DNA from: Hoeflea marina
GTDB taxonomy: Bacteria > Pseudomonadota > Alphaproteobacteria > Rhizobiales > Rhizobiaceae
Direction: 5' to 3'
Assembly: GCF_003182275.1 (NCBI RefSeq)
Contig: NZ_QGTR01000001.1
Coordinates: forward strand, 1,036,215-1,100,214
Length of the DNA: 64,000 bases
Positions 1 to 64,000 of this stretch are shown piece after piece (position 1 is the first letter of the stretch; each line of letters opens with the position of its first letter). The notes under the pieces are model-generated. The model searched no databases. It saw only the letters and a program-made list of their open reading frames with translations, and had not been told where the DNA came from. The position numbers were made by a program, and so were the translations under genes.

Positions 1-2
1 CA

Positions 3-473
3 CAGCCAGAACTGATGCACGATGTCGCCGGGCTGGTGCAGATATCCCCCAATTACGGAGTCAGGGCAGCCGGATCGCAACTCCTGACCCTGCCCTGGGC
101 CAATTGGCTGGTCCCATTGCTTGCAGGCCCGACCCGGTCTTTTCCGACCGAAACCGCCCTGCACGCGCAGCACTGGACCAGCACCTATCCGACGCTGGCG
201 TTGTTGCCGATGGGCGCCTTGCTCAAGCTCACCGAAGCAGTCGATCCCGGCGAAATCACCGTGCCGTCGCTGTTCGTGTTCTCGCCCCACGATCAGATCG
301 TCCAGCCGGATCTCACCCGCAGGATCGCCGCCCGTTGGGGCGCACCACACCAGATCATCGAGGTGGAGACATCCGGCGACCGCAACAATCACGTCATCGC
401 AGGCGACGCGCTGTCGCCAGAGACCACCCATTCACTCTCCAACCAGATCATCGCCTGGATCCGCAGGCTCTGA
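3..473 (+). CDS. alpha/beta hydrolase fold protein, 3' part
   Basis: The reading frame is open from the left edge, so the N-terminus lies outside the window; 156 codons are visible. The C-terminal half of an alpha/beta hydrolase is suggested by a strand followed by an Asp turn (VFSPHDQIVQPD) and a later His (NNHVIAGD), which fit the acid and base of a Ser-Asp-His triad. The nucleophile elbow would be upstream of the window. Substrate cannot be inferred. The gene is convergent with ilvA, 45 bases away. Confidence 0.7.
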   Translation, partial: QPELMHDVAGLVQISPNYGVRAAGSQLLTLPWANWLVPLLAGPTRSFPTETALHAQHWTSTYPTLALLPMGALLKLTEAVDPGEITVPSLFVFSPHDQIVQPDLTRRIAARWGAPHQIIEVETSGDRNNHVIAGDALSPETTHSLSNQIIAWIRRL

Positions 474-518
474 GCCGCGCGGACATGCGCAGGCCGCAGC
501 CGGACGCGGTGCGCGCGG

Positions 519-1793
519 CTAGATCAGCAGATTGGCGATGATCTCGTTGTCGGTGATGTCCTGGTAGCGCATCCCCGCGGCGTCGAAGCGCGCCATCAGC
601 GTGGCGAAATTCTCCGGCTTCCGGCTTTCGATGCCGATGAGGATGGAGCCGAAATTCCGCGCCGACTTCTTGAGATACTCGAAGCGGGCGATGTCGTCCT
701 CGGGGCCGAGAAGGTCGAGGAAATCCTTGAGCGCGCCGGGCCGCTGCGCCAGCCGCAGCACGAAGTACTTCTTCAGCCCGGCGTGGCGCATGGCGCGTTC
801 CTTGACGTCGGGCAGCCTCTCGAAATCGAAGTTTCCGCCCGACACCACTGCGACGATGGTCTTGCCGGCGATGTCGGCCGGGTCGATCGCGGCGAGCGCG
901 GCCAGCGACAGCGCACCCGCCGGCTCGAGCACGATCCCCTCGGTGTTGAGCATTTCCGTCATCGTCACACAGAGCGCGTTCTCGTTGAGCAGCATCACCT
1001 GCGAGGGAGAAAAGCGGCTGAGCACCTCGAAATTGAGCGCGCCCACCTCGGCGACAGCGGCGCCGTCGACGAAATTGTCGACCTGGGCGAGCCTGATGCG
1101 GCGGCCGGCCTCGAGGCTCTGCTTCAGGCTGGGCGCGCCCGCAGGCTCGATCAGCCGGAACCGCTCCGGAGCCACGATTTCCTCCAGGTAGAGCGCCAGC
1201 CCGGCCGACAGGCCGCCGCCGCCCACCGGCAGCAGCATGAGGTCCGGCGCCTCGCCCTCCGGCAGCTGCGCCAGCAGCTCCGCGCCGACGGTCGCCTGAC
1301 CCTCGATGATGTCCTCATGGTCGAACGGTGGCGCCATCAGCGCGCCGTGGGCGGCGGCGTAGTCGCGCGCGGCCGAATAGCAGGTGTCGAAGATGTCGCC
1401 GATGAGCCTGATCTCGATGAAATCGCCGCCGAAGACCCGCGTCTTGTCGATCTTCTGCTGCGGCGTCGTGACCGGCATGAAGACGACGCCCCTGCGGCCG
1501 AAATGGCGGCAGACATAGGCGAAACCCTGCGCGTGGTTGCCGGCCGACGCGCAGACGAACAGCGCCGGCCCGCCGTCGCGCAGAATCGCCTTGCGGATGA
1601 GATTGAAGGCGCCGCGGATCTTGTAGGAGCGCACCGGCGACAGGTCCTCGCGCTTGAGCCAGACCCGTGCATGGTAGCGCTCGGAGAGGTGGTCGTTGAG
1701 CTGCAGCGGGGTTTCGGCAAACAAGCCGCGCATGGATTTGAGCGCCTCGTCGACGGCTGTGCGAAACGTGGATGGCGATTGAGTTTTGGTCAT
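519..1793 (-). CDS. ilvA: threonine ammonia-lyase (threonine deaminase)
   Basis: Deaminates L-threonine to 2-oxobutanoate with PLP, the first committed step of isoleucine synthesis, in the cytoplasm. The product is 424 residues from the ATG at 1793; a longer frame begins at 1835, but its first 14 residues look unlike the family. The PLP lysine is in SYKIRGAFN (K58), the phosphate-binding glycine loop is LPVGGGGLSAG, and the last ~80 residues form the ACT-like C-terminal domain (FVLRLAQRPGALKDFLD). This is the shorter, single-regulatory-domain form. It is divergent from trkH, with only 77 bases between start codons. Confidence 0.93.
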   Translation of the reverse strand: MTKTQSPSTFRTAVDEALKSMRGLFAETPLQLNDHLSERYHARVWLKREDLSPVRSYKIRGAFNLIRKAILRDGGPALFVCASAGNHAQGFAYVCRHFGRRGVVFMPVTTPQQKIDKTRVFGGDFIEIRLIGDIFDTCYSAARDYAAAHGALMAPPFDHEDIIEGQATVGAELLAQLPEGEAPDLMLLPVGGGGLSAGLALYLEEIVAPERFRLIEPAGAPSLKQSLEAGRRIRLAQVDNFVDGAAVAEVGALNFEVLSRFSPSQVMLLNENALCVTMTEMLNTEGIVLEPAGALSLAALAAIDPADIAGKTIVAVVSGGNFDFERLPDVKERAMRHAGLKKYFVLRLAQRPGALKDFLDLLGPEDDIARFEYLKKSARNFGSILIGIESRKPENFATLMARFDAAGMRYQDITDNEIIANLLI

Positions 1794-1870
1794 CGACGGT
1801 CTATTGCATGGCCCTCTACCGGTTGCCAACTGCAATTGCTGACCCGGTTCGGCGTTTCAAGGGGAATGGC

Positions 1871-3325
1871 GTGAACGGCCAGACATTACGGTCAGCGATC
1901 TTCATCGCAGCCATTTGCGGACTCTACCTTGCGACGGCGATGCTGATTCCGGCCATGGTCGACCTGTATTACGGCAGCGCCGACTGGCAGGTCTTCGCGC
2001 TGTCGGCCTTCTTCATCGGCGGCGTCAGTCTCGCCGCCGCCATGGCCACCCGCGGCCATCCGGCGCAGTTCTCCAAGCGGCTCGGCTTTCTGGTCGTCAA
2101 TCTGCTCTGGCTGACCCTGTCGGTCGCCGGCGCCGTGCCGCTCTACCTGTCCTCGCTCGACCTCAACATGGCCGACGCGCTGTTCGAATCGGTCTCCGCC
2201 GTCACCACCACCGGCTCGACGGTGATTGCCGGCCTCGACAGCGCGCCGCCCGGCATCCTGATGTGGCGCTCGCTGCTGCAGTGGATGGGCGGCATCGGCA
2301 TCGTCGCGCTCGGCCTTCTGGTGCTGCCCTTTCTCAGGGTCGGCGGGTTCTCCTATTTCAAGATGGAATCCTCCGACACCGCCGAAAAGCCGTTCGCCCG
2401 CTTCGCCGTGTTCGTGCGCGCCTTCGTCGCCATCTATATCGGCCTGACCGCGCTGTGCGCGGTGTGCTACGGCGCCTTCGGCATGGGCATCTTCGATGCG
2501 GTCAACCACGCCATGACGACGCTCGCCACCGGCGGCTTCTCGACCCGCGACGCCTCCTTCGGCGCCTTCAATTCGGTGCCGCTCCTGTGGACGGGCACCA
2601 TTTTCATGACGATTGCCGGCCTGCCCTTCTCGGTGCTGATCCTGTTTGTCGCCCGCGGCCGCTACGACGCGCTCAAGGACCCGCAGATCATCGCCTACGG
2701 ACTGATCATTCTTGTCGCGGCCCTGGCGGTCGCCGTCAGCCTGCGGCTCGGCACCGGCGAGAGCTTCGGCATGGCGCTGACCCACGCCGCCTTCAATGTC
2801 TCCTCGCTGGTCACCACCACCGGATATGCCAGCTCCGACTACACGCTCTGGGGCCCGCTGGTCATCATGATCGCCTTCTTCCTCACCTTCATCGGCGGCT
2901 GCTCGGGATCGACGGCCGGCGGCATGAAGGCCTACCGGCTTGTGATCATCGCCAACACGGTGCGCGCGGGCATCCGGCGGCTGATCTATCCCAACGGCAT
3001 CCACAACGTCCGCTACGGCACCATGACGGTCGACGCCGACATGCAGCGCTCGGTGTTCCTGTTCGTGCTCGCCTATCTGTTCATCTGGGCGGCGGGCGCG
3101 ATGGCGCTGGCTGCCACCGGGCTGGACATCGAGACGGCGCTCTCCGGCTCGATCACGGCGCTGGCCAATGTCGGCCCCGGCATCGGACCCATCATCGGAC
3201 CGGCCGGCAATTTCTCCAGCCTCGGAGATCCCGCCAAGCTCATTCTCGCCTTGCTGATGCTGCTCGGACGTCTCGAGATCATGGTGGTGCTGGTGCTGTT
3301 CACGCCACTGTTCTGGCGCGACTGA
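1871..3325 (+). CDS. trkH: TrkH family potassium uptake protein
   Basis: Polytopic inner-membrane K+ transport subunit of about 484 residues. I chose the GTG at 1871 because AAGGGG lies seven bases upstream; in-frame ATGs further upstream overlap ilvA on the other strand. Four pore-loop signatures are visible: TTTGSTVIAGLDS, ATGGFSTRD, TTTGYASSDY and NVGPGIG, each next to membrane segments, as expected of the four-repeat TrkH/KtrB fold. No NAD-binding TrkA partner is adjacent. Confidence 0.9.
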   Translation: MNGQTLRSAIFIAAICGLYLATAMLIPAMVDLYYGSADWQVFALSAFFIGGVSLAAAMATRGHPAQFSKRLGFLVVNLLWLTLSVAGAVPLYLSSLDLNMADALFESVSAVTTTGSTVIAGLDSAPPGILMWRSLLQWMGGIGIVALGLLVLPFLRVGGFSYFKMESSDTAEKPFARFAVFVRAFVAIYIGLTALCAVCYGAFGMGIFDAVNHAMTTLATGGFSTRDASFGAFNSVPLLWTGTIFMTIAGLPFSVLILFVARGRYDALKDPQIIAYGLIILVAALAVAVSLRLGTGESFGMALTHAAFNVSSLVTTTGYASSDYTLWGPLVIMIAFFLTFIGGCSGSTAGGMKAYRLVIIANTVRAGIRRLIYPNGIHNVRYGTMTVDADMQRSVFLFVLAYLFIWAAGAMALAATGLDIETALSGSITALANVGPGIGPIIGPAGNFSSLGDPAKLILALLMLLGRLEIMVVLVLFTPLFWRD

Positions 3326-3420
3326 GCCTCATTGACGTCCATGATCGGTCTTGAGGGACGGCGCCGGGCACCGCGCCGCAAGCCGTGGCGTTAGGCAAGG
3401 TTTAACCATGTTCGGAGATC

Positions 3421-4941
3421 ATGCGTCGAGGGAGATGTCCGCCGATGCATGCCCACAGACTTGACACCCGCGCCGATGACCCGAGCGGCGGCCTCGCGCC
3501 GGACGATGCCATCGCGTCCGCCGGTCAGGAGGACGGCGCCCGCCTTGCCGAGGCGATGAACCTGATCGGCGCCCGCGTCGGCGAACTCTCGGTCAACATC
3601 GCCGACACCTCGGGCATGATCGGCGACGTCTCCGGCACGCTCAGCCGCCAGGCCGACGAATTCCATCAGCTGACCGGCGAGATCGGCAAGATATCGGACT
3701 CCAACCGCACGGTCGCCGAGGCCTCGCGCAGCGCGGTGGAGTCGGCCCGCTCCACCCACAGCGGGCTCAGGCAGACCACCGAGAGCGTCAACGGCATTCT
3801 CGTCGGCGCGGTGGCAGACATCAAGTCGATGGCCGCCAACGCCACCGAGGTCACCCGCGTGCTCGACGAGGTGTCCGGCCAGATCCGCGAGATCCACTCC
3901 TTCTCCGAGGCGATCCGCGGGATTTCCACCCAGACCCAGATGCTCGCCGTCAATGCCGGCATCATGGCCGCGCATGCGGGCGAGGCCGGCCGGGGATTTG
4001 CCGTGGTCGCCGACGCGGTCAAGCAGCTGGCCGACAGGACCGGGACCGTCTCGCGCGACATGGTCGCCCGGCTCGAAGCGTTGCGCGGCATTGTCGACAA
4101 GCTGCAGGCGCGGAATGCCGACAACGAGGAAGTCGCCACCGCCGCCTGGCGGCGCTCGACCGAAATCGACGGGGAACTGCAGAAATTCACGGTCTTCGGC
4201 CAGACCGTCGCCGGCATGATCACCGAGATCGAGCGCATCTCCGACCCGGTCGACCGGACCACCCGGGTCTGCGCCGTGGTGCTCGACAAGGTCTCAAGCC
4301 TCGACGGGCAGATGCATGCCTCCTCCGCGATGCTGTCGCAGGCGAGCGTCAAGATTGACCGTCTGGTCTCCTTCTCCGAGGATGTCATCGGCCATGTCGC
4401 CGCATCCGGCATCGAGACCGAGGACACGCCGCTGATCCGCCGCTGCATCGAGGCCGCGGCCGAGGTGGGCGCGCTGTTCGAGGCCGAACTGACGTCGGGC
4501 CGCTTGTCGATGGCCGACCTGTTCGACGAGCGCTATGTTCCCGTCCCCGGCACCGATCCGCTCCAGCACATGACCCGCTTCGTCGCCCACACCGACCGGC
4601 TGCTGCCGCCGATCCAGGAGGCGATGCTGGATTTCGACCGCCGCGTCACCTTCTGCGCCGCCGTCGACCGCAACGGCTTCCTGCCCACCCACAACCACAT
4701 CTATTCGCAGCCGCAGGGACCCGATCCGGTCTGGAACGCCGGCAACTGCCGCAACCGCCGCATCTTCAAAGACCGCACCGGCCTGTCCGCCGGCCGCTCG
4801 ACCAAGCCGTTCCTGCTGCAGACCTACCGCCGCGACATGGGCGGCGGCAATTTCGCGCTGATGAAGGACCTCTCCGCCCCCATCCACGTTCAGGGCCGCC
4901 ATTGGGGCGGGCTGCGGATCGGGTTCAGGATCTCGGCGTAG
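3421..4941 (+). CDS. soluble methyl-accepting chemotaxis-like protein
   Basis: 506 residues (498 if the ATG at 3445, preceded by AGGGAG, is used). No transmembrane segment or signal peptide is seen, so it is probably cytoplasmic. Residues about 40-230 are a coiled-coil receptor signalling region with the hairpin-tip-like stretch TQTQMLAVNAGIMAAHAGEAG, close to the usual NLLALNAAIEAARAGE pattern. After a second helical part, residues about 330-506 form a mixed alpha/beta region with PTHNHIYSQ and WGGLRIGFR, reminiscent of C-terminal Cache-like sensory domains in some alphaproteobacterial receptors. The sensor-at-C-terminus layout is the notable point; ligand unknown. A weak CtrA-like site lies upstream at 3391-3405. 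Confidence 0.8.
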   Translation: MRRGRCPPMHAHRLDTRADDPSGGLAPDDAIASAGQEDGARLAEAMNLIGARVGELSVNIADTSGMIGDVSGTLSRQADEFHQLTGEIGKISDSNRTVAEASRSAVESARSTHSGLRQTTESVNGILVGAVADIKSMAANATEVTRVLDEVSGQIREIHSFSEAIRGISTQTQMLAVNAGIMAAHAGEAGRGFAVVADAVKQLADRTGTVSRDMVARLEALRGIVDKLQARNADNEEVATAAWRRSTEIDGELQKFTVFGQTVAGMITEIERISDPVDRTTRVCAVVLDKVSSLDGQMHASSAMLSQASVKIDRLVSFSEDVIGHVAASGIETEDTPLIRRCIEAAAEVGALFEAELTSGRLSMADLFDERYVPVPGTDPLQHMTRFVAHTDRLLPPIQEAMLDFDRRVTFCAAVDRNGFLPTHNHIYSQPQGPDPVWNAGNCRNRRIFKDRTGLSAGRSTKPFLLQTYRRDMGGGNFALMKDLSAPIHVQGRHWGGLRIGFRISA

Positions 4942-5014
4942 GGGAATCTGCTGTCTTCTCAATCGCAGTCTGATCATTGAGCAGCAAGGATTGTTCTGCT
5001 AGCAGGGAGTTCAC

Positions 5015-5323
5015 GCGGACGTGGTGGAATCGGTAGACACAAGGGACTTAGACGCAAATTGAGTGCACCGGGGGAAACCCCGGCTGTAGAACTGCTCAAA
5101 TTCGGGGAAACCTGTCAGATGGCAATCCCGAGCCAAGCCGGAATGATCAAACATTCCGGAAGGTGTAGAGACTAAACGGGCAGCACCTAAGGCAGTTGCA
5201 ATGGTGAAGAGATAGTCCAGACCACAAACACCCTCCCGCAATGAGGGCGGCGGCGAAAGCCGTAGCTGGTAAGAAAATCCCTCGGCTTACGCTATGCGGG
5301 TTCGAGTCCCGCCGTCCGCACCA
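5015..5323 (+). tRNA. tRNA-Leu(UAA), interrupted by a group I intron
   Basis: The exons 5015-5049 and 5274-5323 join to a complete tRNA-Leu. The acceptor stem GCGGACG pairs with CGTCCGC, the D-loop carries GG, the anticodon loop is CTTAAAA (anticodon UAA), the long variable arm CGGCTTACGCTATGC is class II, the T-loop is TTCGAGT, and CCA is encoded. The intron sits between U34 and A35, the same position as in cyanobacterial and plastid tRNA-Leu(UAA) genes. The 3' end borders the accessory island, which fits use of tRNA genes as integration sites. Confidence 0.95.
5050..5273 (+). ncRNA. self-splicing group I intron (IC3-like) in tRNA-Leu
   Basis: 224 nt, ending in the conserved terminal G (5273). 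The 5' exon ends in U; ACUU (5046-5049) can pair with GAGU (5061-5064) to make P1 with the required U.G wobble. Conserved core elements are visible in order: Q-like GGCAATCCCGAGCC from 5121, R-like GTGTAGAGACTAAACGGG from about 5164, and S-like GATAGTCCAGACCACAAAC from 5211. These resemble the Anabaena tRNA-Leu intron core. No homing endonuclease frame is present. Subgroup IC3 is inferred from the core and insertion site. Confidence 0.9.
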
Positions 5324-5580
5324 AGAGACTTCGGGGTCTGCCAAGCCATCTGCCGGTTTATTCAAAGATCCGCGAGACCGGTGCTAGGTCCTCGAATATC
5401 CATTTCAGGTCGGCCTGTTTTGCCAACTGTTCGCCCTGAACGCCGGTTGCCACACCACACGGCGTTTCCGTACCGTTACCGCGGTGCCACTTAGACGGCA
5501 GTTTGCAACACCCGGATACCTTTGGGTACTTAAAACTCATATAACTCCGCCTTGAGAAACATCGCAATGTCGAAATAAGT
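5324..5580. other. gene-free left edge of the accessory island
   Basis: 257 bases between the tRNA and the CHAT gene. Short frames exist but none resembles a protein. I found no second copy of the tRNA 3' end in the window that would define an attachment repeat. Confidence 0.5.
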
Positions 5581-6660
5581 TCATGTTTTCGAGGTGGCTG
5601 CCCGACGCTTCTTAATGCGCGTTGGAGAGTTCTGAGGGGTAGTCAGCCCCCTTCGACGGTTCGCGCTTAGTCGCGCACCATCTTCGCTTCTCAGTGTTGC
5701 AATCACTTCAATGAGCTCGGGCGACAGAGCCGCCTTGCTTCCAAAATACACCTGATAAAACTCCTCAAGTGCATCACATACCGTCGATGATACAGAAACA
5801 TGCTCTCCATTTGCAGATATCAGCAATGCAAAAATCCGCATGTCGCCAAAGGTTTGCCAGACCTCATCGAGCCAGAATTCACCTTTCCAAGCGTAACCCA
5901 GGTTTACCGAACACAGCGATGTTTCCAACTCGCTATCGTCTTCGATGAAGGTTTCGTCGTCGGTGCAGAAGACAACTTGCCTGACTTGATCGGGACAGCC
6001 AGCAACGCCAATTTCCAGCTTTGCGACCCCATGCTTGTTCAGCTTGAAATCGTGGCTCTCGAAATGGGCAACAATCCTGGTAGGCTCGTGTAGCACTGCG
6101 TCATCTTCGATGCCGTTCTCAGGGAACAAAATTGTCTCCACCTTCGAGCCTCCGGCAGAGCTCAGGACTTCGACAGTAGACCGCGATGATTCAAAGGCCG
6201 AACGGAGAGTTCTTCCTTGACCGATTGCCCGATAGAACGCGATCGCGCCCTTTCGCGCTGCGAAATTTGTGATGGGCGCTGTTGTGCCGATGGCGTACCG
6301 AACCGTATCGCAAATTCCTTTCGCGATATCCGCCGAGTCACAAGCATTGAGGTAGACAAGTTTCGGCGGCGCAGGTGCAAGCAGAGTGTTCAGCGCAGAG
6401 GCGGGCAAACCGATGTTCTGCCTGCTAGAACTCGTAATCGTGAGCTGCTCTTTGTCTCCGTGAGCCGAGATGTGGACAATATCCGGCCGATAGTTCCATA
6501 TGTGCGTTTCCAGTTCCTCATACGGCAATGCCGGCAAAAACAAGAAATCCATGCGACGGCCACGACCGTAAATGGCGGCGCTCTGCAGTTCGGTGATCTC
6601 GTTCTCCGCCAGTAAGGTAGCGTTTGCCTGAGGATTGGAGGCGACGTAGAGGATTTTCAT
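5581..6660 (-). CDS. CHAT-domain (caspase-like) peptidase
   Basis: 359 residues. The N-terminal ~200 residues are a CHAT domain of the caspase/separase clan: the catalytic His is H67 in VHISAHGD and the catalytic Cys is C107 in YLNACDSA, each after a hydrophobic strand as expected. Residues about 205-330 form a strand-rich region of unknown family (VVFCTDDETF, WKGEFWLDEVW) that might be a binding module; a YEATS-like fold is possible but uncertain. The tail is basic (KKRRAATSK). No signal peptide or membrane segment. Its start overlaps the end of the upstream hydrolase by ATGA, so the two are co-translated. CHAT proteases in bacteria often serve in conflict systems; here that role is inferred from partner and island context. 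Confidence 0.85.
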   Translation of the reverse strand: MKILYVASNPQANATLLAENEITELQSAAIYGRGRRMDFLFLPALPYEELETHIWNYRPDIVHISAHGDKEQLTITSSSRQNIGLPASALNTLLAPAPPKLVYLNACDSADIAKGICDTVRYAIGTTAPITNFAARKGAIAFYRAIGQGRTLRSAFESSRSTVEVLSSAGGSKVETILFPENGIEDDAVLHEPTRIVAHFESHDFKLNKHGVAKLEIGVAGCPDQVRQVVFCTDDETFIEDDSELETSLCSVNLGYAWKGEFWLDEVWQTFGDMRIFALLISANGEHVSVSSTVCDALEEFYQVYFGSKAALSPELIEVIATLRSEDGARLSANRRRGLTTPQNSPTRIKKRRAATSKT

Positions 6661-7568
6661 GCATTTACTCCCAATGCGGATCGAACTCCTGCACTGACCG
6701 CCGGATGAGAAAGATACTGGCTAATGTGATGGCGATTGCTTGACGAATTGATGATCGGGCTGTCCACGATCGGAGTGCGAAATTTGGCGAATGCGGTGGA
6801 CTGAAGGGGATTGAGCGACACGATGTCATTTGGATCGTAGAAATTGCTCCAGGCTCCCAATACGCGGGGCCGGTTGAAGGGGCGCTTCAGGCGATTTGCG
6901 ATTGCTCTGATTCCAAGGGGCGAGCCGAGCGTAAAGAGTGCTGTGATATTTCGTTTTCGTCTGCGGAGAATATTGTACGCAATCACGGTCCCCAGTGAGT
7001 GTGCGATCACCACGGTCGGTTCCTTCGTGATCTCTGCTTCCACACGCTGGTCGACTTGCGACTGAACATCAGGATCGGCGATGTAGATATAGACGTCCCG
7101 CAAAAACAATCTGATCGATGCCTCGGATACGATGGGGAGGCGTTGATCAATGAGACGCGTAGTGGCAACCACCCAAGGCCAGTTCTGAGCGCCCCGTTTC
7201 AACATCTCCTCGAGCGTATCGCTTTCCCGGTTGTCCCCAAGGTTCCCTCTCAGCGCCAAATCCGGATCGGCCGAGACATCCAAACCCGTTCTTGTTTGCA
7301 CAATTTCCATTACGGCCTCGGTTATGAAGCTCGCATAGTCATCCGCCATTGGACCTCGAAGAATCGTGTCCTCGCTGCGCATTAGTTCTTCAGGGTTGTT
7401 GGTCAGCGCGAAGAGGTGATCTCCATAATATGGAACATCAGGCTTAACCCAAACTTCGTTGTAAGTCTGAAGCCTCAGTCCTTGATTTAGAGCCGAGGTC
7501 CACTCGCGAGAAATCTCTTCTGCCGAACGCCCTTGCTGGGCGCGCCCGTGAATGTATAAAAGCTTCAT
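6657..7568 (-). CDS. alpha/beta serine hydrolase, partner of the CHAT peptidase
   Basis: 303 residues. It opens with a first strand and oxyanion-type turn (LLYIHGRAQQG). The nucleophile elbow is AHSLG (S191) after strand TVVI; a likely acid is in YDPNDIV (D245/D248) and a likely base in RHHISQYL (H280/H281). No signal peptide, so the substrate is inside the cell. The fold fits a lipase- or esterase-like enzyme but the substrate is unknown. It is the first gene of a two-gene unit with the CHAT peptidase. The low GC and rare codons compared with the core indicate horizontal origin. Confidence 0.8.
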   Translation of the reverse strand: MKLLYIHGRAQQGRSAEEISREWTSALNQGLRLQTYNEVWVKPDVPYYGDHLFALTNNPEELMRSEDTILRGPMADDYASFITEAVMEIVQTRTGLDVSADPDLALRGNLGDNRESDTLEEMLKRGAQNWPWVVATTRLIDQRLPIVSEASIRLFLRDVYIYIADPDVQSQVDQRVEAEITKEPTVVIAHSLGTVIAYNILRRRKRNITALFTLGSPLGIRAIANRLKRPFNRPRVLGAWSNFYDPNDIVSLNPLQSTAFAKFRTPIVDSPIINSSSNRHHISQYLSHPAVSAGVRSALGVNA

Positions 7569-7749
7569 GCGCGCCTCTTAGATTTTACCAGTTGGAGCGT
7601 ATTAAGTATTCATAGAATTACGCGGCATTCCAGTAAAAAGATTGGAAAATCAGTAATTGCTTTGAACATAGCTTGCGAGTACTTCGCTACTCCAGAAGCC
7701 CTTGGCATCCTTTGACCGGAGGCCGAGAGGACGGTTGCGCTTCCGTTTT

Positions 7750-7768
7750 GCCGGTTCGCTGGCCGGAT
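7750..7768 (+). repeat. island repeat copy A (GCCGGTTnnCTGGCCGGAT)
   Basis: 19 bases that match copy B at 12898-12916 in 17 positions and copy C at 12987-13002 in most. It lies 62 bases beyond the stop of the integrase stub. It may be part of an attachment or recombinase-binding site; this is inference from position. Confidence 0.5.
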
Positions 7769-7829
7769 TGTCTGCCGAATCTAACGCGCAGAATCATACG
7801 CTTAGATGCCAAAGCAAACTTGCAGGCCG

Positions 7830-8120
7830 CTAATCTGGCCGGTCGGCATCTTGCGTACCCGGTACCCGGTGAGCATTCCGCCGCGCATGCTCCAAAATGG
7901 CCTTTTTCGATTTCGCCTTCCGCTTCACATTCACCGCCTCAGCACTGATGCTGGTCGCAATGTGTGACGCGTAATATTTCTCGATCATCTCGACGCTGGT
8001 GCGGCAGTTCTTGGCAATCTGGTAGATGTCGGCCCCTCCCATCAGCCGCATGCTGATGTAGGTGTGCCGCAGGCTGTACGCCGTGCGCCGGCTGTTCTCC
8101 CGGTCAAATTTCGGCTGGAC
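7830..8120 (-). pseudogene. tyrosine recombinase (integrase), C-terminal remnant
   Basis: Only the last ~95 residues remain. They read KFDRENSRRTAYSLRHTYI, then GADIYQIAKNCRTSVEMIEK and YYASHI, containing the RH box (SLRHT) and the tyrosine nucleophile region. This closely resembles integrases common in Hyphomicrobiales. Homology stops near 8115, where IS-derived sequence begins, so the N-terminal catalytic Arg and arm-binding domains are lost. It cannot be active. It points to this stretch being the recombinase end of an integrated element. Confidence 0.8.
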
Positions 8121-9045
8121 ACCTCGATTTACCCGTCCTTTGCTGCCTGAATGGTGGCATTGAGCACCCCTGCGCGCCGAGCGTTGCGTTCAGACGTTGA
8201 GTTTCGGCCATTTCTGCCGGTTGTTCGGCGTACTTCCGGGCGATTTTGCCCGGATTTCGCTCATGCGGACGCCGTTCGCCCCTGATGCCACACATAGGGC
8301 AGCATGTTGTAGGCGATATTGGCCATGCCGATCTTCAGCTTCGCCCTGCCCCGATGGTTCTGACGAAGAGTTTCATCTTTCTGCCGGGCAAAGACATGCT
8401 CGACAGCAGACTTGACCTTTGATCGCCGCCCATTGGCTTTCGACATCGTCTCCGACATCGGCTTGCCCTTCGGCTTCTTCTGATGAATGTCAGGCGTCAG
8501 GCCGTTCCTTTCCAGCCATTCCTCGTTCCTCTTCGAGCGGTAGGCGCTGTCGGCCCAGACGGTGGATGCCGTGTTGTCTTTGGCAACGACATTCCTCAAT
8601 TGGGCGCCGTCATGGGAGCTTGCACTCGTCACCGTCCATCGTCGGATGAAGCCGTGCGGCCTGTCGATGCCCGCGTGGTTCTTGTAGCCGAACATCGGAA
8701 TGGCGATGTCATGGCTCCTGGTCGCGGCCGAGGTCGGCGTCACCGTGGGCTGCTTGGCTTTGGCATACTTCACCGTCCACCGGGCGTCGCGATCCTTCCG
8801 CGCCAGCTTGGCGGGCTTGTCCTGCCAGGCTTCCGTTTCAGGGCCTTGGCCAACGGCTTCTCTAACACAGACCACGGAATGATGGCATTGAGCTCTCAAG
8901 CGGATCGCCGACCGCGCTCAATTGGCTCGTAACGTCCAGATCCCAGAAGCCAGGCTGCCCACGCATCATCCGGTCGCCACAAATCGCACTGACCGGGTTG
9001 GATCATGATTTTCCGAAAAAGGGGGAGGTGTTTTCGGGGTGCCCA
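8120..9045 (-). mobile_element. degenerate IS5-family insertion sequence
   Basis: The transposase remnant and its flanks interrupt the integrase stub. The left border lies between about 8115 and 8162, where integrase similarity ends; the right border is not resolved. The internal deletion makes it immobile unless helped in trans. Confidence 0.55.
8261..8966 (-). pseudogene. IS5-type transposase, deleted and frameshifted
   Basis: Starting at 8966 the frame gives a typical IS5-family N-terminus (MRGQPGFWDLD, then GDPLE), then shifts: the next frame continues IIPWSVLEKPLAKALKRK, and a third carries WQDKPAKLARKDRDARW through YKNHAGIDRPHGF, TVWADSAYRSKRNEEW and VKSAVEHVFARQK to the normal C-terminus. 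The middle with the first catalytic Asp is missing. The 212-residue open frame 8261-8899 is therefore only the 3' half. The element ends are not clear: weak candidates are GAGCACCCC near 8162 and GGGGTGCCC near 9040, without a visible target duplication. Confidence 0.85.
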
Positions 9046-9380
9046 CTCTTCTTAAACTCCGTCGCCCAGAACTCCGAGCTTGGTGTCGGGGTTGTTTCTC
9101 TCCGGCATCCTTGGTGACGATGCCAGAGACAACCGTGCAAAACATCGCTTTACTTCTTGAGGTGAACACAAATCGGTGCTGCCGGAAAGGTTTTTTACGT
9201 GAAGCCGGCATCTTAAGGCCAGTCCACACGTCGTGCTCCGTACCCACGTTTCGAGCTTTGCATCTTTTGCTCGAATGTGCGCATGAAAGCTGATCGATCT
9301 TGGAATTCAGTTACTCAGCCATTTGACTTCACGAGCCACTTATCGCCTATTAGTTGTGCACGAATCGTTGAGGAAAAAGA
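8967..9380. other. gene-free stretch before the Z1 gene
   Basis: 414 bases, AT-richer than the core, probably the right end of the IS plus the promoter region of the Z1 gene. No convincing gene, tRNA or repeat was seen. Confidence 0.5.
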
Positions 9381-11510
9381 ATGCCGATCGACCGTACTGG
9401 ACCTGTTACCACCGGAACACAGCAAAATCTTGTTGAGGGGGTAAGATCGTCTCCGATGAGCACAGTTGCAGTCAGCGCTGTAATGAGTCAAGTGGAGGTT
9501 TTCGCCGATCAACTCGTCTCGATTTACAATGCTCAGGTTGCGGCCGGCGAAGTCGGCCTCGGAGGATCGGGAACAGCTTCGGATGATCCGATCATTGGCG
9601 CGCGCGCGCCCCGAGCCTTGTTTTACGGTCGCATACAAAGCGGCAAGACTGTTTCGATGATATTGACCTCGGCGCTGGCTTTAGACAATGGCTTCCGTGT
9701 CGTTGTGGTGTTGACGACCGACAACGTAGCGTTGGTAAAGCAAACAGCGAGCCGTTTCAAGGATCTAGACGGACCCCGGGTTTTCGCCGCAGTCAAAGAG
9801 GGCTCCTCCTATGAATGGGAGGGCCAAGAGCAGGAGCTCCGCGAGACCCTGGCTAGTGACGGCATAGTCCTAGTCTGTGCGAAGAACCACATAAACCTTC
9901 CTGAAGTGATCAGGTTCCTTCAACAACTGGATGCTTCGAATTATCCGGTGCTCGTCCTAGATGATGAGGCCGATGCAGCCACTCTCGATACTACTTTGGC
10001 AGCTCGATCTTCCGGAAAGCCAAACGCTCCACAGTTTCGGAGCAAAATGCATCGTCTTGTTGTGGCGAATGATCGGCCAGATGAATTAGGATTTTCCTTG
10101 GGAGAAGAGCTGCCCCACAGCCTCTATGTTCAAGTCACAGCAACCCCATACAACCTTTTTCTGCAAAGCGAGAATGCGGATCTACGGCCGACCACCACCT
10201 TTCTTCTCGAACCCGGCGCAGGCTACACCGGAGGGGACATCTTCTTTGGCGACTACGACCCCGAGGCGGCAGAAGGCGTGGCGCCGAGAAATCTTGTGTT
10301 TGTTGGTGCAAACGAAGCTGTGCTTATGCGGCGGTCGGCGCCACCCGGTTTGGCAAGATCAATCAATTTCTTTGTCTTGGCCGCCAGTGCTCTCTCAATC
10401 GAGAGGAATTGGCCGGCCCAGGGTTTCAAACATCTCTCGCATACGAGCCACAAAATGGACGAGCACGAGACGGTGTCAAATTACATCGAGGCTCACCTAA
10501 ATCTTCTACGAAGGAAATTAGCAGGAGACCTCGTGGAAGCGCGCGCGTTCTTCAATGAGGCTTACAAGGAACTTGCCCGGACCGTCTACAACTGTCCGCA
10601 GCTCGATGAGCTAATATCAATAGCGAAGTCAGCAATCCGGCATTCAGAGGTCATAACGATAAACTCTAAGGCAGACGTGCCGGTCTATGGCCCCCGACTA
10701 AATTTCCTTATTGGCGGAAACATCCTCGGTCGAGGACTGACCATCGATGATTTGCTGAGCACTTACTATATACGTGAAGCGAAAACGTCTCAAATGGACA
10801 CTGTTTGGCAACATGCACGCATGTATGGATATCGACAGTCATATCTAGACTACGTTCGTGTTTACTTGCCTCACAGACTAGCAGTAAGGTTCCGCGACAT
10901 CCATCGAGCTGAAGAGGCACTGAGGCGGATGGTCCGAAGCAAGGACGGTAGCGACACAGTCCTCATCAGAGTGCCATTTGCTTCCCGCCCCACGCGACCC
11001 AACACACTGGACGTCGGTGCGGTGCGAACAGTGCAAGGAGGCCGTGATCAGATAAATCCGCAACGCTACGAAGAGGATAGAGGTGCTGCAGCTACTGTGT
11101 TGGATATGCTCAGGGCAAACGGTGTGCCGACCACTGAGGGAGATCGCGAAAAACGTGCGACCACAGTGTCTTTAGAAACAATCAACAGTCTTATCGAAAT
11201 CGTCGTTGTCCCAGATGATGATCCTGGCCTTTGGGAGCTCGAAACCATTCAAGCACTCATTCAGGCATTTTCTGACCAGATGCAGAACGGTGGCATTGTC
11301 TACGTTCGTGATCTGCAGGAAACAGAAGCGGGGCGCGATCGAGGTAGAGCGCGATTAAGCGGTCCAGAGATTGCACTCATTCGTAGCCGATCGCCACGAG
11401 CGCCGGCGCTTGCACTGCTGTATGTAGGTGATGCAGAGACACCAAAAGCTTGGTTTCCTACGATTGTCATGCCAGAGGGCAGCCCGACATACGTATTTGC
11501 CGGCGAATAA
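9381..11510 (+). CDS. Z1-domain P-loop protein of restriction-type systems
   Basis: 709 residues; the ATG at 9381 has GAGGAAA seven to eight bases upstream. A Walker A motif (GRIQSGKT, residues 83-90), a DExD-like Walker B (LDDEAD, about 193-198), a GRGLTIDDL segment near 450 and an arginine-finger-like QHARMYGYR near 477-485 give a superfamily 2 helicase layout typical of the Z1 family. Z1 proteins are known from restriction-like operons with C5 methyltransferases, MutL/Hsp90-type ATPases and PD-(D/E)XK or PLD nucleases. Here only the methyltransferase is nearby, convergent with 21 bases between stops. Function is probably DNA translocation in DNA restriction. Confidence 0.85.
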   Translation: MPIDRTGPVTTGTQQNLVEGVRSSPMSTVAVSAVMSQVEVFADQLVSIYNAQVAAGEVGLGGSGTASDDPIIGARAPRALFYGRIQSGKTVSMILTSALALDNGFRVVVVLTTDNVALVKQTASRFKDLDGPRVFAAVKEGSSYEWEGQEQELRETLASDGIVLVCAKNHINLPEVIRFLQQLDASNYPVLVLDDEADAATLDTTLAARSSGKPNAPQFRSKMHRLVVANDRPDELGFSLGEELPHSLYVQVTATPYNLFLQSENADLRPTTTFLLEPGAGYTGGDIFFGDYDPEAAEGVAPRNLVFVGANEAVLMRRSAPPGLARSINFFVLAASALSIERNWPAQGFKHLSHTSHKMDEHETVSNYIEAHLNLLRRKLAGDLVEARAFFNEAYKELARTVYNCPQLDELISIAKSAIRHSEVITINSKADVPVYGPRLNFLIGGNILGRGLTIDDLLSTYYIREAKTSQMDTVWQHARMYGYRQSYLDYVRVYLPHRLAVRFRDIHRAEEALRRMVRSKDGSDTVLIRVPFASRPTRPNTLDVGAVRTVQGGRDQINPQRYEEDRGAAATVLDMLRANGVPTTEGDREKRATTVSLETINSLIEIVVVPDDDPGLWELETIQALIQAFSDQMQNGGIVYVRDLQETEAGRDRGRARLSGPEIALIRSRSPRAPALALLYVGDAETPKAWFPTIVMPEGSPTYVFAGE

Positions 11511-11531
11511 TCGATCCAGGGAGAAGGGCGC

Positions 11532-12596
11532 TTACACCGCTCTTACGCCTTCTCGATTCTCAATATGCAACTTGATTGAGCGAGCAACTGCCTCTCCGAG
11601 CTTTACTGGCACCGCGTTGCCGATCTGGCGCGCCAATCGGAGCTGATTCACACGCTCGCCGGGGGCAACAAATTCAAAATCAACAGGAAATGACTGCAGA
11701 ACCGCGGCCTCGCGGATGGATATTGCGCGATCCTGTTCCGGGTGTCCAAATCTTCCATTGCCTATGCCGAGGCACTGGGTGGTAATAACCGGAGAAGGTT
11801 CGTCCCACTTCATACGGCCGTAGACGGCCCTGAACGACTTTCCGCCCGGCTTTCGGTGGCAATCGAGGTGAAGGCTAGGATCCCAGTCCTTCCAGCTACC
11901 TCCTTCGCGGGTAGCTCTTATGCGCCTCAAGTTTGTCTCCTTGAGATTGCGCGATTGGTGCAACCGGTCTTGGGGGTGAGCCTCTCCTGCGTTGATCTGT
12001 GGCAGCGAGCCTATTGCCTCCCTAACCGTCACAGGCGACGCCAAATGCGTGGGTTCGACGAGGTCAACCTCCCCAAATAGGGATGCGAATAGTACCAACC
12101 TTGTTCGCCTCTGCGGAACGCCATAATGTTGAGCCCGCACCTTATGATACGTGACTTTGTAACCAGCCGTCTTTAGCCGGTTCACGAAACTCTCGAATGC
12201 TGGGTGGGCCGCGACCCGAGTAACGTTCTCCATGGATACAATTTCGGGCTTCGTTTCCTCAATTATACGAGCGAACGCACGGAGCAAGTTCCATCGCTTG
12301 TCCGCATCCTCGGCCGTTTCATTCTGGCGATATCGGCCCGTGTACATGGAGAACGGCTGGCACGGTGCGCATCCTACAAGAACCCTCGTTGCCCCCGGCG
12401 AGTAGAGTGCGGCGACTTCCTCGCCGCTCAACTCTGCCACATTCGTTGGCACGAACTTGGCATTGATGTTCCGCTCATAGGCATACTTGCAACTAACATC
12501 GATATCGAAACCCGCGAGCACATTTAAGCCAGCGTGACGAAATCCAGCGCTAAGCCCGCCCACACCACAAAATAGATCGACTACTTCGATTTTCAT
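11532..12596 (-). CDS. dcm: DNA (cytosine-5-)-methyltransferase
   Basis: 354 residues, complete. Motif I is DLFCGVGGLSAGF (residues 7-19), the catalytic Cys is in GCAPCQPFS (C79), motif VI is ENV (123-125), motif VIII is QRRTRLVLFA and motif X is QIGNAVPVKLGEA. The region between VIII and IX is short, so the target-recognition domain is compact. It methylates C5 of cytosine in an unknown site. Convergent with the Z1 gene, it probably protects host DNA from that unit. No separate endonuclease was found. Confidence 0.93.
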   Translation of the reverse strand: MKIEVVDLFCGVGGLSAGFRHAGLNVLAGFDIDVSCKYAYERNINAKFVPTNVAELSGEEVAALYSPGATRVLVGCAPCQPFSMYTGRYRQNETAEDADKRWNLLRAFARIIEETKPEIVSMENVTRVAAHPAFESFVNRLKTAGYKVTYHKVRAQHYGVPQRRTRLVLFASLFGEVDLVEPTHLASPVTVREAIGSLPQINAGEAHPQDRLHQSRNLKETNLRRIRATREGGSWKDWDPSLHLDCHRKPGGKSFRAVYGRMKWDEPSPVITTQCLGIGNGRFGHPEQDRAISIREAAVLQSFPVDFEFVAPGERVNQLRLARQIGNAVPVKLGEAVARSIKLHIENREGVRAV

Positions 12597-12688
12597 AATT
12601 TAAGATAGCAACCCAGAGGCCGAACGTCGACGGTCAAAATGCAACTTTAACAGTTTTATCGCGATTCATGGGGCGAGTACACCGGAAC

Positions 12689-12774
12689 TGGTGGCCGCTG
12701 TGGGAATCGAAGCCACACGGGCGTAGCCCGAGGCATTTTAAGTGCCTTCCGTCTACCAATTTCGGCAAGCAGCC
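12689..12774 (-). tRNA. second tRNA-Leu(UAA), intron-free, with T-stem mismatch
   Basis: 86 nt with encoded CCA. Acceptor GGCTGCT pairs with AGCGGCC (one T.G wobble), the D arm is CCG/CGG with GG in the loop, the anticodon arm is AGGCA-CTTAAAA-TGCCT (anticodon UAA), the variable arm is CGGGC-TAC-GCCCG, and the T-loop is TTCGATT. The T stem reads GTGGC/CCCAC, so the nearly invariant G53-C61 pair is replaced by C-C. All else looks functional. It lies on the opposite strand near the right end of the island and differs strongly from the intron-bearing gene, so it is not an attachment duplicate of it. Confidence 0.85.
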
Positions 12775-12897
12775 ATCCAATCCAACACGTGTCTAGACTC
12801 TGAGTAGACATACGTTCATTGGGCCTATATCAGGCCTTCACCGGTTCGAAAAGGCCGATGGATTCATGGTCATCACGCATAATGTGCCTTCATCCTG

Positions 12898-12916
12898 GCC
12901 GGTTGACTGGCCGGAT
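12898..12916 (+). repeat. island repeat copy B (GCCGGTTnnCTGGCCGGAT)
   Basis: Matches copy A (7750-7768) in 17 of 19 positions. Together with copy C, 89 bases further right, it marks the right border region of the island. Confidence 0.5.
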
Positions 12917-12986
12917 CAAATGTCTCGATTGGCACACAATATCATAGAATTACCGATTTTGCACAGGCACTGGGGCCGCTTCTCTG

Positions 12987-13002
12987 GCCGGTTGCCTGGC
13001 CG
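12987..13002 (+). repeat. island repeat copy C (GCCGGTTGCCTGGCCG)
   Basis: Sixteen bases matching copies A and B except at the two variable positions. It may be a recombinase-binding or attachment element. Confidence 0.45.
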
Positions 13003-13094
13003 CCTTACACCCGCTCCGCGGGCTCCGGGCAACCGTTCGGGGCGGCATCCGCCTGCCATGGCGCCGCCGCCCGCGCGGCCCTTCCCCGGGCAGC

Positions 13095-13122
13095 AAAAAG
13101 CGCCCGGCTCTCGCCGGACGCT
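13095..13122 (-). terminator. rho-independent terminator of wrbA
   Basis: On the minus strand AGCGTCCGGC-GAGA-GCCGGGCGCT forms a 10-bp stem with one T.G pair, followed directly by a T run. Confidence 0.85.
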
Positions 13123-13179
13123 TCAGCAGGAATGCTCACCCTCAGGCGGTGGAGATCACCGCGGTCCGGGCGGTTGGTG

Positions 13180-13779
13180 TCAGGCCACCAGCTTGGCGGT
13201 GATCTCGGCCACGCGCTTGCCCTGGAAGTGGGCGCCTTCGAGTTCCTGGTCTGACGGCATCCGAGAGCCGTCGCCGTTCGAGGTGGTGGTCATGCCGTAA
13301 GGCGCGCCGCCGCGGACGACGTCGTTGCCCATCTGGCCCTGATAGGCATAGCTCAGCGGCACGATGATCATGCCGTGATGCTGCAGCGCCACCTGGGTCG
13401 AGATGATGGCGAACTCGGCGCCGCCGTGCTGGGTGGCGGTCGAGACCATCACCGAGCCGACCTTGTTGACGAGCTTGCCTTCGGCCCACAGCGGACCGGT
13501 CTGGTCGAAGAAGTTCTTGAGCTGCGACGACATCGCGCCATAGCGCGTGGAGGCGCCGACGATGATGGCGTCGTAGTCGGCCAGTTCGAGCGGGTCGGCT
13601 ATCGCGGCGTCCTGGTCGAGCTTGTAGTGGGCGGCCTTGGCCACCTCGAGCGGCACCAGTTCGGCGACGCGCTTGATGGTGACGTCCGCGCCGCCTTCGC
13701 GCGCACCCTCCGCGGCGGCCTTCGCCATCGCTTCCATGTGTCCCCAGCTCGAATAATAAAGCACCAGTACTTTCGCCAT
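13180..13779 (-). CDS. wrbA: NAD(P)H:quinone oxidoreductase, WrbA flavodoxin
   Basis: 199 residues from the ATG at 13779, which has AGGAG six bases upstream. FMN enzyme that reduces quinones by two electrons and limits redox cycling. The N-terminal FMN-phosphate loop is YYSSWGH, and later loops [21 protein letters not shown] and STATQHGG are typical of WrbA. Length and sequence fit the family exactly. It is a single-gene unit with its own terminator, divergent from the next gene. Confidence 0.95.
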
Positions 13780-14058
13780 GCCAGTCTCCTGTGTGTAACT
13801 CTCTCCGCCGCGGTTTGTCCGCAATGGTCTCGATGCGTTACATAGGCCTCTCACTGTTCACTGGTAGCCCCCCGAGGCTGCACAGTTCGTTCACAAAAAA
13901 GCCCGGAACCGCCGAGTCGCCGACCGGCTCCGGCGCGCGAATCGGAGTCCGGCCATGATTCGGGGCAGCGGCGGCGCGATATTTTGCCGCCTCGCCGCCC
14001 GGCGCGTTTCCGCTTTGATCGCGGATGCGCTATCGATGCGGTTCAACAGGATGACACC

Positions 14059-14820
14059 ATGACCCACGACACCATCGTCACGGCCGCAGCCCTCGCCATC
14101 GGCGACGAGCTGCTTTCGGGCCGCACCAAGGACAAGAACATCGGCCATCTCGCCGAACTGCTGACCGCCGCCGGCATCGACCTCCTGGAGGTGCGCATCG
14201 TGCCCGACGTGGAGGAGCGGATCGTCGAGGCGCTCGACGCGCTGCGCTCCCGCTACGACCATGTCTTCACCTCCGGCGGGATCGGCCCCACCCACGACGA
14301 CATCACCGCCGACGCCGTCGCCCGCGCCTTCGGGGTCGCCTGCGTGCACGAGGACGCGGCCATGGCGCTGCTCTCCGCCCACTATGCCGAGCGCGGCATG
14401 GAATTCACCGACGCCCGCAAGCGGATGGCGCGCATGCCGGTGGGCGCCACCCACATCGACAATCCGGTCAGCCGCGCGCCGGGCTTCAGCATCGGCAACG
14501 TGCACGTGATGGCGGGCGTGCCGTCCGTGTTCCAGGCGATGCTCGATCAGGTGCTGCCGACGCTGCCCACCGGCATCCGGCTCATCTCGCAAAGCGTCAA
14601 CTGCCCCTTCGGCGAAGGCGACATCGGCGGACCGCTGACTGCGGTCGCCAGGGCCCATTCCGACACCAATATCGGCTCCTATCCGCGCTTCGACGGCAAG
14701 TCGTTTTCCACCGAGATCGTCGTGCGCGGCCGCGACGCCGGGGCCGTGGCCGCTGCGGCGGCAGCCGTCGAGGCCATGCTGGCGGAGGTCGCGTTGGCCC
14801 GGCAGGCGTCGGCCGGCTGA
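14059..14820 (+). CDS. molybdopterin-binding (MoCF/CinA N-terminal) domain protein
   Basis: 253 residues from the ATG at 14059 with AGGATG upstream. Opening AAALAIGDELLSGRTKDKN and the motif FTSGGIGPTHDDITADA are the hallmark of the MoaB/MogA/CinA-N fold. The C-terminal nicotinamide-nucleotide amidase domain of full CinA is absent. It may act in molybdopterin handling or pyrophosphatase-type repair of nucleotide cofactors; exact role is unknown. Confidence 0.85.
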   Translation: MTHDTIVTAAALAIGDELLSGRTKDKNIGHLAELLTAAGIDLLEVRIVPDVEERIVEALDALRSRYDHVFTSGGIGPTHDDITADAVARAFGVACVHEDAAMALLSAHYAERGMEFTDARKRMARMPVGATHIDNPVSRAPGFSIGNVHVMAGVPSVFQAMLDQVLPTLPTGIRLISQSVNCPFGEGDIGGPLTAVARAHSDTNIGSYPRFDGKSFSTEIVVRGRDAGAVAAAAAAVEAMLAEVALARQASAG

Positions 14821-14906
14821 TTGACACGGATCAAGGCGGAGGAGGCCACGCCGGAGCACAGTTTTCAGGAAGGGCCGATTGCGGCCTGAATCGAAGGGAG
14901 TTTTTC

Positions 14907-15749
14907 ATGTCCTACAGAACCATCCTCGCCGTGCTTTCGACCAGGACCGACGTCGGCCCCGTCGTCGCCGCCGCCCAGCGCCTGGGCTGCGGCCGGGACA
15001 TCCATCTCATCGGCTGCCACGGCGAACCTTCGCAGTTCGTGGTCATGGGCGGTCCGATCGACGTTCCCGACGCCACCACGATCGCAGTCCTCTACGAAGA
15101 GGCCGATGCACGCATGCGCGTGCTCGGCGACGCCTTCTCAGAACTGTGCACGCGCGAGGGGCTCTCCTACGAATGGCGTCCGGTGCACACCCAGGGCGGC
15201 GACAGCGCGCAGTCCTCGGTCAGTTCCGCCCGGGTCGCCGACATCGTGCTGGTGCGTCAGCCCGACCGGTCAAAGGAAGAGGTCACGACGCCGGATTTCG
15301 AGGCGCTGATGTTCGAATCGGGCCGTCCCGTGCTGTTCCTGCCCGCCGACGGCGCGCTTGCCGACCCGGTCGAGCGCGTGCTGATCGCCTGGGACGGATC
15401 GCGCGAGGCCGCGCGCGCCGTGCATGACGCCATGCCGCTTCTCAAGGCCGCCAAGAGTGTCGACATCGTCATCGTCGACGCGGATCGCCAGGCCAACCTG
15501 ACCATGCCGCTGCCGGGGTCCGACATCGCCGCCAGCCTGGCGCGCCACGACATTCATGCCGAAATCTCCACGGTGGGCCGCGAGGGCCGCTCCACGTCCG
15601 ACGCCATCGCCGGACAGGTGGTGGCCACCAATGCCGATCTCCTGGTCATGGGGGCCTACACCCACCAGCGCATCAGCCAGTGGCTGTTCGGCGGCGTCAC
15701 CCGCGCTTTTCTCGACAAGCTCTCGGTGGCGACACTGATGTCGCGCTGA
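14907..15749 (+). CDS. universal stress protein, tandem UspA domains
   Basis: 280 residues, AGGGAG before the ATG. The first ~140 residues are a divergent Usp domain; the second begins at about residue 150 (RVLIAWDGSREAARAV) and ends with the ATP-binding pattern VMGAYTHQRISQWLFGGVTRAFL, close to G-x2-G-x9-G-S/T. Such tandem proteins are cytoplasmic and respond to stress or starvation. A strong inverted repeat follows at 15810-15847. Confidence 0.88.
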   Translation: MSYRTILAVLSTRTDVGPVVAAAQRLGCGRDIHLIGCHGEPSQFVVMGGPIDVPDATTIAVLYEEADARMRVLGDAFSELCTREGLSYEWRPVHTQGGDSAQSSVSSARVADIVLVRQPDRSKEEVTTPDFEALMFESGRPVLFLPADGALADPVERVLIAWDGSREAARAVHDAMPLLKAAKSVDIVIVDADRQANLTMPLPGSDIAASLARHDIHAEISTVGREGRSTSDAIAGQVVATNADLLVMGAYTHQRISQWLFGGVTRAFLDKLSVATLMSR

Positions 15750-15809
15750 GCCCGCAACCCGCAGCGGATCGCCCGGATGCCCTGATGCCGGAGATCCGCC
15801 CGTTGACCC

Positions 15810-15847
15810 GACCCCAAGGCCGGTAGCCGGGAACCGGCCTTGGGGTC
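15810..15847. repeat. 15-bp perfect inverted repeat after the usp gene
   Basis: GACCCCAAGGCCGGT (15810-15824) is the exact reverse complement of 15833-15847, with an 8-base loop. There is no T run on either side, so it is not a classical terminator, though it could stop or protect the usp transcript. Confidence 0.75.
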
Positions 15848-15959
15848 GGCGGTCAGGTGAACCCGGCCGTGGCTTGCCAATGCCGGCCTTCATCGGCTAA
15901 TGGCTCCATCAGCCAATTCCGCGCGGCCCCGTTTGCGCCGCCATCCTGAGGAGCCCCCG

Positions 15960-16457
15960 ATGTCTCTGCCCGACAAGGCCTTCCCCGTCTCCTGGGACCA
16001 GTTCCATCGCGATGCCCGCGCGCTTGCCTGGCGACTGAGCGGCACCGGCCAGGTCTGGAACGCCATTGTCTGCATCACGCGCGGTGGCCTGGTGCCGGCG
16101 GCGATCATCTGCCGCGAGCTCGATATCCGTCGCATCGACACGGTTTGCATCGCCTCCTACCACGACTACAGCTCGCAGGGCGAAATGCAGGTCCTCAAGG
16201 ACATCAATCCGGAGATTCTCGCCACTGGCGGCGTCGGCGTGCTGGTCGTCGACGACCTGACCGACACCGGCAAGACGGCCGCGATCGTCCGCGCCATGCT
16301 GCCCAAGGCGCATTTCGCCACGGTCTATGCCAAGCCGAAGGGGCGTCCGCTGGTCGACACCTTCGTCACCGAGGTCAGCCAGGACACCTGGATCTATTTC
16401 CCCTGGGACATGGGCCTTTCCTATCAGGAGCCTATCAACAAGGAATCGCGTGGCTGA
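15960..16457 (+). CDS. gpt: xanthine-guanine phosphoribosyltransferase
   Basis: 165 residues from the ATG at 15960 with GAGGAG upstream. Transfers phosphoribose from PRPP to xanthine or guanine in purine salvage. The PRPP loop is [13 protein letters not shown], preceded by the [17 protein letters not shown] segment that holds the pyrophosphate-binding turn. Length equals the family norm. Convergent with the downstream acetyltransferase, only 9 bases apart. Confidence 0.93.
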
Positions 16458-16466
16458 CGCGGAGCG

Positions 16467-17006
16467 TCAGACGCCGCCGTAGAGCCCGTCGTCCTCGGGC
16501 TTGGCCGATCCCTCGTTGCTGCTTGCCAGCCCGAACTCCTTGACCATCGCCACCGTGTCGATGTCGACATCCAGCGCCGCAGAATAAGCGACCGTGTAGG
16601 CGCTGACCCGGTAGCCGTGGCGCTTGAACAGGTGGATGGCGCGGACATTGCGCGCATGGGTATCGAGCCTGGCCCTGTCGAAGCCGCGACCGCGGATTTC
16701 CAGCTCCAGATCGGCGAGCAGTTCCGATCCGATGCCCCTCCCCTGGAAAACCGGCGCGACCCAGAGATCGGTGATCTGGTCGTCGGCATTCTCCGACGCG
16801 CCCCAGCCGGCGAGGTCGCCGTCCCATTCGGCCACGAGAATGTCAGGCCAGTTCCGGACGCAGAAATTCACATAGGCAGACGTGGCGTTCTCGCGCATCT
16901 TCTCGACATCCTCGCCCCAGGCGCTGATCGCCTCCTGCCAGGCGGCAAGGCCGATCAGCGCAAGATCTCGGGCATCGGAGGACTTGGCGGGTCGCAATGT
17001 CAGCAT
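16467..17006 (-). CDS. GNAT family N-acetyltransferase
   Basis: 179 residues. The acetyl-CoA loop is VFQGRGIGSELL (Q/R-x-x-G-x-G/A), following strand LWVAP; the later NVRAIHLFKRHGYR is the usual alpha-4/beta-6 region. About 40 residues at the C-terminus extend past the domain. Substrate unknown. Confidence 0.88.
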   Translation of the reverse strand: MLTLRPAKSSDARDLALIGLAAWQEAISAWGEDVEKMRENATSAYVNFCVRNWPDILVAEWDGDLAGWGASENADDQITDLWVAPVFQGRGIGSELLADLELEIRGRGFDRARLDTHARNVRAIHLFKRHGYRVSAYTVAYSAALDVDIDTVAMVKEFGLASSNEGSAKPEDDGLYGGV

Positions 17007-17184
17007 TCAACAGCACTCCGGATGCACCCGGCGTTCGGTCCTGCGAAGGGGCGACAGCCACACTAGCAGGTTGCTGCCATTTGCAAAGCGACGGGCGGAC
17101 CGCGGACCCGCCCGCATCGGCGGCGCGTTCCGCTCCGGTGCGGTGTGGCGGGCGAAGGCCGGGCGGCGATCCCGCCCGCGCCTG

Positions 17185-18843
17185 TCACTCGATGGTCACC
17201 TCGGTGCGTTCGGCCGCCGAGACGCTGACCGGCAGCTCCTTGTCGGGTGCCTGTCCGTCGCCGCTCATCGTCGCCACGGCCTTATAGTCTCCCGGCGGCG
17301 CGGTGATCTGGAACTCCTCGCCATAGCTGCCGCCGATCGGCTCGCGCCGGCCCTGCAAGTCTGCCTTCGCCGGCAGGATGTCGATGCGGTAGGCGCCCGG
17401 CGCCCTGACATTGAGCACGCCGGCGTTGAGGTTGACGCTGACCGGTGTCATTTCACCCTTTTTCACCGTCACCGGCTCCTCGACGCTCGCCGCCCCCAGT
17501 TCGGCGCGCAGCAGGTAGTCGCCGGGGGCGAGCTTGAACCGGTTGCCCGGGCCATAGCCGCCGGTGATATCCTTGCGTTTTCCGTCGATCGACATCTTCG
17601 CCGAAAGCACATCGACCCGGAGGCTGCCGTCCTCGACCAGCGGCCCGCCGTCGCTGTAGGTGACGTCGGCGGCCAGCACGCCGGCGGCGGCGACGAGCTT
17701 CCTGTCGACCACCTCTCCGGCCTTGAGCACCAGGCTTTCCTCGGTACTCGCCTCGCCCAGCGAAGCCGTCAGCTGCACATCGCCCGCCGGGACGACGAAC
17801 GTGCCCTGGCCGTAGCCGCCGGTCTCGCCGCCCGCGACCTTGATGTCGAAGCGGGCGCTGTCATCCACCTCGGCCGCCTCGTCGGCCGCCACCGAGACAC
17901 GGATGATGCCGGCATCAAGAACGAAATTGCGTGTCAGCAGCTCGGTGGCGCTGGTCTCGACGACCTGCTCGACCTTCACCAGATCCTTGCTGAAGCGGAC
18001 GAGATAGCGTCCCGGATCGAGATGCTCGCTGAGCGGCATGGCGTAGCTGTAGAGTACGTTGTCCTTGCCCGGAGTATCACCGTTCATCAAGAATGCCTCC
18101 CAGGTGCCCTCGGGATCGTTGTCGCTGCTCTCGGCGGTCAGCGAGGCGGTGAACAGGATGTTCTTCTCGAGCATTTCCGGCTGCGGCTTCGGCGCGGGTT
18201 CGGGAGCCGGAGCCGGCTGCGCCGCGACGGTCTCGGTCAGGGCGCCGGCGAGTTCGGCGGCGTTCGACGCCTGCAGATAGCGACCGCCGGTGTTTTCGGC
18301 GAGGCAGGCGACCTTCCTGCCCTCCTCCGCCGTGAGCCCGAAGCCGATGACATGGGCGGTGAAGTCTATGCCGGCGGCTTCCAGTTCGCTCGCCAGCGCA
18401 CAGGGGTCGGCGTTGCAGGTCTCGATGCCGTCGGTAATCACGATGACGGTGGCCTTGTCTTCGGTATAGGCCAGGCTGATCGCCGCCTGCTCGACCGCGT
18501 CGGCGATCGGCGTCTTGCCCTTCGGGTTGAGTTTCCGGACAGCGGCGGAGATTGCATCGCGGGTTCCCGGTTCGGGCCTGACGATTTCCTCGATGTCGCT
18601 GCACGAGCCCTTCTCGCGGTGGCCGTAGGCGATGAGTCCGAGATCCAGCGTGTCGGGAATGCCGCCCAGCACCTCGGTCAGGGTTTGACGGGCGATCTCG
18701 ATCTTGGTCTTTCCGTCGATCTGGCCCCACATCGAGCCGGATGCATCGAGCACGATGATGGCCTTGTCGTTGGCGGAGGCGGCAGTGGGCGTGAAACCAG
18801 CGAGGGCGAGCCCAAGGGTCGCCAGGAATATACGGGTGGACAT
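17185..18843 (-). CDS. exported von Willebrand factor A-domain protein with beta repeats
   Basis: 552 residues from the ATG at 18843 (AAGGCAGG upstream). A signal peptide (LATLGLALAGFTPTAASA) is followed by a VWA domain with an intact MIDAS: DASGSMWG, a Thr in KTPIADAVEQAA and VIVITDGIETC. A low-complexity Pro/Ala/Glu linker comes at about residues 210-225, followed by about four strand-rich repeats of 80-90 residues, the last three sharing GGYG/GGSYG and a APGDY-type turn. Probably periplasmic or surface-exposed, binding a partner via the metal site. Substrate and partner unknown. Confidence 0.85.
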   Translation of the reverse strand: MSTRIFLATLGLALAGFTPTAASANDKAIIVLDASGSMWGQIDGKTKIEIARQTLTEVLGGIPDTLDLGLIAYGHREKGSCSDIEEIVRPEPGTRDAISAAVRKLNPKGKTPIADAVEQAAISLAYTEDKATVIVITDGIETCNADPCALASELEAAGIDFTAHVIGFGLTAEEGRKVACLAENTGGRYLQASNAAELAGALTETVAAQPAPAPEPAPKPQPEMLEKNILFTASLTAESSDNDPEGTWEAFLMNGDTPGKDNVLYSYAMPLSEHLDPGRYLVRFSKDLVKVEQVVETSATELLTRNFVLDAGIIRVSVAADEAAEVDDSARFDIKVAGGETGGYGQGTFVVPAGDVQLTASLGEASTEESLVLKAGEVVDRKLVAAAGVLAADVTYSDGGPLVEDGSLRVDVLSAKMSIDGKRKDITGGYGPGNRFKLAPGDYLLRAELGAASVEEPVTVKKGEMTPVSVNLNAGVLNVRAPGAYRIDILPAKADLQGRREPIGGSYGEEFQITAPPGDYKAVATMSGDGQAPDKELPVSVSAAERTEVTIE

Positions 18844-18975
18844 GAGAACCTGCCTTTCCATCCTGCCCCATGCAGGAGTCCCATCCGCCTACGACATTCG
18901 GGGAAAAAGGACTGTGCGGGATCGCACAGCGCGCGCGGTCGATTGCCGCCGGCGGCTGCGGAGCGGAGCGGTTCT

Positions 18976-19332
18976 TCACAGTGCGGCGCGGATCTTTCCC
19001 GACAGCTTCGACCGGATCAGCTCGTAGGACCGGCGCAGCCGCTCGGCAAGTTCATCCTCCTCCATCCCGCCCCAGCGGATCCGCACCCAGCTCGCATGAA
19101 GGTAGGGCGCCTTCTCGGCCCGGCCCATTTCAATCAGCAGATCCGCCGTTTCGGTGTCCGCGCATTTGAGACTGACGCCGTGGTCGTCGCTCGCGCCTAT
19201 GACCGCGAACATCTTGCCGCCAACCTTCCAGCAGTCGTGGCCGCCACCCCACGGATCGGACTTCTCCGAGCCGGGCAAGGCTGCACAGATCCTGTTGACG
19301 GCATCGCGCGACATCCAAGCAGTCTGCCACAT
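18976..19332 (-). CDS. MmcQ/YjbR family protein
   Basis: 118 residues (112 from a second ATG at 19314). Small cytoplasmic protein with the family pattern ALPGSEKSDPWGG, CWKVGGKMFAVIG and HASWVRIRW. YjbR-like proteins have a double-wing DNA-binding-like fold; the biochemical role is unproven. Stands alone between the VWA and VTT genes. Confidence 0.88.
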   Translation of the reverse strand: MWQTAWMSRDAVNRICAALPGSEKSDPWGGGHDCWKVGGKMFAVIGASDDHGVSLKCADTETADLLIEMGRAEKAPYLHASWVRIRWGGMEEDELAERLRRSYELIRSKLSGKIRAAL

Positions 19333-19350
19333 GGTGCGGCCGACGCAAGC

Positions 19351-19617
19351 TCAGTCTTCCAGCACCCGCTTCAGGTCCGCGCATTCCTCGGCAACCGACG
19401 CGGACGGCCGCGGCTGCCCTGCCCTCCGGTACCAGTAGGCGGCGTTGCCCTCGTCCCCCTCGATCCGGTGGCAGAGAGCGTGCGCCCGGTCGAAGTCCGC
19501 CTCGCCCTCATGGGCCTGGCAGAGATCGTGCAGGGCCGACCAGGCCTGCCCCGTGACGAAGTCTTCGGCGGCAAGCCGATCAAGCGCATCGACAAGAATT
19601 TTGTTGTTTTTGGTCAT
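19351..19617 (-). CDS. small conserved hypothetical protein, possible internal start in the VTT frame
   Basis: 88 residues beginning ATG at 19617, with GGAGG nine bases upstream. It contains DRAHALCHRIEGDEGNAAYW and YRRAG, a pattern I recall from short stand-alone Hyphomicrobiales proteins; function unknown, no membrane segment. It lies in the same frame as the upstream VTT gene with no stop between, so it could be made both as a fused tail and as a free protein. Confidence 0.6.
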   Translation of the reverse strand: MTKNNKILVDALDRLAAEDFVTGQAWSALHDLCQAHEGEADFDRAHALCHRIEGDEGNAAYWYRRAGQPRPSASVAEECADLKRVLED

Positions 19618-20352
19618 GGCGTTGGCCTCCGATCCTGATTCATTCCGACAACTCTGCTCCCGTCCAATGGTGCCACGCGAACCGGGAACCGCAAGCCCGC
19701 TCCGCGTGGAGCGCCGGCGCCTGAACCAGCCGGCGAGAGCAAAGCCGACGAGGCCGATGGCCGTCAGGACCAGCACCGCGCGCGGGCTCAATTCCGCCAT
19801 GTTGGCCCCGGCATACGCCGTCAGCGCCGTGATCGGCAGAATGCCGACGGCGGTGGTCCACAGGAAGGTCGTCCAGGAGACGGCAGTCAGCCCGGCGCAG
19901 TAATTGACCAGATTGAAGGCCACGAGCGGCGTGAGCCTGGCAAACAGCAGCCCCGCGGCGCCCTGGTCCGCGACGATCCGGTCGAAGCGGTCGAGATGGC
20001 TCAGATCGGCATGACGTTCGATGAGCCCGCGGCCGAAGTGCCGTGCCAGCCAGAAGGCCAGCACCGCCCCGAACATCGCGCCGGTCCAGGTCACCAGCGT
20101 GCCGGCAACAGTGCCTAGGATGGCGCCGGCGCAGAGCGCGATCACCTCCGCGGGGATCGGCACGAAATTGTGCGCCACCATCATCAGGATCAGCAGGGGG
20201 ATCGCCCACATGCCAAAGCCCTTGACCCAGTCCATCAGCGGACCGGTGTCGAAACCGGGCAGAACAAGCCACGAACCCCCGACCAGGCCAAACGCGAGCA
20301 CGGCAACGAGCAGGTAGACGGCAAGGGTGCGGCGATGGCTCATGCCTGTCAT
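19351..20352 (-). CDS. VTT/TVP38-TMEM64 family membrane protein, fused in frame to a small soluble domain
   Basis: 333 residues from the ATG at 20352, chosen for GGAAGG six bases upstream. Residues 1-225 are a DedA/VTT-type membrane protein with several hydrophobic segments and the FVPIPAEVI and FARLTPLVAFNLVNYCAG re-entrant signatures. After a basic linker the same frame runs into an 88-residue acidic domain starting at MTKNNK, which looks like a stand-alone rhizobial protein and has its own strong ribosome site (see 19351-19617). Either a true fusion or a lost stop codon; the membrane part is well supported. Confidence 0.8.
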   Translation of the reverse strand: MTGMSHRRTLAVYLLVAVLAFGLVGGSWLVLPGFDTGPLMDWVKGFGMWAIPLLILMMVAHNFVPIPAEVIALCAGAILGTVAGTLVTWTGAMFGAVLAFWLARHFGRGLIERHADLSHLDRFDRIVADQGAAGLLFARLTPLVAFNLVNYCAGLTAVSWTTFLWTTAVGILPITALTAYAGANMAELSPRAVLVLTAIGLVGFALAGWFRRRRSTRSGLAVPGSRGTIGREQSCRNESGSEANAMTKNNKILVDALDRLAAEDFVTGQAWSALHDLCQAHEGEADFDRAHALCHRIEGDEGNAAYWYRRAGQPRPSASVAEECADLKRVLED

Positions 20353-20492
20353 GGACGGCCTTCCTGCGGCGGCGCGGCCAGCAAAAACCGGCGGGCGCGG
20401 CAGATCCCTATACCGGTGCCCGGACGGGTGCAAGGATACACCGTCCGGGACTGGTTCCGGAAACGGCACGTACAGGCGCAACCCATACCGGT

Positions 20493-21470
20493 TCAGTCAC
20501 CGAGCGTGTCGGCGACATAAGCGCCGCGCTCGCCCATCGGCTTGTCGGGCGATAGCGTGGTGTCGATCGCCGTCTGGCGCTCGACCTCGGAATTAAGTTC
20601 TCCTCCGGTCACCACCACGATGACCGAAATCCACAGCCATGTCAGAAAACCGATCGGGGCGCCCAGCGAGCCATAGCTGGCGCTGTAATTGGCAAAATTG
20701 GATACGTACCAGGAGAAGATCGCGGAGACCGTCATCACCGATACGGTGGCGAAGACCGCCCCCGGCGTGACCCAGCGCCATTTGGCACTCCTGCGGTCGG
20801 GTCCCCACCGGTAGATGGCCGAGAGTCCCAAAACCGTGCCCAGGGCAAGGCCCATGAAACTCAGGGCCCTGACCACCCATTCCATCCGCGCATCGACGGG
20901 CATGAACGAGATCGCCCACGGCAGGATCACGACACTCGCAAGCGCCAGCGCGGCGAGAACCGCGCCGCCAAGCGTGAACAGGAACGCCAGCCCGGTGACG
21001 TGGAGAAAACTGCGCCGCTCCTGTTCCCCGTACGCGACGTTCATCGCCTCGAAGAGGCCCTTCACGCCCAGGCTGGCGCTCCACAGAGAGATCAGAACGG
21101 CGATGATGACGGCCCAGCTCAATGTGCTCGCTTCCTGGGAAGACAAGCGGACGAGTTGGTCGCGCAGGATTTCCATGCCGCCTTCAGGCACGAAGCGCTC
21201 GACAAGCGCCAGCTGTTCGGCGATCGAATGCCGATCGGACACAAGGCCATAGAGGGAAACCACTATGCTGAGCGCCGGCACCATGGCCAGAAGCACATAC
21301 AGCGTGACGCCGGCCGACACCAGCATCACGCGATCGCGAAAGAAGCTCTCGACGGTGCGCCGGCCGATCAGCCACCAGCCCATCGGCGGAATCTTCCGGG
21401 CGCTGTCGGCATGACGGCCGATGCGCGGCCGGAGCGAACTGTCTTCTGGTCTTTCGATGGAATCCGGCAC
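20493..21470 (-). CDS. YihY/virulence factor BrkB family membrane protein
   Basis: 325 residues with about six hydrophobic helices. Family features are FFRDRVMLVSAGVTLYVLLAMVPAL near the start and FLTWLWISVIVVVTGGELNSEVER near the end. Despite older labels as RNase BN, members are inner-membrane proteins of unclear role. An acidic cytoplasmic tail follows the last helix. Confidence 0.9.
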   Translation of the reverse strand: MPDSIERPEDSSLRPRIGRHADSARKIPPMGWWLIGRRTVESFFRDRVMLVSAGVTLYVLLAMVPALSIVVSLYGLVSDRHSIAEQLALVERFVPEGGMEILRDQLVRLSSQEASTLSWAVIIAVLISLWSASLGVKGLFEAMNVAYGEQERRSFLHVTGLAFLFTLGGAVLAALALASVVILPWAISFMPVDARMEWVVRALSFMGLALGTVLGLSAIYRWGPDRRSAKWRWVTPGAVFATVSVMTVSAIFSWYVSNFANYSASYGSLGAPIGFLTWLWISVIVVVTGGELNSEVERQTAIDTTLSPDKPMGERGAYVADTLGD

Positions 21471-21654
21471 CTTCCGCCCTGTCGATTGTCGCCTTCGTCA
21501 GGGATCAACCATCGTCAGGCACAATCGTTCCGCCCGGCGCAGCGCAGCTGCGGATGTCCCTTCCCGGGCGCGGTCAGCGCGACGATCTGCGGCCGAGCGG
21601 AGCGCCCGACGACCCGGGGTCAATCGCCGGCGGCACGACGGGCGGCGGCGCTTC

Positions 21655-23136
21655 CTACCACCATTTGGATGGAGAGAATCGGCCGGCCGCCTGTTCGATG
21701 ACATGGGCGGTGCGGAACAGCGTCTCCTCCTCGAAGGGTCGGCCGATGAGCTGCAGGCCGAGCGGCAGGCCCTTGGCGCAGCGTCCCGCCGGCACCGACA
21801 GGCCCGGCAGGCCGGCCATGTTGACCGTGACCGTGAAGATGTCGTTCAAATACATCTTCACCGGATCGGCCGCCATCTCCTGGTCGGCGATGCCGAAGGC
21901 CGAGGATGGCGTGGCCGGCGTCAGGATGGCGTCGATGCCGTCGTGGAAGGCGGTCTCGAAATCGCGCTTGATCAGCGTCCGCACCTTCTGGGCGCGCAGG
22001 TAATAAGCGTCGTAATAGCCGGCCGAGAGCACATAGGTGCCGATCATGATGCGGCGCTTGACCTCGGTGCCGAAGCCGGCGGCACGGGTCTTCTCGTACA
22101 TGTCGGTGATGTCGCGGCCCTGCTCGCGCAGGCCGTAGCGGACACCGTCATAGCGCGCCAGATTGGACGAAGCTTCCGCCGGCGCGACGATGTAATAGGC
22201 CGGCAGCGCGTATTTGGTGTGCGGCAGTTCGATGTCGACGATCTCGGCACCCGCATCCTTCAACCATGCGATGCCCTGCTGCCACAGCGCCTCGATTTCC
22301 GCCGGCATGCCCTCGACGCGGTATTCGCGCGGAATGCCGATCTTGAGCCCCTTGACCGACTGGCCGAGCGAGGCCTCGTAGTCGGGCACCGGCAGGTCGA
22401 CCGAGGTGGTGTCCTTGTCGTCGACCGAGGCCATCGACTTGAGCATGATCGCCGCGTCGCGCACGTCGCGGGTGATCGGGCCCGCCTGGTCGAGCGAGGA
22501 GGCGAAAGCGACGATGCCCCAGCGCGAGCAGCGGCCATAGGTCGGCTTGATGCCGACGGTGCCGGTAAACGCGGCGGGCTGGCGGATCGAGCCGCCGGTG
22601 TCGGTGGCCGTCGCCGCCACGCAGAGATTGGCGGCCACCGCTGCCGCCGAGCCGCCCGACGAACCGCCGGGCACCAGGTCGGCGGTCGAGCCTTCAGCCC
22701 GCCATGGATTGATGACCGGGCCGTAATAGGAACTTTCGTTCGACGAGCCCATGGCGAACTCGTCCATGTTGAGCTTGCCAAGCATCACCGCGCCGTCCGC
22801 CCAGAGGTTGGCCGTCACCGTCGATTCATAGCGCGGCTGAAAACCGTCGAGAATGTGCGAGCAGGCCTGGGTGTGCACACCCTCTGTGGCGTAGAGGTCC
22901 TTGATGCCGAGCGGAATGCCTTCGAGCGCCCCGGTCTGGCCGCTTGCCCGGCGGGCGTCGGATGCCTTGGCCATTTCCAGCGCCTGTTCCGAGGTGACCG
23001 CCACATAGGCATTGATCGATGCATTGGCGGCCTCGATGGCGGCCACATAGGCGCCCGTCAGCTCCACGCTGGTGATGGCTCCCGAGGCAAGCTCGCTGCG
23101 GGCTTCGGCAAGGGTCAGGCTGGTCAGGTCGGTCAT
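21655..23136 (-). CDS. gatA: aspartyl/glutamyl-tRNA amidotransferase subunit A
   Basis: 493 residues from the ATG at 23136. Amidase-signature subunit of GatCAB, which converts Glu-tRNA(Gln) and Asp-tRNA(Asn) to the amides using ammonia from glutamine. The Ser-cisSer-Lys triad is visible: K79 in GIKDLY, the Ser of [10 protein letters not shown] near 155 and the nucleophile in [11 protein letters not shown] near 179. gatC lies upstream on the same strand but separated by a DUF559 gene; gatB is not adjacent. Confidence 0.96.
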
Positions 23137-23137
23137 G

Positions 23138-23701
23138 TCAGTTTCCCGGATGTGCAATACGGGCGGAAACCCGCAGATAGATGTCATTGACGACGTCGTT
23201 GAGATGCTTGCGCACGTCAGTCGTGGTGTAACGCAGTGTCACGAACCCGGCCGCCATAAAATGTCTGTCACGTGCCGCGTCCCGGGCGGGATGCGAACCG
23301 TGAAAATGTTGTTCTCCGTCTACCTCGATGATCGCCCTGGCCCTCAGGCAGGCAAAATCGAGAACGTAACCGTCGCGCGGAACCTTCCGGCGAAAATGCA
23401 GGCCCTGATGCCGCAAAAGACGCAATTCGGACCAGAGGATAACCTCTTCATCACTCATCGTCTTGCGCAGATGCCGGGCAAACTCGAGACGCTCGCGGCG
23501 GCGTTTTGATCCGGGCTCAGAGGAGCCGCCTGGTTTTCCTCCCCCTCGAGGGGGAGGTGGTCCGGCATCGCCGGACCGGAGGGGGTGATCCTCACCGCGA
23601 GACACTCGACCCCACCCGTCCACTGCGCGGCCACCCTCCCCGTCCCGGGGAGGGAAAACCCGGCCAGAAACGCCTTCCGGAGTTCCTCGGCCTGCCATCA
23701 T
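23138..23701 (-). CDS. DUF559 (Vsr-like endonuclease fold) protein with repeat-derived N-terminus
   Basis: 187 residues if translation starts at the ATG at 23701, which abuts the gatC stop (TAG then ATG). The real domain starts near residue 66: [39 protein letters not shown] and [10 protein letters not shown], the last giving the D/E-x-D-G nuclease-like core of DUF559. The first ~65 residues ([25 protein letters not shown]) are encoded by an intergenic palindromic repeat. A shorter start at 23458 (MSDEEV) would lack the first helix. Function unknown; related to very-short-patch repair nucleases by fold. Confidence 0.75.
23520..23680. repeat. intergenic palindromic repeat between gatC and DUF559 core
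   Basis: Contains the perfect palindrome CCTCCCCCTCGAGGGGGAGG (23538-23557), a hairpin GGTCCGGC-ATC-GCCGGACC (23559-23577) and a distal CCTCCCCGTCCCGGGGAGG block near 23634-23652. Similar mosaics are scattered between genes in many Hyphomicrobiales. Here it is inside an open frame. Confidence 0.75.
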
Positions 23702-23989
23702 CTATTCCATCACTTTCGGCACCAGGAAGAAATTGTCCGCCGTCTCCGGCGCGTTGCCGACGATGTCGTCGGCCTTGGAGCCGTCGGTGACCACGTCGCG
23801 GCGCTTCTTCATCGCCATCGGCGTGACCGACGTCATCGGCTCGACGCCGTCGACATCAACCTCGGAGAGGTGCTCGACGAAGCCCAGGATGGTGTTGAGC
23901 TCGTCTTCCATACGGGCGGCTTCTTCCTCTGTCACCGCAATGCGGGCCAGTCGCGCGACGCGCTTGACGGTGGCTAGATCAACGGACAT
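23702..23989 (-). CDS. gatC: aspartyl/glutamyl-tRNA amidotransferase subunit C
   Basis: 95 residues, the usual size. Helical start [20 protein letters not shown], then [22 protein letters not shown] and the C-terminal [10 protein letters not shown] are standard GatC. It links GatA and GatB in the amidotransferase. First gene of the gatC-DUF559-gatA unit. Confidence 0.95.
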
Positions 23990-24104
23990 CCGGTCCTCAT
24001 GTCATTCGTGTGTGCAGGGTTTCGCCCGCTATAGCGAGCGCAGCCCGCAAGGGCAAGGCTGCAGCCGGCAACGGCGGCCAATTCGCGGGCCGCCCCGCCC
24101 TCGC

Positions 24105-24815
24105 TCAGCCGTAGCTGGCTTCCGTCCCCGCTTTTGTCACCATGACCGTGCCGGCATCCTCCTCCATCGCCTCCAGGAAGGCATCCGCCGTCTGGTCGAT
24201 GATCGGGAAGGTTCCATAGTGGCAGGGAAGGACCTTGCCGAAGGAAAAGTAGCGCCGGCAGGCAAGCGCCGCCACCGCGCCACCCATGGTGAAGCGGTCG
24301 CCGATCGGCACGATGCCGATCTCCGGCCGGTGCAGTTCGTTGATCAGCGCCATGTCGGAGAAGATGTCGGTGTCGCCCATGTGCAGAAGCGTCGGGTCGT
24401 TCTCGAAATGCAGCACCAGGCCGTTGGCGTTGCCCAGCGAATGCGACACGCCGTCGGACGTGATCGTCGCAGAGGAATGCAGCGCATTGACGAATGTGGC
24501 GGAGAAGTCGCCCAGCGATACCGTGCCGCCGGTGTTGCCCTGCTCGATGCGGTCGAGGCCGTGATGCCTGCCCATCCAGCTGGCGAGATCGGCATTGGCA
24601 AGCAGCGTCGCGCCGCTCTCCTTGGCGATCTGGCCGGCGTCGCCGACATGGTCGCCATGGCCGTGGGTCAGCAGAACGTGGGTGACGCCCCGGGTGGCGT
24701 CCTTCTTGTCGAGATTGCCGAAGCCCGGATTGCCGGTCAGGAAAGGGTCGATGAGGATGATGGATTTGCCGCTTTCAATGCGGAATGCCGAATGACCGAG
24801 CCAGGTGATCTTCAA
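24105..24815 (-). CDS. metallo-beta-lactamase fold hydrolase (UPF0173)
   Basis: 236 residues from a TTG at 24815: GGGAG lies seven bases upstream and the product then begins [13 protein letters not shown], exactly where homologues begin. An in-frame ATG at 24845 would add ten unsupported residues. Metal ligands are in [12 protein letters not shown] (HxHxDH), with further His in LHMGDTD and CHYGTFP. Cytoplasmic hydrolase of unknown substrate. Confidence 0.88.
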
Positions 24816-25023
24816 TTTGCAACTCCCGATGATGGTTTGGCCCATCCTAAGGGATCAATCCGGAATTCGGCAATGCCCGGTGCGGTGAAGGCGCGGCGCG
24901 GCCCAATCTGTTGCACCGGCCCGCCGGGTGGGCTAAGCGACAGCATGCGCGCGGATGGGTGACAAGTCTCGATCCTGCCACCCGGGCTCCGTGACAGCGC
25001 AAGCAACCCAAAGCGAGGCAAGG

Positions 25024-25320
25024 ATGGCCGACGACGATTATGTCTACGACGAGGTCACCGGCGAATGGCGCCCGGCGTCCGAAATGGCCGCGGAAGCGGC
25101 GCAGGCCTCTCAGGTGCTCGATTCGGCCGGCAATGTGCTCGCCGACGGCGATTCGGTGACGTTGATCAAGGATCTCAAGGTCAAGGGCGCCGGCCAGACG
25201 CTGAAGCAGGGAACCATCATCAAGTCGATCCGGCTCACCGACAATCCCGAAGAGATCGACTGCCGGCACGACGCCATCAAGGGGCTCGTCCTTCGCACGG
25301 AGTTCGTGCGCAAACGCTAG
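25024..25320 (+). CDS. PhnA-like (YjdM C-terminal domain) protein
   Basis: 98 residues from the ATG at 25024. The core [23 protein letters not shown] and [18 protein letters not shown] is the PhnA C-terminal SH3-like domain; the N-terminal zinc ribbon of the longer E. coli-type protein is absent. The name from alkylphosphonate genes does not imply a phosphonate role. Followed 10 bases later by ruvX, likely co-transcribed. Confidence 0.85.
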
Positions 25321-25330
25321 GAGTTGGACG

Positions 25331-25816
25331 ATGGCCGTTGTCAGCATCGAAGATCTGGCGGGACTGCTCAGGCCCGGCATGACCATAGCCGGCCTTGATC
25401 TCGGCACGGAGACCATCGGCCTTGCCGTCTCCGACCTCGGCTACCGTCTGGCGACGCCCAGGGCGGTGATCAGGCGCAAGAAGTTCACGCTCGATGCCAT
25501 CGAGCTGCTTGCCGCCTTCGAGGCAGACAAGGTGGGGGCCGCCATCATCGGCCTGCCGGTCAACATGGACGGGTCGGAAGGGCCGAGGGCACAGGCGACC
25601 CGCGCCTTCGTGCGCAACATGGCGTCGAAGACCGAGCTGCCGTTCGTCTTCTGGGACGAGCGGCTGTCGACGGTGGCAGCGGAGCGGGCGCTGATCGAGA
25701 TGGATGTGTCGCGCAAGAAGCGGGCCCAGCGGATCGATTCCGCCGCCGCCTCCTTCATTCTTCAGGGAGCCCTCGACAGGCTGGGCGCCGTGCTGCGGGC
25801 GTCCTCGGCCGGCTGA
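25331..25816 (+). CDS. ruvX: RuvX/YqgF pre-16S rRNA nuclease
   Basis: 161 residues. RNase H-like fold with the first Asp in [17 protein letters not shown], a Glu in [13 protein letters not shown] and the last Asp in [12 protein letters not shown]. Family members process the 5' end of 16S rRNA and were first proposed as Holliday junction resolvases. The 3' end overlaps the convergent DUF6105 gene by 55 bases. Confidence 0.92.
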
Positions 25817-26112
25817 TCCATCGGCGCCTCGGCTGCAAACATCGACCGGATGAACGCCATGATGCGGCGGCGCTGATAGCGGACGACGACGATGCCCGCC
25901 ACCAGCGCGCTGTCGACCAGGATCGCCTTCAGCACCAGGCCGGGCACGTCCTCGGCCGGGACGCCGAGCAGATTGCCGTAGATCACGAAGACAAGGTCAT
26001 GCAGTTCGCGGCTCAGGATCCGGTAGCCGAAATTCATGTCGTAGAAGGAGAGGCTGTACCAGGAGCCGAGCAGCAGCATCGGCACGGCCCAGAGAATGAG
26101 AAACCACTTCAT
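25762..26112 (-). CDS. DUF6105 family membrane protein
   Basis: 116 residues from the ATG at 26112, which overlaps the stop of the upstream gene (ATGA). A first membrane helix ([19 protein letters not shown]) and a second ([19 protein letters not shown]) are followed by a basic stretch and a Pro/Ala/Glu tail. This pattern is conserved in Rhizobiaceae with no known function. Confidence 0.75.
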
Positions 26113-26696
26113 GGCCTTGGCTCGCTGCGAGAGATGGACGCCGTCTGGGCGCTGAAGGCGGCATGGCTTTCGGCATGCCGGGCGACGATGTCGGCGAGCT
26201 CTGCGTCCGCCGCGCGCGACGCATCGGTGACGAGCGGCACATCGGCCAGCGACCGCAAGGTTGCCAGATGGCCCGCCAGGACCACAAGTTGCAGCGCCAT
26301 CAGCGGGCCGGCATGGCCGCCGGCCAGGCTGATCGCCATCACCACAAGCGCCGTCAGCGCCGATGCCGCGGCAGCGCCCTCGACCATCGGCCGGGCCTCG
26401 CGCTGCTCCTGTTCCAGTCCCAGAAGCATGAACATCATCGCGAAGATCAGCAATCCGGCCGCAATCACATTGGTCGCGGCGATCAGGGTGTAGACGAAGT
26501 GCGCTCCCCTCGCCGACAGGCCGATGGCGACCAGTGCCGCGTCGAAACTCTCGATCACCGGCGAGCCGGCGAACGCCGAGAGGCCGAACAGGCTCATCCC
26601 GCCCCGCGGCGCCCAGGTGCACATCAGCGCGATCAGCGCCGAGGTGGCGATCCAGAACAGCATCATGGCTGCCGTGAAGAGACGGCTGGAAGTCAT
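26109..26696 (-). CDS. four-helix membrane protein of unknown function
   Basis: 195 residues. Hydrophobic segments near residues 8-25, 60-92, 108-128 and 130-145 suggest four membrane helices, with a soluble C-terminal ~50 residues. I do not recognise the family. Translationally coupled to the DUF6105 gene, so the two products may form a complex. Confidence 0.65.
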   Translation of the reverse strand: MTSSRLFTAAMMLFWIATSALIALMCTWAPRGGMSLFGLSAFAGSPVIESFDAALVAIGLSARGAHFVYTLIAATNVIAAGLLIFAMMFMLLGLEQEQREARPMVEGAAAASALTALVVMAISLAGGHAGPLMALQLVVLAGHLATLRSLADVPLVTDASRAADAELADIVARHAESHAAFSAQTASISRSEPRP

Positions 26697-26769
26697 CTTG
26701 ATCCGGGACTCGCGGTTTTGGTCATTTCCATGTCGGTTAGCATGATCGGGTTAACGCCACTCCGCAATG

Positions 26770-26784
26770 TAAACCATTTGTTAA
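26770..26784. promoter_or_regulatory. CtrA-like site between divergent genes
   Basis: TAAACCATTTGTTAA differs in one base from TTAA-N7-TTAA, and its CCAT matches the common TTAACCAT half-site. It lies 71 bases before the AEC transporter and 74 before the membrane-protein operon. Binding is not shown. Confidence 0.35.
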
Positions 26785-26854
26785 GGTTAACGGCCGGTTG
26801 CCAGTCCGGCCGCCGCGGCCTAAGACACAAGCCGTTCCAACGCGATACCCTTCC

Positions 26855-27790
26855 ATGTTGCCGATCTTTGAAAGCATTCTGCCCATCTTCCTGCTCGTGC
26901 TGCTGGGCGTTGTCCTCAGGCGTTCGCCGCTGCTCGACCCCGGACTGTGGCCCGGCCTGGAAACGCTGGGCTACTACGTGCTGTTTCCGGCGCTGTTGTT
27001 CCTGACGCTCGCCGAGGCTGATTTCGCCGGCCTCGAACTGGGCACCATCGGGCTGGTATCACTGATCGCGATCGGGGTGATGGCGGCCCTGCTGCTTGCC
27101 CTCCATCCTTTGATGCGGGCGCGCGGCGTCAGCGACGCCTCCTACACATCGGTCTTTCAGACCGCCTCGCGCTGGAACGCCTTCATCGCACTCGCCATCG
27201 CCGAGCGCATCGCCGGACCGCAGGGGCTGGCGCTGGTGGCGCTGGTCATGGCCGTGATCATCATCCCGCTCAACCTCACCAATGTCGCCATCATGGTCTG
27301 GTTCGGCAGCGGCACGCGCAGCTTCGGCTCGTTCATCCGCCGGCTGGCGGGAAACCCGCTGATTCTCGGCTGCATGGCCGGCCTGGTGGTCAACGCCCTG
27401 CCCTTCGACCTCTATCCGCCGCTGGAGCAGACGGTCGACCTCATGTCCCGCTCGGCGCTGGGCCTCGGCCTCCTCATGGTGGGCGCGGCGCTCAAGGTCA
27501 GCGACGCCCTGCGTCCCGGACCCGCGGTGCTGCTGGCCACCGGCCTCAAGCTCGTGGTGTTCCCCGTGCTGATGGTGGCAATTGCCCTCTTGGCCGGTCT
27601 CGGCGGCCAGACGCTGATCGTCCTCAGTCTCTGCGCGGCGGTGCCGACGGCGATGAACGGCTACCTGCTGGCCCGGCAGATGGGCGGTGACGCACCGCTC
27701 TATGCCGCGGTTGCCACCCTGCAGACGGCAGCGTCCTTCATCACCATTCCCGCGGTTCTGGCGGTCACCGCTCAGTTGGCCGGTGGATAG
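26855..27790 (+). CDS. AEC (auxin efflux carrier) family transporter
   Basis: 311 residues from the ATG at 26855. About ten membrane helices in two halves, each with the family's broken-helix Pro/Gly/Asn features (LGYYVLFPALLFLTL; LSLCAAVPTAMNGYLLARQMG). Members export or import organic acids or malonate-type anions. Its 3' end overlaps the convergent dehydrogenase by 19 bases. Confidence 0.87.
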   Translation: MLPIFESILPIFLLVLLGVVLRRSPLLDPGLWPGLETLGYYVLFPALLFLTLAEADFAGLELGTIGLVSLIAIGVMAALLLALHPLMRARGVSDASYTSVFQTASRWNAFIALAIAERIAGPQGLALVALVMAVIIIPLNLTNVAIMVWFGSGTRSFGSFIRRLAGNPLILGCMAGLVVNALPFDLYPPLEQTVDLMSRSALGLGLLMVGAALKVSDALRPGPAVLLATGLKLVVFPVLMVAIALLAGLGGQTLIVLSLCAAVPTAMNGYLLARQMGGDAPLYAAVATLQTAASFITIPAVLAVTAQLAGG

Positions 27791-29424
27791 AGCATGTCGA
27801 GGATCTGGCGCGCGTCAAAGCGCGCATCGAGCATGCCGTAGGTCAGCCGCCAGGCGCCGCCCAGGCGGGTCTCGACAAAGGCCTCGGCGATCTGGCCGGC
27901 GCCGAGCCGGGTCAGCTCGGCCGCCGCCGCCGCCAGCGCCAGTTGTTCGGTCAGCAGCCGGCCGGAGCCCTCATCGCGCTCGCACACGGCCATGCAGGCG
28001 CGCAGCACATCCACCGTGCGGGCGCCGCCGGGGCCGAGATCGCCCATGAGTCCCTCCAGCACCACCTCGAACAGGTCGCGGCCCCGCGACAGCACCCTGA
28101 GCACATCGAGCGCCATGACGTTGCCCGAGCCTTCCCAGATGGCGTTGACCGGCGCCTCGCGGTAGTGCCGTGCGATCGCCCGCTCCTCGACATAGCCGTT
28201 GCCGCCCAGGCACTCCATCACCTCGTAGATGACCGCAGGCGCGATCTTGCAGGCCCAGTATTTGACCACCGGCGTCATCAGCCGGGCATAGGCGGCGTCG
28301 GCGGGATTGTCGCGCGCATTGTCGAACGAGCGCGCCAGCCGCATCGACAGCGCCGTGGCCGCCGCCACGTCCAGCGCCAGGTCGGCGAGCACGCGCGTCA
28401 TCAGCGGCTGGTCGATGAGGTACTGGCCGAACACCTTGCGGTGGCGGCAGTGATGCACGGCTTCTGCGAGGCTGGCGCGCATCATGCCGGCGGAGGCCAG
28501 CGCGCAATCAAGCCGGGTCAGCGTCACCATGTCGAGGATGGTGCGGATGCCTTCGCCTTCTCCCCCGAGCAGAAAGCCGAATGTATCGGTGAACTCCACT
28601 TCCGAGGAGGCGTTGGAGCGGTTGCCGAGCTTGTCCTTGAGCCGCTGCAGCCGCAGGCCGTTGAGGCTGCCGTCCTCGAGCATCCGCGGCACCAGGAAGC
28701 AGCTGATCGCCTCGCCGGTCTTGGCCAGCATTACGAAGCCGTCCGACATCGGAGCCGACAGGAACCACTTGTGACCGGTGAGCCGGTAGATGCCCTCCCC
28801 CACCTTCCCGGCCGTGCTCTCGTTGGCGCGCACGTCGGTGCCGCCCTGCTTCTCGGTCATGCCCATGCCGATGGTGATGCCCGATTTCTGCATCGCCGGC
28901 CGGTGACTGGAATCATAACGGCGCTGCACGATCTGCGGCGCCCAGCTCTTCTCCACCCGTGGCGAGGCCATGATCGCCGCCACGGAGGCGTTGGTCATGG
29001 TGATCGGGCACAGATGCCCGCATTCGAGACCGGCCGTCATATAGAAGCGGACCGCGCGCGCCTGGTGCGCGTGACCCTCCTCGTCGGCGAGACCTTCCCA
29101 CACCGAGCCGTGCAGGCCCGTCGAGACCGAGCGGCGCATCAGCGCATGATAGGCGGGGTGAAAATCGATCTGGTCGATGCGCTCGCCTGACGGGCTGTGG
29201 GTGCGCAGCTCCGGCGTCGAGCGATTGGCGATCCTGGCCATGTCCTGCGCTTCGGCGGAGGCGACGAATTTGCCGGTCAGCTCGAATTCCGGCCGCAGGG
29301 CCCTCGGCAGTTGCGCCGCGATGTCTTTCAGCAGCGGATCGGAGCTGAAGGCATTGTGGCCGGCAAATGGCGGGCTTTGATTCGGGACGGACGAAGCGCC
29401 GTTATTCCTGTGTGTTGAGCTCAT
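27772..29424 (-). CDS. AidB-like acyl-CoA dehydrogenase
   Basis: About 550 residues from the ATG at 29424. Acyl-CoA dehydrogenase fold with the flavin region MTEKQGGTDVRANES, VHHCRHRKVFGQYLIDQPLMTRVLADL and the C-terminal ECLGGNGYVEERAIARHYREAPVNAIWEGSGNVMALD, all close to AidB. E. coli AidB is an alkylation-response flavoprotein that binds DNA; homologues also act on branched acyl-CoA. No Ada gene is adjacent, so function is uncertain. Cofactor FAD is expected. Confidence 0.9.
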   Translation of the reverse strand: MSSTHRNNGASSVPNQSPPFAGHNAFSSDPLLKDIAAQLPRALRPEFELTGKFVASAEAQDMARIANRSTPELRTHSPSGERIDQIDFHPAYHALMRRSVSTGLHGSVWEGLADEEGHAHQARAVRFYMTAGLECGHLCPITMTNASVAAIMASPRVEKSWAPQIVQRRYDSSHRPAMQKSGITIGMGMTEKQGGTDVRANESTAGKVGEGIYRLTGHKWFLSAPMSDGFVMLAKTGEAISCFLVPRMLEDGSLNGLRLQRLKDKLGNRSNASSEVEFTDTFGFLLGGEGEGIRTILDMVTLTRLDCALASAGMMRASLAEAVHHCRHRKVFGQYLIDQPLMTRVLADLALDVAAATALSMRLARSFDNARDNPADAAYARLMTPVVKYWACKIAPAVIYEVMECLGGNGYVEERAIARHYREAPVNAIWEGSGNVMALDVLRVLSRGRDLFEVVLEGLMGDLGPGGARTVDVLRACMAVCERDEGSGRLLTEQLALAAAAAELTRLGAGQIAEAFVETRLGGAWRLTYGMLDARFDARQILDMLYPPAN

Positions 29425-29553
29425 CTGACCTCGCTTAAACGGATTCGCGGCATATTGCATGGGGACAGCTGCAATTTCGGCACCGGCCGTCCTTGCCGCC
29501 GGGCCAGAACCTTTCTATAGACCCGGCCAACAGGGAGTCCCGCGAACCATTCC

Positions 29554-30486
29554 ATGTCCTTTCCGCACCGCCATCTACTGGGCATCAAGGGGCTTTCGGA
29601 GCCGGACATCCACTATCTCCTCGACCGTGCCGACGAGGCCGTTAAGATATCGCGCCAGCGCGAGAAGAAGACCTCGACGCTGCGCGGCCTGACCCAGATC
29701 AACCTGTTCTTCGAATCCTCCACCCGCACCCAGGCCTCCTTCGAGCTGGCCGGCAAGCGGCTGGGCGCTGACGTGATGAACATGGCGGTGGCCAATTCGT
29801 CGGTGAAGAAGGGCGAAACCCTCATCGACACGGCCATGACGCTAAACGCCATGCGCCCGGACATTCTCATTGTCCGCCATTCCTCGGCCGGCGCGGTGGC
29901 GCTGCTGGCGCAGAAGGTCGGCTGCCCCGTGGTCAATGCCGGCGACGGCGCCCACGAGCACCCGACCCAGGCCCTCCTGGACGCCCTCACCATCCGCCGC
30001 GCCAAGGGCAAGGTCGGCCGCCTCATCGTCACCATCTGCGGCGACATCCTGCATTCGCGCGTGGCCCGCTCCAACATCCTGCTGCTCAACGCGCTGGGCG
30101 CGCGCGTCCGCGTCGTCGCACCCTCGACGCTGCTGCCGTCCGGCATGGCCGACATGGGCGTCGAGATCTTCCGCACCATGGAGGAAGGTCTCCGCGATGC
30201 CGACGTGGTGATGATGCTCAGACTGCAGCGGGAGCGCATGTCGGGCGCCTTTGTTCCTTCTGTGCGCGAATACTACCGCTATTTCGGCCTCGATGCGGAA
30301 AAATTGCGCGCCGCCAAGCCCGACGCTCTGGTCATGCATCCGGGCCCGATGAATCGCGGAGTCGAGATCGCCTCGGAAATCGCTGACGGCCCGCAGAGCG
30401 TCATCGAGGCGCAGGTCGAGATGGGTGTCGCCGTGCGCATGGCTGTGATGGAAACCCTGATGCTGAGCGGGGAGCTGAAACGATGA
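29554..30486 (+). CDS. pyrB: aspartate carbamoyltransferase catalytic subunit
   Basis: 310 residues. Joins carbamoyl phosphate and aspartate, the committed step of pyrimidine synthesis. Carbamoyl-phosphate loop [14 protein letters not shown] signature EHPTQALLD, and the aspartate loop MLRLQRERM are present. The stop overlaps the start of pyrC (ATGA). No pyrI is nearby; in this arrangement PyrB usually assembles with the PyrC-like protein. Confidence 0.96.
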
Positions 30487-31769
30487 GCACCCGCCTTCTC
30501 ACCAACGCCCGCATCATCGACCCTTCGCAGGGAATGGACGAAACCGGCTCGGTGCTCATCATCGATGGGCGCATCTCGGCGGTCGGCGCCGCAGCCGCCA
30601 GGGCCGATATTCCGGTAGATGCCGAGATAGAGGATTGTTCCGGCCTGGTAATCATCCCCGGCCTCGTCGATGCCTGTGTCCACATCGGCGAACCAGGCGG
30701 CGAGCACCGCGAGACCATCGCCTCGGCCAGCCGCGCCGCCGCCAAGGGCGGCGTCACCTCCATCATCATGATGCCCGACACCGACCCGGTGATCGACGAC
30801 GTGGCGCTGGTGGATTTCGTCCAGCGCGCCGCCCGCGACGAGGCCATCGTCAACATCCATCCCGCCGCAGCCCTGACCAAGGGCCTCCTTGGCGAGCAGA
30901 TGACCGAATTCGGACTGCTGCTCGAGGCCGGCGCCGTGATGCTGTGCAATGGCCGCCGCACGGTTGCCGACAGCCAGGTGCTGCGTCGTGCCATGACCTA
31001 TGCCCGCGATTTTGGCGCCGTCGTCGCCTGCGAAACCCGCGACCGCTATCTGGCCGCCGGCGGCGTCATGAACGAAGGGCTGTTCGCCTCCTGGCTCGGC
31101 CTGCCCGGCATTCCCCGCGAGGCCGAGATCATCCCGCTCGAGCGCGACCTGCGGCTGGCTGCCCTCACCGGCGCGCGCTACCACGCCATGAAGCTGTCGG
31201 TGCCGCAATCGGCCGACGCGATCCGCGCCGCCAAGGCAAAGGGACTGCAGGTCACGGCCGGCATCTCGATCAACCATCTCACGCTCAACGAGACCGATAT
31301 CGGCGAGTACCGCACCTTCTTCCGGCTGTCGCCGCCGCTTCGCACCGAGGACGACCGCCGCGCCATGGTGGCGGCCCTTGCCGACGGCGCCATCGACATC
31401 ATCGTCTCCTCGCACGATCCGCAGGACGTCGACACCAAGCGCCTCCCCTTTGCCGACGCCGAGAACGGCGCCATCGGGCTTGAGACCATGCTGGCCGCAG
31501 CGCTCAGGCTGCACCACTCCGGCGACGTGCCGCTCGGCCGGCTGGTCGACGCCATGTCGAGCCGCCCGGCCGCGATCTTTGGCCTCGACGCCGGCACGCT
31601 GAAACCCGGCGCCAAGGCCGACATCGCCATTGTCGATCTCGACCATCCATGGGTGCTGTCGAAGGACGACATCGTGTCGAAATCAAAGAACACGCCGTTC
31701 GAGGATGCGCGGTTCAGCGGCAAGGTCTTGCAAACACTGGTTGCGGGTGTCACAGTTTACCGCGCCTGA
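30483..31769 (+). CDS. pyrC: dihydroorotase-like protein, probably catalytically inactive PyrC'
   Basis: 428 residues, amidohydrolase fold, coupled to pyrB. The metal-binding D-x-H-x-H is DACVH here (C65 in place of the first His). The position expected to read V-H-x-E near residue 180 is VACETRD, and the usual DHAPH near 310 is SHDPQD. Several zinc ligands are therefore missing. In Pseudomonas a similar inactive PyrC' is a structural partner of PyrB; I infer the same here and expect an active dihydroorotase elsewhere in the genome. Confidence 0.85.
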
Positions 31770-31819
31770 CAGGTCTGCCCACGCAACCCTGGAAGCCCCC
31801 CAACAAAGGACTTTTTGCC

Positions 31820-32434
31820 GTGCCTGATCCGATCAACTGGTCGCTTGCCATGCCCTACATGATCGCCGCACTGGGGTTCGGCTATCTGTTGGGATCGATT
31901 CCCTTCGGCTACCTGCTCACCCGCTGGGCGGGGCTTGGCGACGTGCGGTCGATCGGCTCCGGCAATATCGGCGCCACCAATGTGCTGAGGACGGGCAACA
32001 AGAAGCTGGCCGCCGCCACGCTGATTGCCGATGCGCTCAAGGGCACGATCGCAGTGCTGGTCGCCGCCCGCTTCGGCCCCGACACGGCCATCCTGGCCGG
32101 CTTCGGCGCCTTCATCGGGCACCTGTTTCCCGTCTGGCTCAAGTTCAAGGGCGGCAAGGGCGTGGCCACCTATCTCGGCGTGCTCATCGGTCTTGCCCCC
32201 TGGGTGGCGCTGGCCTTCGTCGCCGTCTGGATCGTCACCGCGCTTGTCTTCCGTTTCTCCTCGCTGGCCGCGCTGGTGGCCGCCGTGGTGGTGCCCGCGT
32301 TGCTGTGGTATCTGGGCTGGTCGCAGATCTCCCAGCTTTTCGCTGTGATGTCGCTGATCACCATCCTCAAGCATCACCACAACATCAGCCGGCTGCTGGC
32401 AGGAACAGAGAGCCGCATCGGAGCCAAGGGCTGA
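31820..32434 (+). CDS. plsY: acyl-phosphate glycerol-3-phosphate acyltransferase
   Basis: 204 residues from the GTG at 31820 (AAAGGA upstream). Inner-membrane enzyme that starts phospholipid synthesis by acylating glycerol-3-phosphate from acyl phosphate. Three conserved loops are visible: [23 protein letters not shown] and [14 protein letters not shown]. Its stop overlaps the dprA start (TGATG). Confidence 0.94.
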
Positions 32435-33582
32435 TGTCCGGCGCCGACGAGACGAGGCGGGGCGTTCCCCTCTCTGATCGTCAGCGCCTCTCCTGGCTCA
32501 GGCTGATCCGCAGCGACAATGTCGGACCCGCCACCTTTCGCGAGCTGATCAACCACTTCGGTTCCGCCGAAGCCGCCATCGAACATCTGCCCGAGCTGTC
32601 GCGGCGCGGCGGCGGGCGCGGCATAAGGGTGACGAGCCAGGCCGATGCGGAAGCCGAATTGGCGGCCGCCGAAAGCTTAGGCGCCGTCTTCATCGGGATA
32701 GGCGAGCCCGATTATCCGCCGGCGCTGCGCCGCATCGACGGAGCCCCGCCGCTGATTGCCGCCCGCGGCGACCTGGCGCTTGCCACCCTGCCCGCCGTCG
32801 GCATCGTCGGCTCGCGCAACGCCTCGATTTCGGGTGCCAAGATGGCCGCGCGGCTGGCCCGCGACATCGGCAGCTCGGGCTATGTGATCGTTTCGGGCCT
32901 TGCCCGCGGCATCGACGCAGCTGCCCACCGGGCGAGCCTCGAGACCGGAACCCTGGCGGCGCTGGCAGGCGGGCTGGACCAGCCCTACCCGCCTGAAAAC
33001 CTTCCACTCTATAATGAGATCTGTTCGGGCATGGGGCTGGCCATCTCGGAAATGCCGATGGGCTGGGAGCCGCGCGCGCGGGATTTTCCGCGCCGCAATC
33101 GGCTGATCGCCGGCATCGGTCTCGGCCTGGTGGTGATCGAGGCGGCGGAACGTTCCGGATCGCTGATCACCGCGCGCCGCGCTGCAGATTTCGGCCGACT
33201 TGTCTTCGCCGTGCCCGGTTCGCCGCTCGATCCGCGCGCCGCCGGCGCCAACAGCCTGCTCAAGCAGGGCGCCATCATCACCACGGACAGCCGCGATGTG
33301 CTCGAAGCGCTGGAGCCGCTGTCGCGCATCGGCGCGGCAGCGCATCCGGTGTTCGACGAACCCGGCGGCGACGCGCCTCTGCCCCCTGCTCCGCCGCACG
33401 ACAACGACCGCGCTTCCATCATCGAGGCGCTCGGGCCGTCGCCGGTCGACATCGACGACATCATCCGCCACACCGGGCAGGCGGCGTCGACGGTCTATGT
33501 CGTGCTGCTGGAGCTGGATCTGGCCGGTCGTCTGCATCGCCATCCCGGCGGCATGGTGTCGCTGGCGTTTCCCGGTCCGTGA
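32434..33582 (+). CDS. dprA: DNA-processing protein DprA
   Basis: 382 residues. An N-terminal helix-hairpin-helix/SAM-like part (LIRSDNVGPATFRELINHF), the Rossmann-like DprA core (VGIVGSRNASISGAKMAARL, VSGLARGIDAAAHRASL, FPRRNRLIAGIG) and a C-terminal winged helix (IIEALGPSPVDIDDIIRHTGQ). Binds single-stranded DNA and loads RecA in transformation. No other competence genes are adjacent. Confidence 0.94.
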   Translation: MSGADETRRGVPLSDRQRLSWLRLIRSDNVGPATFRELINHFGSAEAAIEHLPELSRRGGGRGIRVTSQADAEAELAAAESLGAVFIGIGEPDYPPALRRIDGAPPLIAARGDLALATLPAVGIVGSRNASISGAKMAARLARDIGSSGYVIVSGLARGIDAAAHRASLETGTLAALAGGLDQPYPPENLPLYNEICSGMGLAISEMPMGWEPRARDFPRRNRLIAGIGLGLVVIEAAERSGSLITARRAADFGRLVFAVPGSPLDPRAAGANSLLKQGAIITTDSRDVLEALEPLSRIGAAAHPVFDEPGGDAPLPPAPPHDNDRASIIEALGPSPVDIDDIIRHTGQAASTVYVVLLELDLAGRLHRHPGGMVSLAFPGP

Positions 33583-33718
33583 ACTCTGTCGCTTCCCAGG
33601 CTGCTCAGGGATGGACGGGCCGGCGGCGCCCCCGAGACGGTCCCGCATCCGCAGGGCGGGGGCATCCCCGGGCACGCGCCGGTCATGAACCGAATACTTA
33701 TAATTGCATCAAATATTG

Positions 33719-33733
33719 AATCAATCATTGATT
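33719..33733. promoter_or_regulatory. AT-rich palindrome upstream of topA
   Basis: AATCAAT-C-ATTGATT is a perfect 7-bp inverted repeat in an AT-rich patch (33692-33740) otherwise unusual here. It lies 136 bases before topA and may be an operator or part of its promoter. Confidence 0.4.
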
Positions 33734-33868
33734 GCATTCGGGCATGAAATGGCCCGTTTTGGCCTCTGGCACTTGACCAACCGGTTTTCGCCATCCATTT
33801 CGTGGAGCCAAGTGCACGCGCCCTTCCCGGGTCAAACCGCGGCAAATACCCCGATCGCGAGTAAAATA

Positions 33869-36574
33869 ATGAATGTAGTCGTCGTCGAATCCCCCGCAAA
33901 AGCAAAGACCATCAACAAGTATCTGGGGTCCGGCTATACGGTTCTTGCCTCATTCGGCCATGTGCGCGACCTTCCGGCGAAGGACGGCTCGGTGCTTCCC
34001 GACGAGGACTTTGCCATGCTCTGGGAAGTCGACGCCGCCTCCAACAAGCGGCTCAAGGACATCTCCGACGCGCTCAAGGGCGCCAAGTCGCTGATCCTGG
34101 CAACCGACCCGGATCGCGAGGGAGAAGCCATTTCGTGGCACGTGCTCGAAGTGCTGCGCAAGAAGAAGAACCTGCTGGGCGACATGCCGGTTAAGCGCGT
34201 CGTCTTCAACGCCATTACCAAGAAGTCGGTGCTCGATGCGATGGACAATCCGCGCGAGATCGACATGCCGCTGGTCGACGCCTACCTGGCGCGCCGCGCC
34301 CTCGACTATCTGGTCGGCTTCAATCTCTCGCCGGTGCTGTGGCGCAAGCTGCCCGGCGCCCGCTCGGCCGGCCGCGTCCAGTCGGTGGCGCTCAGGCTCG
34401 TCTGCGATCGCGAAAGCGAGATCGAGCGCTTCCTCAAGGAAGAGTACTGGAACATCTCGGCTGACCTGAAGACCCCGCGCGGCGACGTCTTCACCGCCCG
34501 CCTTTCCGGCCACGACGGCAAGAAGCTGACCAAGATGTCGGTCACCGACGGCGACACCGCCGCCGGCCTGCGCGCCATGCTCGAAGGCGCCAGCTTCGCC
34601 GCCGACAGCGTCGAGGCCAAGCCGATGCGGCGCAATCCGTCGCCGCCGTTCACGACCTCGACCCTGCAGCAGGCGGCCTCCTCCAAGCTCGGCTTCAATG
34701 CCTCGCGCACCATGCAGGTGGCGCAGAAGCTTTACGAAGGCATCGACATCGGCGGCGAGACCGTCGGTCTCATCACCTATATGCGAACCGACGGCGTGCA
34801 GATGGCCCCCGAGGCGATCGACGCGGCCCGTGCCGCCATTGCCGACCGCTTCGGCGCCCGCTACGTGCCGGAGAAGCCGCGCATCTATGTCACCAAGGCC
34901 AAGAACGCCCAGGAGGCGCACGAGGCCATCCGCCCCACAGGCTTCGACCGGGTGCCGGAAGATATTCGCCGCTATCTCGATGCCGACCAGCTCAAGCTCT
35001 ATGACCTGATCTGGAAACGGGCCACCGCAAGCCAGATGGCCTCGGCCGAGATCGAGCGCACCACCGCCGAGATCACCGCCCGCAACGGCGACAAGACCGC
35101 CAGCCTGCGCGCCACCGGCTCGGTGATCCGCTTCGACGGCTTCATCGCGGCCTACACCGACGCCAAGGAAGACGGCGAGCAGCCCGACGGCGACGACGAC
35201 GAGGATGGCCGCCTGCCCGAGATCATCGCCCGCGAGGCCCTGGCCCGCGAGAAGATCAACGCCACGCAGCACTTCACCGAGCCGCCGCCGCGCTTCTCGG
35301 AAGCAACGCTGATCAAGAAGATGGAAGAGCTCGGCATCGGCCGGCCCTCGACCTATGCCTCGACGCTGGCGACGCTGCGCGACCGTGAATACATCATCAT
35401 CGACAAGCGCAAGCTGATCCCGGAGGCCAAGGGTCGGCTCGTCACTGCGTTTCTCGAGAACTTCTTCGAACGCTATGTCGAGTTCGATTTCACCGCCGAT
35501 CTCGAGGAGAAGCTGGACAAGATTTCGGCCGGCGAACTGGCATGGAAGGATGTGTTGCGCGAATTCTGGACCCAGTTCCATGCCCACATCGACGACACCA
35601 AGGAACTGCGCGTCACCGCGGTGCTCGATGCGCTCAACGAGCAGCTGGCGCCGCTGGTCTTCCCGACCCGCGAGGATGGCTCCAATCCGCGCATCTGCCC
35701 GACCTGCGGCACCGGCAACCTGTCGCTGAAGCTCGGCAAGTACGGCGCCTTCGTCGGCTGTTCCAACTATCCCGACTGCAGCTTCACCCGGCAATTGTCC
35801 TCCGACGGCGCCGAGGGTGACGCCGCCCTTTCCAACGAACCGCAGGAACTGGGCATGGACCCGGTCAGCGGCGAACCCGTCACGCTGCGCAGCGGCCGCT
35901 TCGGACCCTATGTCCAGCGCGGCGAGGGCAAGGAAGCCAAGCGTGCGAGCCTGCCCAAGGGGTGGGAAGTGGCCTCCATCGATTTCGAAAAGGCGCTCTC
36001 GCTGCTGGCGCTGCCGCGCGAAGTGGGGACGCACCCCGAATCCGGCAAGATGATTTCCGCGGGGATCGGGCGCTACGGTCCGTTCCTGCTGCATGACGGC
36101 GGCTACGCCAACCTGGAAAGCGTCGATGAAGTCTTCACTGTCGGCCTCAACCGCGCCGTGACCGTGATTGCCGAGAAGGTGGCCAAGGGCCCGGGCCGCG
36201 GCAGGGGCACGCCGGCCGCGCTCAAGGATCTTGGCGAGCATCCCGATGGCGGCCCGATCACCGTGCGCGACGGCAAATACGGCCCCTATGTCAACTGGGG
36301 CAAGGTCAACGCCACGCTGCCCAAGGATCTCGATCCCACCAGCGTCACAGTCGAAAAGGCCATGGAGCTGATCATCGCCAAGGGTGGCGCGGCCAAGAAG
36401 GGCAAGCCTGCCAAGGCCAAGACGGCAGCCAGGAAACCGGCGGCCAAGCCCAAGGCTTCCGCCAAGCCGAAGACTGCATCCGCGTCCGCCAAGCCGAAGG
36501 CCGCGGCGAAGACCGCCAAGCCCAAGACCGCGGCCAGGAAGCCCGCCAAGGCGGCCTCCGCCGGAAAGGACTAG
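33869..36574 (+). CDS. topA: DNA topoisomerase I
   Basis: 901 residues from the ATG at 33869 (NVVVVESPAKAKTINKYLG). Type IA enzyme that relaxes negative supercoils. The Toprim motif DPDREGEAISWH and the catalytic Tyr in LITYMRTDGVQM are intact. One four-Cys zinc module (CPTCGTG, CSNYPDC) is followed by three cysteine-free repeats (GRFGPYVQRG, GRYGPFLLHD, GKYGPYVNWG). The last ~65 residues are a Lys/Ala/Pro histone H1-like tail, which probably aids DNA binding. Confidence 0.96.
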   Translation: MNVVVVESPAKAKTINKYLGSGYTVLASFGHVRDLPAKDGSVLPDEDFAMLWEVDAASNKRLKDISDALKGAKSLILATDPDREGEAISWHVLEVLRKKKNLLGDMPVKRVVFNAITKKSVLDAMDNPREIDMPLVDAYLARRALDYLVGFNLSPVLWRKLPGARSAGRVQSVALRLVCDRESEIERFLKEEYWNISADLKTPRGDVFTARLSGHDGKKLTKMSVTDGDTAAGLRAMLEGASFAADSVEAKPMRRNPSPPFTTSTLQQAASSKLGFNASRTMQVAQKLYEGIDIGGETVGLITYMRTDGVQMAPEAIDAARAAIADRFGARYVPEKPRIYVTKAKNAQEAHEAIRPTGFDRVPEDIRRYLDADQLKLYDLIWKRATASQMASAEIERTTAEITARNGDKTASLRATGSVIRFDGFIAAYTDAKEDGEQPDGDDDEDGRLPEIIAREALAREKINATQHFTEPPPRFSEATLIKKMEELGIGRPSTYASTLATLRDREYIIIDKRKLIPEAKGRLVTAFLENFFERYVEFDFTADLEEKLDKISAGELAWKDVLREFWTQFHAHIDDTKELRVTAVLDALNEQLAPLVFPTREDGSNPRICPTCGTGNLSLKLGKYGAFVGCSNYPDCSFTRQLSSDGAEGDAALSNEPQELGMDPVSGEPVTLRSGRFGPYVQRGEGKEAKRASLPKGWEVASIDFEKALSLLALPREVGTHPESGKMISAGIGRYGPFLLHDGGYANLESVDEVFTVGLNRAVTVIAEKVAKGPGRGRGTPAALKDLGEHPDGGPITVRDGKYGPYVNWGKVNATLPKDLDPTSVTVEKAMELIIAKGGAAKKGKPAKAKTAARKPAAKPKASAKPKTASASAKPKAAAKTAKPKTAARKPAKAASAGKD

Positions 36575-36577
36575 CCA

Positions 36578-38911
36578 TTGGCCCGCGCGCCCAAAGGGCC
36601 GAAGACCCGGATCGAGACAGCTGCTGGCGACAAGCCGGGCTTCCGCCGCGGCGACATGCCTGACCGCGCCGCGATCCTGGTTTTCGTTACAGAAAATCCG
36701 GACCGCGCCACCAAGCGCGACATCGCCAAGGCCTTCGGGCTCAAGGGCGACACCCGCATCGAGCTCAAGCAGATCCTGCAGGAGCTCGAGCAGGAGGGCC
36801 TGATCGAGCGCCACCGCAAGGTGCTGACCCGCCCCGGCGCCCTCCCCGCGGTCACCGTGCTCGAGATCACCATGCGCGGCGCGGATGGCGACCTGATGGC
36901 CCGCCCCGCCGAATGGCTGGAAGAGCACGGGGTGGCTCCGGCTGTGCTCGTGCGCCAGTCCAACGTGTCGCGCGACCGAAAGTCGAAATCCGCCGGCCCC
37001 TCCGTTGCCGCAAGCATCGGCGACCGGGTGCTCGCCCGAATCTTCCCCGCGCCGGGCGACAAGGGTCCCGCCTACACTGCCCGCATCATGAAGATCCTCG
37101 ACCGCCGCGGCGGCGCCATTCTCGGCGTCTTCCGCGACATGCCGGGCAATGCCGGCCGGCTGATGCCGATCGAGAAGCGCGGCGACGAGTATTCCATTGA
37201 CCCGGAAGCCCGGGGCGAGGCCAAGGATGGCGACCTGGTCGAAGTGGAGGTCAGCCGTTCTGCCCGCATGGGCCTGCCGCGCGCCAGGGTGACCCAGGTC
37301 ATCGGCAATGTCGCGGGCGAAAAGGCGATCTCGATGATCGCCATCCACGCCCACGGCATCCCGCACATCTTTCCAGCCGAAGTGATGGCTGCAGCGGAGG
37401 CCGCCAAGCCCGCGCCGCTTTCCGGCCGTGAGGACTGGCGCAAGATTCCGCTTGTCACCATCGACCCGCATGACGCCAAGGACCACGACGACGCCGTCTA
37501 TGCCGAGGAAGATCCCTCGCCCGACAATCCAGGCGGCTACATCGTCACCGTCGCAATAGCCGATGTCGCCTGGTACATCAGATCGGGCTCGGCCCTCGAC
37601 CGCGAGGCGCTCAGGCGCGGCAATTCCTGCTACTTCCCGGACCGGGTCGTGCCGATGCTGCCAGAGCGCATCTCCAACGACTTGTGCTCGCTGCGCGAGG
37701 GCGAGGACCGCCCGGCGCTCGCCGTCCGCATGACGTTCACCGCCGACGGCCACAAGCAGGGGCACAAGTTTCATCGCATCATGATGAAGAGCGCGGCCAA
37801 GCTCAGCTACCAGCAGGCGCAGGCCGCCATCGACGGCACTCCGGACGACACGACAGGACCTCTGCTCGAGCCTGTGCTCAAGCCGCTTTGGGCGGCCTAT
37901 GCCGTGCTCAAGCGCGAGCGCTCGCGGCGCCAGCCGCTCGATCTCGACATGCCCGAACGCAAGATCCTGCTCGACAAGGACGGCAAGGTCGACCGCGTTA
38001 TCGTTCCCGAACGCCTCGACGCCCACAGGTTGATCGAGGAATGCATGATTCAGGCCAATGTGGCCGCCGCCGAGACGCTGGAGAAGCGCAAGCAGCCGCT
38101 GATCTACCGCATCCACGACACGCCGTCGCTGGCCAAGCAGGAAGTGCTGCGCGAGTTCCTCGCCACGCTCGGCCTGACGCTGGCGCGTGGCGGCGCCATG
38201 CGCGCCAACGCCTTCAACGGCATTCTCGCCCGCGCCGTCGACAAGCCGTTCCAGGCGATGGTCAACCAGATGGTGCTGCGCTCGCAGAGCCAGGCGATCT
38301 ATTCTCCGGAAAACATCGGCCATTTCGGCCTCAACCTGATGAAATACGCCCATTTCACCTCGCCCATCCGCCGCTACGCCGACCTGATCGTGCACCGCGC
38401 GCTGGTTGGTGCGCTGGGGCTCGGCGAAGGCGCCATCACGCCCGCCGACGAGGCCCAGCTCGAGGACATCGCCGCCGAGATCTCCACCTTCGAGCGCCGC
38501 GCCATGGCGGCCGAGCGGGAGACCGTCGACCGGCTGATCGCCCATCACCTGGCCGGGCGCGTCGGCGACCATTTCGAGGGCCAGGTCTCCGGCGTGACCA
38601 AGTCCGGCCTCTTCATCTCGCTGCCGCAGTTCGGAGCCGACGGTTTCGTGCCGATCTCGACGCTCGGGACCGAGTATTTCCTCTTCGACGAAGCCCACAT
38701 GGCGCTGGTCGGCGAAAAGAGCGGGCTTGGCTTCCGGCTCGGCGACCAGGTCGATGTAAGGCTGGTGGAAGCCGTGCCGCTTGCCGGCGCGCTGCGCTTC
38801 GAGATTCTTGGCGAGGGCTCCAAGATGCCGGCGGGCACGCGCTCGTTTCACAAGGCCGGACGCCGCGGCATGAAGAAGCCGGGAACGAGGCCGCCGCGCG
38901 GGCGACGATAG
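36578..38911 (+). CDS. rnr: ribonuclease R
   Basis: 777 residues. The start appears to be TTG at 36578, three bases after the topA stop, with GGAAAGGA upstream. A 3'-5' exoribonuclease for structured RNA. After an N-terminal winged-helix and cold-shock region the RNB domain carries TIDPHDAKDHDDAVY with the catalytic Asp cluster, then HFTSPIRRYADLIVHR; a C-terminal S1 domain (GQVSGVTKSGLFISL) and basic tail follow. Co-transcribed with topA. Confidence 0.95.
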   Translation: MARAPKGPKTRIETAAGDKPGFRRGDMPDRAAILVFVTENPDRATKRDIAKAFGLKGDTRIELKQILQELEQEGLIERHRKVLTRPGALPAVTVLEITMRGADGDLMARPAEWLEEHGVAPAVLVRQSNVSRDRKSKSAGPSVAASIGDRVLARIFPAPGDKGPAYTARIMKILDRRGGAILGVFRDMPGNAGRLMPIEKRGDEYSIDPEARGEAKDGDLVEVEVSRSARMGLPRARVTQVIGNVAGEKAISMIAIHAHGIPHIFPAEVMAAAEAAKPAPLSGREDWRKIPLVTIDPHDAKDHDDAVYAEEDPSPDNPGGYIVTVAIADVAWYIRSGSALDREALRRGNSCYFPDRVVPMLPERISNDLCSLREGEDRPALAVRMTFTADGHKQGHKFHRIMMKSAAKLSYQQAQAAIDGTPDDTTGPLLEPVLKPLWAAYAVLKRERSRRQPLDLDMPERKILLDKDGKVDRVIVPERLDAHRLIEECMIQANVAAAETLEKRKQPLIYRIHDTPSLAKQEVLREFLATLGLTLARGGAMRANAFNGILARAVDKPFQAMVNQMVLRSQSQAIYSPENIGHFGLNLMKYAHFTSPIRRYADLIVHRALVGALGLGEGAITPADEAQLEDIAAEISTFERRAMAAERETVDRLIAHHLAGRVGDHFEGQVSGVTKSGLFISLPQFGADGFVPISTLGTEYFLFDEAHMALVGEKSGLGFRLGDQVDVRLVEAVPLAGALRFEILGEGSKMPAGTRSFHKAGRRGMKKPGTRPPRGRR

Positions 38912-39034
38912 GGCGCATGGCGCCGGACTGCTCCAATCCCTATGTGTCTGCCCAACAGGACGGCGATCATGCCGGTCCGGCGGGATTGACCTGTGGCCCC
39001 TCCCTGGTGCACAGCCTTCCCTGAGGAAAAGGAA

Positions 39035-39490
39035 ATGATGATGGAGCATTTTTCACCCAATGCGCCCGCCGGCGAACCGGTCGCCCCGCGAGCCGTCTGG
39101 CCGGCGGTCCGCCGCGGCATGTTTTCGCGCTGCCCGAACTGCGGCGAAGGCAAGCTGTTCCGCGCCTACATCAAGCCCGTCGACAATTGCGGCGTCTGCG
39201 GCGAGGACATGACCCATCAGCGGGCCGACGATTTTCCGCCCTATCTCGCCATCTTCATCGTCGGCCACATCGTGGTCGCCGGCTACATGGCGACCGACAG
39301 CTGGCTGGTGCTTGAGAGCTGGCAGCATCTTGCGATATGGATCCCCATCACCACCCTGCTCTGCCTTGTCCTGCTGCAGCCCATGAAGGGCGGCGTCATC
39401 GGCCTGCAATGGGCGCTGAGGATGCACGGTTTCGGCGGCACGCCCGACGAGGCCGCCTTCGAGACGGCACTCGAGCCCAAATCGCCGTGA
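39035..39490 (+). CDS. DUF983 family membrane protein
   Basis: 151 residues from the first of three consecutive ATG codons, with GAGGAAAAGG just upstream. A CxxC pair CPNCGEGKLF and another NCGVCGEDM form a likely zinc knuckle before two membrane helices (LAIFIVGHIVVAGYMA; LAIWIPITTLLCLVLL). Role unknown; often next to rnr in Hyphomicrobiales. The stop overlaps the GTG of the NUDIX gene. Confidence 0.87.
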   Translation: MMMEHFSPNAPAGEPVAPRAVWPAVRRGMFSRCPNCGEGKLFRAYIKPVDNCGVCGEDMTHQRADDFPPYLAIFIVGHIVVAGYMATDSWLVLESWQHLAIWIPITTLLCLVLLQPMKGGVIGLQWALRMHGFGGTPDEAAFETALEPKSP

Positions 39491-40194
39491 GCGCAGCGGA
39501 CTCCATCCGGCTCCTCGAGCAGGCGGCCGCAGAGGCCGACCGTAGCCACCCGCCGCGCAAGCCGCGCGACGCGGCATCGCTGTTGCTCATCGACCGCTCC
39601 GGCGCCAAGCCGAAGGTTCTGGTGGGCAAGCGCGGCAAGAAGCATGTCTTCATGCCCGACCTCTACGTCTTCCCGGGCGGTCGCCGTGATGCGGGCGATT
39701 CGCGCATTGCCCTGGCGGTGCCGCTCGAACGCAGCGTCGAGGCCCAACTGCTGCGCGCAACGCCGGCACGGTTTTCCACCGCCACGGCTCGCGGCCTGGC
39801 CGTCGCCGCCGCCCGCGAGATGCTCGAGGAGGCCTCGGTGTCGCTGACGCCGCCGGATTCCACCTCCACTTTCCGTCCGGATGTCTCGAGCTTCCGCTTC
39901 ATTGCCCGCGCCATTACGCCGCCGGGGGAGAGTCGCCGTTTCGACACGAGGTTCTTCGCCTGCTTCGTCGACGAGGTCGGCGCCGATCCGGCGACGGTAC
40001 GCGACAGCGAGGAGCTGCAGGACCTGACCTGGGTGCCCCTTGACGAACCCGAGACGGTGCCGATGCCGCGCATCACCTCGGTCATCCTGTCCGAGCTGGT
40101 CAAAGCCCTGGCCGACGACAGCTCCTTGCCTTTCGGACGGCCGGTGCCGTTCTATTCCTTCAGTCGCGGGCGTCGTACCCGCATCTTGATCTAG
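39487..40194 (+). CDS. NUDIX hydrolase, NUDT19-like
   Basis: 235 residues from the GTG at 39487 (GTGA overlap with DUF983). The Nudix box is recognisable as LAVAAAREMLEEASV, but the upstream Glu of the strict G-x5-E-x7-REuxEExGu pattern is replaced, as is common in the CoA-diphosphatase-like NUDT19 group. MPDLYVFPGGRRD just before supports this. The substrate is likely a nucleotide-diphosphate conjugate such as CoA; unproven. Confidence 0.85.
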   Translation: MSAADSIRLLEQAAAEADRSHPPRKPRDAASLLLIDRSGAKPKVLVGKRGKKHVFMPDLYVFPGGRRDAGDSRIALAVPLERSVEAQLLRATPARFSTATARGLAVAAAREMLEEASVSLTPPDSTSTFRPDVSSFRFIARAITPPGESRRFDTRFFACFVDEVGADPATVRDSEELQDLTWVPLDEPETVPMPRITSVILSELVKALADDSSLPFGRPVPFYSFSRGRRTRILI

Positions 40195-40206
40195 GACCGG
40201 TCCCGC

Positions 40207-41391
40207 ATGCATATCTCGCGCCCAGAGCAACCGGCCGTTCGTGAAACCATTCATTGGCCGGCCCTGTTGGCGGCGATTTCCGCGATCACGGCGGTCGGCA
40301 TCGCCATCGGGCTGGGATTGCCGCTGCTCAGCGTGATTCTCGAAAAGCGCGGTGTCTCCTCCACCATGATCGGGCTCAACTCGGCGATGGCCGGCATCGC
40401 CGCGATGGCAGCAGCGCCCCTGACCACCTGGGTGGCGCAACGGCTTACAGTCGTCAACACCATGATCTACGCCATCCTGGCGGCCGCCATCAGCGCGCTC
40501 GGCTTCTACTACGCCGAGGCGCTGTGGATGTGGTTCCCGCTGCGTATCGTCTTCCATGGCGCCATCACGGTCCTCTTCGTGCTGTCGGAGTTCTGGATCA
40601 ACACCGCTGCCCCGCCCTCGCGACGCGGTCTGGTGCTCGGTATCTACGCCACGGTGCTCTCGCTCGGCTTCGCCGCCGGGCCGCTGATCTTCTCCATCGT
40701 CGGCTCCGAGGGCGTGCTGCCGTTCGCCATCGGCTCGGCGGCCATCCTTGCGGCCGCCATCCCGATCCTGATGGCGCGGCACGAAAACCCCCAGATCTCC
40801 GCCGCACCCGCGCTGCCCTTCATGCGCTACGTCTTCCTGGTGCCGACTGCGACGGCGGCGGTGTTCATCTTCGGCGCCGTCGAATCGGGCGGGCTGTCGC
40901 TGTTTCCGATCTACGCCACCCGCACAGGCTTCACCGAATCGCAGGGCGCCCTGCTGCTGACCATGATCGGGCTCGGCAACGTGCTGTTCCAGATTCCCGT
41001 GGGTCTCGTTGCCGACCGCATCCACGACCGCCGCATCCTGCTGTCGCTGTTCGCCCTCATCGGCCTCGTCGGCTCGCTGTCGTTGCCGTTCCTGATCCAT
41101 GACTGGCTGCTGGCGGCCGTGGTGCTGCTCTTGTGGGGCGGCAGCGTCGCTGGGCTCTACACCGTCGGCCTTGCCCATCTGGGTGATCAATTGCACGGCG
41201 CCGACCTGGCCTCGGCCAATGCAGCATTCGTGTTCTGCTACGCGCTCGGCATGCTCGTCGGTCCTCAGACCATCGGCGTGGCGATGGATGTGGCCGGCCA
41301 CAGCGGCTTTGCGTGGGCGCTGGCGTTCTTTTTCGGGCTTTATGTGGCCCTGACCGTCGGCCGGATGGCCTTCGGGCCAAAACGGGCTTGA
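40207..41391 (+). CDS. MFS transporter
   Basis: 394 residues, twelve predicted membrane helices. The loop 2-3 region AQRLTVVNTMIYAI is weak, but the second half keeps VGLVADRIHDRRILLS, the MFS motif A repeat. The N-terminal half has LILGIYATVLSLGFAAGP-like features of the YcaD/UMF1-like drug-efflux groups (sequence GLVLGIYATVLSLGFAAGP). Substrate unknown. Last gene of the rnr-DUF983-NUDIX-MFS run. Confidence 0.88.
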   Translation: MHISRPEQPAVRETIHWPALLAAISAITAVGIAIGLGLPLLSVILEKRGVSSTMIGLNSAMAGIAAMAAAPLTTWVAQRLTVVNTMIYAILAAAISALGFYYAEALWMWFPLRIVFHGAITVLFVLSEFWINTAAPPSRRGLVLGIYATVLSLGFAAGPLIFSIVGSEGVLPFAIGSAAILAAAIPILMARHENPQISAAPALPFMRYVFLVPTATAAVFIFGAVESGGLSLFPIYATRTGFTESQGALLLTMIGLGNVLFQIPVGLVADRIHDRRILLSLFALIGLVGSLSLPFLIHDWLLAAVVLLLWGGSVAGLYTVGLAHLGDQLHGADLASANAAFVFCYALGMLVGPQTIGVAMDVAGHSGFAWALAFFFGLYVALTVGRMAFGPKRA

Positions 41392-41483
41392 CTTTCACCG
41401 GGCGATTTGTAATTTCCGCTCACGTTTCGCCGTGGAGCCATCAGCGCTGTCCGCGGCAGATTTCTTAAAAAAGGCAAGAAACC

Positions 41484-41651
41484 ATGGCCAAGGCTACCAC
41501 CATCAAGATCAAGCTCCTGTCGACGGCCGACACTGGCTTCTTTTACGTCACGACGAAGAACAGCCGCACCTTCACCGACAAGATGACCAAGACCAAGTAT
41601 GATCCGGTTGCCAAGAAGCACGTGGAATTCAAGGAAGCCAAGATCAAGTAA
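41484..41651 (+). CDS. rpmG: 50S ribosomal protein L33
   Basis: 55 residues, with AAGGCAAG upstream. The product ([20 protein letters not shown] ... FKEAKIK) has the typical [12 protein letters not shown] core. The zinc-ribbon cysteines are absent, so this is the zinc-free form. A strong terminator follows. Confidence 0.95.
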
Positions 41652-41680
41652 TCCGGCTGCTTCCGCCGATCAGTCGGCAT

Positions 41681-41720
41681 CAAAAAACCCGCCTTCGCGC
41701 ACAGCGAGGCGGGTTTTTTG
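41681..41720 (+). terminator. rho-independent terminator of rpmG
   Basis: CAAAAAACCCGCCT (41681-41694) pairs with AGGCGGGTTTTTTG (41707-41720); the T run is part of the stem, so it can act in both directions. Confidence 0.88.
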
Positions 41721-42052
41721 ATTCGAGGGCTGGCCGGCTCGCGGAGGATGGAACGAGGATCCATCGGCCCGGCGGGCCGGCCAGCCACCCCACGACCCAG
41801 GAGATGCGGCGGACCTGACATCATGGGGGATCGGAAACGGCTTGTGCTTTACGGTTTGTTAACCGCGCCAATCAATCGCCCGATTTCCCCCAATAATCAA
41901 CTGTAGGCACAGCCAAGCCGGGCCTATTTTCTCCATTTGGTTAATTTAGATGTTCCACACTCACGCTATCGGTTGTGCGTGCGACCGAGCCGCGGCCGCA
42001 GACCGTCCCTGCCCGGTGCGGAAGGATCTGACCAGGTGGCCCGGCACGCCGT
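41721..42052. other. gene-free stretch between rpmG and pleD
   Basis: 332 bases. It contains TTTACGGTTTGTTAA (41848-41862), one base off a CtrA TTAA-N7-TTAA site, and an AT-rich patch around 41870-41950. No gene or known RNA was recognised, though a small RNA is possible. Confidence 0.5.
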
Positions 42053-43426
42053 TCAGGCGGCGCGTGCAACCACCCGATTGCGTCCGCCATGCTTGGCCTG
42101 GTAGAGCGCCTGGTCTGCGCGGCGCAGCATCGCGCCGGCGCTGTCGTCTTCCCCATCGAGGGTGCTGATCCCCACCGACGTCGTCAGCGCCGCCATCACG
42201 CCGCTCGACGCTATTCTGAATCCGTCGCCCGCAATCGCCGCCCGCAGCCGCTCGCCCACCTGGGCCGCCACTTCGGCGGTGGTATCGGGCATGACGACAA
42301 CGAACTCCTCGCCACCGTAGCGGCAGGCGAGATCGGCGCCGCGCACCGCTGTCCGGACTCGGCGGGAGAATTCGCGCAGGACGTCGTCGCCACCCTCGTG
42401 GCCATGCAGGTCGTTGATCGCCTTGAAATGATCGATGTCGGCCATCAGCACCGACAGCGCCCGGCCGCGCCGCGCCGAACGCTCGACCAGCGTGGCGAGA
42501 TGGGTATCGAGATAGCGGCGGTTGTTGAGCCCGGTCAATGCGTCGGTGACCGCCAGTTCGACCGACAGGCTCAGGCTGTCGCGCAGCTTGTCTGTGTAGC
42601 GCTTGCGCCGGATCTGCGTCGTGCAGCGCGCCACCAGTTCGTTGGGGTCGAGCGGACGGACCAGATAATCGTTGATGCCGAGATCAAGCGCCCGGATCAC
42701 CAGGTCGTCCTCGCCCTGCTCGGCCAGCACCAGCATGGGGATGAAGCGGGTGCGCTCGAGCGAGCGCATCTGAGAGCACAGCCGCAACGGATCGTAATCC
42801 TGCTGAACAGAAGACACGATGACCAGCTCATAGGGCTTCTCGGCGGCCTCGAACAGGGCTGCCTGCGGATCGCCGATGGCCGTGATGTCCGCAACCCCGC
42901 GAAGCGCTCGAATGATGCGGTCCTGGGAGTTTGCGCGGGGTTCCACCAGCAGCACCAGCCCGGGCTCGTCCAGCTGGCCCTGGTGGGGCCCGAGATAGTT
43001 TTCGGTGTCGAGCGATTTGGCCGAATCGGCGCGCAGCCGCAGCTCGTCCGTCAGCGCCTTGAGCCGGATCAGGCTCTTGACCCGGGTCATCAGTTGCAGG
43101 TCATTGACGGGCTTGGTGAGAAAATCGTCAGCGCCGGCCTTCAGGCCGCGCACGCGGTCGGCAGGCTGGTCGAGCGCGGTGACCATGACGACCGGAATAT
43201 GCGCGGTGCGCGGATTGGATTTGAGCCGCGTGCAGACCTCAAATCCGTCGATACCCGGCATCATGATGTCGAGCAGGATGAGGTCGACCTGGGTCTGGTT
43301 GCAGATCGAGAGTGCGGTCATGCCGTCGCCGGCGGTCAGCACTTCGAAATACTCCGCCAGCAGCCGTGCCTCGAGCAGCTTCACATTGGCGGGAATGTCG
43401 TCCACCACCAGGATCCGTGCAGTCAT
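42053..43426 (-). CDS. pleD: response regulator / diguanylate cyclase PleD
   Basis: 457 residues: REC1 with phospho-acceptor D53 (LILLDIMMPG), a degenerate REC2 (about 155-275), then a GGDEF domain with active GGEEF in CRYGGEEFVVV and an inhibitory RxxD site (RGAD) five residues before it. Makes cyclic di-GMP on phosphorylation and drives the motile-to-sessile switch in alphaproteobacteria. divK lies directly upstream on the same strand, 15 bases away, the usual divK-pleD operon. Confidence 0.96.
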   Translation of the reverse strand: MTARILVVDDIPANVKLLEARLLAEYFEVLTAGDGMTALSICNQTQVDLILLDIMMPGIDGFEVCTRLKSNPRTAHIPVVMVTALDQPADRVRGLKAGADDFLTKPVNDLQLMTRVKSLIRLKALTDELRLRADSAKSLDTENYLGPHQGQLDEPGLVLLVEPRANSQDRIIRALRGVADITAIGDPQAALFEAAEKPYELVIVSSVQQDYDPLRLCSQMRSLERTRFIPMLVLAEQGEDDLVIRALDLGINDYLVRPLDPNELVARCTTQIRRKRYTDKLRDSLSLSVELAVTDALTGLNNRRYLDTHLATLVERSARRGRALSVLMADIDHFKAINDLHGHEGGDDVLREFSRRVRTAVRGADLACRYGGEEFVVVMPDTTAEVAAQVGERLRAAIAGDGFRIASSGVMAALTTSVGISTLDGEDDSAGAMLRRADQALYQAKHGGRNRVVARAA

Positions 43427-43441
43427 GACGTCGTCCTCTGC

Positions 43442-43813
43442 TCAGGCATCGCCAAGAAAGACCTTGATGGTCTCGATGAATTTCGGCACCGATATGGGTT
43501 TGGAGATGTAGGCCTCGCAGCCGCCCTGGCGGATGCGCTCCTCGTCGCCCTTCATGGCGAATGCGGTCACCGCGATCACCGGGATCATATGCAGGTCGTC
43601 GTCCTGCTTGAGCCATTTCGTCACTTCCAGGCCGGAGACTTCCGGCAGCTGGATGTCCATCAGGATCAGGTCGGGGCGATGCTTGCGCGCCAGATCCATC
43701 GCTTCCATACCGTTGCGGGTCTGGATGGTCTTGTAGCCGGAGGCCTCTATCAGGTCCCGGAAGAGTTTCATGTTGAGTTCATTGTCCTCAACAATCATCA
43801 CTTGCTTTGTCAT
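43442..43813 (-). CDS. divK: single-domain response regulator DivK
   Basis: 123 residues from the ATG at 43813. Receiver domain only: acidic pair ED (residues 9-10), phospho-acceptor D53 ([13 protein letters not shown]), T83 in [10 protein letters not shown] and K105 in YISKPIS. In Caulobacter and rhizobia it relays DivJ/PleC signals to control CtrA. Upstream of pleD. Confidence 0.96.
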
Positions 43814-44049
43814 GTCCGTTCCCATTCCCCGGCCTGCGGGCAGAGTTGCCCATTCCGTCTCTCGACCAGTCTGCGACCGCGCGGTCGTATCCGCCACAAG
43901 GCGAGCGACCGGTTCCCTGAGACCTTTCGATGCAAGCCGGCCCGGACAAATCCGGTCCACCTGCATGCATCCTAGTTCCATTAGGTTGAAAAAGTGGTAA
44001 TCCGGCCGTTCGAATATGGCGGATTGCGAAATCAGGAGCTTGCAAAGCA

Positions 44050-44319
44050 ATGGCGGATGCACAGGAGACGGCGATTGCGGTACTTTCCTGGCTGGCGGGT
44101 GAACCCGAACTGCTGGGCCGCTTCCTGGCGCTGTCGGGATTGGAGGCGCATGACCTCCGCGCCGCCGCCCAGGATCCCGGCTTCTTCCCAGGCGTGCTGG
44201 CGTTCCTGATGAACCACGAACCGACTCTGCTCGCCTTCTGCTCGGCCACCGGCACCCGCCCCGAATCGATCGCCCGCGCCTTCCGCGAACTCGGCGGCGA
44301 CGGCGAGTATACCTCGTGA
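44050..44319 (+). CDS. DUF3572 family protein
   Basis: 89 residues, all helical by appearance ([38 protein letters not shown]). Widespread in Hyphomicrobiales next to divK; function unknown. Its stop overlaps the GTG of the next gene. Confidence 0.87.
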
Positions 44320-44972
44320 GCGTTGCTTCCGCCGATCCCGCCGCCATCGTGCTCGGCGACCGCCCGCTGATCGTCTGCGACGTCGACGAGGTGGTGCTTG
44401 AATTCCTGACGCCTTTCTCGGCCTATCTCGGCAGCCGCGACCACGAACTCCTGCCGCGCTCGTTCCGGCTCAACGGCAACATCGTCTCCCGGCCAGACGG
44501 CATCGAGGCGAGCAGGCCGCAGGTCGCCGAGTTCCTTGAGGACTTCTATGACGCCCAGCCCGACTGGCAGACGCCGGTAGCCGCCGCCGCCGACACTCTC
44601 GCGCGGCTCTCGGCCGCGGCCGACATCGTCTTTCTGACCGCCATGCCGCCGCGCCACCAGCACATCCGCCGGCGCCTCCTCGACGCATCGGGCATGACCT
44701 ATCCGATGATCGCCACGGAGGACGCCAAGGGCCCCGCCGTCAGCGCCCTGCACGCTGGCCGGCCGCTGCCACTGGCCTTTATCGACGACATCTCCGCCAA
44801 CCTGCACTCGGTGCGCGCGCATGCGCCCGCGGCTCTGCTCGTCAACCTGATGGCCAACGTCACGTTCCGCGCGCTCGCTCCCCATCCCGGCGACGGCGTG
44901 GCCATCGCCCGCGACTGGGCGCATGCCGAAACCCTGATCGGCGACCACTTCCGCAAGCCGGCCCGGGGCTGA
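44316..44972 (+). CDS. HAD-like phosphatase-type protein
   Basis: 218 residues from the GTG at 44316. Motif I is [11 protein letters not shown] (D-x-D-E), motif II is FLTAMPP, and motif IV is FIDDISAN, giving a HAD-fold layout. The second Asp of motif I is followed by Glu rather than the common Gly/Thr. Substrate unknown. Coupled to the DUF3572 gene, so the two may share a task. Confidence 0.75.
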
Positions 44973-44980
44973 CGGCTCCA

Positions 44981-45577
44981 TCAGCCGATCACCTTTCGCA
45001 TCAGTGGCCTGCCATCCTTGCGTTCGGCGACGATCTCGAAACCTGCCTTGACGAAAACCGACACGGATCCGACGAACAGGCCGATCGATTTTGACTGTTT
45101 GGCCTTCCGCATCGGGCAGGCCTCGACGACGCGGGCGCCATGTCGCGCGGCATGAACGGTGGCGGCCTCGACCAGGGCGTGGCTGAGCCCCTGCCCGCGC
45201 CGTTTCGACTGGATGAAGAAGCAGGACATCGCCCACAGCGCGGGATCGGCGGGATCGTCGCCGTCAAGCGGGCGCGAAGCGGTGCGTTCGGTGTTCCAGC
45301 GCGGCACGGCGGCGCGCGGCGTTATCTGCACCCAGCCAACCGGCGTCTCGCCGTCCAGCGCGATCAAGCCGGGCGCGAGCGGCGCGCGGGTGGCTGCATG
45401 CAGCACCTCGCGCTTCTCTGCCCCGTCCATGGCCGCGCGCTCCTTCGGGGCCAGCCGGAAATAGCTGCACCAGCAGCAGTAGCAGGCTCCTTGCGGCCCG
45501 AACAATGCCACGAGCTGCGGCCACAGGGCCTCCGTCAGGGGATGGATCGCAATTGTTGTCAAAGGACCTCCTGGCAT
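44981..45577 (-). CDS. GNAT family N-acetyltransferase
   Basis: 198 residues. The acetyl-CoA loop is [15 protein letters not shown], after the strand LWAMSCFFI; an N-terminal CYCCWCSYF cluster is typical of one GNAT subgroup in Proteobacteria. The start is uncertain: AGGAGG lies inside the first codons, so an internal TTG at 45562 is possible. Substrate unknown. Confidence 0.85.
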
Positions 45578-45606
45578 GGCGCGATGGCCGCGCGAGTCGT
45601 AGACTA

Positions 45607-45643
45607 TTGCGTAACTCCTCGATGTTCAATATTTGTTCTCATC
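45607..45643 (+). promoter_or_regulatory. LexA-controlled promoter of dinB
   Basis: GTTCAATATTTGTTC (45624-45638) is a perfect alphaproteobacterial SOS box, GTTC-N7-GTTC. It covers a likely -10 (TATTTG, 45630-45635), 17 bases from a -35 (TTGCGT, 45607-45612). The predicted transcript start coincides with the ATG at 45644, so the mRNA may be leaderless. Confidence 0.85.
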
Positions 45644-46948
45644 ATGTCCGCAGCTGCTCCCGCCCCCGGCTTTTGCCGCGATTGCCTGGTCCCCGCGCGC
45701 GCGGAGGGGCGGCGCTGCCATGCCTGCGGCAGCCCGAGGCTGGTGCGCCATGCGGAGATCGACACGCTGACACTTGCCCATGTCGACTGCGACGCATTCT
45801 ATGCCACTGTCGAGAAGCGGGACAATCCGGCATTGATCGACAAGCCGGTGATCATCGGCGGCGGCAAGCGCGGCGTCGTCTCCACCTGTTGCTACATCGC
45901 CCGCATCCATGGCGTGCGCTCGGCGATGCCGATGTTCAAGGCGCTGGAGGCCTGTCCCGAGGCGGTGGTGATCCGCCCGGACATGGAAAAATACGTCCGT
46001 GTCGGCCGCCAGGTGCGCCAGATGATGGGTGACCTGACGCCGTTGGTGCAGCCGATCTCCATCGACGAGGCCTTCCTCGACCTCACCGGCACGGCGCTCT
46101 TGCACAAGGAGACGGCAGCCCGAACGCTGGCACGCTTCGCGGCCCGGGTGGAAAGCGAGATCGGCATCACGCTTTCGGTCGGGCTCTCCTACTGCAAGTT
46201 TCTCGCCAAGGTGGCATCCGATCTCGACAAGCCGCGCGGCTATTCGGTCATCGGCAGGGCCGAGGCGCTGGCCTTTCTGGCTCCGAAACCTGTCTCGTTG
46301 ATCTGGGGCGTCGGCAAGGCCTTCACTGCGACCCTCGAGCGCGACGGCATCCGCACCATCGGCCAGTTGCAGCACATGGAGCTGACAGCGCTGATGCGCT
46401 CCTACGGGGTCATGGGCAAACGGCTCTATCATCTCGCCCGGGGCGAGGACGACCGCACGGTGCATGCCAACGATCCCGCCAAGAGCGTGTCGGCTGAAAC
46501 CACCTTCAACACCGATCTCTCCCGCGCGGAAGATCTGGTGCCGATCCTCAGGCAATTGTCGGAGAAGGTCTCGGCGCGGCTCAAGTCAGGCGGCCACGCC
46601 GGCCAGACCGTGGTGCTCAAGCTCAAGACCGCCGACTTCAAGAGCCGCACCCGCAACCACAAGCTCGACGATCCGACGATGCTCGCCGACCGGATCTTCC
46701 GCACCGGCCATCATCTGCTGCTGCGCGAGCTCGACGGCGCGCGCTTTCGCCTCATCGGCATCGGCGTCACCGATCTCGCCGATCCGGCTCAGGCCGACCC
46801 GCCCGATCTGGTCGATCCCGCGGCCGCCCGCCGCGCCAGCGTCGAGACGGCGATGGACAAGGTGCGGGCCAGGTTCGGCCGCGACATCGTCGAGACAGGC
46901 TACACCTTCGGCAAGGGTCTGCGCCGCCGACCGGATGTGGAGGAGTGA
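45644..46948 (+). CDS. dinB: DNA polymerase IV (Y family)
   Basis: 434 residues from the ATG at 45644. Error-prone translesion polymerase of the SOS response. An N-terminal four-Cys zinc ribbon ([19 protein letters not shown]) precedes the palm: [19 protein letters not shown], then [11 protein letters not shown] with the catalytic Asp-Glu, and [15 protein letters not shown] in the thumb. The zinc-ribbon extension is typical of rhizobial DinB. A LexA box abuts the start. Confidence 0.95.
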
Positions 46949-47239
46949 CCGGCGCGCTGCGGCAGCAACCAGCGGCAGGCCTGCCTGGCGCGCGAAAGCG
47001 GATCCCTGGCCACGACGGCAGGCTCGGCCTCCCGATGCGGTGGCGCATCACCCCAATTCACTTCAGCCTTTCCTCATAAGATTCCAGGATCAGGCACTTC
47101 CGTGAAATGCCTGACTCACTGCCGGAGCATCCAGGCAATCTGCGTCCCGATCAGGTCGGGCCTGCGAGCATATGGCGCCAAGCCGCTGGTGTGACCGGGA
47201 AAATTCAAGACCGGTCCGCGGCGGCAGCGATCGCTGCCG
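46949..47239. other. intergenic region between convergent dinB and dnaE
   Basis: 291 bases without a gene. It holds a hairpin TCAGGCA...TGCCTGA near 47092-47116 and the perfect palindrome GCGGCAGCGATCGCTGCCGC at 47221-47240, which touches the dnaE stop and may take part in 3'-end formation. Confidence 0.55.
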
Positions 47240-50812
<3,573 letters not shown>

Positions 50813-51489
50813 GCCTGCCCGATATCCCGTTTGAGTCCCAAGCAGCGATTGTCGGGAGCGGGGAAGGCAAAGTCCATAGCAAATCCGCCCCGCGCCGAAC
50901 TGTGCAGGGGTTTCCGGAACCTGGCGTCCATCGGCCCCGATCACACGCCCGGGCGCGGCCGAAAATGCGCAATCGCTTCAGCCCGTTTTGGGAGCGCACG
51001 CACATTACCGCCGGCGGCAGGCAGCGGCGTCATAGCGAGGCGAACAACGCCCCCACCAAGGCAACGCCATCGAAGAAGGGCACCAGACGCAGACGATGTC
51101 GCGCCGGTCGGGCCGCGCCCGGGCGGGCCGAAGCCTTGCCCAAGCCGGGGAGATCAGGCAAGGCGCCGCCCCGGCACACCGACCGTCCGGGGGACGGCGG
51201 AGCGCAGGAGGGCTTCGAGCAGCAAATCGGAATGCCCGCATCCGGGCGGGACGAATTCCGCCTGGGTTCCTCACGCCGACGCGCTCCGGGCATATGCCAC
51301 ACATCCGGCCCGGGCCGGCGCAAGACGGTTCGCATTCCGTCAGCAAGCCGGCGCCGCCTCGGCGGCGCCCGGCAAAAATGCTGGCTCTGGCATTGGCGGC
51401 GCCAGAGCCGCCCTGCACCACAGCTTTGGCCGCGGCCGGGCATCCGCCGGCGCTTCCGGGGCGGGAACCTGCCGGAGCGCCGTACGAAC
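50813..51489. other. 677-base stretch without a recognised gene
   Basis: Very GC-rich with several long frames on both strands, all Arg/Pro/Ala-rich and unlike known proteins. It holds the dnaE promoter. I see no RNA gene or repeat family here. Confidence 0.5.
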
Positions 51490-51576
51490 TCAGATGGCCA
51501 TGACGACCACGGCGAAGCTGGCTACGAACAAGGACATGGAAACAAAAGCGGCGAGGTCGCGGGCGAATGCAGGCAT
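51490..51576 (-). CDS. SOS-induced 28-residue membrane peptide, SidA-like in size and control
   Basis: 28 residues from the ATG at 51576, with AGGAG seven bases upstream. A short charged start (MPAFARDLAAF) is followed by one hydrophobic helix (MSLFVASFAVVVMAI) that reaches the C-terminus. It has a full LexA-type promoter (51607-51635). Caulobacter SidA, a 29-residue SOS-induced inner-membrane protein, blocks division through FtsW/FtsN; a similar role is inferred from size, topology and control, not from sequence identity. Frame extensions upstream would cross the promoter, so the short form is preferred. Confidence 0.75.
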   Translation of the reverse strand: MPAFARDLAAFVSMSLFVASFAVVVMAI

Positions 51577-51606
51577 GGGTATCTCCTGTTTTTCCGTTAT
51601 GTATCT

Positions 51607-51635
51607 TCTATGTTCCTTTTTTGTTCTGTTGTCAA
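51607..51635 (-). promoter_or_regulatory. LexA-controlled promoter of the 28-residue peptide
   Basis: On the minus strand, a perfect -35 TTGACA (51630-51635) and a -10 CATAGA (51607-51612) are 17 bases apart. The spacer holds GAACAAAAAAGGAAC (51612-51626), the reverse complement of GTTC-N7-GTTC, so LexA would block RNA polymerase directly. Confidence 0.85.
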
Positions 51636-52136
51636 CTCGTGTATTGGGGCATTCCGGCAGTTCCGGTACTCCTCTCCGGCTCCTGCACTCTGGTCCCGAT
51701 CGATCAGGCATCGGCCTCGCCGCAGCCCGATCGAAGCGTGCCGGCCCGACGGCCCGATGGACCGGCGATGACAGTGCGGATCAAGAGGGCCTTCCCGACG
51801 ACGGCGACATCTCGCATCAAGTCCTGCATGGCGGGATGCAGCCGGCCGATCCGGCTTCGCGGTCAGGTGCATGCCCGGCGCGGCATCCCCCCAGCGCTGT
51901 GATCGGACGGCGGAGTTCGCCCGCCAGGCAGGCGCTTTTGCGATTCGGCCACTGTTTGAAGCCGGATCAGCGGCGCTTCCTCTGCTTTCTGGTTATGGAG
52001 AATCTGTGCGGCATTCGATATCCTCGGGGGATCGCCTGACTTTGCGAAGCCATGACGGAACAGGGTTGCGAACGGCGCCTCGCCTGGTTTCGTCACCGAG
52101 ACCGCTTACGCATTCGATCCGACGGGGAGATCCGAC
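51636..52136. other. intergenic region before the 452-residue gene
   Basis: About 500 bases between the SOS promoter and the next gene. Short frames show no family signature. GGGGAG at the right edge is the ribosome site of the next gene. Confidence 0.45.
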
Positions 52137-53495
52137 ATGCCGTCATATAACGACTTGAATGGACTGATGAAATTCCTCACCCGCCCGGAATGGAGCGCGT
52201 GTTTCCAGTCGGTGTTCGATGCGCATTTTGGCCCTGCCCTCGATGCGGAAGACATGGTCTTCGACGACATTGTCGATATCCTCGGCGAGCACTGGGCCTT
52301 GACGCTGTGGGGCTGCGCTTTCGAGGATTTCCTGACACAGAACTTCGCGGTCGAAGGCGGCAACTTCGTCGATGAGTATCTCAAGCGGCGCGGCTGGAAG
52401 GAAAGTGCCCAGACGAAAGCCTACATGCGGGCATTGCGGATCTCAGTGATGAGCCTCTACGAGGTCAGTGACATCTTGCCTGGCGAATCGTTCATGGCCC
52501 GCGACCTCCTTCGCGGCGGCGAGCCGATCACCGTCACGGAGGGAACGGCCACCAAGACCCTGAAGCAATGGGATCGGATCGCCGGCCGGATCGTGCCGAT
52601 GATGGGCAGGAACGTGCTGTCCGGCAGTGTTCTGCCGTTCACCCAGCCGGCCGCCGACGAACTGATCGAGGACCTGCGTTTTGTGCTCAAGAAAAGGCAG
52701 GCAGACAGGAAGCGGTTTGTCAGGAGCGAGGATCTGAAAGCGGAAGCGTCCATGTTCACCGTTGCCTGGCTGTTCGACACGCTTACGCGGTCGGTCGCGG
52801 CGGCGGCTCCGGAAATGCGGAACTCTGACGGCGACGATCTGCTCTTCCACGATGTGAGGTTTCCAGTCGCTTCCGGTGCGACCGACAAACGCATTGCGGC
52901 CCGTCTCAACACCATTACCACCCTGGAGCAGGCAAGCCCCACCTTCTGGAACTGGCTGCGGGAGGAGCAAGCCGAAGACAATCAAGCGCCCGGCACCGGC
53001 AGCAGTATCGACAGCATCCTGGAGAGTGGACTGCGCGTGCTTGGAAATGTCGAGATCAAGGGACGCTTCGTGAAGTTGTCGGCCAATTCGGCACGACGTG
53101 CAAGCAGTGGGGCGGACCTGATCCGACACGCGCTCGGCGATCTCGTCGGTCCTCCGCTCACGGAGATCCGCACCGTAGAGCAGTTGATGGCGGATGCTCC
53201 CGCCCAGGATCAGGTCGAGACCGGATCAGATATCCCGCCCGAGATCTACGAGCAGGTTGTCCACCGCCACATGGACCGGCAATATCGCGACACCCTCGAC
53301 CAACCCGTCGGCATGCTCGACAACAAGACGCCGCGGCAGATGGCAAAGACCGCAAAGGGCCGCGAGAAAGTCGCCAACTGGATCAAGTATCTTGAGAACC
53401 AGACCGCGAAGCGGCCCAATTCCGCCGACACGGTGGCCACCTACAGCTTCGACTGGATGTGGCATGAACTGGGTGTCGCGGATCTGCGCCGGTGA
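52137..53495 (+). CDS. conserved hypothetical protein, 452 residues
   Basis: GGGGAG precedes the ATG by six bases. Soluble, mostly helical, no signal peptide. Early signature FDDIVDILGEHWALTLWGCAFEDFL; a central part with several Arg/Lys clusters; and a C-terminal motif (GMLDNKTPRQMAKTAKGREK, then VANWIKYLENQ) that resembles the MbcA/ParS/Xre antitoxin C-terminus or a stretch found near SEC-C modules. No catalytic residues can be assigned. It stands alone on the plus strand before hupB. Function unknown. Confidence 0.75.
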   Translation: MPSYNDLNGLMKFLTRPEWSACFQSVFDAHFGPALDAEDMVFDDIVDILGEHWALTLWGCAFEDFLTQNFAVEGGNFVDEYLKRRGWKESAQTKAYMRALRISVMSLYEVSDILPGESFMARDLLRGGEPITVTEGTATKTLKQWDRIAGRIVPMMGRNVLSGSVLPFTQPAADELIEDLRFVLKKRQADRKRFVRSEDLKAEASMFTVAWLFDTLTRSVAAAAPEMRNSDGDDLLFHDVRFPVASGATDKRIAARLNTITTLEQASPTFWNWLREEQAEDNQAPGTGSSIDSILESGLRVLGNVEIKGRFVKLSANSARRASSGADLIRHALGDLVGPPLTEIRTVEQLMADAPAQDQVETGSDIPPEIYEQVVHRHMDRQYRDTLDQPVGMLDNKTPRQMAKTAKGREKVANWIKYLENQTAKRPNSADTVATYSFDWMWHELGVADLRR

Positions 53496-53644
53496 CCGCC
53501 AGCTCTTGATGAAGCCGCGGCGCAGCATCGAGCATCTGCCGCGGTCCGTTCTTGGCAGCGCCGGCAATCGGGCTGTGCCCGCTTAGCGGCAGGTCGCGGG
53601 CCAAACGGGCGCGGACGTGCCGTATCGACCAGCGGCGCGCGCGC

Positions 53645-53671
53645 AAAAGCCCGGGCTCGCACCCGGGCTTT
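53645..53671 (-). terminator. rho-independent terminator of hupB
   Basis: On the minus strand AAAGCCCGGG-TGCGAG-CCCGGGCTTT is a perfect 10-bp stem followed by T. Confidence 0.85.
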
Positions 53672-53694
53672 CATGCTTGCTGAACCGAACTGGT

Positions 53695-53970
53695 TTAGGA
53701 GTTGACGGCGTCCTTCAGGCCCTTGCCGGCCGAGAACTTCGGCACGTTGCGGGCAGGAATGTCAACTTCGGCGCCGGTCGACGGATTGCGGCCCTTGGAG
53801 GCTTCGCGATGCGAGACAGTGAAATTGCCAAAGCCGATGAGACGGACGTCGCCGCCGCTCTTCAGTTCCGCGCTGATCGTGTCGAAAACCGACTCGACTG
53901 CAACCGTGGCGTCACCCTTGCTGATTCCGGCCTTCTCTGCCACAGCGGACACGAGCTCATTCTTGTTCAT
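53695..53970 (-). CDS. hupB: DNA-binding protein HU-beta
   Basis: 91 residues. Nucleoid protein that bends DNA as a dimer. MNKNELVSAVAEKAGISKGDA at the start and the signature GFGNFTVSHREASKGRNPSTG are complete; the C-terminal FSAGKGLKDAVN is typical. Downstream of lon, as in many Proteobacteria, and with its own terminator. Confidence 0.97.
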   Translation of the reverse strand: MNKNELVSAVAEKAGISKGDATVAVESVFDTISAELKSGGDVRLIGFGNFTVSHREASKGRNPSTGAEVDIPARNVPKFSAGKGLKDAVNS

Positions 53971-54091
53971 GGTATTTCCCTTTCATAGCTTTTGACGACT
54001 CAATTCGGGCATCGCGGCGATCCTACGCATCTACGCGGACCAAGCAAGAAATCTTGAGCGATTCCCGGGGTTTTGCCCTGATTTCCTTGCT

Positions 54092-54123
54092 AAAATAGAA
54101 AACGGGCGGGGATAACCCGCCCG
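54092..54123 (-). terminator. rho-independent terminator of lon
   Basis: Minus-strand stem CGGGCGGG-TTATC-CCCGCCCG followed by TTTTCTATTTT. Confidence 0.88.
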
Positions 54124-54154
54124 CTTTGCTCTTAGGCATTTCCGTCCGCCGCCG

Positions 54155-56590
<2,436 letters not shown>

Positions 56591-56935
56591 GTCATTTCCT
56601 TTTCTGGCCTCTGCGGCCGTTCAGCAACGCACCGGCGACCCCGGCATTCCAGCAGTCGCTCCAGCGTCCATCGGGGCGAGCCCCTTTGCATGATTAATTG
56701 GAGACATGTCACTCCAGTTTCAAGCCGGCAGGGTTGCGAATGTAACCGCGTCATCGAATCGTCACAGCATAAAAGACCTCGGGCGCCGCAAACGCAACAG
56801 CCGCCGTGGACCAGTCCGATGTCCGACCCTGGCATCGTGACATCGCTGCCTTGCGCGATGCATGCGTCCGATTGCGGAGGCGATCTGCTTCCTGGCAACC
56901 GCCTGCTCCGCTGCAGCGGCCATTGCTTCAGACTC
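56591..56935. other. lon upstream region
   Basis: About 345 bases between lon and the clpX terminator, without a gene. Its only clear features are the putative heat-shock promoter and a partial palindrome GGAGACATGTCACTCC (56700-56715) within it. Confidence 0.5.
56695..56724 (-). promoter_or_regulatory. putative heat-shock (RpoH) promoter of lon
   Basis: Minus strand CTTGAAA (56718-56724), a 16-base spacer, then CCAATTA (56695-56701). The -35 fits the RpoH consensus exactly; the -10 is weaker. Confidence 0.5.
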
Positions 56936-56960
56936 AAAAGGCGGGGTTTCCACCCCGCCT
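56936..56960 (-). terminator. rho-independent terminator of clpX
   Basis: Minus-strand stem AGGCGGGGT-GGAA-ACCCCGCCT followed by TTTT. Confidence 0.88.
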
Positions 56961-56998
56961 CTTGCAACCGTCAGTCCACCGGGCCGCCCCGCGCCGCG

Positions 56999-58276
56999 TT
57001 AGGCGGTGGCGTTGCCCTTTTCCTTGTCGCGTTCCGAATAGATGTAGAGCGGACGCGCATTGCCGTTGACCACCTCGTCGGAGATGACGACTTCACGCAC
57101 GCCCTCCAGCTCCGGCAGTTCGAACATGGTGTCGAGCAGGATCTTCTCCATGATCGACCTCAGGCCGCGGGCACCGGTCTTGCGGATGATGCCGCGCTTG
57201 GCGATTTCCTTGAGGGCATCCTCATGGAAGGTCAGTTCGACATCTTCCATCTCGAACAACCGCTGGTACTGCTTGACCAGGGCGTTCTTGGGCTCTGTCA
57301 GAATCTGGATCAGCGCGGATTCATCGAGATCCTCGAGCGTCGCCAGCACAGGCAGACGGCCGATGAACTCCGGGATCAGGCCGAATTTCACCAGATCCTC
57401 GGGCTCGAGTTCCATCAGAACGTCGCCGATGCGACGCTCGTCCTGATGCCGGACCGTCGCCCCGAAGCCGATCGATGTCTTCTCGCCGCGAGCGGAGATG
57501 ATCTTGTCGAGGCCGGAGAACGCGCCGCCGCAGATGAACAGGATGTTGGTGGTGTCGACCTGCAGGAACTCCTGCTGCGGATGCTTGCGGCCGCCCTGAG
57601 GCGGGACCGAGGCAACCGTGCCCTCCATGATCTTGAGCAGCGCCTGCTGCACTCCCTCGCCCGACACGTCGCGGGTGATCGAAGGATTGTCCGACTTGCG
57701 CGAGATCTTGTCGACTTCGTCGATGTAGACGATGCCGCGCTGGGCGCGCTCGACATTGTAGTCGGCCGACTGCAGCAGCTTGAGGATGATGTTCTCGACA
57801 TCCTCGCCGACATAACCTGCTTCGGTCAGCGTCGTGGCGTCAGCCATGGTGAAGGGCACATCGATGATGCGGGCCAGCGTCTGCGCAAGATAGGTCTTGC
57901 CGCAGCCGGTCGGGCCGACCAGGAGGATGTTGGACTTCGCCAGTTCGACTTCACCGCTCTTGGACGAGTGGTTGAGGCGCTTGTAGTGATTGTGCACGGC
58001 CACAGAGAGGATCTTCTTGGCGTGGAACTGACCGATCACATACTCGTCGAGCGTCTTGATGATGTCCTGCGGGGTGGGCACCCCGTCGCGGGACTTGACC
58101 ATCGACGACTTGTTTTCCTCGCGAATGATGTCCATGCACAACTCAACGCATTCATCGCAGATGAACACGGTCGGGCCGGCGATCAGCTTGCGCACTTCAT
58201 GCTGGCTCTTGCCGCAGAAGGAACAATAAAGGGTATTCTTCGAGTCACCGCCGTTGCTACCGCTGACTTTGCTCAT
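56999..58276 (-). CDS. clpX: ATP-dependent Clp protease ATP-binding subunit ClpX
   Basis: 425 residues from the ATG at 58276 with AAGGA upstream. Four-Cys N-terminal zinc domain ([19 protein letters not shown]), Walker A GPTGCGKT, Walker [11 protein letters not shown], pore loop GYVGEDV and the ClpP-binding IGF-type loop in SIGFGATV. Unfolds proteins for ClpP; in alphaproteobacteria it degrades CtrA. Downstream of clpP. Confidence 0.97.
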
Positions 58277-58576
58277 TTCAATTTCCTTCCAGCTATCCTG
58301 ACCTTCTAAGGGTCGGGACACGAAGCACCGGTTGACGAATCCGCCCCGAGACGAACCACGCTTGTCCGGCAAGTACGGGGTACAAACACGACCATCAGGT
58401 AGACCTGAATGATGACCGTTGGCAACGAATCCCCGGCATTCGAATGATGCTACGCTCTAGAACTTCAACATAGGCTTAACGCACAATATGGATGCCGCCA
58501 ACGCCCAGAACCAGCCCCACAATGCGAATTGATGGCGCGGGCCGGACGCAGGCGGCTATTTTGTGACACTTTTGCC
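58277..58576. other. clpP-clpX intergenic region
   Basis: 300 bases with no gene. GC drops around 58400-58490, consistent with a promoter for clpX, but no clear -35/-10 pair stands out. Confidence 0.45.
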
Positions 58577-59212
58577 TCAGGCAGGACTGGATCCGGCTTC
58601 CATGTTGATGCGCTTGTCGATCACCTTGTCCACCAGGCCGAAGCTCAGCGCCTCTTCGGCGGTCATGAAATGATCGCGATCGAGCGTTTTCTCGACTGTC
58701 TCTAGGTCCTGCCCCGTATGGGTGACGTAAATCTCGTTGAGGCGGCGCTTCATCTTGATGATGTCCTGGGCGTGGCGCTCGATATCGGATGCCTGCCCCT
58801 GGAAGCCGCCCGATGGCTGATGCACCATGATGCGGGCATTCGGGGTGGCGAACCGCATGTCCTTGTGACCGGCGCACAGCAGCAGCGATCCCATCGATGC
58901 CGCCTGGCCCACGCACAGTGTAGAGACTGCCGGCTTGATGAACTGCATCGTGTCGTAGATTGCCATGCCGGCGGTCACGACGCCGCCGGGTGAATTGATG
59001 TAGAGCGCGATCTCCTTCTTCGGATTCTCGGCTTCCAGGAACAGAAGCTGCGCGCACACCAGGGTCGCCATGTGGTCCTCGATCGGACCGGTGATGAAAA
59101 TGATGCGTTCCTTGAGAAGCCGCGAAAAGATGTCGTAGGAGCGCTCGCCGCGATTTGTCTGCTCGACGACCATCGGCACGAGCATCATCGCGTTGTCCAT
59201 AAGTTTTGTCAT
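58577..59212 (-). CDS. clpP: ATP-dependent Clp protease proteolytic subunit
   Basis: 211 residues. Serine protease chamber subunit with Ser in [11 protein letters not shown], His in [17 protein letters not shown] and a following Asp in TLDRDHFM, as the family requires. Assembles as a tetradecamer capped by ClpX or ClpA. A heat-shock-like promoter and a CtrA-type site lie upstream. Confidence 0.97.
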
Positions 59213-59275
59213 CTGCTACCCTTGTCAAACAGCCCGACTGCGGCATACCCGCCGGGGAATCAATTGAAGAATGCT

Positions 59276-59307
59276 CTACATAGAGGTTGACCACCCCGCG
59301 CTTCAAG
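59276..59307 (-). promoter_or_regulatory. putative heat-shock promoter of clpP
   Basis: Minus strand CTTGAAG (59301-59307) then, 15-18 bases on, CCTCTATGT (59278-59286). The -35 is a full match to the RpoH CTTGAA core; the -10 fits less well. Confidence 0.45.
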
Positions 59308-59352
59308 ACGCAAGGCCCCGGCCCTTTGACCTGCCCTTGTTGGCCAGAGCCG

Positions 59353-59367
59353 TTAAGGGCGGGTTAA
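59353..59367. promoter_or_regulatory. perfect CtrA-type site TTAA-N7-TTAA
   Basis: TTAAGGGCGGGTTAA lies about 140 bases upstream of clpP and 284 before the P450. It matches the full alphaproteobacterial CtrA consensus; CtrA binding is not shown. Confidence 0.5.
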
Positions 59368-59650
59368 GACTTGCGATTTCACCGATTTCAGCGGGCCGTT
59401 TTCCACGATAATAAAGTGATCCTGCCGCTGCACGGGCCTCCGGTCGCAGTCGGCCGCCTCGGGGCGGACGATGACCGACGGGAAAGTCTCCACATGAAGA
59501 CCGGGGGCCATCGAGGCGCACCCCAGGCACGCAGCCCTGCGGACGGCCCCCATCCGTTCCGCGACCGTCACCCGAAAACAGCAAGGGATAATCCGGCCGG
59601 CCGCAAGGGCACGGATTTCACCGTCCGCGATTCTGCGTTAGATCTCGCCC
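59368..59650. other. upstream region of the cytochrome P450 gene
   Basis: About 280 bases without a recognised gene; no strong Shine-Dalgarno precedes the P450 start. Confidence 0.4.
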
Positions 59651-60913
59651 ATGGCAACCGCATCATCCGCCGCCCCGGCACCCACCCTGCCCGTCTTCGA
59701 CGGTACAAGCATGCGCCTTTCTCCCAAGGATCCGGGTTTCTATACCGATCCGTATCCGGCCTATGCCGCCATCCATGCCCGCGGCCCAGCGATCTTCTGG
59801 GAAGAGTACGGCCACTGGTGCTTCGCCGGCCATGATCTGGTCAACAGGTCGCTGCGAGAGCGCCGGTTCGGCCGCCAGATCCTGCACGTGGCCAGCCGAC
59901 AGGAGCTGGGCTGGCCCCTACCGAAGCCGCATCTGGCGGATTTCGACCGCCTCGAGGATGTCTCGTTGCTGGAGCTCGAACCGCCGGCGCATACGCGACT
60001 GCGCACGCTGGTGAACCGCGCGTTCGTCTCGCGCCAGGTCGAGCGGCTCAAGCCCGACATCGAGGCGCTGGCGCACAGCCTCATCGACGGGTTCGAGCGC
60101 GACCGGCATGCCGAACTGCTCGCCAGCTACGGCGAGATCATTCCGGTGACGATCATCGCCCGCATGCTCGGCGTGCCGATGGAGATGACGCCGCAACTGC
60201 TCGACTGGTCGCACCGCATGGTGCGGATGTACATGTTCCTGCGCGACGAGGACATCGAGCGCGACGCCAACGCGGCGGCGCGCCAGTTCACGCTCTACCT
60301 CGAGGATCTGATTGCCGGCCGCCGCAGGGCGCTCGGTGACGATCTCATAAGCCATATGCTGACGGCGCGCTCCGGCGACGACGGGCTCACGGCGACCGAA
60401 CTGGTCTCGACCACGATCCTGCTGCTCAATGCTGGCCACGAGGCGACCGTGCACCAGATCGGCAATGCGGTGGCCACGATCCTGTCGACCGGCGCCGATC
60501 CGAAGACGATGTTTGCCGACGACCGCTCGACCGCGCTGGCGGTGGAGGAATGCATGCGCTTCGACCCGCCGCTACACATGTTCACCCGTTGGGTGCTGGA
60601 GGATTGCGAGCCCTCGCCGGGCGTGACGCTGAGAAAGGGTGACCGCATCGGCCTGATGCTGGGTGCGGCCAACCACGATCCGGCGCGGTTTCCCGACCCC
60701 GGGAGTTTTCGCCCCGACCGTGACGATGGCATGCAACTGGCCTTTGGCGGCGGGCTGCATTTCTGCATCGGCGCGCCACTGGCGCGGCTGGAACTGCAAG
60801 TCGCGCTGCCGATCCTGTTCGAACGCTTGCCCGCCCTGGCGCTGGCCGAACCGCCGCGGTGGCGCGACGCCTATCACTTCCGCGGGCTTGAGCGGCTCAA
60901 CGCAAGCTGGTGA
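59651..60913 (+). CDS. cytochrome P450
   Basis: 420 residues, soluble bacterial class. The I-helix oxygen-activation motif is LLNAGHEATVHQIGNA, the K-helix is EECMRFDPP (E-x-x-R), and the heme Cys is in FGGGLHFCIGAPLARLE. Needs ferredoxin and reductase partners, not found here. Substrate unknown; the single-gene setting gives no hint. Confidence 0.93.
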   Translation: MATASSAAPAPTLPVFDGTSMRLSPKDPGFYTDPYPAYAAIHARGPAIFWEEYGHWCFAGHDLVNRSLRERRFGRQILHVASRQELGWPLPKPHLADFDRLEDVSLLELEPPAHTRLRTLVNRAFVSRQVERLKPDIEALAHSLIDGFERDRHAELLASYGEIIPVTIIARMLGVPMEMTPQLLDWSHRMVRMYMFLRDEDIERDANAAARQFTLYLEDLIAGRRRALGDDLISHMLTARSGDDGLTATELVSTTILLLNAGHEATVHQIGNAVATILSTGADPKTMFADDRSTALAVEECMRFDPPLHMFTRWVLEDCEPSPGVTLRKGDRIGLMLGAANHDPARFPDPGSFRPDRDDGMQLAFGGGLHFCIGAPLARLELQVALPILFERLPALALAEPPRWRDAYHFRGLERLNASW

Positions 60914-60961
60914 CTATCGACCTGAGGCAGCCTGCCTGACTCGATACATGAAGCGCTTGAT

Positions 60962-61306
60962 TCAAACCTTGATGACGTAATCTTTGCGCGTGGTTTCAAG
61001 CACTTCCCAGGTCCCCTTGAATCCCGGACGCAGGATGAAGCTGTCGCCCGCCCTCACCGTCACTGGCTCGCCGCCGTCCTCGGTCAGCACCGAGATCCCG
61101 GTCAGAATGCGGCAATATTCCCATTCGTCATAGCTGATCCGCCACTTGCCTTGCGTCGCCTCCCAGATGCCGCACCAAAGCCCGTCCCGCTCCTCGACAT
61201 TCCAGGTGCGGAATTCCGGTGTGCCGGAAATCAGCCGGTCGGAAGCCGGAGCCCCTGTTTCCACGTCAACACTTTCGGGATCGAGCCGGATGAGATGGAT
61301 GGACAT
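60962..61306 (-). CDS. cupin-domain protein
   Basis: 114 residues from the ATG at 61306, with GGGAG eight bases upstream. The small beta-barrel is like the DUF861/EutQ-like cupins: WRISYDEWEYCRILTG, TVRAGDSFILRPGFKGTWEV. The usual metal-binding His residues are not obvious, so it may be a binding rather than an enzymatic cupin. Confidence 0.82.
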   Translation of the reverse strand: MSIHLIRLDPESVDVETGAPASDRLISGTPEFRTWNVEERDGLWCGIWEATQGKWRISYDEWEYCRILTGISVLTEDGGEPVTVRAGDSFILRPGFKGTWEVLETTRKDYVIKV

Positions 61307-61431
61307 TCTTGGTCTCCCGTTGTGGACGGGTCGAATGGACAAGGCCGGGGATCGGAAGTCAAGTTGGGCGGAAACGGTCCGACGGGGATCATGCGACGGA
61401 CATCCCTGCCCACCGCATGATCGTTTCGCAC

Positions 61432-62013
61432 TCAGGCGATATCGTCTTCCGCAGGTGCACGCTTGCGGCCTGTGATCATCGCCGCAACGAGGTTTTCACT
61501 GTGTTCGATAGAGGCCAGCAGCACGCCGCCCACATGCAGCGCGATCAGCCCGAGTGTGCCATAGACTGCTGCCTCGTGCAGGCTCTGCACCCAGTCGACA
61601 CCCCAGAACCGGTCGGTCGTCATCATGTAGCCGCTGGCGGCAATTACGGAAATCGCGATTAGCAGCGCAACCACCATTGCGCCGCCGGCGGGATTGTGAC
61701 CCAGATGACGCTGTGCGCGCAGCCGGGCGGTATCGGAAAGAAACCCCGCCACTTTCGACGGACGCGCCACGAAGGACGAAAACCGCGCGTGCCGTGATCC
61801 CAGCAGCCCCCAGATTACCCGCACCGCCACCAGCGCGGCGATGGCATAGCCCGCCAGCTCATGCGGCCCGCTCCACTCGTCGCCGGTGGCGAAGGCAAAG
61901 CCGAAGAGGCCGACCAGCGACCAGTGGAAAATCCTCACCAGCGGGTCCCACACCCGGACGGTCGCCGACGGCATCGCGCCATCGGCTTCCATCATGGTCG
62001 AGGTCGCGCGCAT
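61432..62013 (-). CDS. cytochrome b561-type membrane protein
   Basis: 193 residues, four membrane helices. Likely heme ligands are His in IFHWSLVGLFGFAF, GPHELAGY, LHEAAVYGTLGLIALHVGG. The family passes electrons from the quinone pool to partners such as hydrogenase or thiosulfate enzymes. Its ATG overlaps the stop of the PepSY gene (TGATG), so the two are co-translated; the pair is probably a small membrane redox unit. Confidence 0.88.
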   Translation of the reverse strand: MRATSTMMEADGAMPSATVRVWDPLVRIFHWSLVGLFGFAFATGDEWSGPHELAGYAIAALVAVRVIWGLLGSRHARFSSFVARPSKVAGFLSDTARLRAQRHLGHNPAGGAMVVALLIAISVIAASGYMMTTDRFWGVDWVQSLHEAAVYGTLGLIALHVGGVLLASIEHSENLVAAMITGRKRAPAEDDIA

Positions 62014-62285
62014 CAGCCGGCCGATTTGACGCTGACAACTTCGGCGCTGACCGGGTTGAGCAGCACTTCAACCTTGGCGCCATCCTTGGCAATCCCGTAG
62101 ATTTCGTAGCAGCCGTCCTCGATCTTGACCGAACGGACGTCATAACCGAGCTCGACGCCCTTGGCGGAGATATCGGCTTCCGACATCCATTCACTCTGGG
62201 GAGCGGTACCGCAATCGGCGGCCATTGCTGCGGCCGGCAGGACGATGGAGGCAAGCAGGATGGACGAAGTGAAAAGTTTGCGCAT
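62013..62285 (-). CDS. secreted PepSY-domain protein
   Basis: 90 residues with a signal peptide (LFTSSILLASIVLPAAAMA). The PepSY-like core EADISAKGVELGYDVRSVKI, then EDGCYEIYGIAKDGAKVEVLLNP, and two Cys residues suggest a small periplasmic protein. Leads the operon with the cytochrome b gene and is divergent from the second PepSY gene. Confidence 0.8.
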   Translation of the reverse strand: MRKLFTSSILLASIVLPAAAMAADCGTAPQSEWMSEADISAKGVELGYDVRSVKIEDGCYEIYGIAKDGAKVEVLLNPVSAEVVSVKSAG

Positions 62286-62415
62286 GAGTCAGTCTCCGGT
62301 AGATGTTGACGGGCGGTTGCCCTGTTGACGGGACCGGTTATGGCGGACTGTGCATGACAGTTGGGTGAGTACGATTGTCAGCGTTTTGTCATTTCTTTCA
62401 CGCTAGGGTTGGCGC

Positions 62416-62718
62416 ATGCGACAGATCGTTCTATGCATTCTTGCCTTCCTCGTTGTCGCGACAACTGCCGTTCGCGCTGACGATGACGACCGCAATGCGC
62501 TCGAGCGGGCGCAAAAAAGTGGCAAGGTGATGCCGCTCGCCGACATTCTCGAAAAGCTAAAGCCGTCGATCGACCGCCCCATTGCCGGTATCGAATTCGG
62601 CATGGAACACGGCGCGGCCATCTACGAGATCTACTGGATCGACAAGGATGGTCGGCGGCGCGAAATGCATGTCGATGCACGCACGGCCAAAATCCTCGGC
62701 AACGAGAAGGAGGATTGA
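62416..62718 (+). CDS. secreted PepSY-domain protein, first gene of the two-component operon
   Basis: 100 residues with a signal peptide (IVLCILAFLVVATTAVRA). Core MPLADILEKLKPSIDRPIAG, then IYEIYWIDKDGRRREMHVDARTAKIL, fits PepSY. The stop is three bases before the response-regulator start and in the same frame. Such periplasmic PepSY partners may modulate the sensor kinase; inferred from position. Confidence 0.85.
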   Translation: MRQIVLCILAFLVVATTAVRADDDDRNALERAQKSGKVMPLADILEKLKPSIDRPIAGIEFGMEHGAAIYEIYWIDKDGRRREMHVDARTAKILGNEKED

Positions 62719-62721
62719 GCC

Positions 62722-63396
62722 ATTCGCATCCTGCTTGTCGAAGATGATGACCGCATCCGCAAGGACGTAACCGGCGCACTTAAGGCGGCAGGCTATGTCG
62801 TCGACAGCGAGACCGATGGCGAGGAAGCCTGGTTCCTCGGCGACACGGAGACCTATGGCGCCGTGGTGCTCGACCTTGGTCTGCCGCACATGGACGGATT
62901 GAGCGTGCTCAAGCGATGGCGTGGGGCGGGTCGCGACATGCCGGTTCTGGTGCTCACCGCCCGCGGCTCCTGGAGCGAACGGGTGGAGGGCATCGACGCG
63001 GGCGCCGACGACTATCTGCCAAAGCCCTTCCGCATGGAGGAACTGCTAGCCCGGCTCCGCGCCATCATCCGCCGCAGCGGCGGCCACTCCGCCCCGGTCA
63101 TCACGGTCAACGGCACCGAACTCGACACCAAGCAGATGCGCCTGACTGTCGATGGTGTCCCCGTGAATTTGTCGCCGCAGGAATACCGGCTGGTGTCCTT
63201 CCTGATGCTCAACAAGGGCCGCGTGGTCTCCCAGCAGGAACTCTCCGAACATCTGCAATCTGTGCATTTCGAACGCGAGTCCAACGCCGTCGAAGTGCTC
63301 GTCGGCCGCGTCAGGCGCAAGCTGCCGGTGGCGCTGATCGAAACCCGCCGCGGCTTCGGCTACATCGTGCCTGACACAGCGTCCGACGCGCAATGA
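62722..63396 (+). CDS. OmpR/PhoB-type response regulator with apparent ATT start
   Basis: 224 residues. An N-terminal receiver (IRILLVEDDDRIRKDV, phospho-Asp in VVLDLGLPHMDG, Lys in YLPKPFRMEEL) and a C-terminal winged helix (EYRLVSFLMLNKGRVVSQQEL, FERESNAVEVLVGRVRRKLP). No ATG, GTG or TTG exists between the upstream stop (62716-62718) and the receiver start; ATT at 62722 stands exactly where ATG is expected and has AAGGAGG eight bases upstream. An internal GTG at 62863 would remove half the receiver, so I prefer ATT. The stop overlaps the kinase start. Confidence 0.88.
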   Translation: MRILLVEDDDRIRKDVTGALKAAGYVVDSETDGEEAWFLGDTETYGAVVLDLGLPHMDGLSVLKRWRGAGRDMPVLVLTARGSWSERVEGIDAGADDYLPKPFRMEELLARLRAIIRRSGGHSAPVITVNGTELDTKQMRLTVDGVPVNLSPQEYRLVSFLMLNKGRVVSQQELSEHLQSVHFERESNAVEVLVGRVRRKLPVALIETRRGFGYIVPDTASDAQ

Positions 63397-64000
63397 TCGG
63401 CCGCACGTCGATCCGCATCCGGCTGCTCGCCTGGGCCGTTGCGGTGGTGGTGCTGGCGCTCATTGTCACCGGGTTCAGTCTTGAAGCCATCTTCACCCGT
63501 CATCTCGAACGCCGCATCGGCCAGGAACTCGAAACCCATCTTTCCCAGATCGTGAGCGGTCTCAGATTTGACGCCGAAAGCCGCCTTTCGCTGACGCGCG
63601 AGCCGGTGGACCCCCGCTTCACGCGGATTTTCGGCGGTCTCTACTGGCAGGTGAGCGACAGGACCAGCGGTGCGCAACTCAAGTCCCGCTCTTTGTGGGA
63701 CACCGAGCTTGCCCTGCCGGACGATCATCTGGCGCCGGGTGATGTGCACAGCCACACGATTGACGGCCCCGACAATGGCCGACTGCTGGTCCATGAAGTG
63801 CTGGTGGTGCTGGCTTCCGGCAATGGCGATCACAGGCTGCGGGTCTCGGTGGCCATTGACCGCGCTGAAATCACCGCCCTGTCGACCGGCTTTGCCTGGG
63901 ATCTCGGCGCGGTGCTCGGGCTTCTGGGTCTGTTGCTGATCATAGGCCTGATCATCCAGGTGAGCCGAGGCCTGCGCCCTGTCCGTGCCGTGCTCGACGG
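63393..64000 (+). CDS. two-component sensor histidine kinase, 5' part
   Basis: The frame opens with ATG overlapping the regulator stop (ATGA) and continues to the window edge, about 202 codons. A first membrane helix (LLAWAVAVVVLALIVTGFSL), a periplasmic loop of ~120 residues and a second helix (AVLGLLGLLLIIGLIIQ) are followed by GLRPVRAVLDG, the start of a HAMP-like linker. The kinase core lies beyond the window. Confidence 0.9.
   Translation, partial: MIGRTSIRIRLLAWAVAVVVLALIVTGFSLEAIFTRHLERRIGQELETHLSQIVSGLRFDAESRLSLTREPVDPRFTRIFGGLYWQVSDRTSGAQLKSRSLWDTELALPDDHLAPGDVHSHTIDGPDNGRLLVHEVLVVLASGNGDHRLRVSVAIDRAEITALSTGFAWDLGAVLGLLGLLLIIGLIIQVSRGLRPVRAVLD

Follow-up and report, generated by a model that had tools for sequence, protein, structure and literature searches.

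SulA-type inhibitors are, to our knowledge, not widely conserved beyond the gammaproteobacteria. The closest described counterpart of the gene considered here is SidA of Caulobacter, a 29-aa inner-membrane protein reported to block division through FtsW (PMC4211646); the filamentation of ΔlexA cells has been ascribed to sidA (PMC12700426), which corresponds to CCNA_02004 (PMC10769358). DidA, also of Caulobacter, is likewise described as a small single-helix membrane inhibitor that acts after DNA damage (PMC4211646), but at 71 aa it is longer, is SOS-independent (controlled by DriD) and acts through FtsN, and it is set apart from the present peptide by this description. The Gram-positive SOS division inhibitors YneA, SosA, ChiZ and DivS share the working principle, but as unrelated and longer proteins are also set apart by description; AlphaFold 3 models place SidA, YneA, SosA and ChiZ on FtsW with low confidence (PMC13396833). 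The literature that we searched contained nothing joining SidA to the Rhizobiales.

We analysed a stretch of 64,000 nucleotides of the Hoeflea marina genome, hereafter the window, which contains a 28-codon gene upstream of dnaE (Table 1). The initial annotation had credited this gene with a perfect -35 element, an exact LexA box inside a 17-base spacer and an AGGAG seven bases before the ATG; all three elements were found as described, apart from the distance of the AGGAG, which is 6 bases. The -10 element is putative and weak, and many relatives carry CAAAAT or similar at this position, as judged by eye; a strict promoter scan called no promoter at the peptide gene because the -10 is poor. 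The product, MPAFARDLAAFVSMSLFVASFAVVVMAI, was correctly anticipated to have a charged N-terminus and one membrane helix: R6 and D7 lie in a short N-terminus, and a single hydrophobic helix then reaches the C-terminus. Judged by hydropathy alone, this helix scores 2.44 on the Kyte–Doolittle scale over 19 residues, as compared with 2.08 for SidA of C. vibrioides, and in size (28 aa versus ∼29 aa) and in its single predicted membrane helix the peptide resembles the SidA class. Neither Pfam nor NCBIfam contained a family matching it. Divergent from the peptide gene, a 452-residue frame at 52137-53495 (+) matched nothing in Pfam, NCBIfam or PADLOC.

Table 1. Coordinates of features in the window, in order of position.
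Feature	Position	Strand	Remarks
Second plus-strand LexA box	45624-45638	+	Ends 5 bases before dinB
dinB, DNA polymerase IV	45644-46948	+	Converges on dnaE
dnaE, DNA polymerase III alpha subunit (replicative)	47240-50812	-	Next gene downstream of the peptide gene; ATG at 50812, GTG at 50944 possible
Terminator-like hairpin	51383-51409	-	10 pairs, then T-rich; between peptide gene and dnaE
28-codon peptide gene	51490-51576	-	Open reading frame and conservation; TGA stop 51492-51490, ATG at 51576
AGGAG ribosome-binding site	51583-51587	-	6 bases before ATG
Putative weak -10, CATAGA	51607-51612	-	Assigned by eye
LexA box GAACAAAAAAGGAAC	51612-51626	-	GAAC-N7-GAAC (GTTC-N7-GTTC on the plus strand); within promoter spacer; retained in relatives
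Spacer between -35 and -10	51629-51613	-	17 bases
-35, TTGACA	51630-51635	-	From sequence; TTGAC upstream in 27/30 relatives

Taken alone, the box could be a product of chance. The motif occurs three times in the window against 1.42 expected, a count reached in 20 of 100 shuffles, and the genome, of 5.26 Mb, contains a single TTGAC joined to an exact box and likewise a single copy of the reversed control pattern. The case therefore rests on comparison with relatives, and this comparison refutes the idea that an open frame and a box lie side by side by accident, which now retains practically no probability. Of 199 genomes of the family, 84 matched the peptide (E up to 1) and 115 gave no match; copies in S. 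meliloti and Shinella assign this family to the Rhizobiaceae. The 30 best of the family matches were fetched as loci, and none has an internal stop in the matched stretch. Upstream of the peptide, the exact box is present in 29 of these 30 loci, and all 30 have it if one mismatch is allowed, as compared with 0 and 2 for the control pattern; it stands right after TTGAC and is often doubled. The initial annotation had named synonymous-biased change and retention of the box in relatives as tests beforehand, and both came out as predicted: for the former, nine non-overlapping close pairs gave 47.0 synonymous changes over 182.3 sites against 18.0 nonsynonymous changes over 558.7 sites, a pN/pS of 0.12 (binomial p 8e-16), with one pair lacking synonymous change and one having a ratio of 0.33. 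Together with the conserved gene order described below, these data speak against chance, and the 28-codon frame is a real gene.

Other boxes in the genome support the reading of the motif as a LexA operator. Boxes number 146 in the whole genome, as compared with 56 for the reversed control, and the LexA DNA-binding domain has a single match, with a box 58 bases upstream of it. As is characteristic of the alphaproteobacterial LexA regulon, the GTTC-N7-GTTC box of the window peptide overlaps the promoter and is retained in relatives. By this anatomy the peptide gene is predicted to be LexA-controlled, with LexA binding the box and the gene being induced upon damage. As dinB also has a box, dnaE lies between two likely SOS genes, dinB on one side and the peptide gene on the other. 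Elsewhere in the genome, at C1:516342-534389, ten copies of GAAC-N7-GAAC lie on one strand within 18 kb; this stretch has the look of a repeat within coding sequence or of a cluster under SOS control.

The two orders were connected only after Caulobacteraceae genomes had been located with the C. crescentus PleD sequence from the PDB as query. A profile search of Caulobacteraceae matched 50 of 89 genomes (E up to 1) and yielded 29-residue frames behind LexA boxes; eight of the loci L131–L160 (L131, L147, L148 and L154–L158) were omitted before counts were made. L131 is a frame that ends in a 29-residue SidA-like C-terminus (E 6.7e-7) and has no exact LexA box. A scan of named genomes yielded 93 relatives, of which 80 Caulobacterales loci were kept, three of them labelled C. 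vibrioides; since some identical peptides are shared by the PleD-located and the named sets, these are not independent. In C. vibrioides DSM 9893 (L204), whose PleD shows 100% identity to that of the C. crescentus structure, a 29-aa peptide encoded just upstream of dnaE, with a LexA box in the promoter, matches the NCBI SidA model NF033228 with an E of 2e-20 and 72.4 bits (cut-off 35); Pfam has no family for it. The same model, as a positive control, recognized 17 of 17 Caulobacteraceae peptides (A4). Of the 80 named loci, 45 carry the exact LexA box; if one mismatch is allowed, a box is present in all 79 that have enough sequence (control, 8/79).

That the peptide gene adjoins dnaE had been noted from the start; dnaE is indeed the next downstream gene on the same strand. 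When dnaE was placed in the loci by tblastn with the window's DnaE as query, it lay downstream of the peptide and in the same orientation in 149 of 157 loci: 30/30 in Rhizobiaceae, 18/25 in further Hyphomicrobiales (18/18 in the other families of the order), 22/22 in PleD-located Caulobacteraceae and 79/80 in the named loci, the last two sets overlapping in part. Before counting, five of the loci L031–L059 were omitted, namely L031–L034, which are Rhizobiaceae and mostly repeats of loci already in the set, and L045, a long frame with neither exact box nor dnaE. The sole named locus without dnaE, L211, has only 66 bases available after the peptide. The remaining seven loci without a nearby dnaE (1.5 kb flank) all belong to one Rhizobiaceae genus, g73 (L042, L043, L053, L055, L056, L058 and L059); each keeps an exact LexA box (7/7), often doubled, and in one genome of this genus, G073, the best DnaE match sits on another contig. 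The arrangement of the window, upstream of dnaE and on the same strand, is that of the C. vibrioides loci L192, L204 and L229, on which the adjacency of sidA and dnaE rests for CCNA_02004 of strain NA1000 too. On the other side of the peptide, lolD was seen upstream in 16/30 Rhizobiaceae, 16/25 further Hyphomicrobiales, 10/22 PleD-located and 39/80 named loci, many of which are too short; near the window peptide neither lolC nor lolD was found, and dnaE is retained. No conserved terminator separates peptide and dnaE, a hairpin being present in 4/30 Rhizobiaceae and 0/79 Caulobacter loci.

The same arrangement is seen in S. meliloti. Strain Ak57 carries between lolD and dnaE a 28-aa frame, MADFVRDLAAFASMSLFIVSISVIALGL, with two overlapping (tandem) LexA boxes; PLSDB's incomplete table lists no gene in this gap, in which other short frames are also present. 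A frame described as sORF25, located in the dnaE1 5'-UTR of S. meliloti, is among 48 translated novel frames, and uORF roles have been suggested (PMC10117765). By its position upstream of dnaE1, the S. meliloti copy of the peptide is probably sORF25; the literature searched contains no link of sORF25 to LexA, SOS or SidA. Another entry, L241 (CP090106.1), is labelled S. meliloti plasmid pSymB; at 3.7 Mb, and carrying dnaE and proline--tRNA ligase, it is probably the chromosome.

A short translated frame in such a place could be a leader peptide or uORF, the LexA promoter serving dnaE and translation of the frame tuning dnaE expression. This would accord with the near-constant position directly upstream of dnaE, with the small number of intervening terminators and with the 5'-UTR location of sORF25, but it would not account for selection at the amino-acid level or for the conserved membrane helix. 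Furthermore, the seven g73 loci retain both the peptide and its exact box although dnaE is missing from the flank, a terminator-like hairpin intervenes in the window, and SidA, the counterpart in Caulobacter, is known to inhibit in trans. We therefore think it unlikely that the frame serves as a leader.

The relation of the peptide to SidA was assessed by profile comparison. Profiles of the 30 Rhizobiaceae peptides and of 17 SidA peptides were aligned by hhalign over 18 columns (91.8%, E 7e-7); none of 300 permutations of the SidA columns did as well, the best scoring 17.0 as compared with 26.7 for the true alignment. Shared features are the size (28 and 29 residues), the LexA box, the spot directly upstream of dnaE, an N-terminal basic/acidic pair (RD or RE) followed by one membrane helix, and the conserved residues S13 and F17. 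The differences are also clear: the window peptide comes from another order, lacks the FVWM motif and the C-terminal part of SidA, is identical to C. vibrioides SidA at only 9 of 28 positions in direct comparison, and is missed by NF033228, which matched 0/30 Rhizobiaceae (A1) and 0/32 order-wide (A2) peptides even at E 10. Profile and position thus both point to orthology, although the gene falls outside the curated family; we regard its assignment as a diverged SidA ortholog as well supported. A weak hit of the S. meliloti peptide to the Pfam family DUF5345 (E 0.021, 15.4 bits against a threshold of 27) was taken as chance and rejected.

The likeness to SidA in size, topology and LexA-box control proposed in the initial annotation thus stands, topology being judged by hydropathy, whereas its view that there was no obvious likeness in sequence is superseded by the profile alignment. 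Its suggestion of a new SOS division inhibitor or another checkpoint peptide is also supported, but the gene is better called a diverged SidA ortholog than a new, unrelated inhibitor, because it has the same place upstream of dnaE, the same LexA control and an alignable sequence. An independent SOS checkpoint peptide might nevertheless have arisen at the same place, its likeness to SidA reflecting the convergence of two short helices, as the shortness of the sequences, their low pairwise identity and the failure of the SidA model would allow. Position, strand and control are, however, alike in two orders, the permutation control gave no equal score, and intermediate peptides occur both in further families of the window's order and elsewhere among the alphaproteobacteria; we consider convergence very improbable.

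We believe it likely that the gene encodes a diverged SidA ortholog which is made in the SOS response and inhibits the septal FtsW/FtsI/FtsN machinery. In an undamaged cell, LexA bound at the box, between the -35 and -10 elements, would block the promoter. Upon damage, RecA on single-stranded DNA would bring about cleavage of LexA, freeing a strong promoter from which the 28-residue peptide would be made. This would insert in the inner membrane as a single helix, most likely with its N-terminus inside, and might bind the septal peptidoglycan synthase complex (FtsW with FtsI/FtsN) and hold it inactive, so that constriction would be delayed until the damage had been repaired. Small size, a single hydrophobic helix and LexA control would also suit an SOS membrane toxin of the TisB/DinQ type, which would be under antisense RNA control and depolarize the membrane rather than hit the divisome; but the peptide is alignable with SidA and occupies the same locus, and in the region 50900-52200 no Rfam family reached threshold, the one match lying far below it, which makes a toxin of this type an improbable explanation.

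A SidA-type inhibitor would appear to provide a rhizobial-type SOS division checkpoint, previously unrecognized in that group. Rhizobia grow at the pole, and in symbiosis they undergo filamentation and endoreduplication. If correct, this reading offers a ready candidate for an SOS division checkpoint in the model species S. meliloti as well as in other rhizobia and related bacteria, and gives a reason for the presence of a translated short frame in the dnaE1 5'-UTR.

A direct search with the peptides gave little across the class: with A1, matches at E 0.1 came from 11 of 289 genomes, the window's own and ten with weak matches that have no exact box, while with A2 the 196 of 387 genomes that matched at E 3 were mostly noise, and of nine fetched loci inspected, L101, L105 and L115 were kept. 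We also surveyed the regions upstream of dnaE in 100 of the 188 genomes that gave a DnaE match (the upper part by DnaE score, a few rows being skipped by hand; one region, L256, has 228 bases only). An exact box followed by a membrane frame of 22-60 residues was found in 16/100 regions, as compared with 0/100 on the reverse strand and 1/2000 shuffles; a looser survey, allowing one mismatch and filtering for the charged pair, gave 12/100, with 1/100 and 2/2000 in the respective controls. Among the 16 hits, two (L250 and L316) are from the order to which the window belongs, and some come in pairs from a single genus; outside that order, 14/98 regions have a box and then a short membrane frame. 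Many of the frames have a K/R-D pair before the helix, often K-D outside the window's order. Homology of the most distant frames is not proven. If the present reading is right, operator and neighbourhood can trace membrane micropeptides that are too short for routine homology search.

More tentatively, a LexA-controlled SidA-type peptide upstream of dnaE may be ancestral to much of the Alphaproteobacteria. Because the gap mostly lacks a terminator, the SOS promoter would also raise dnaE, so that a single damage-induced unit would both arrest the septum and provide replicative polymerase; this extension we hold to be doubtful. Absence of the peptide elsewhere may reflect loss, relocation or a diverged box. 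Among genomes of the family that were negative in the peptide search, a unit of box and frame was nevertheless present upstream of dnaE in 10/40 (control, 0/40).
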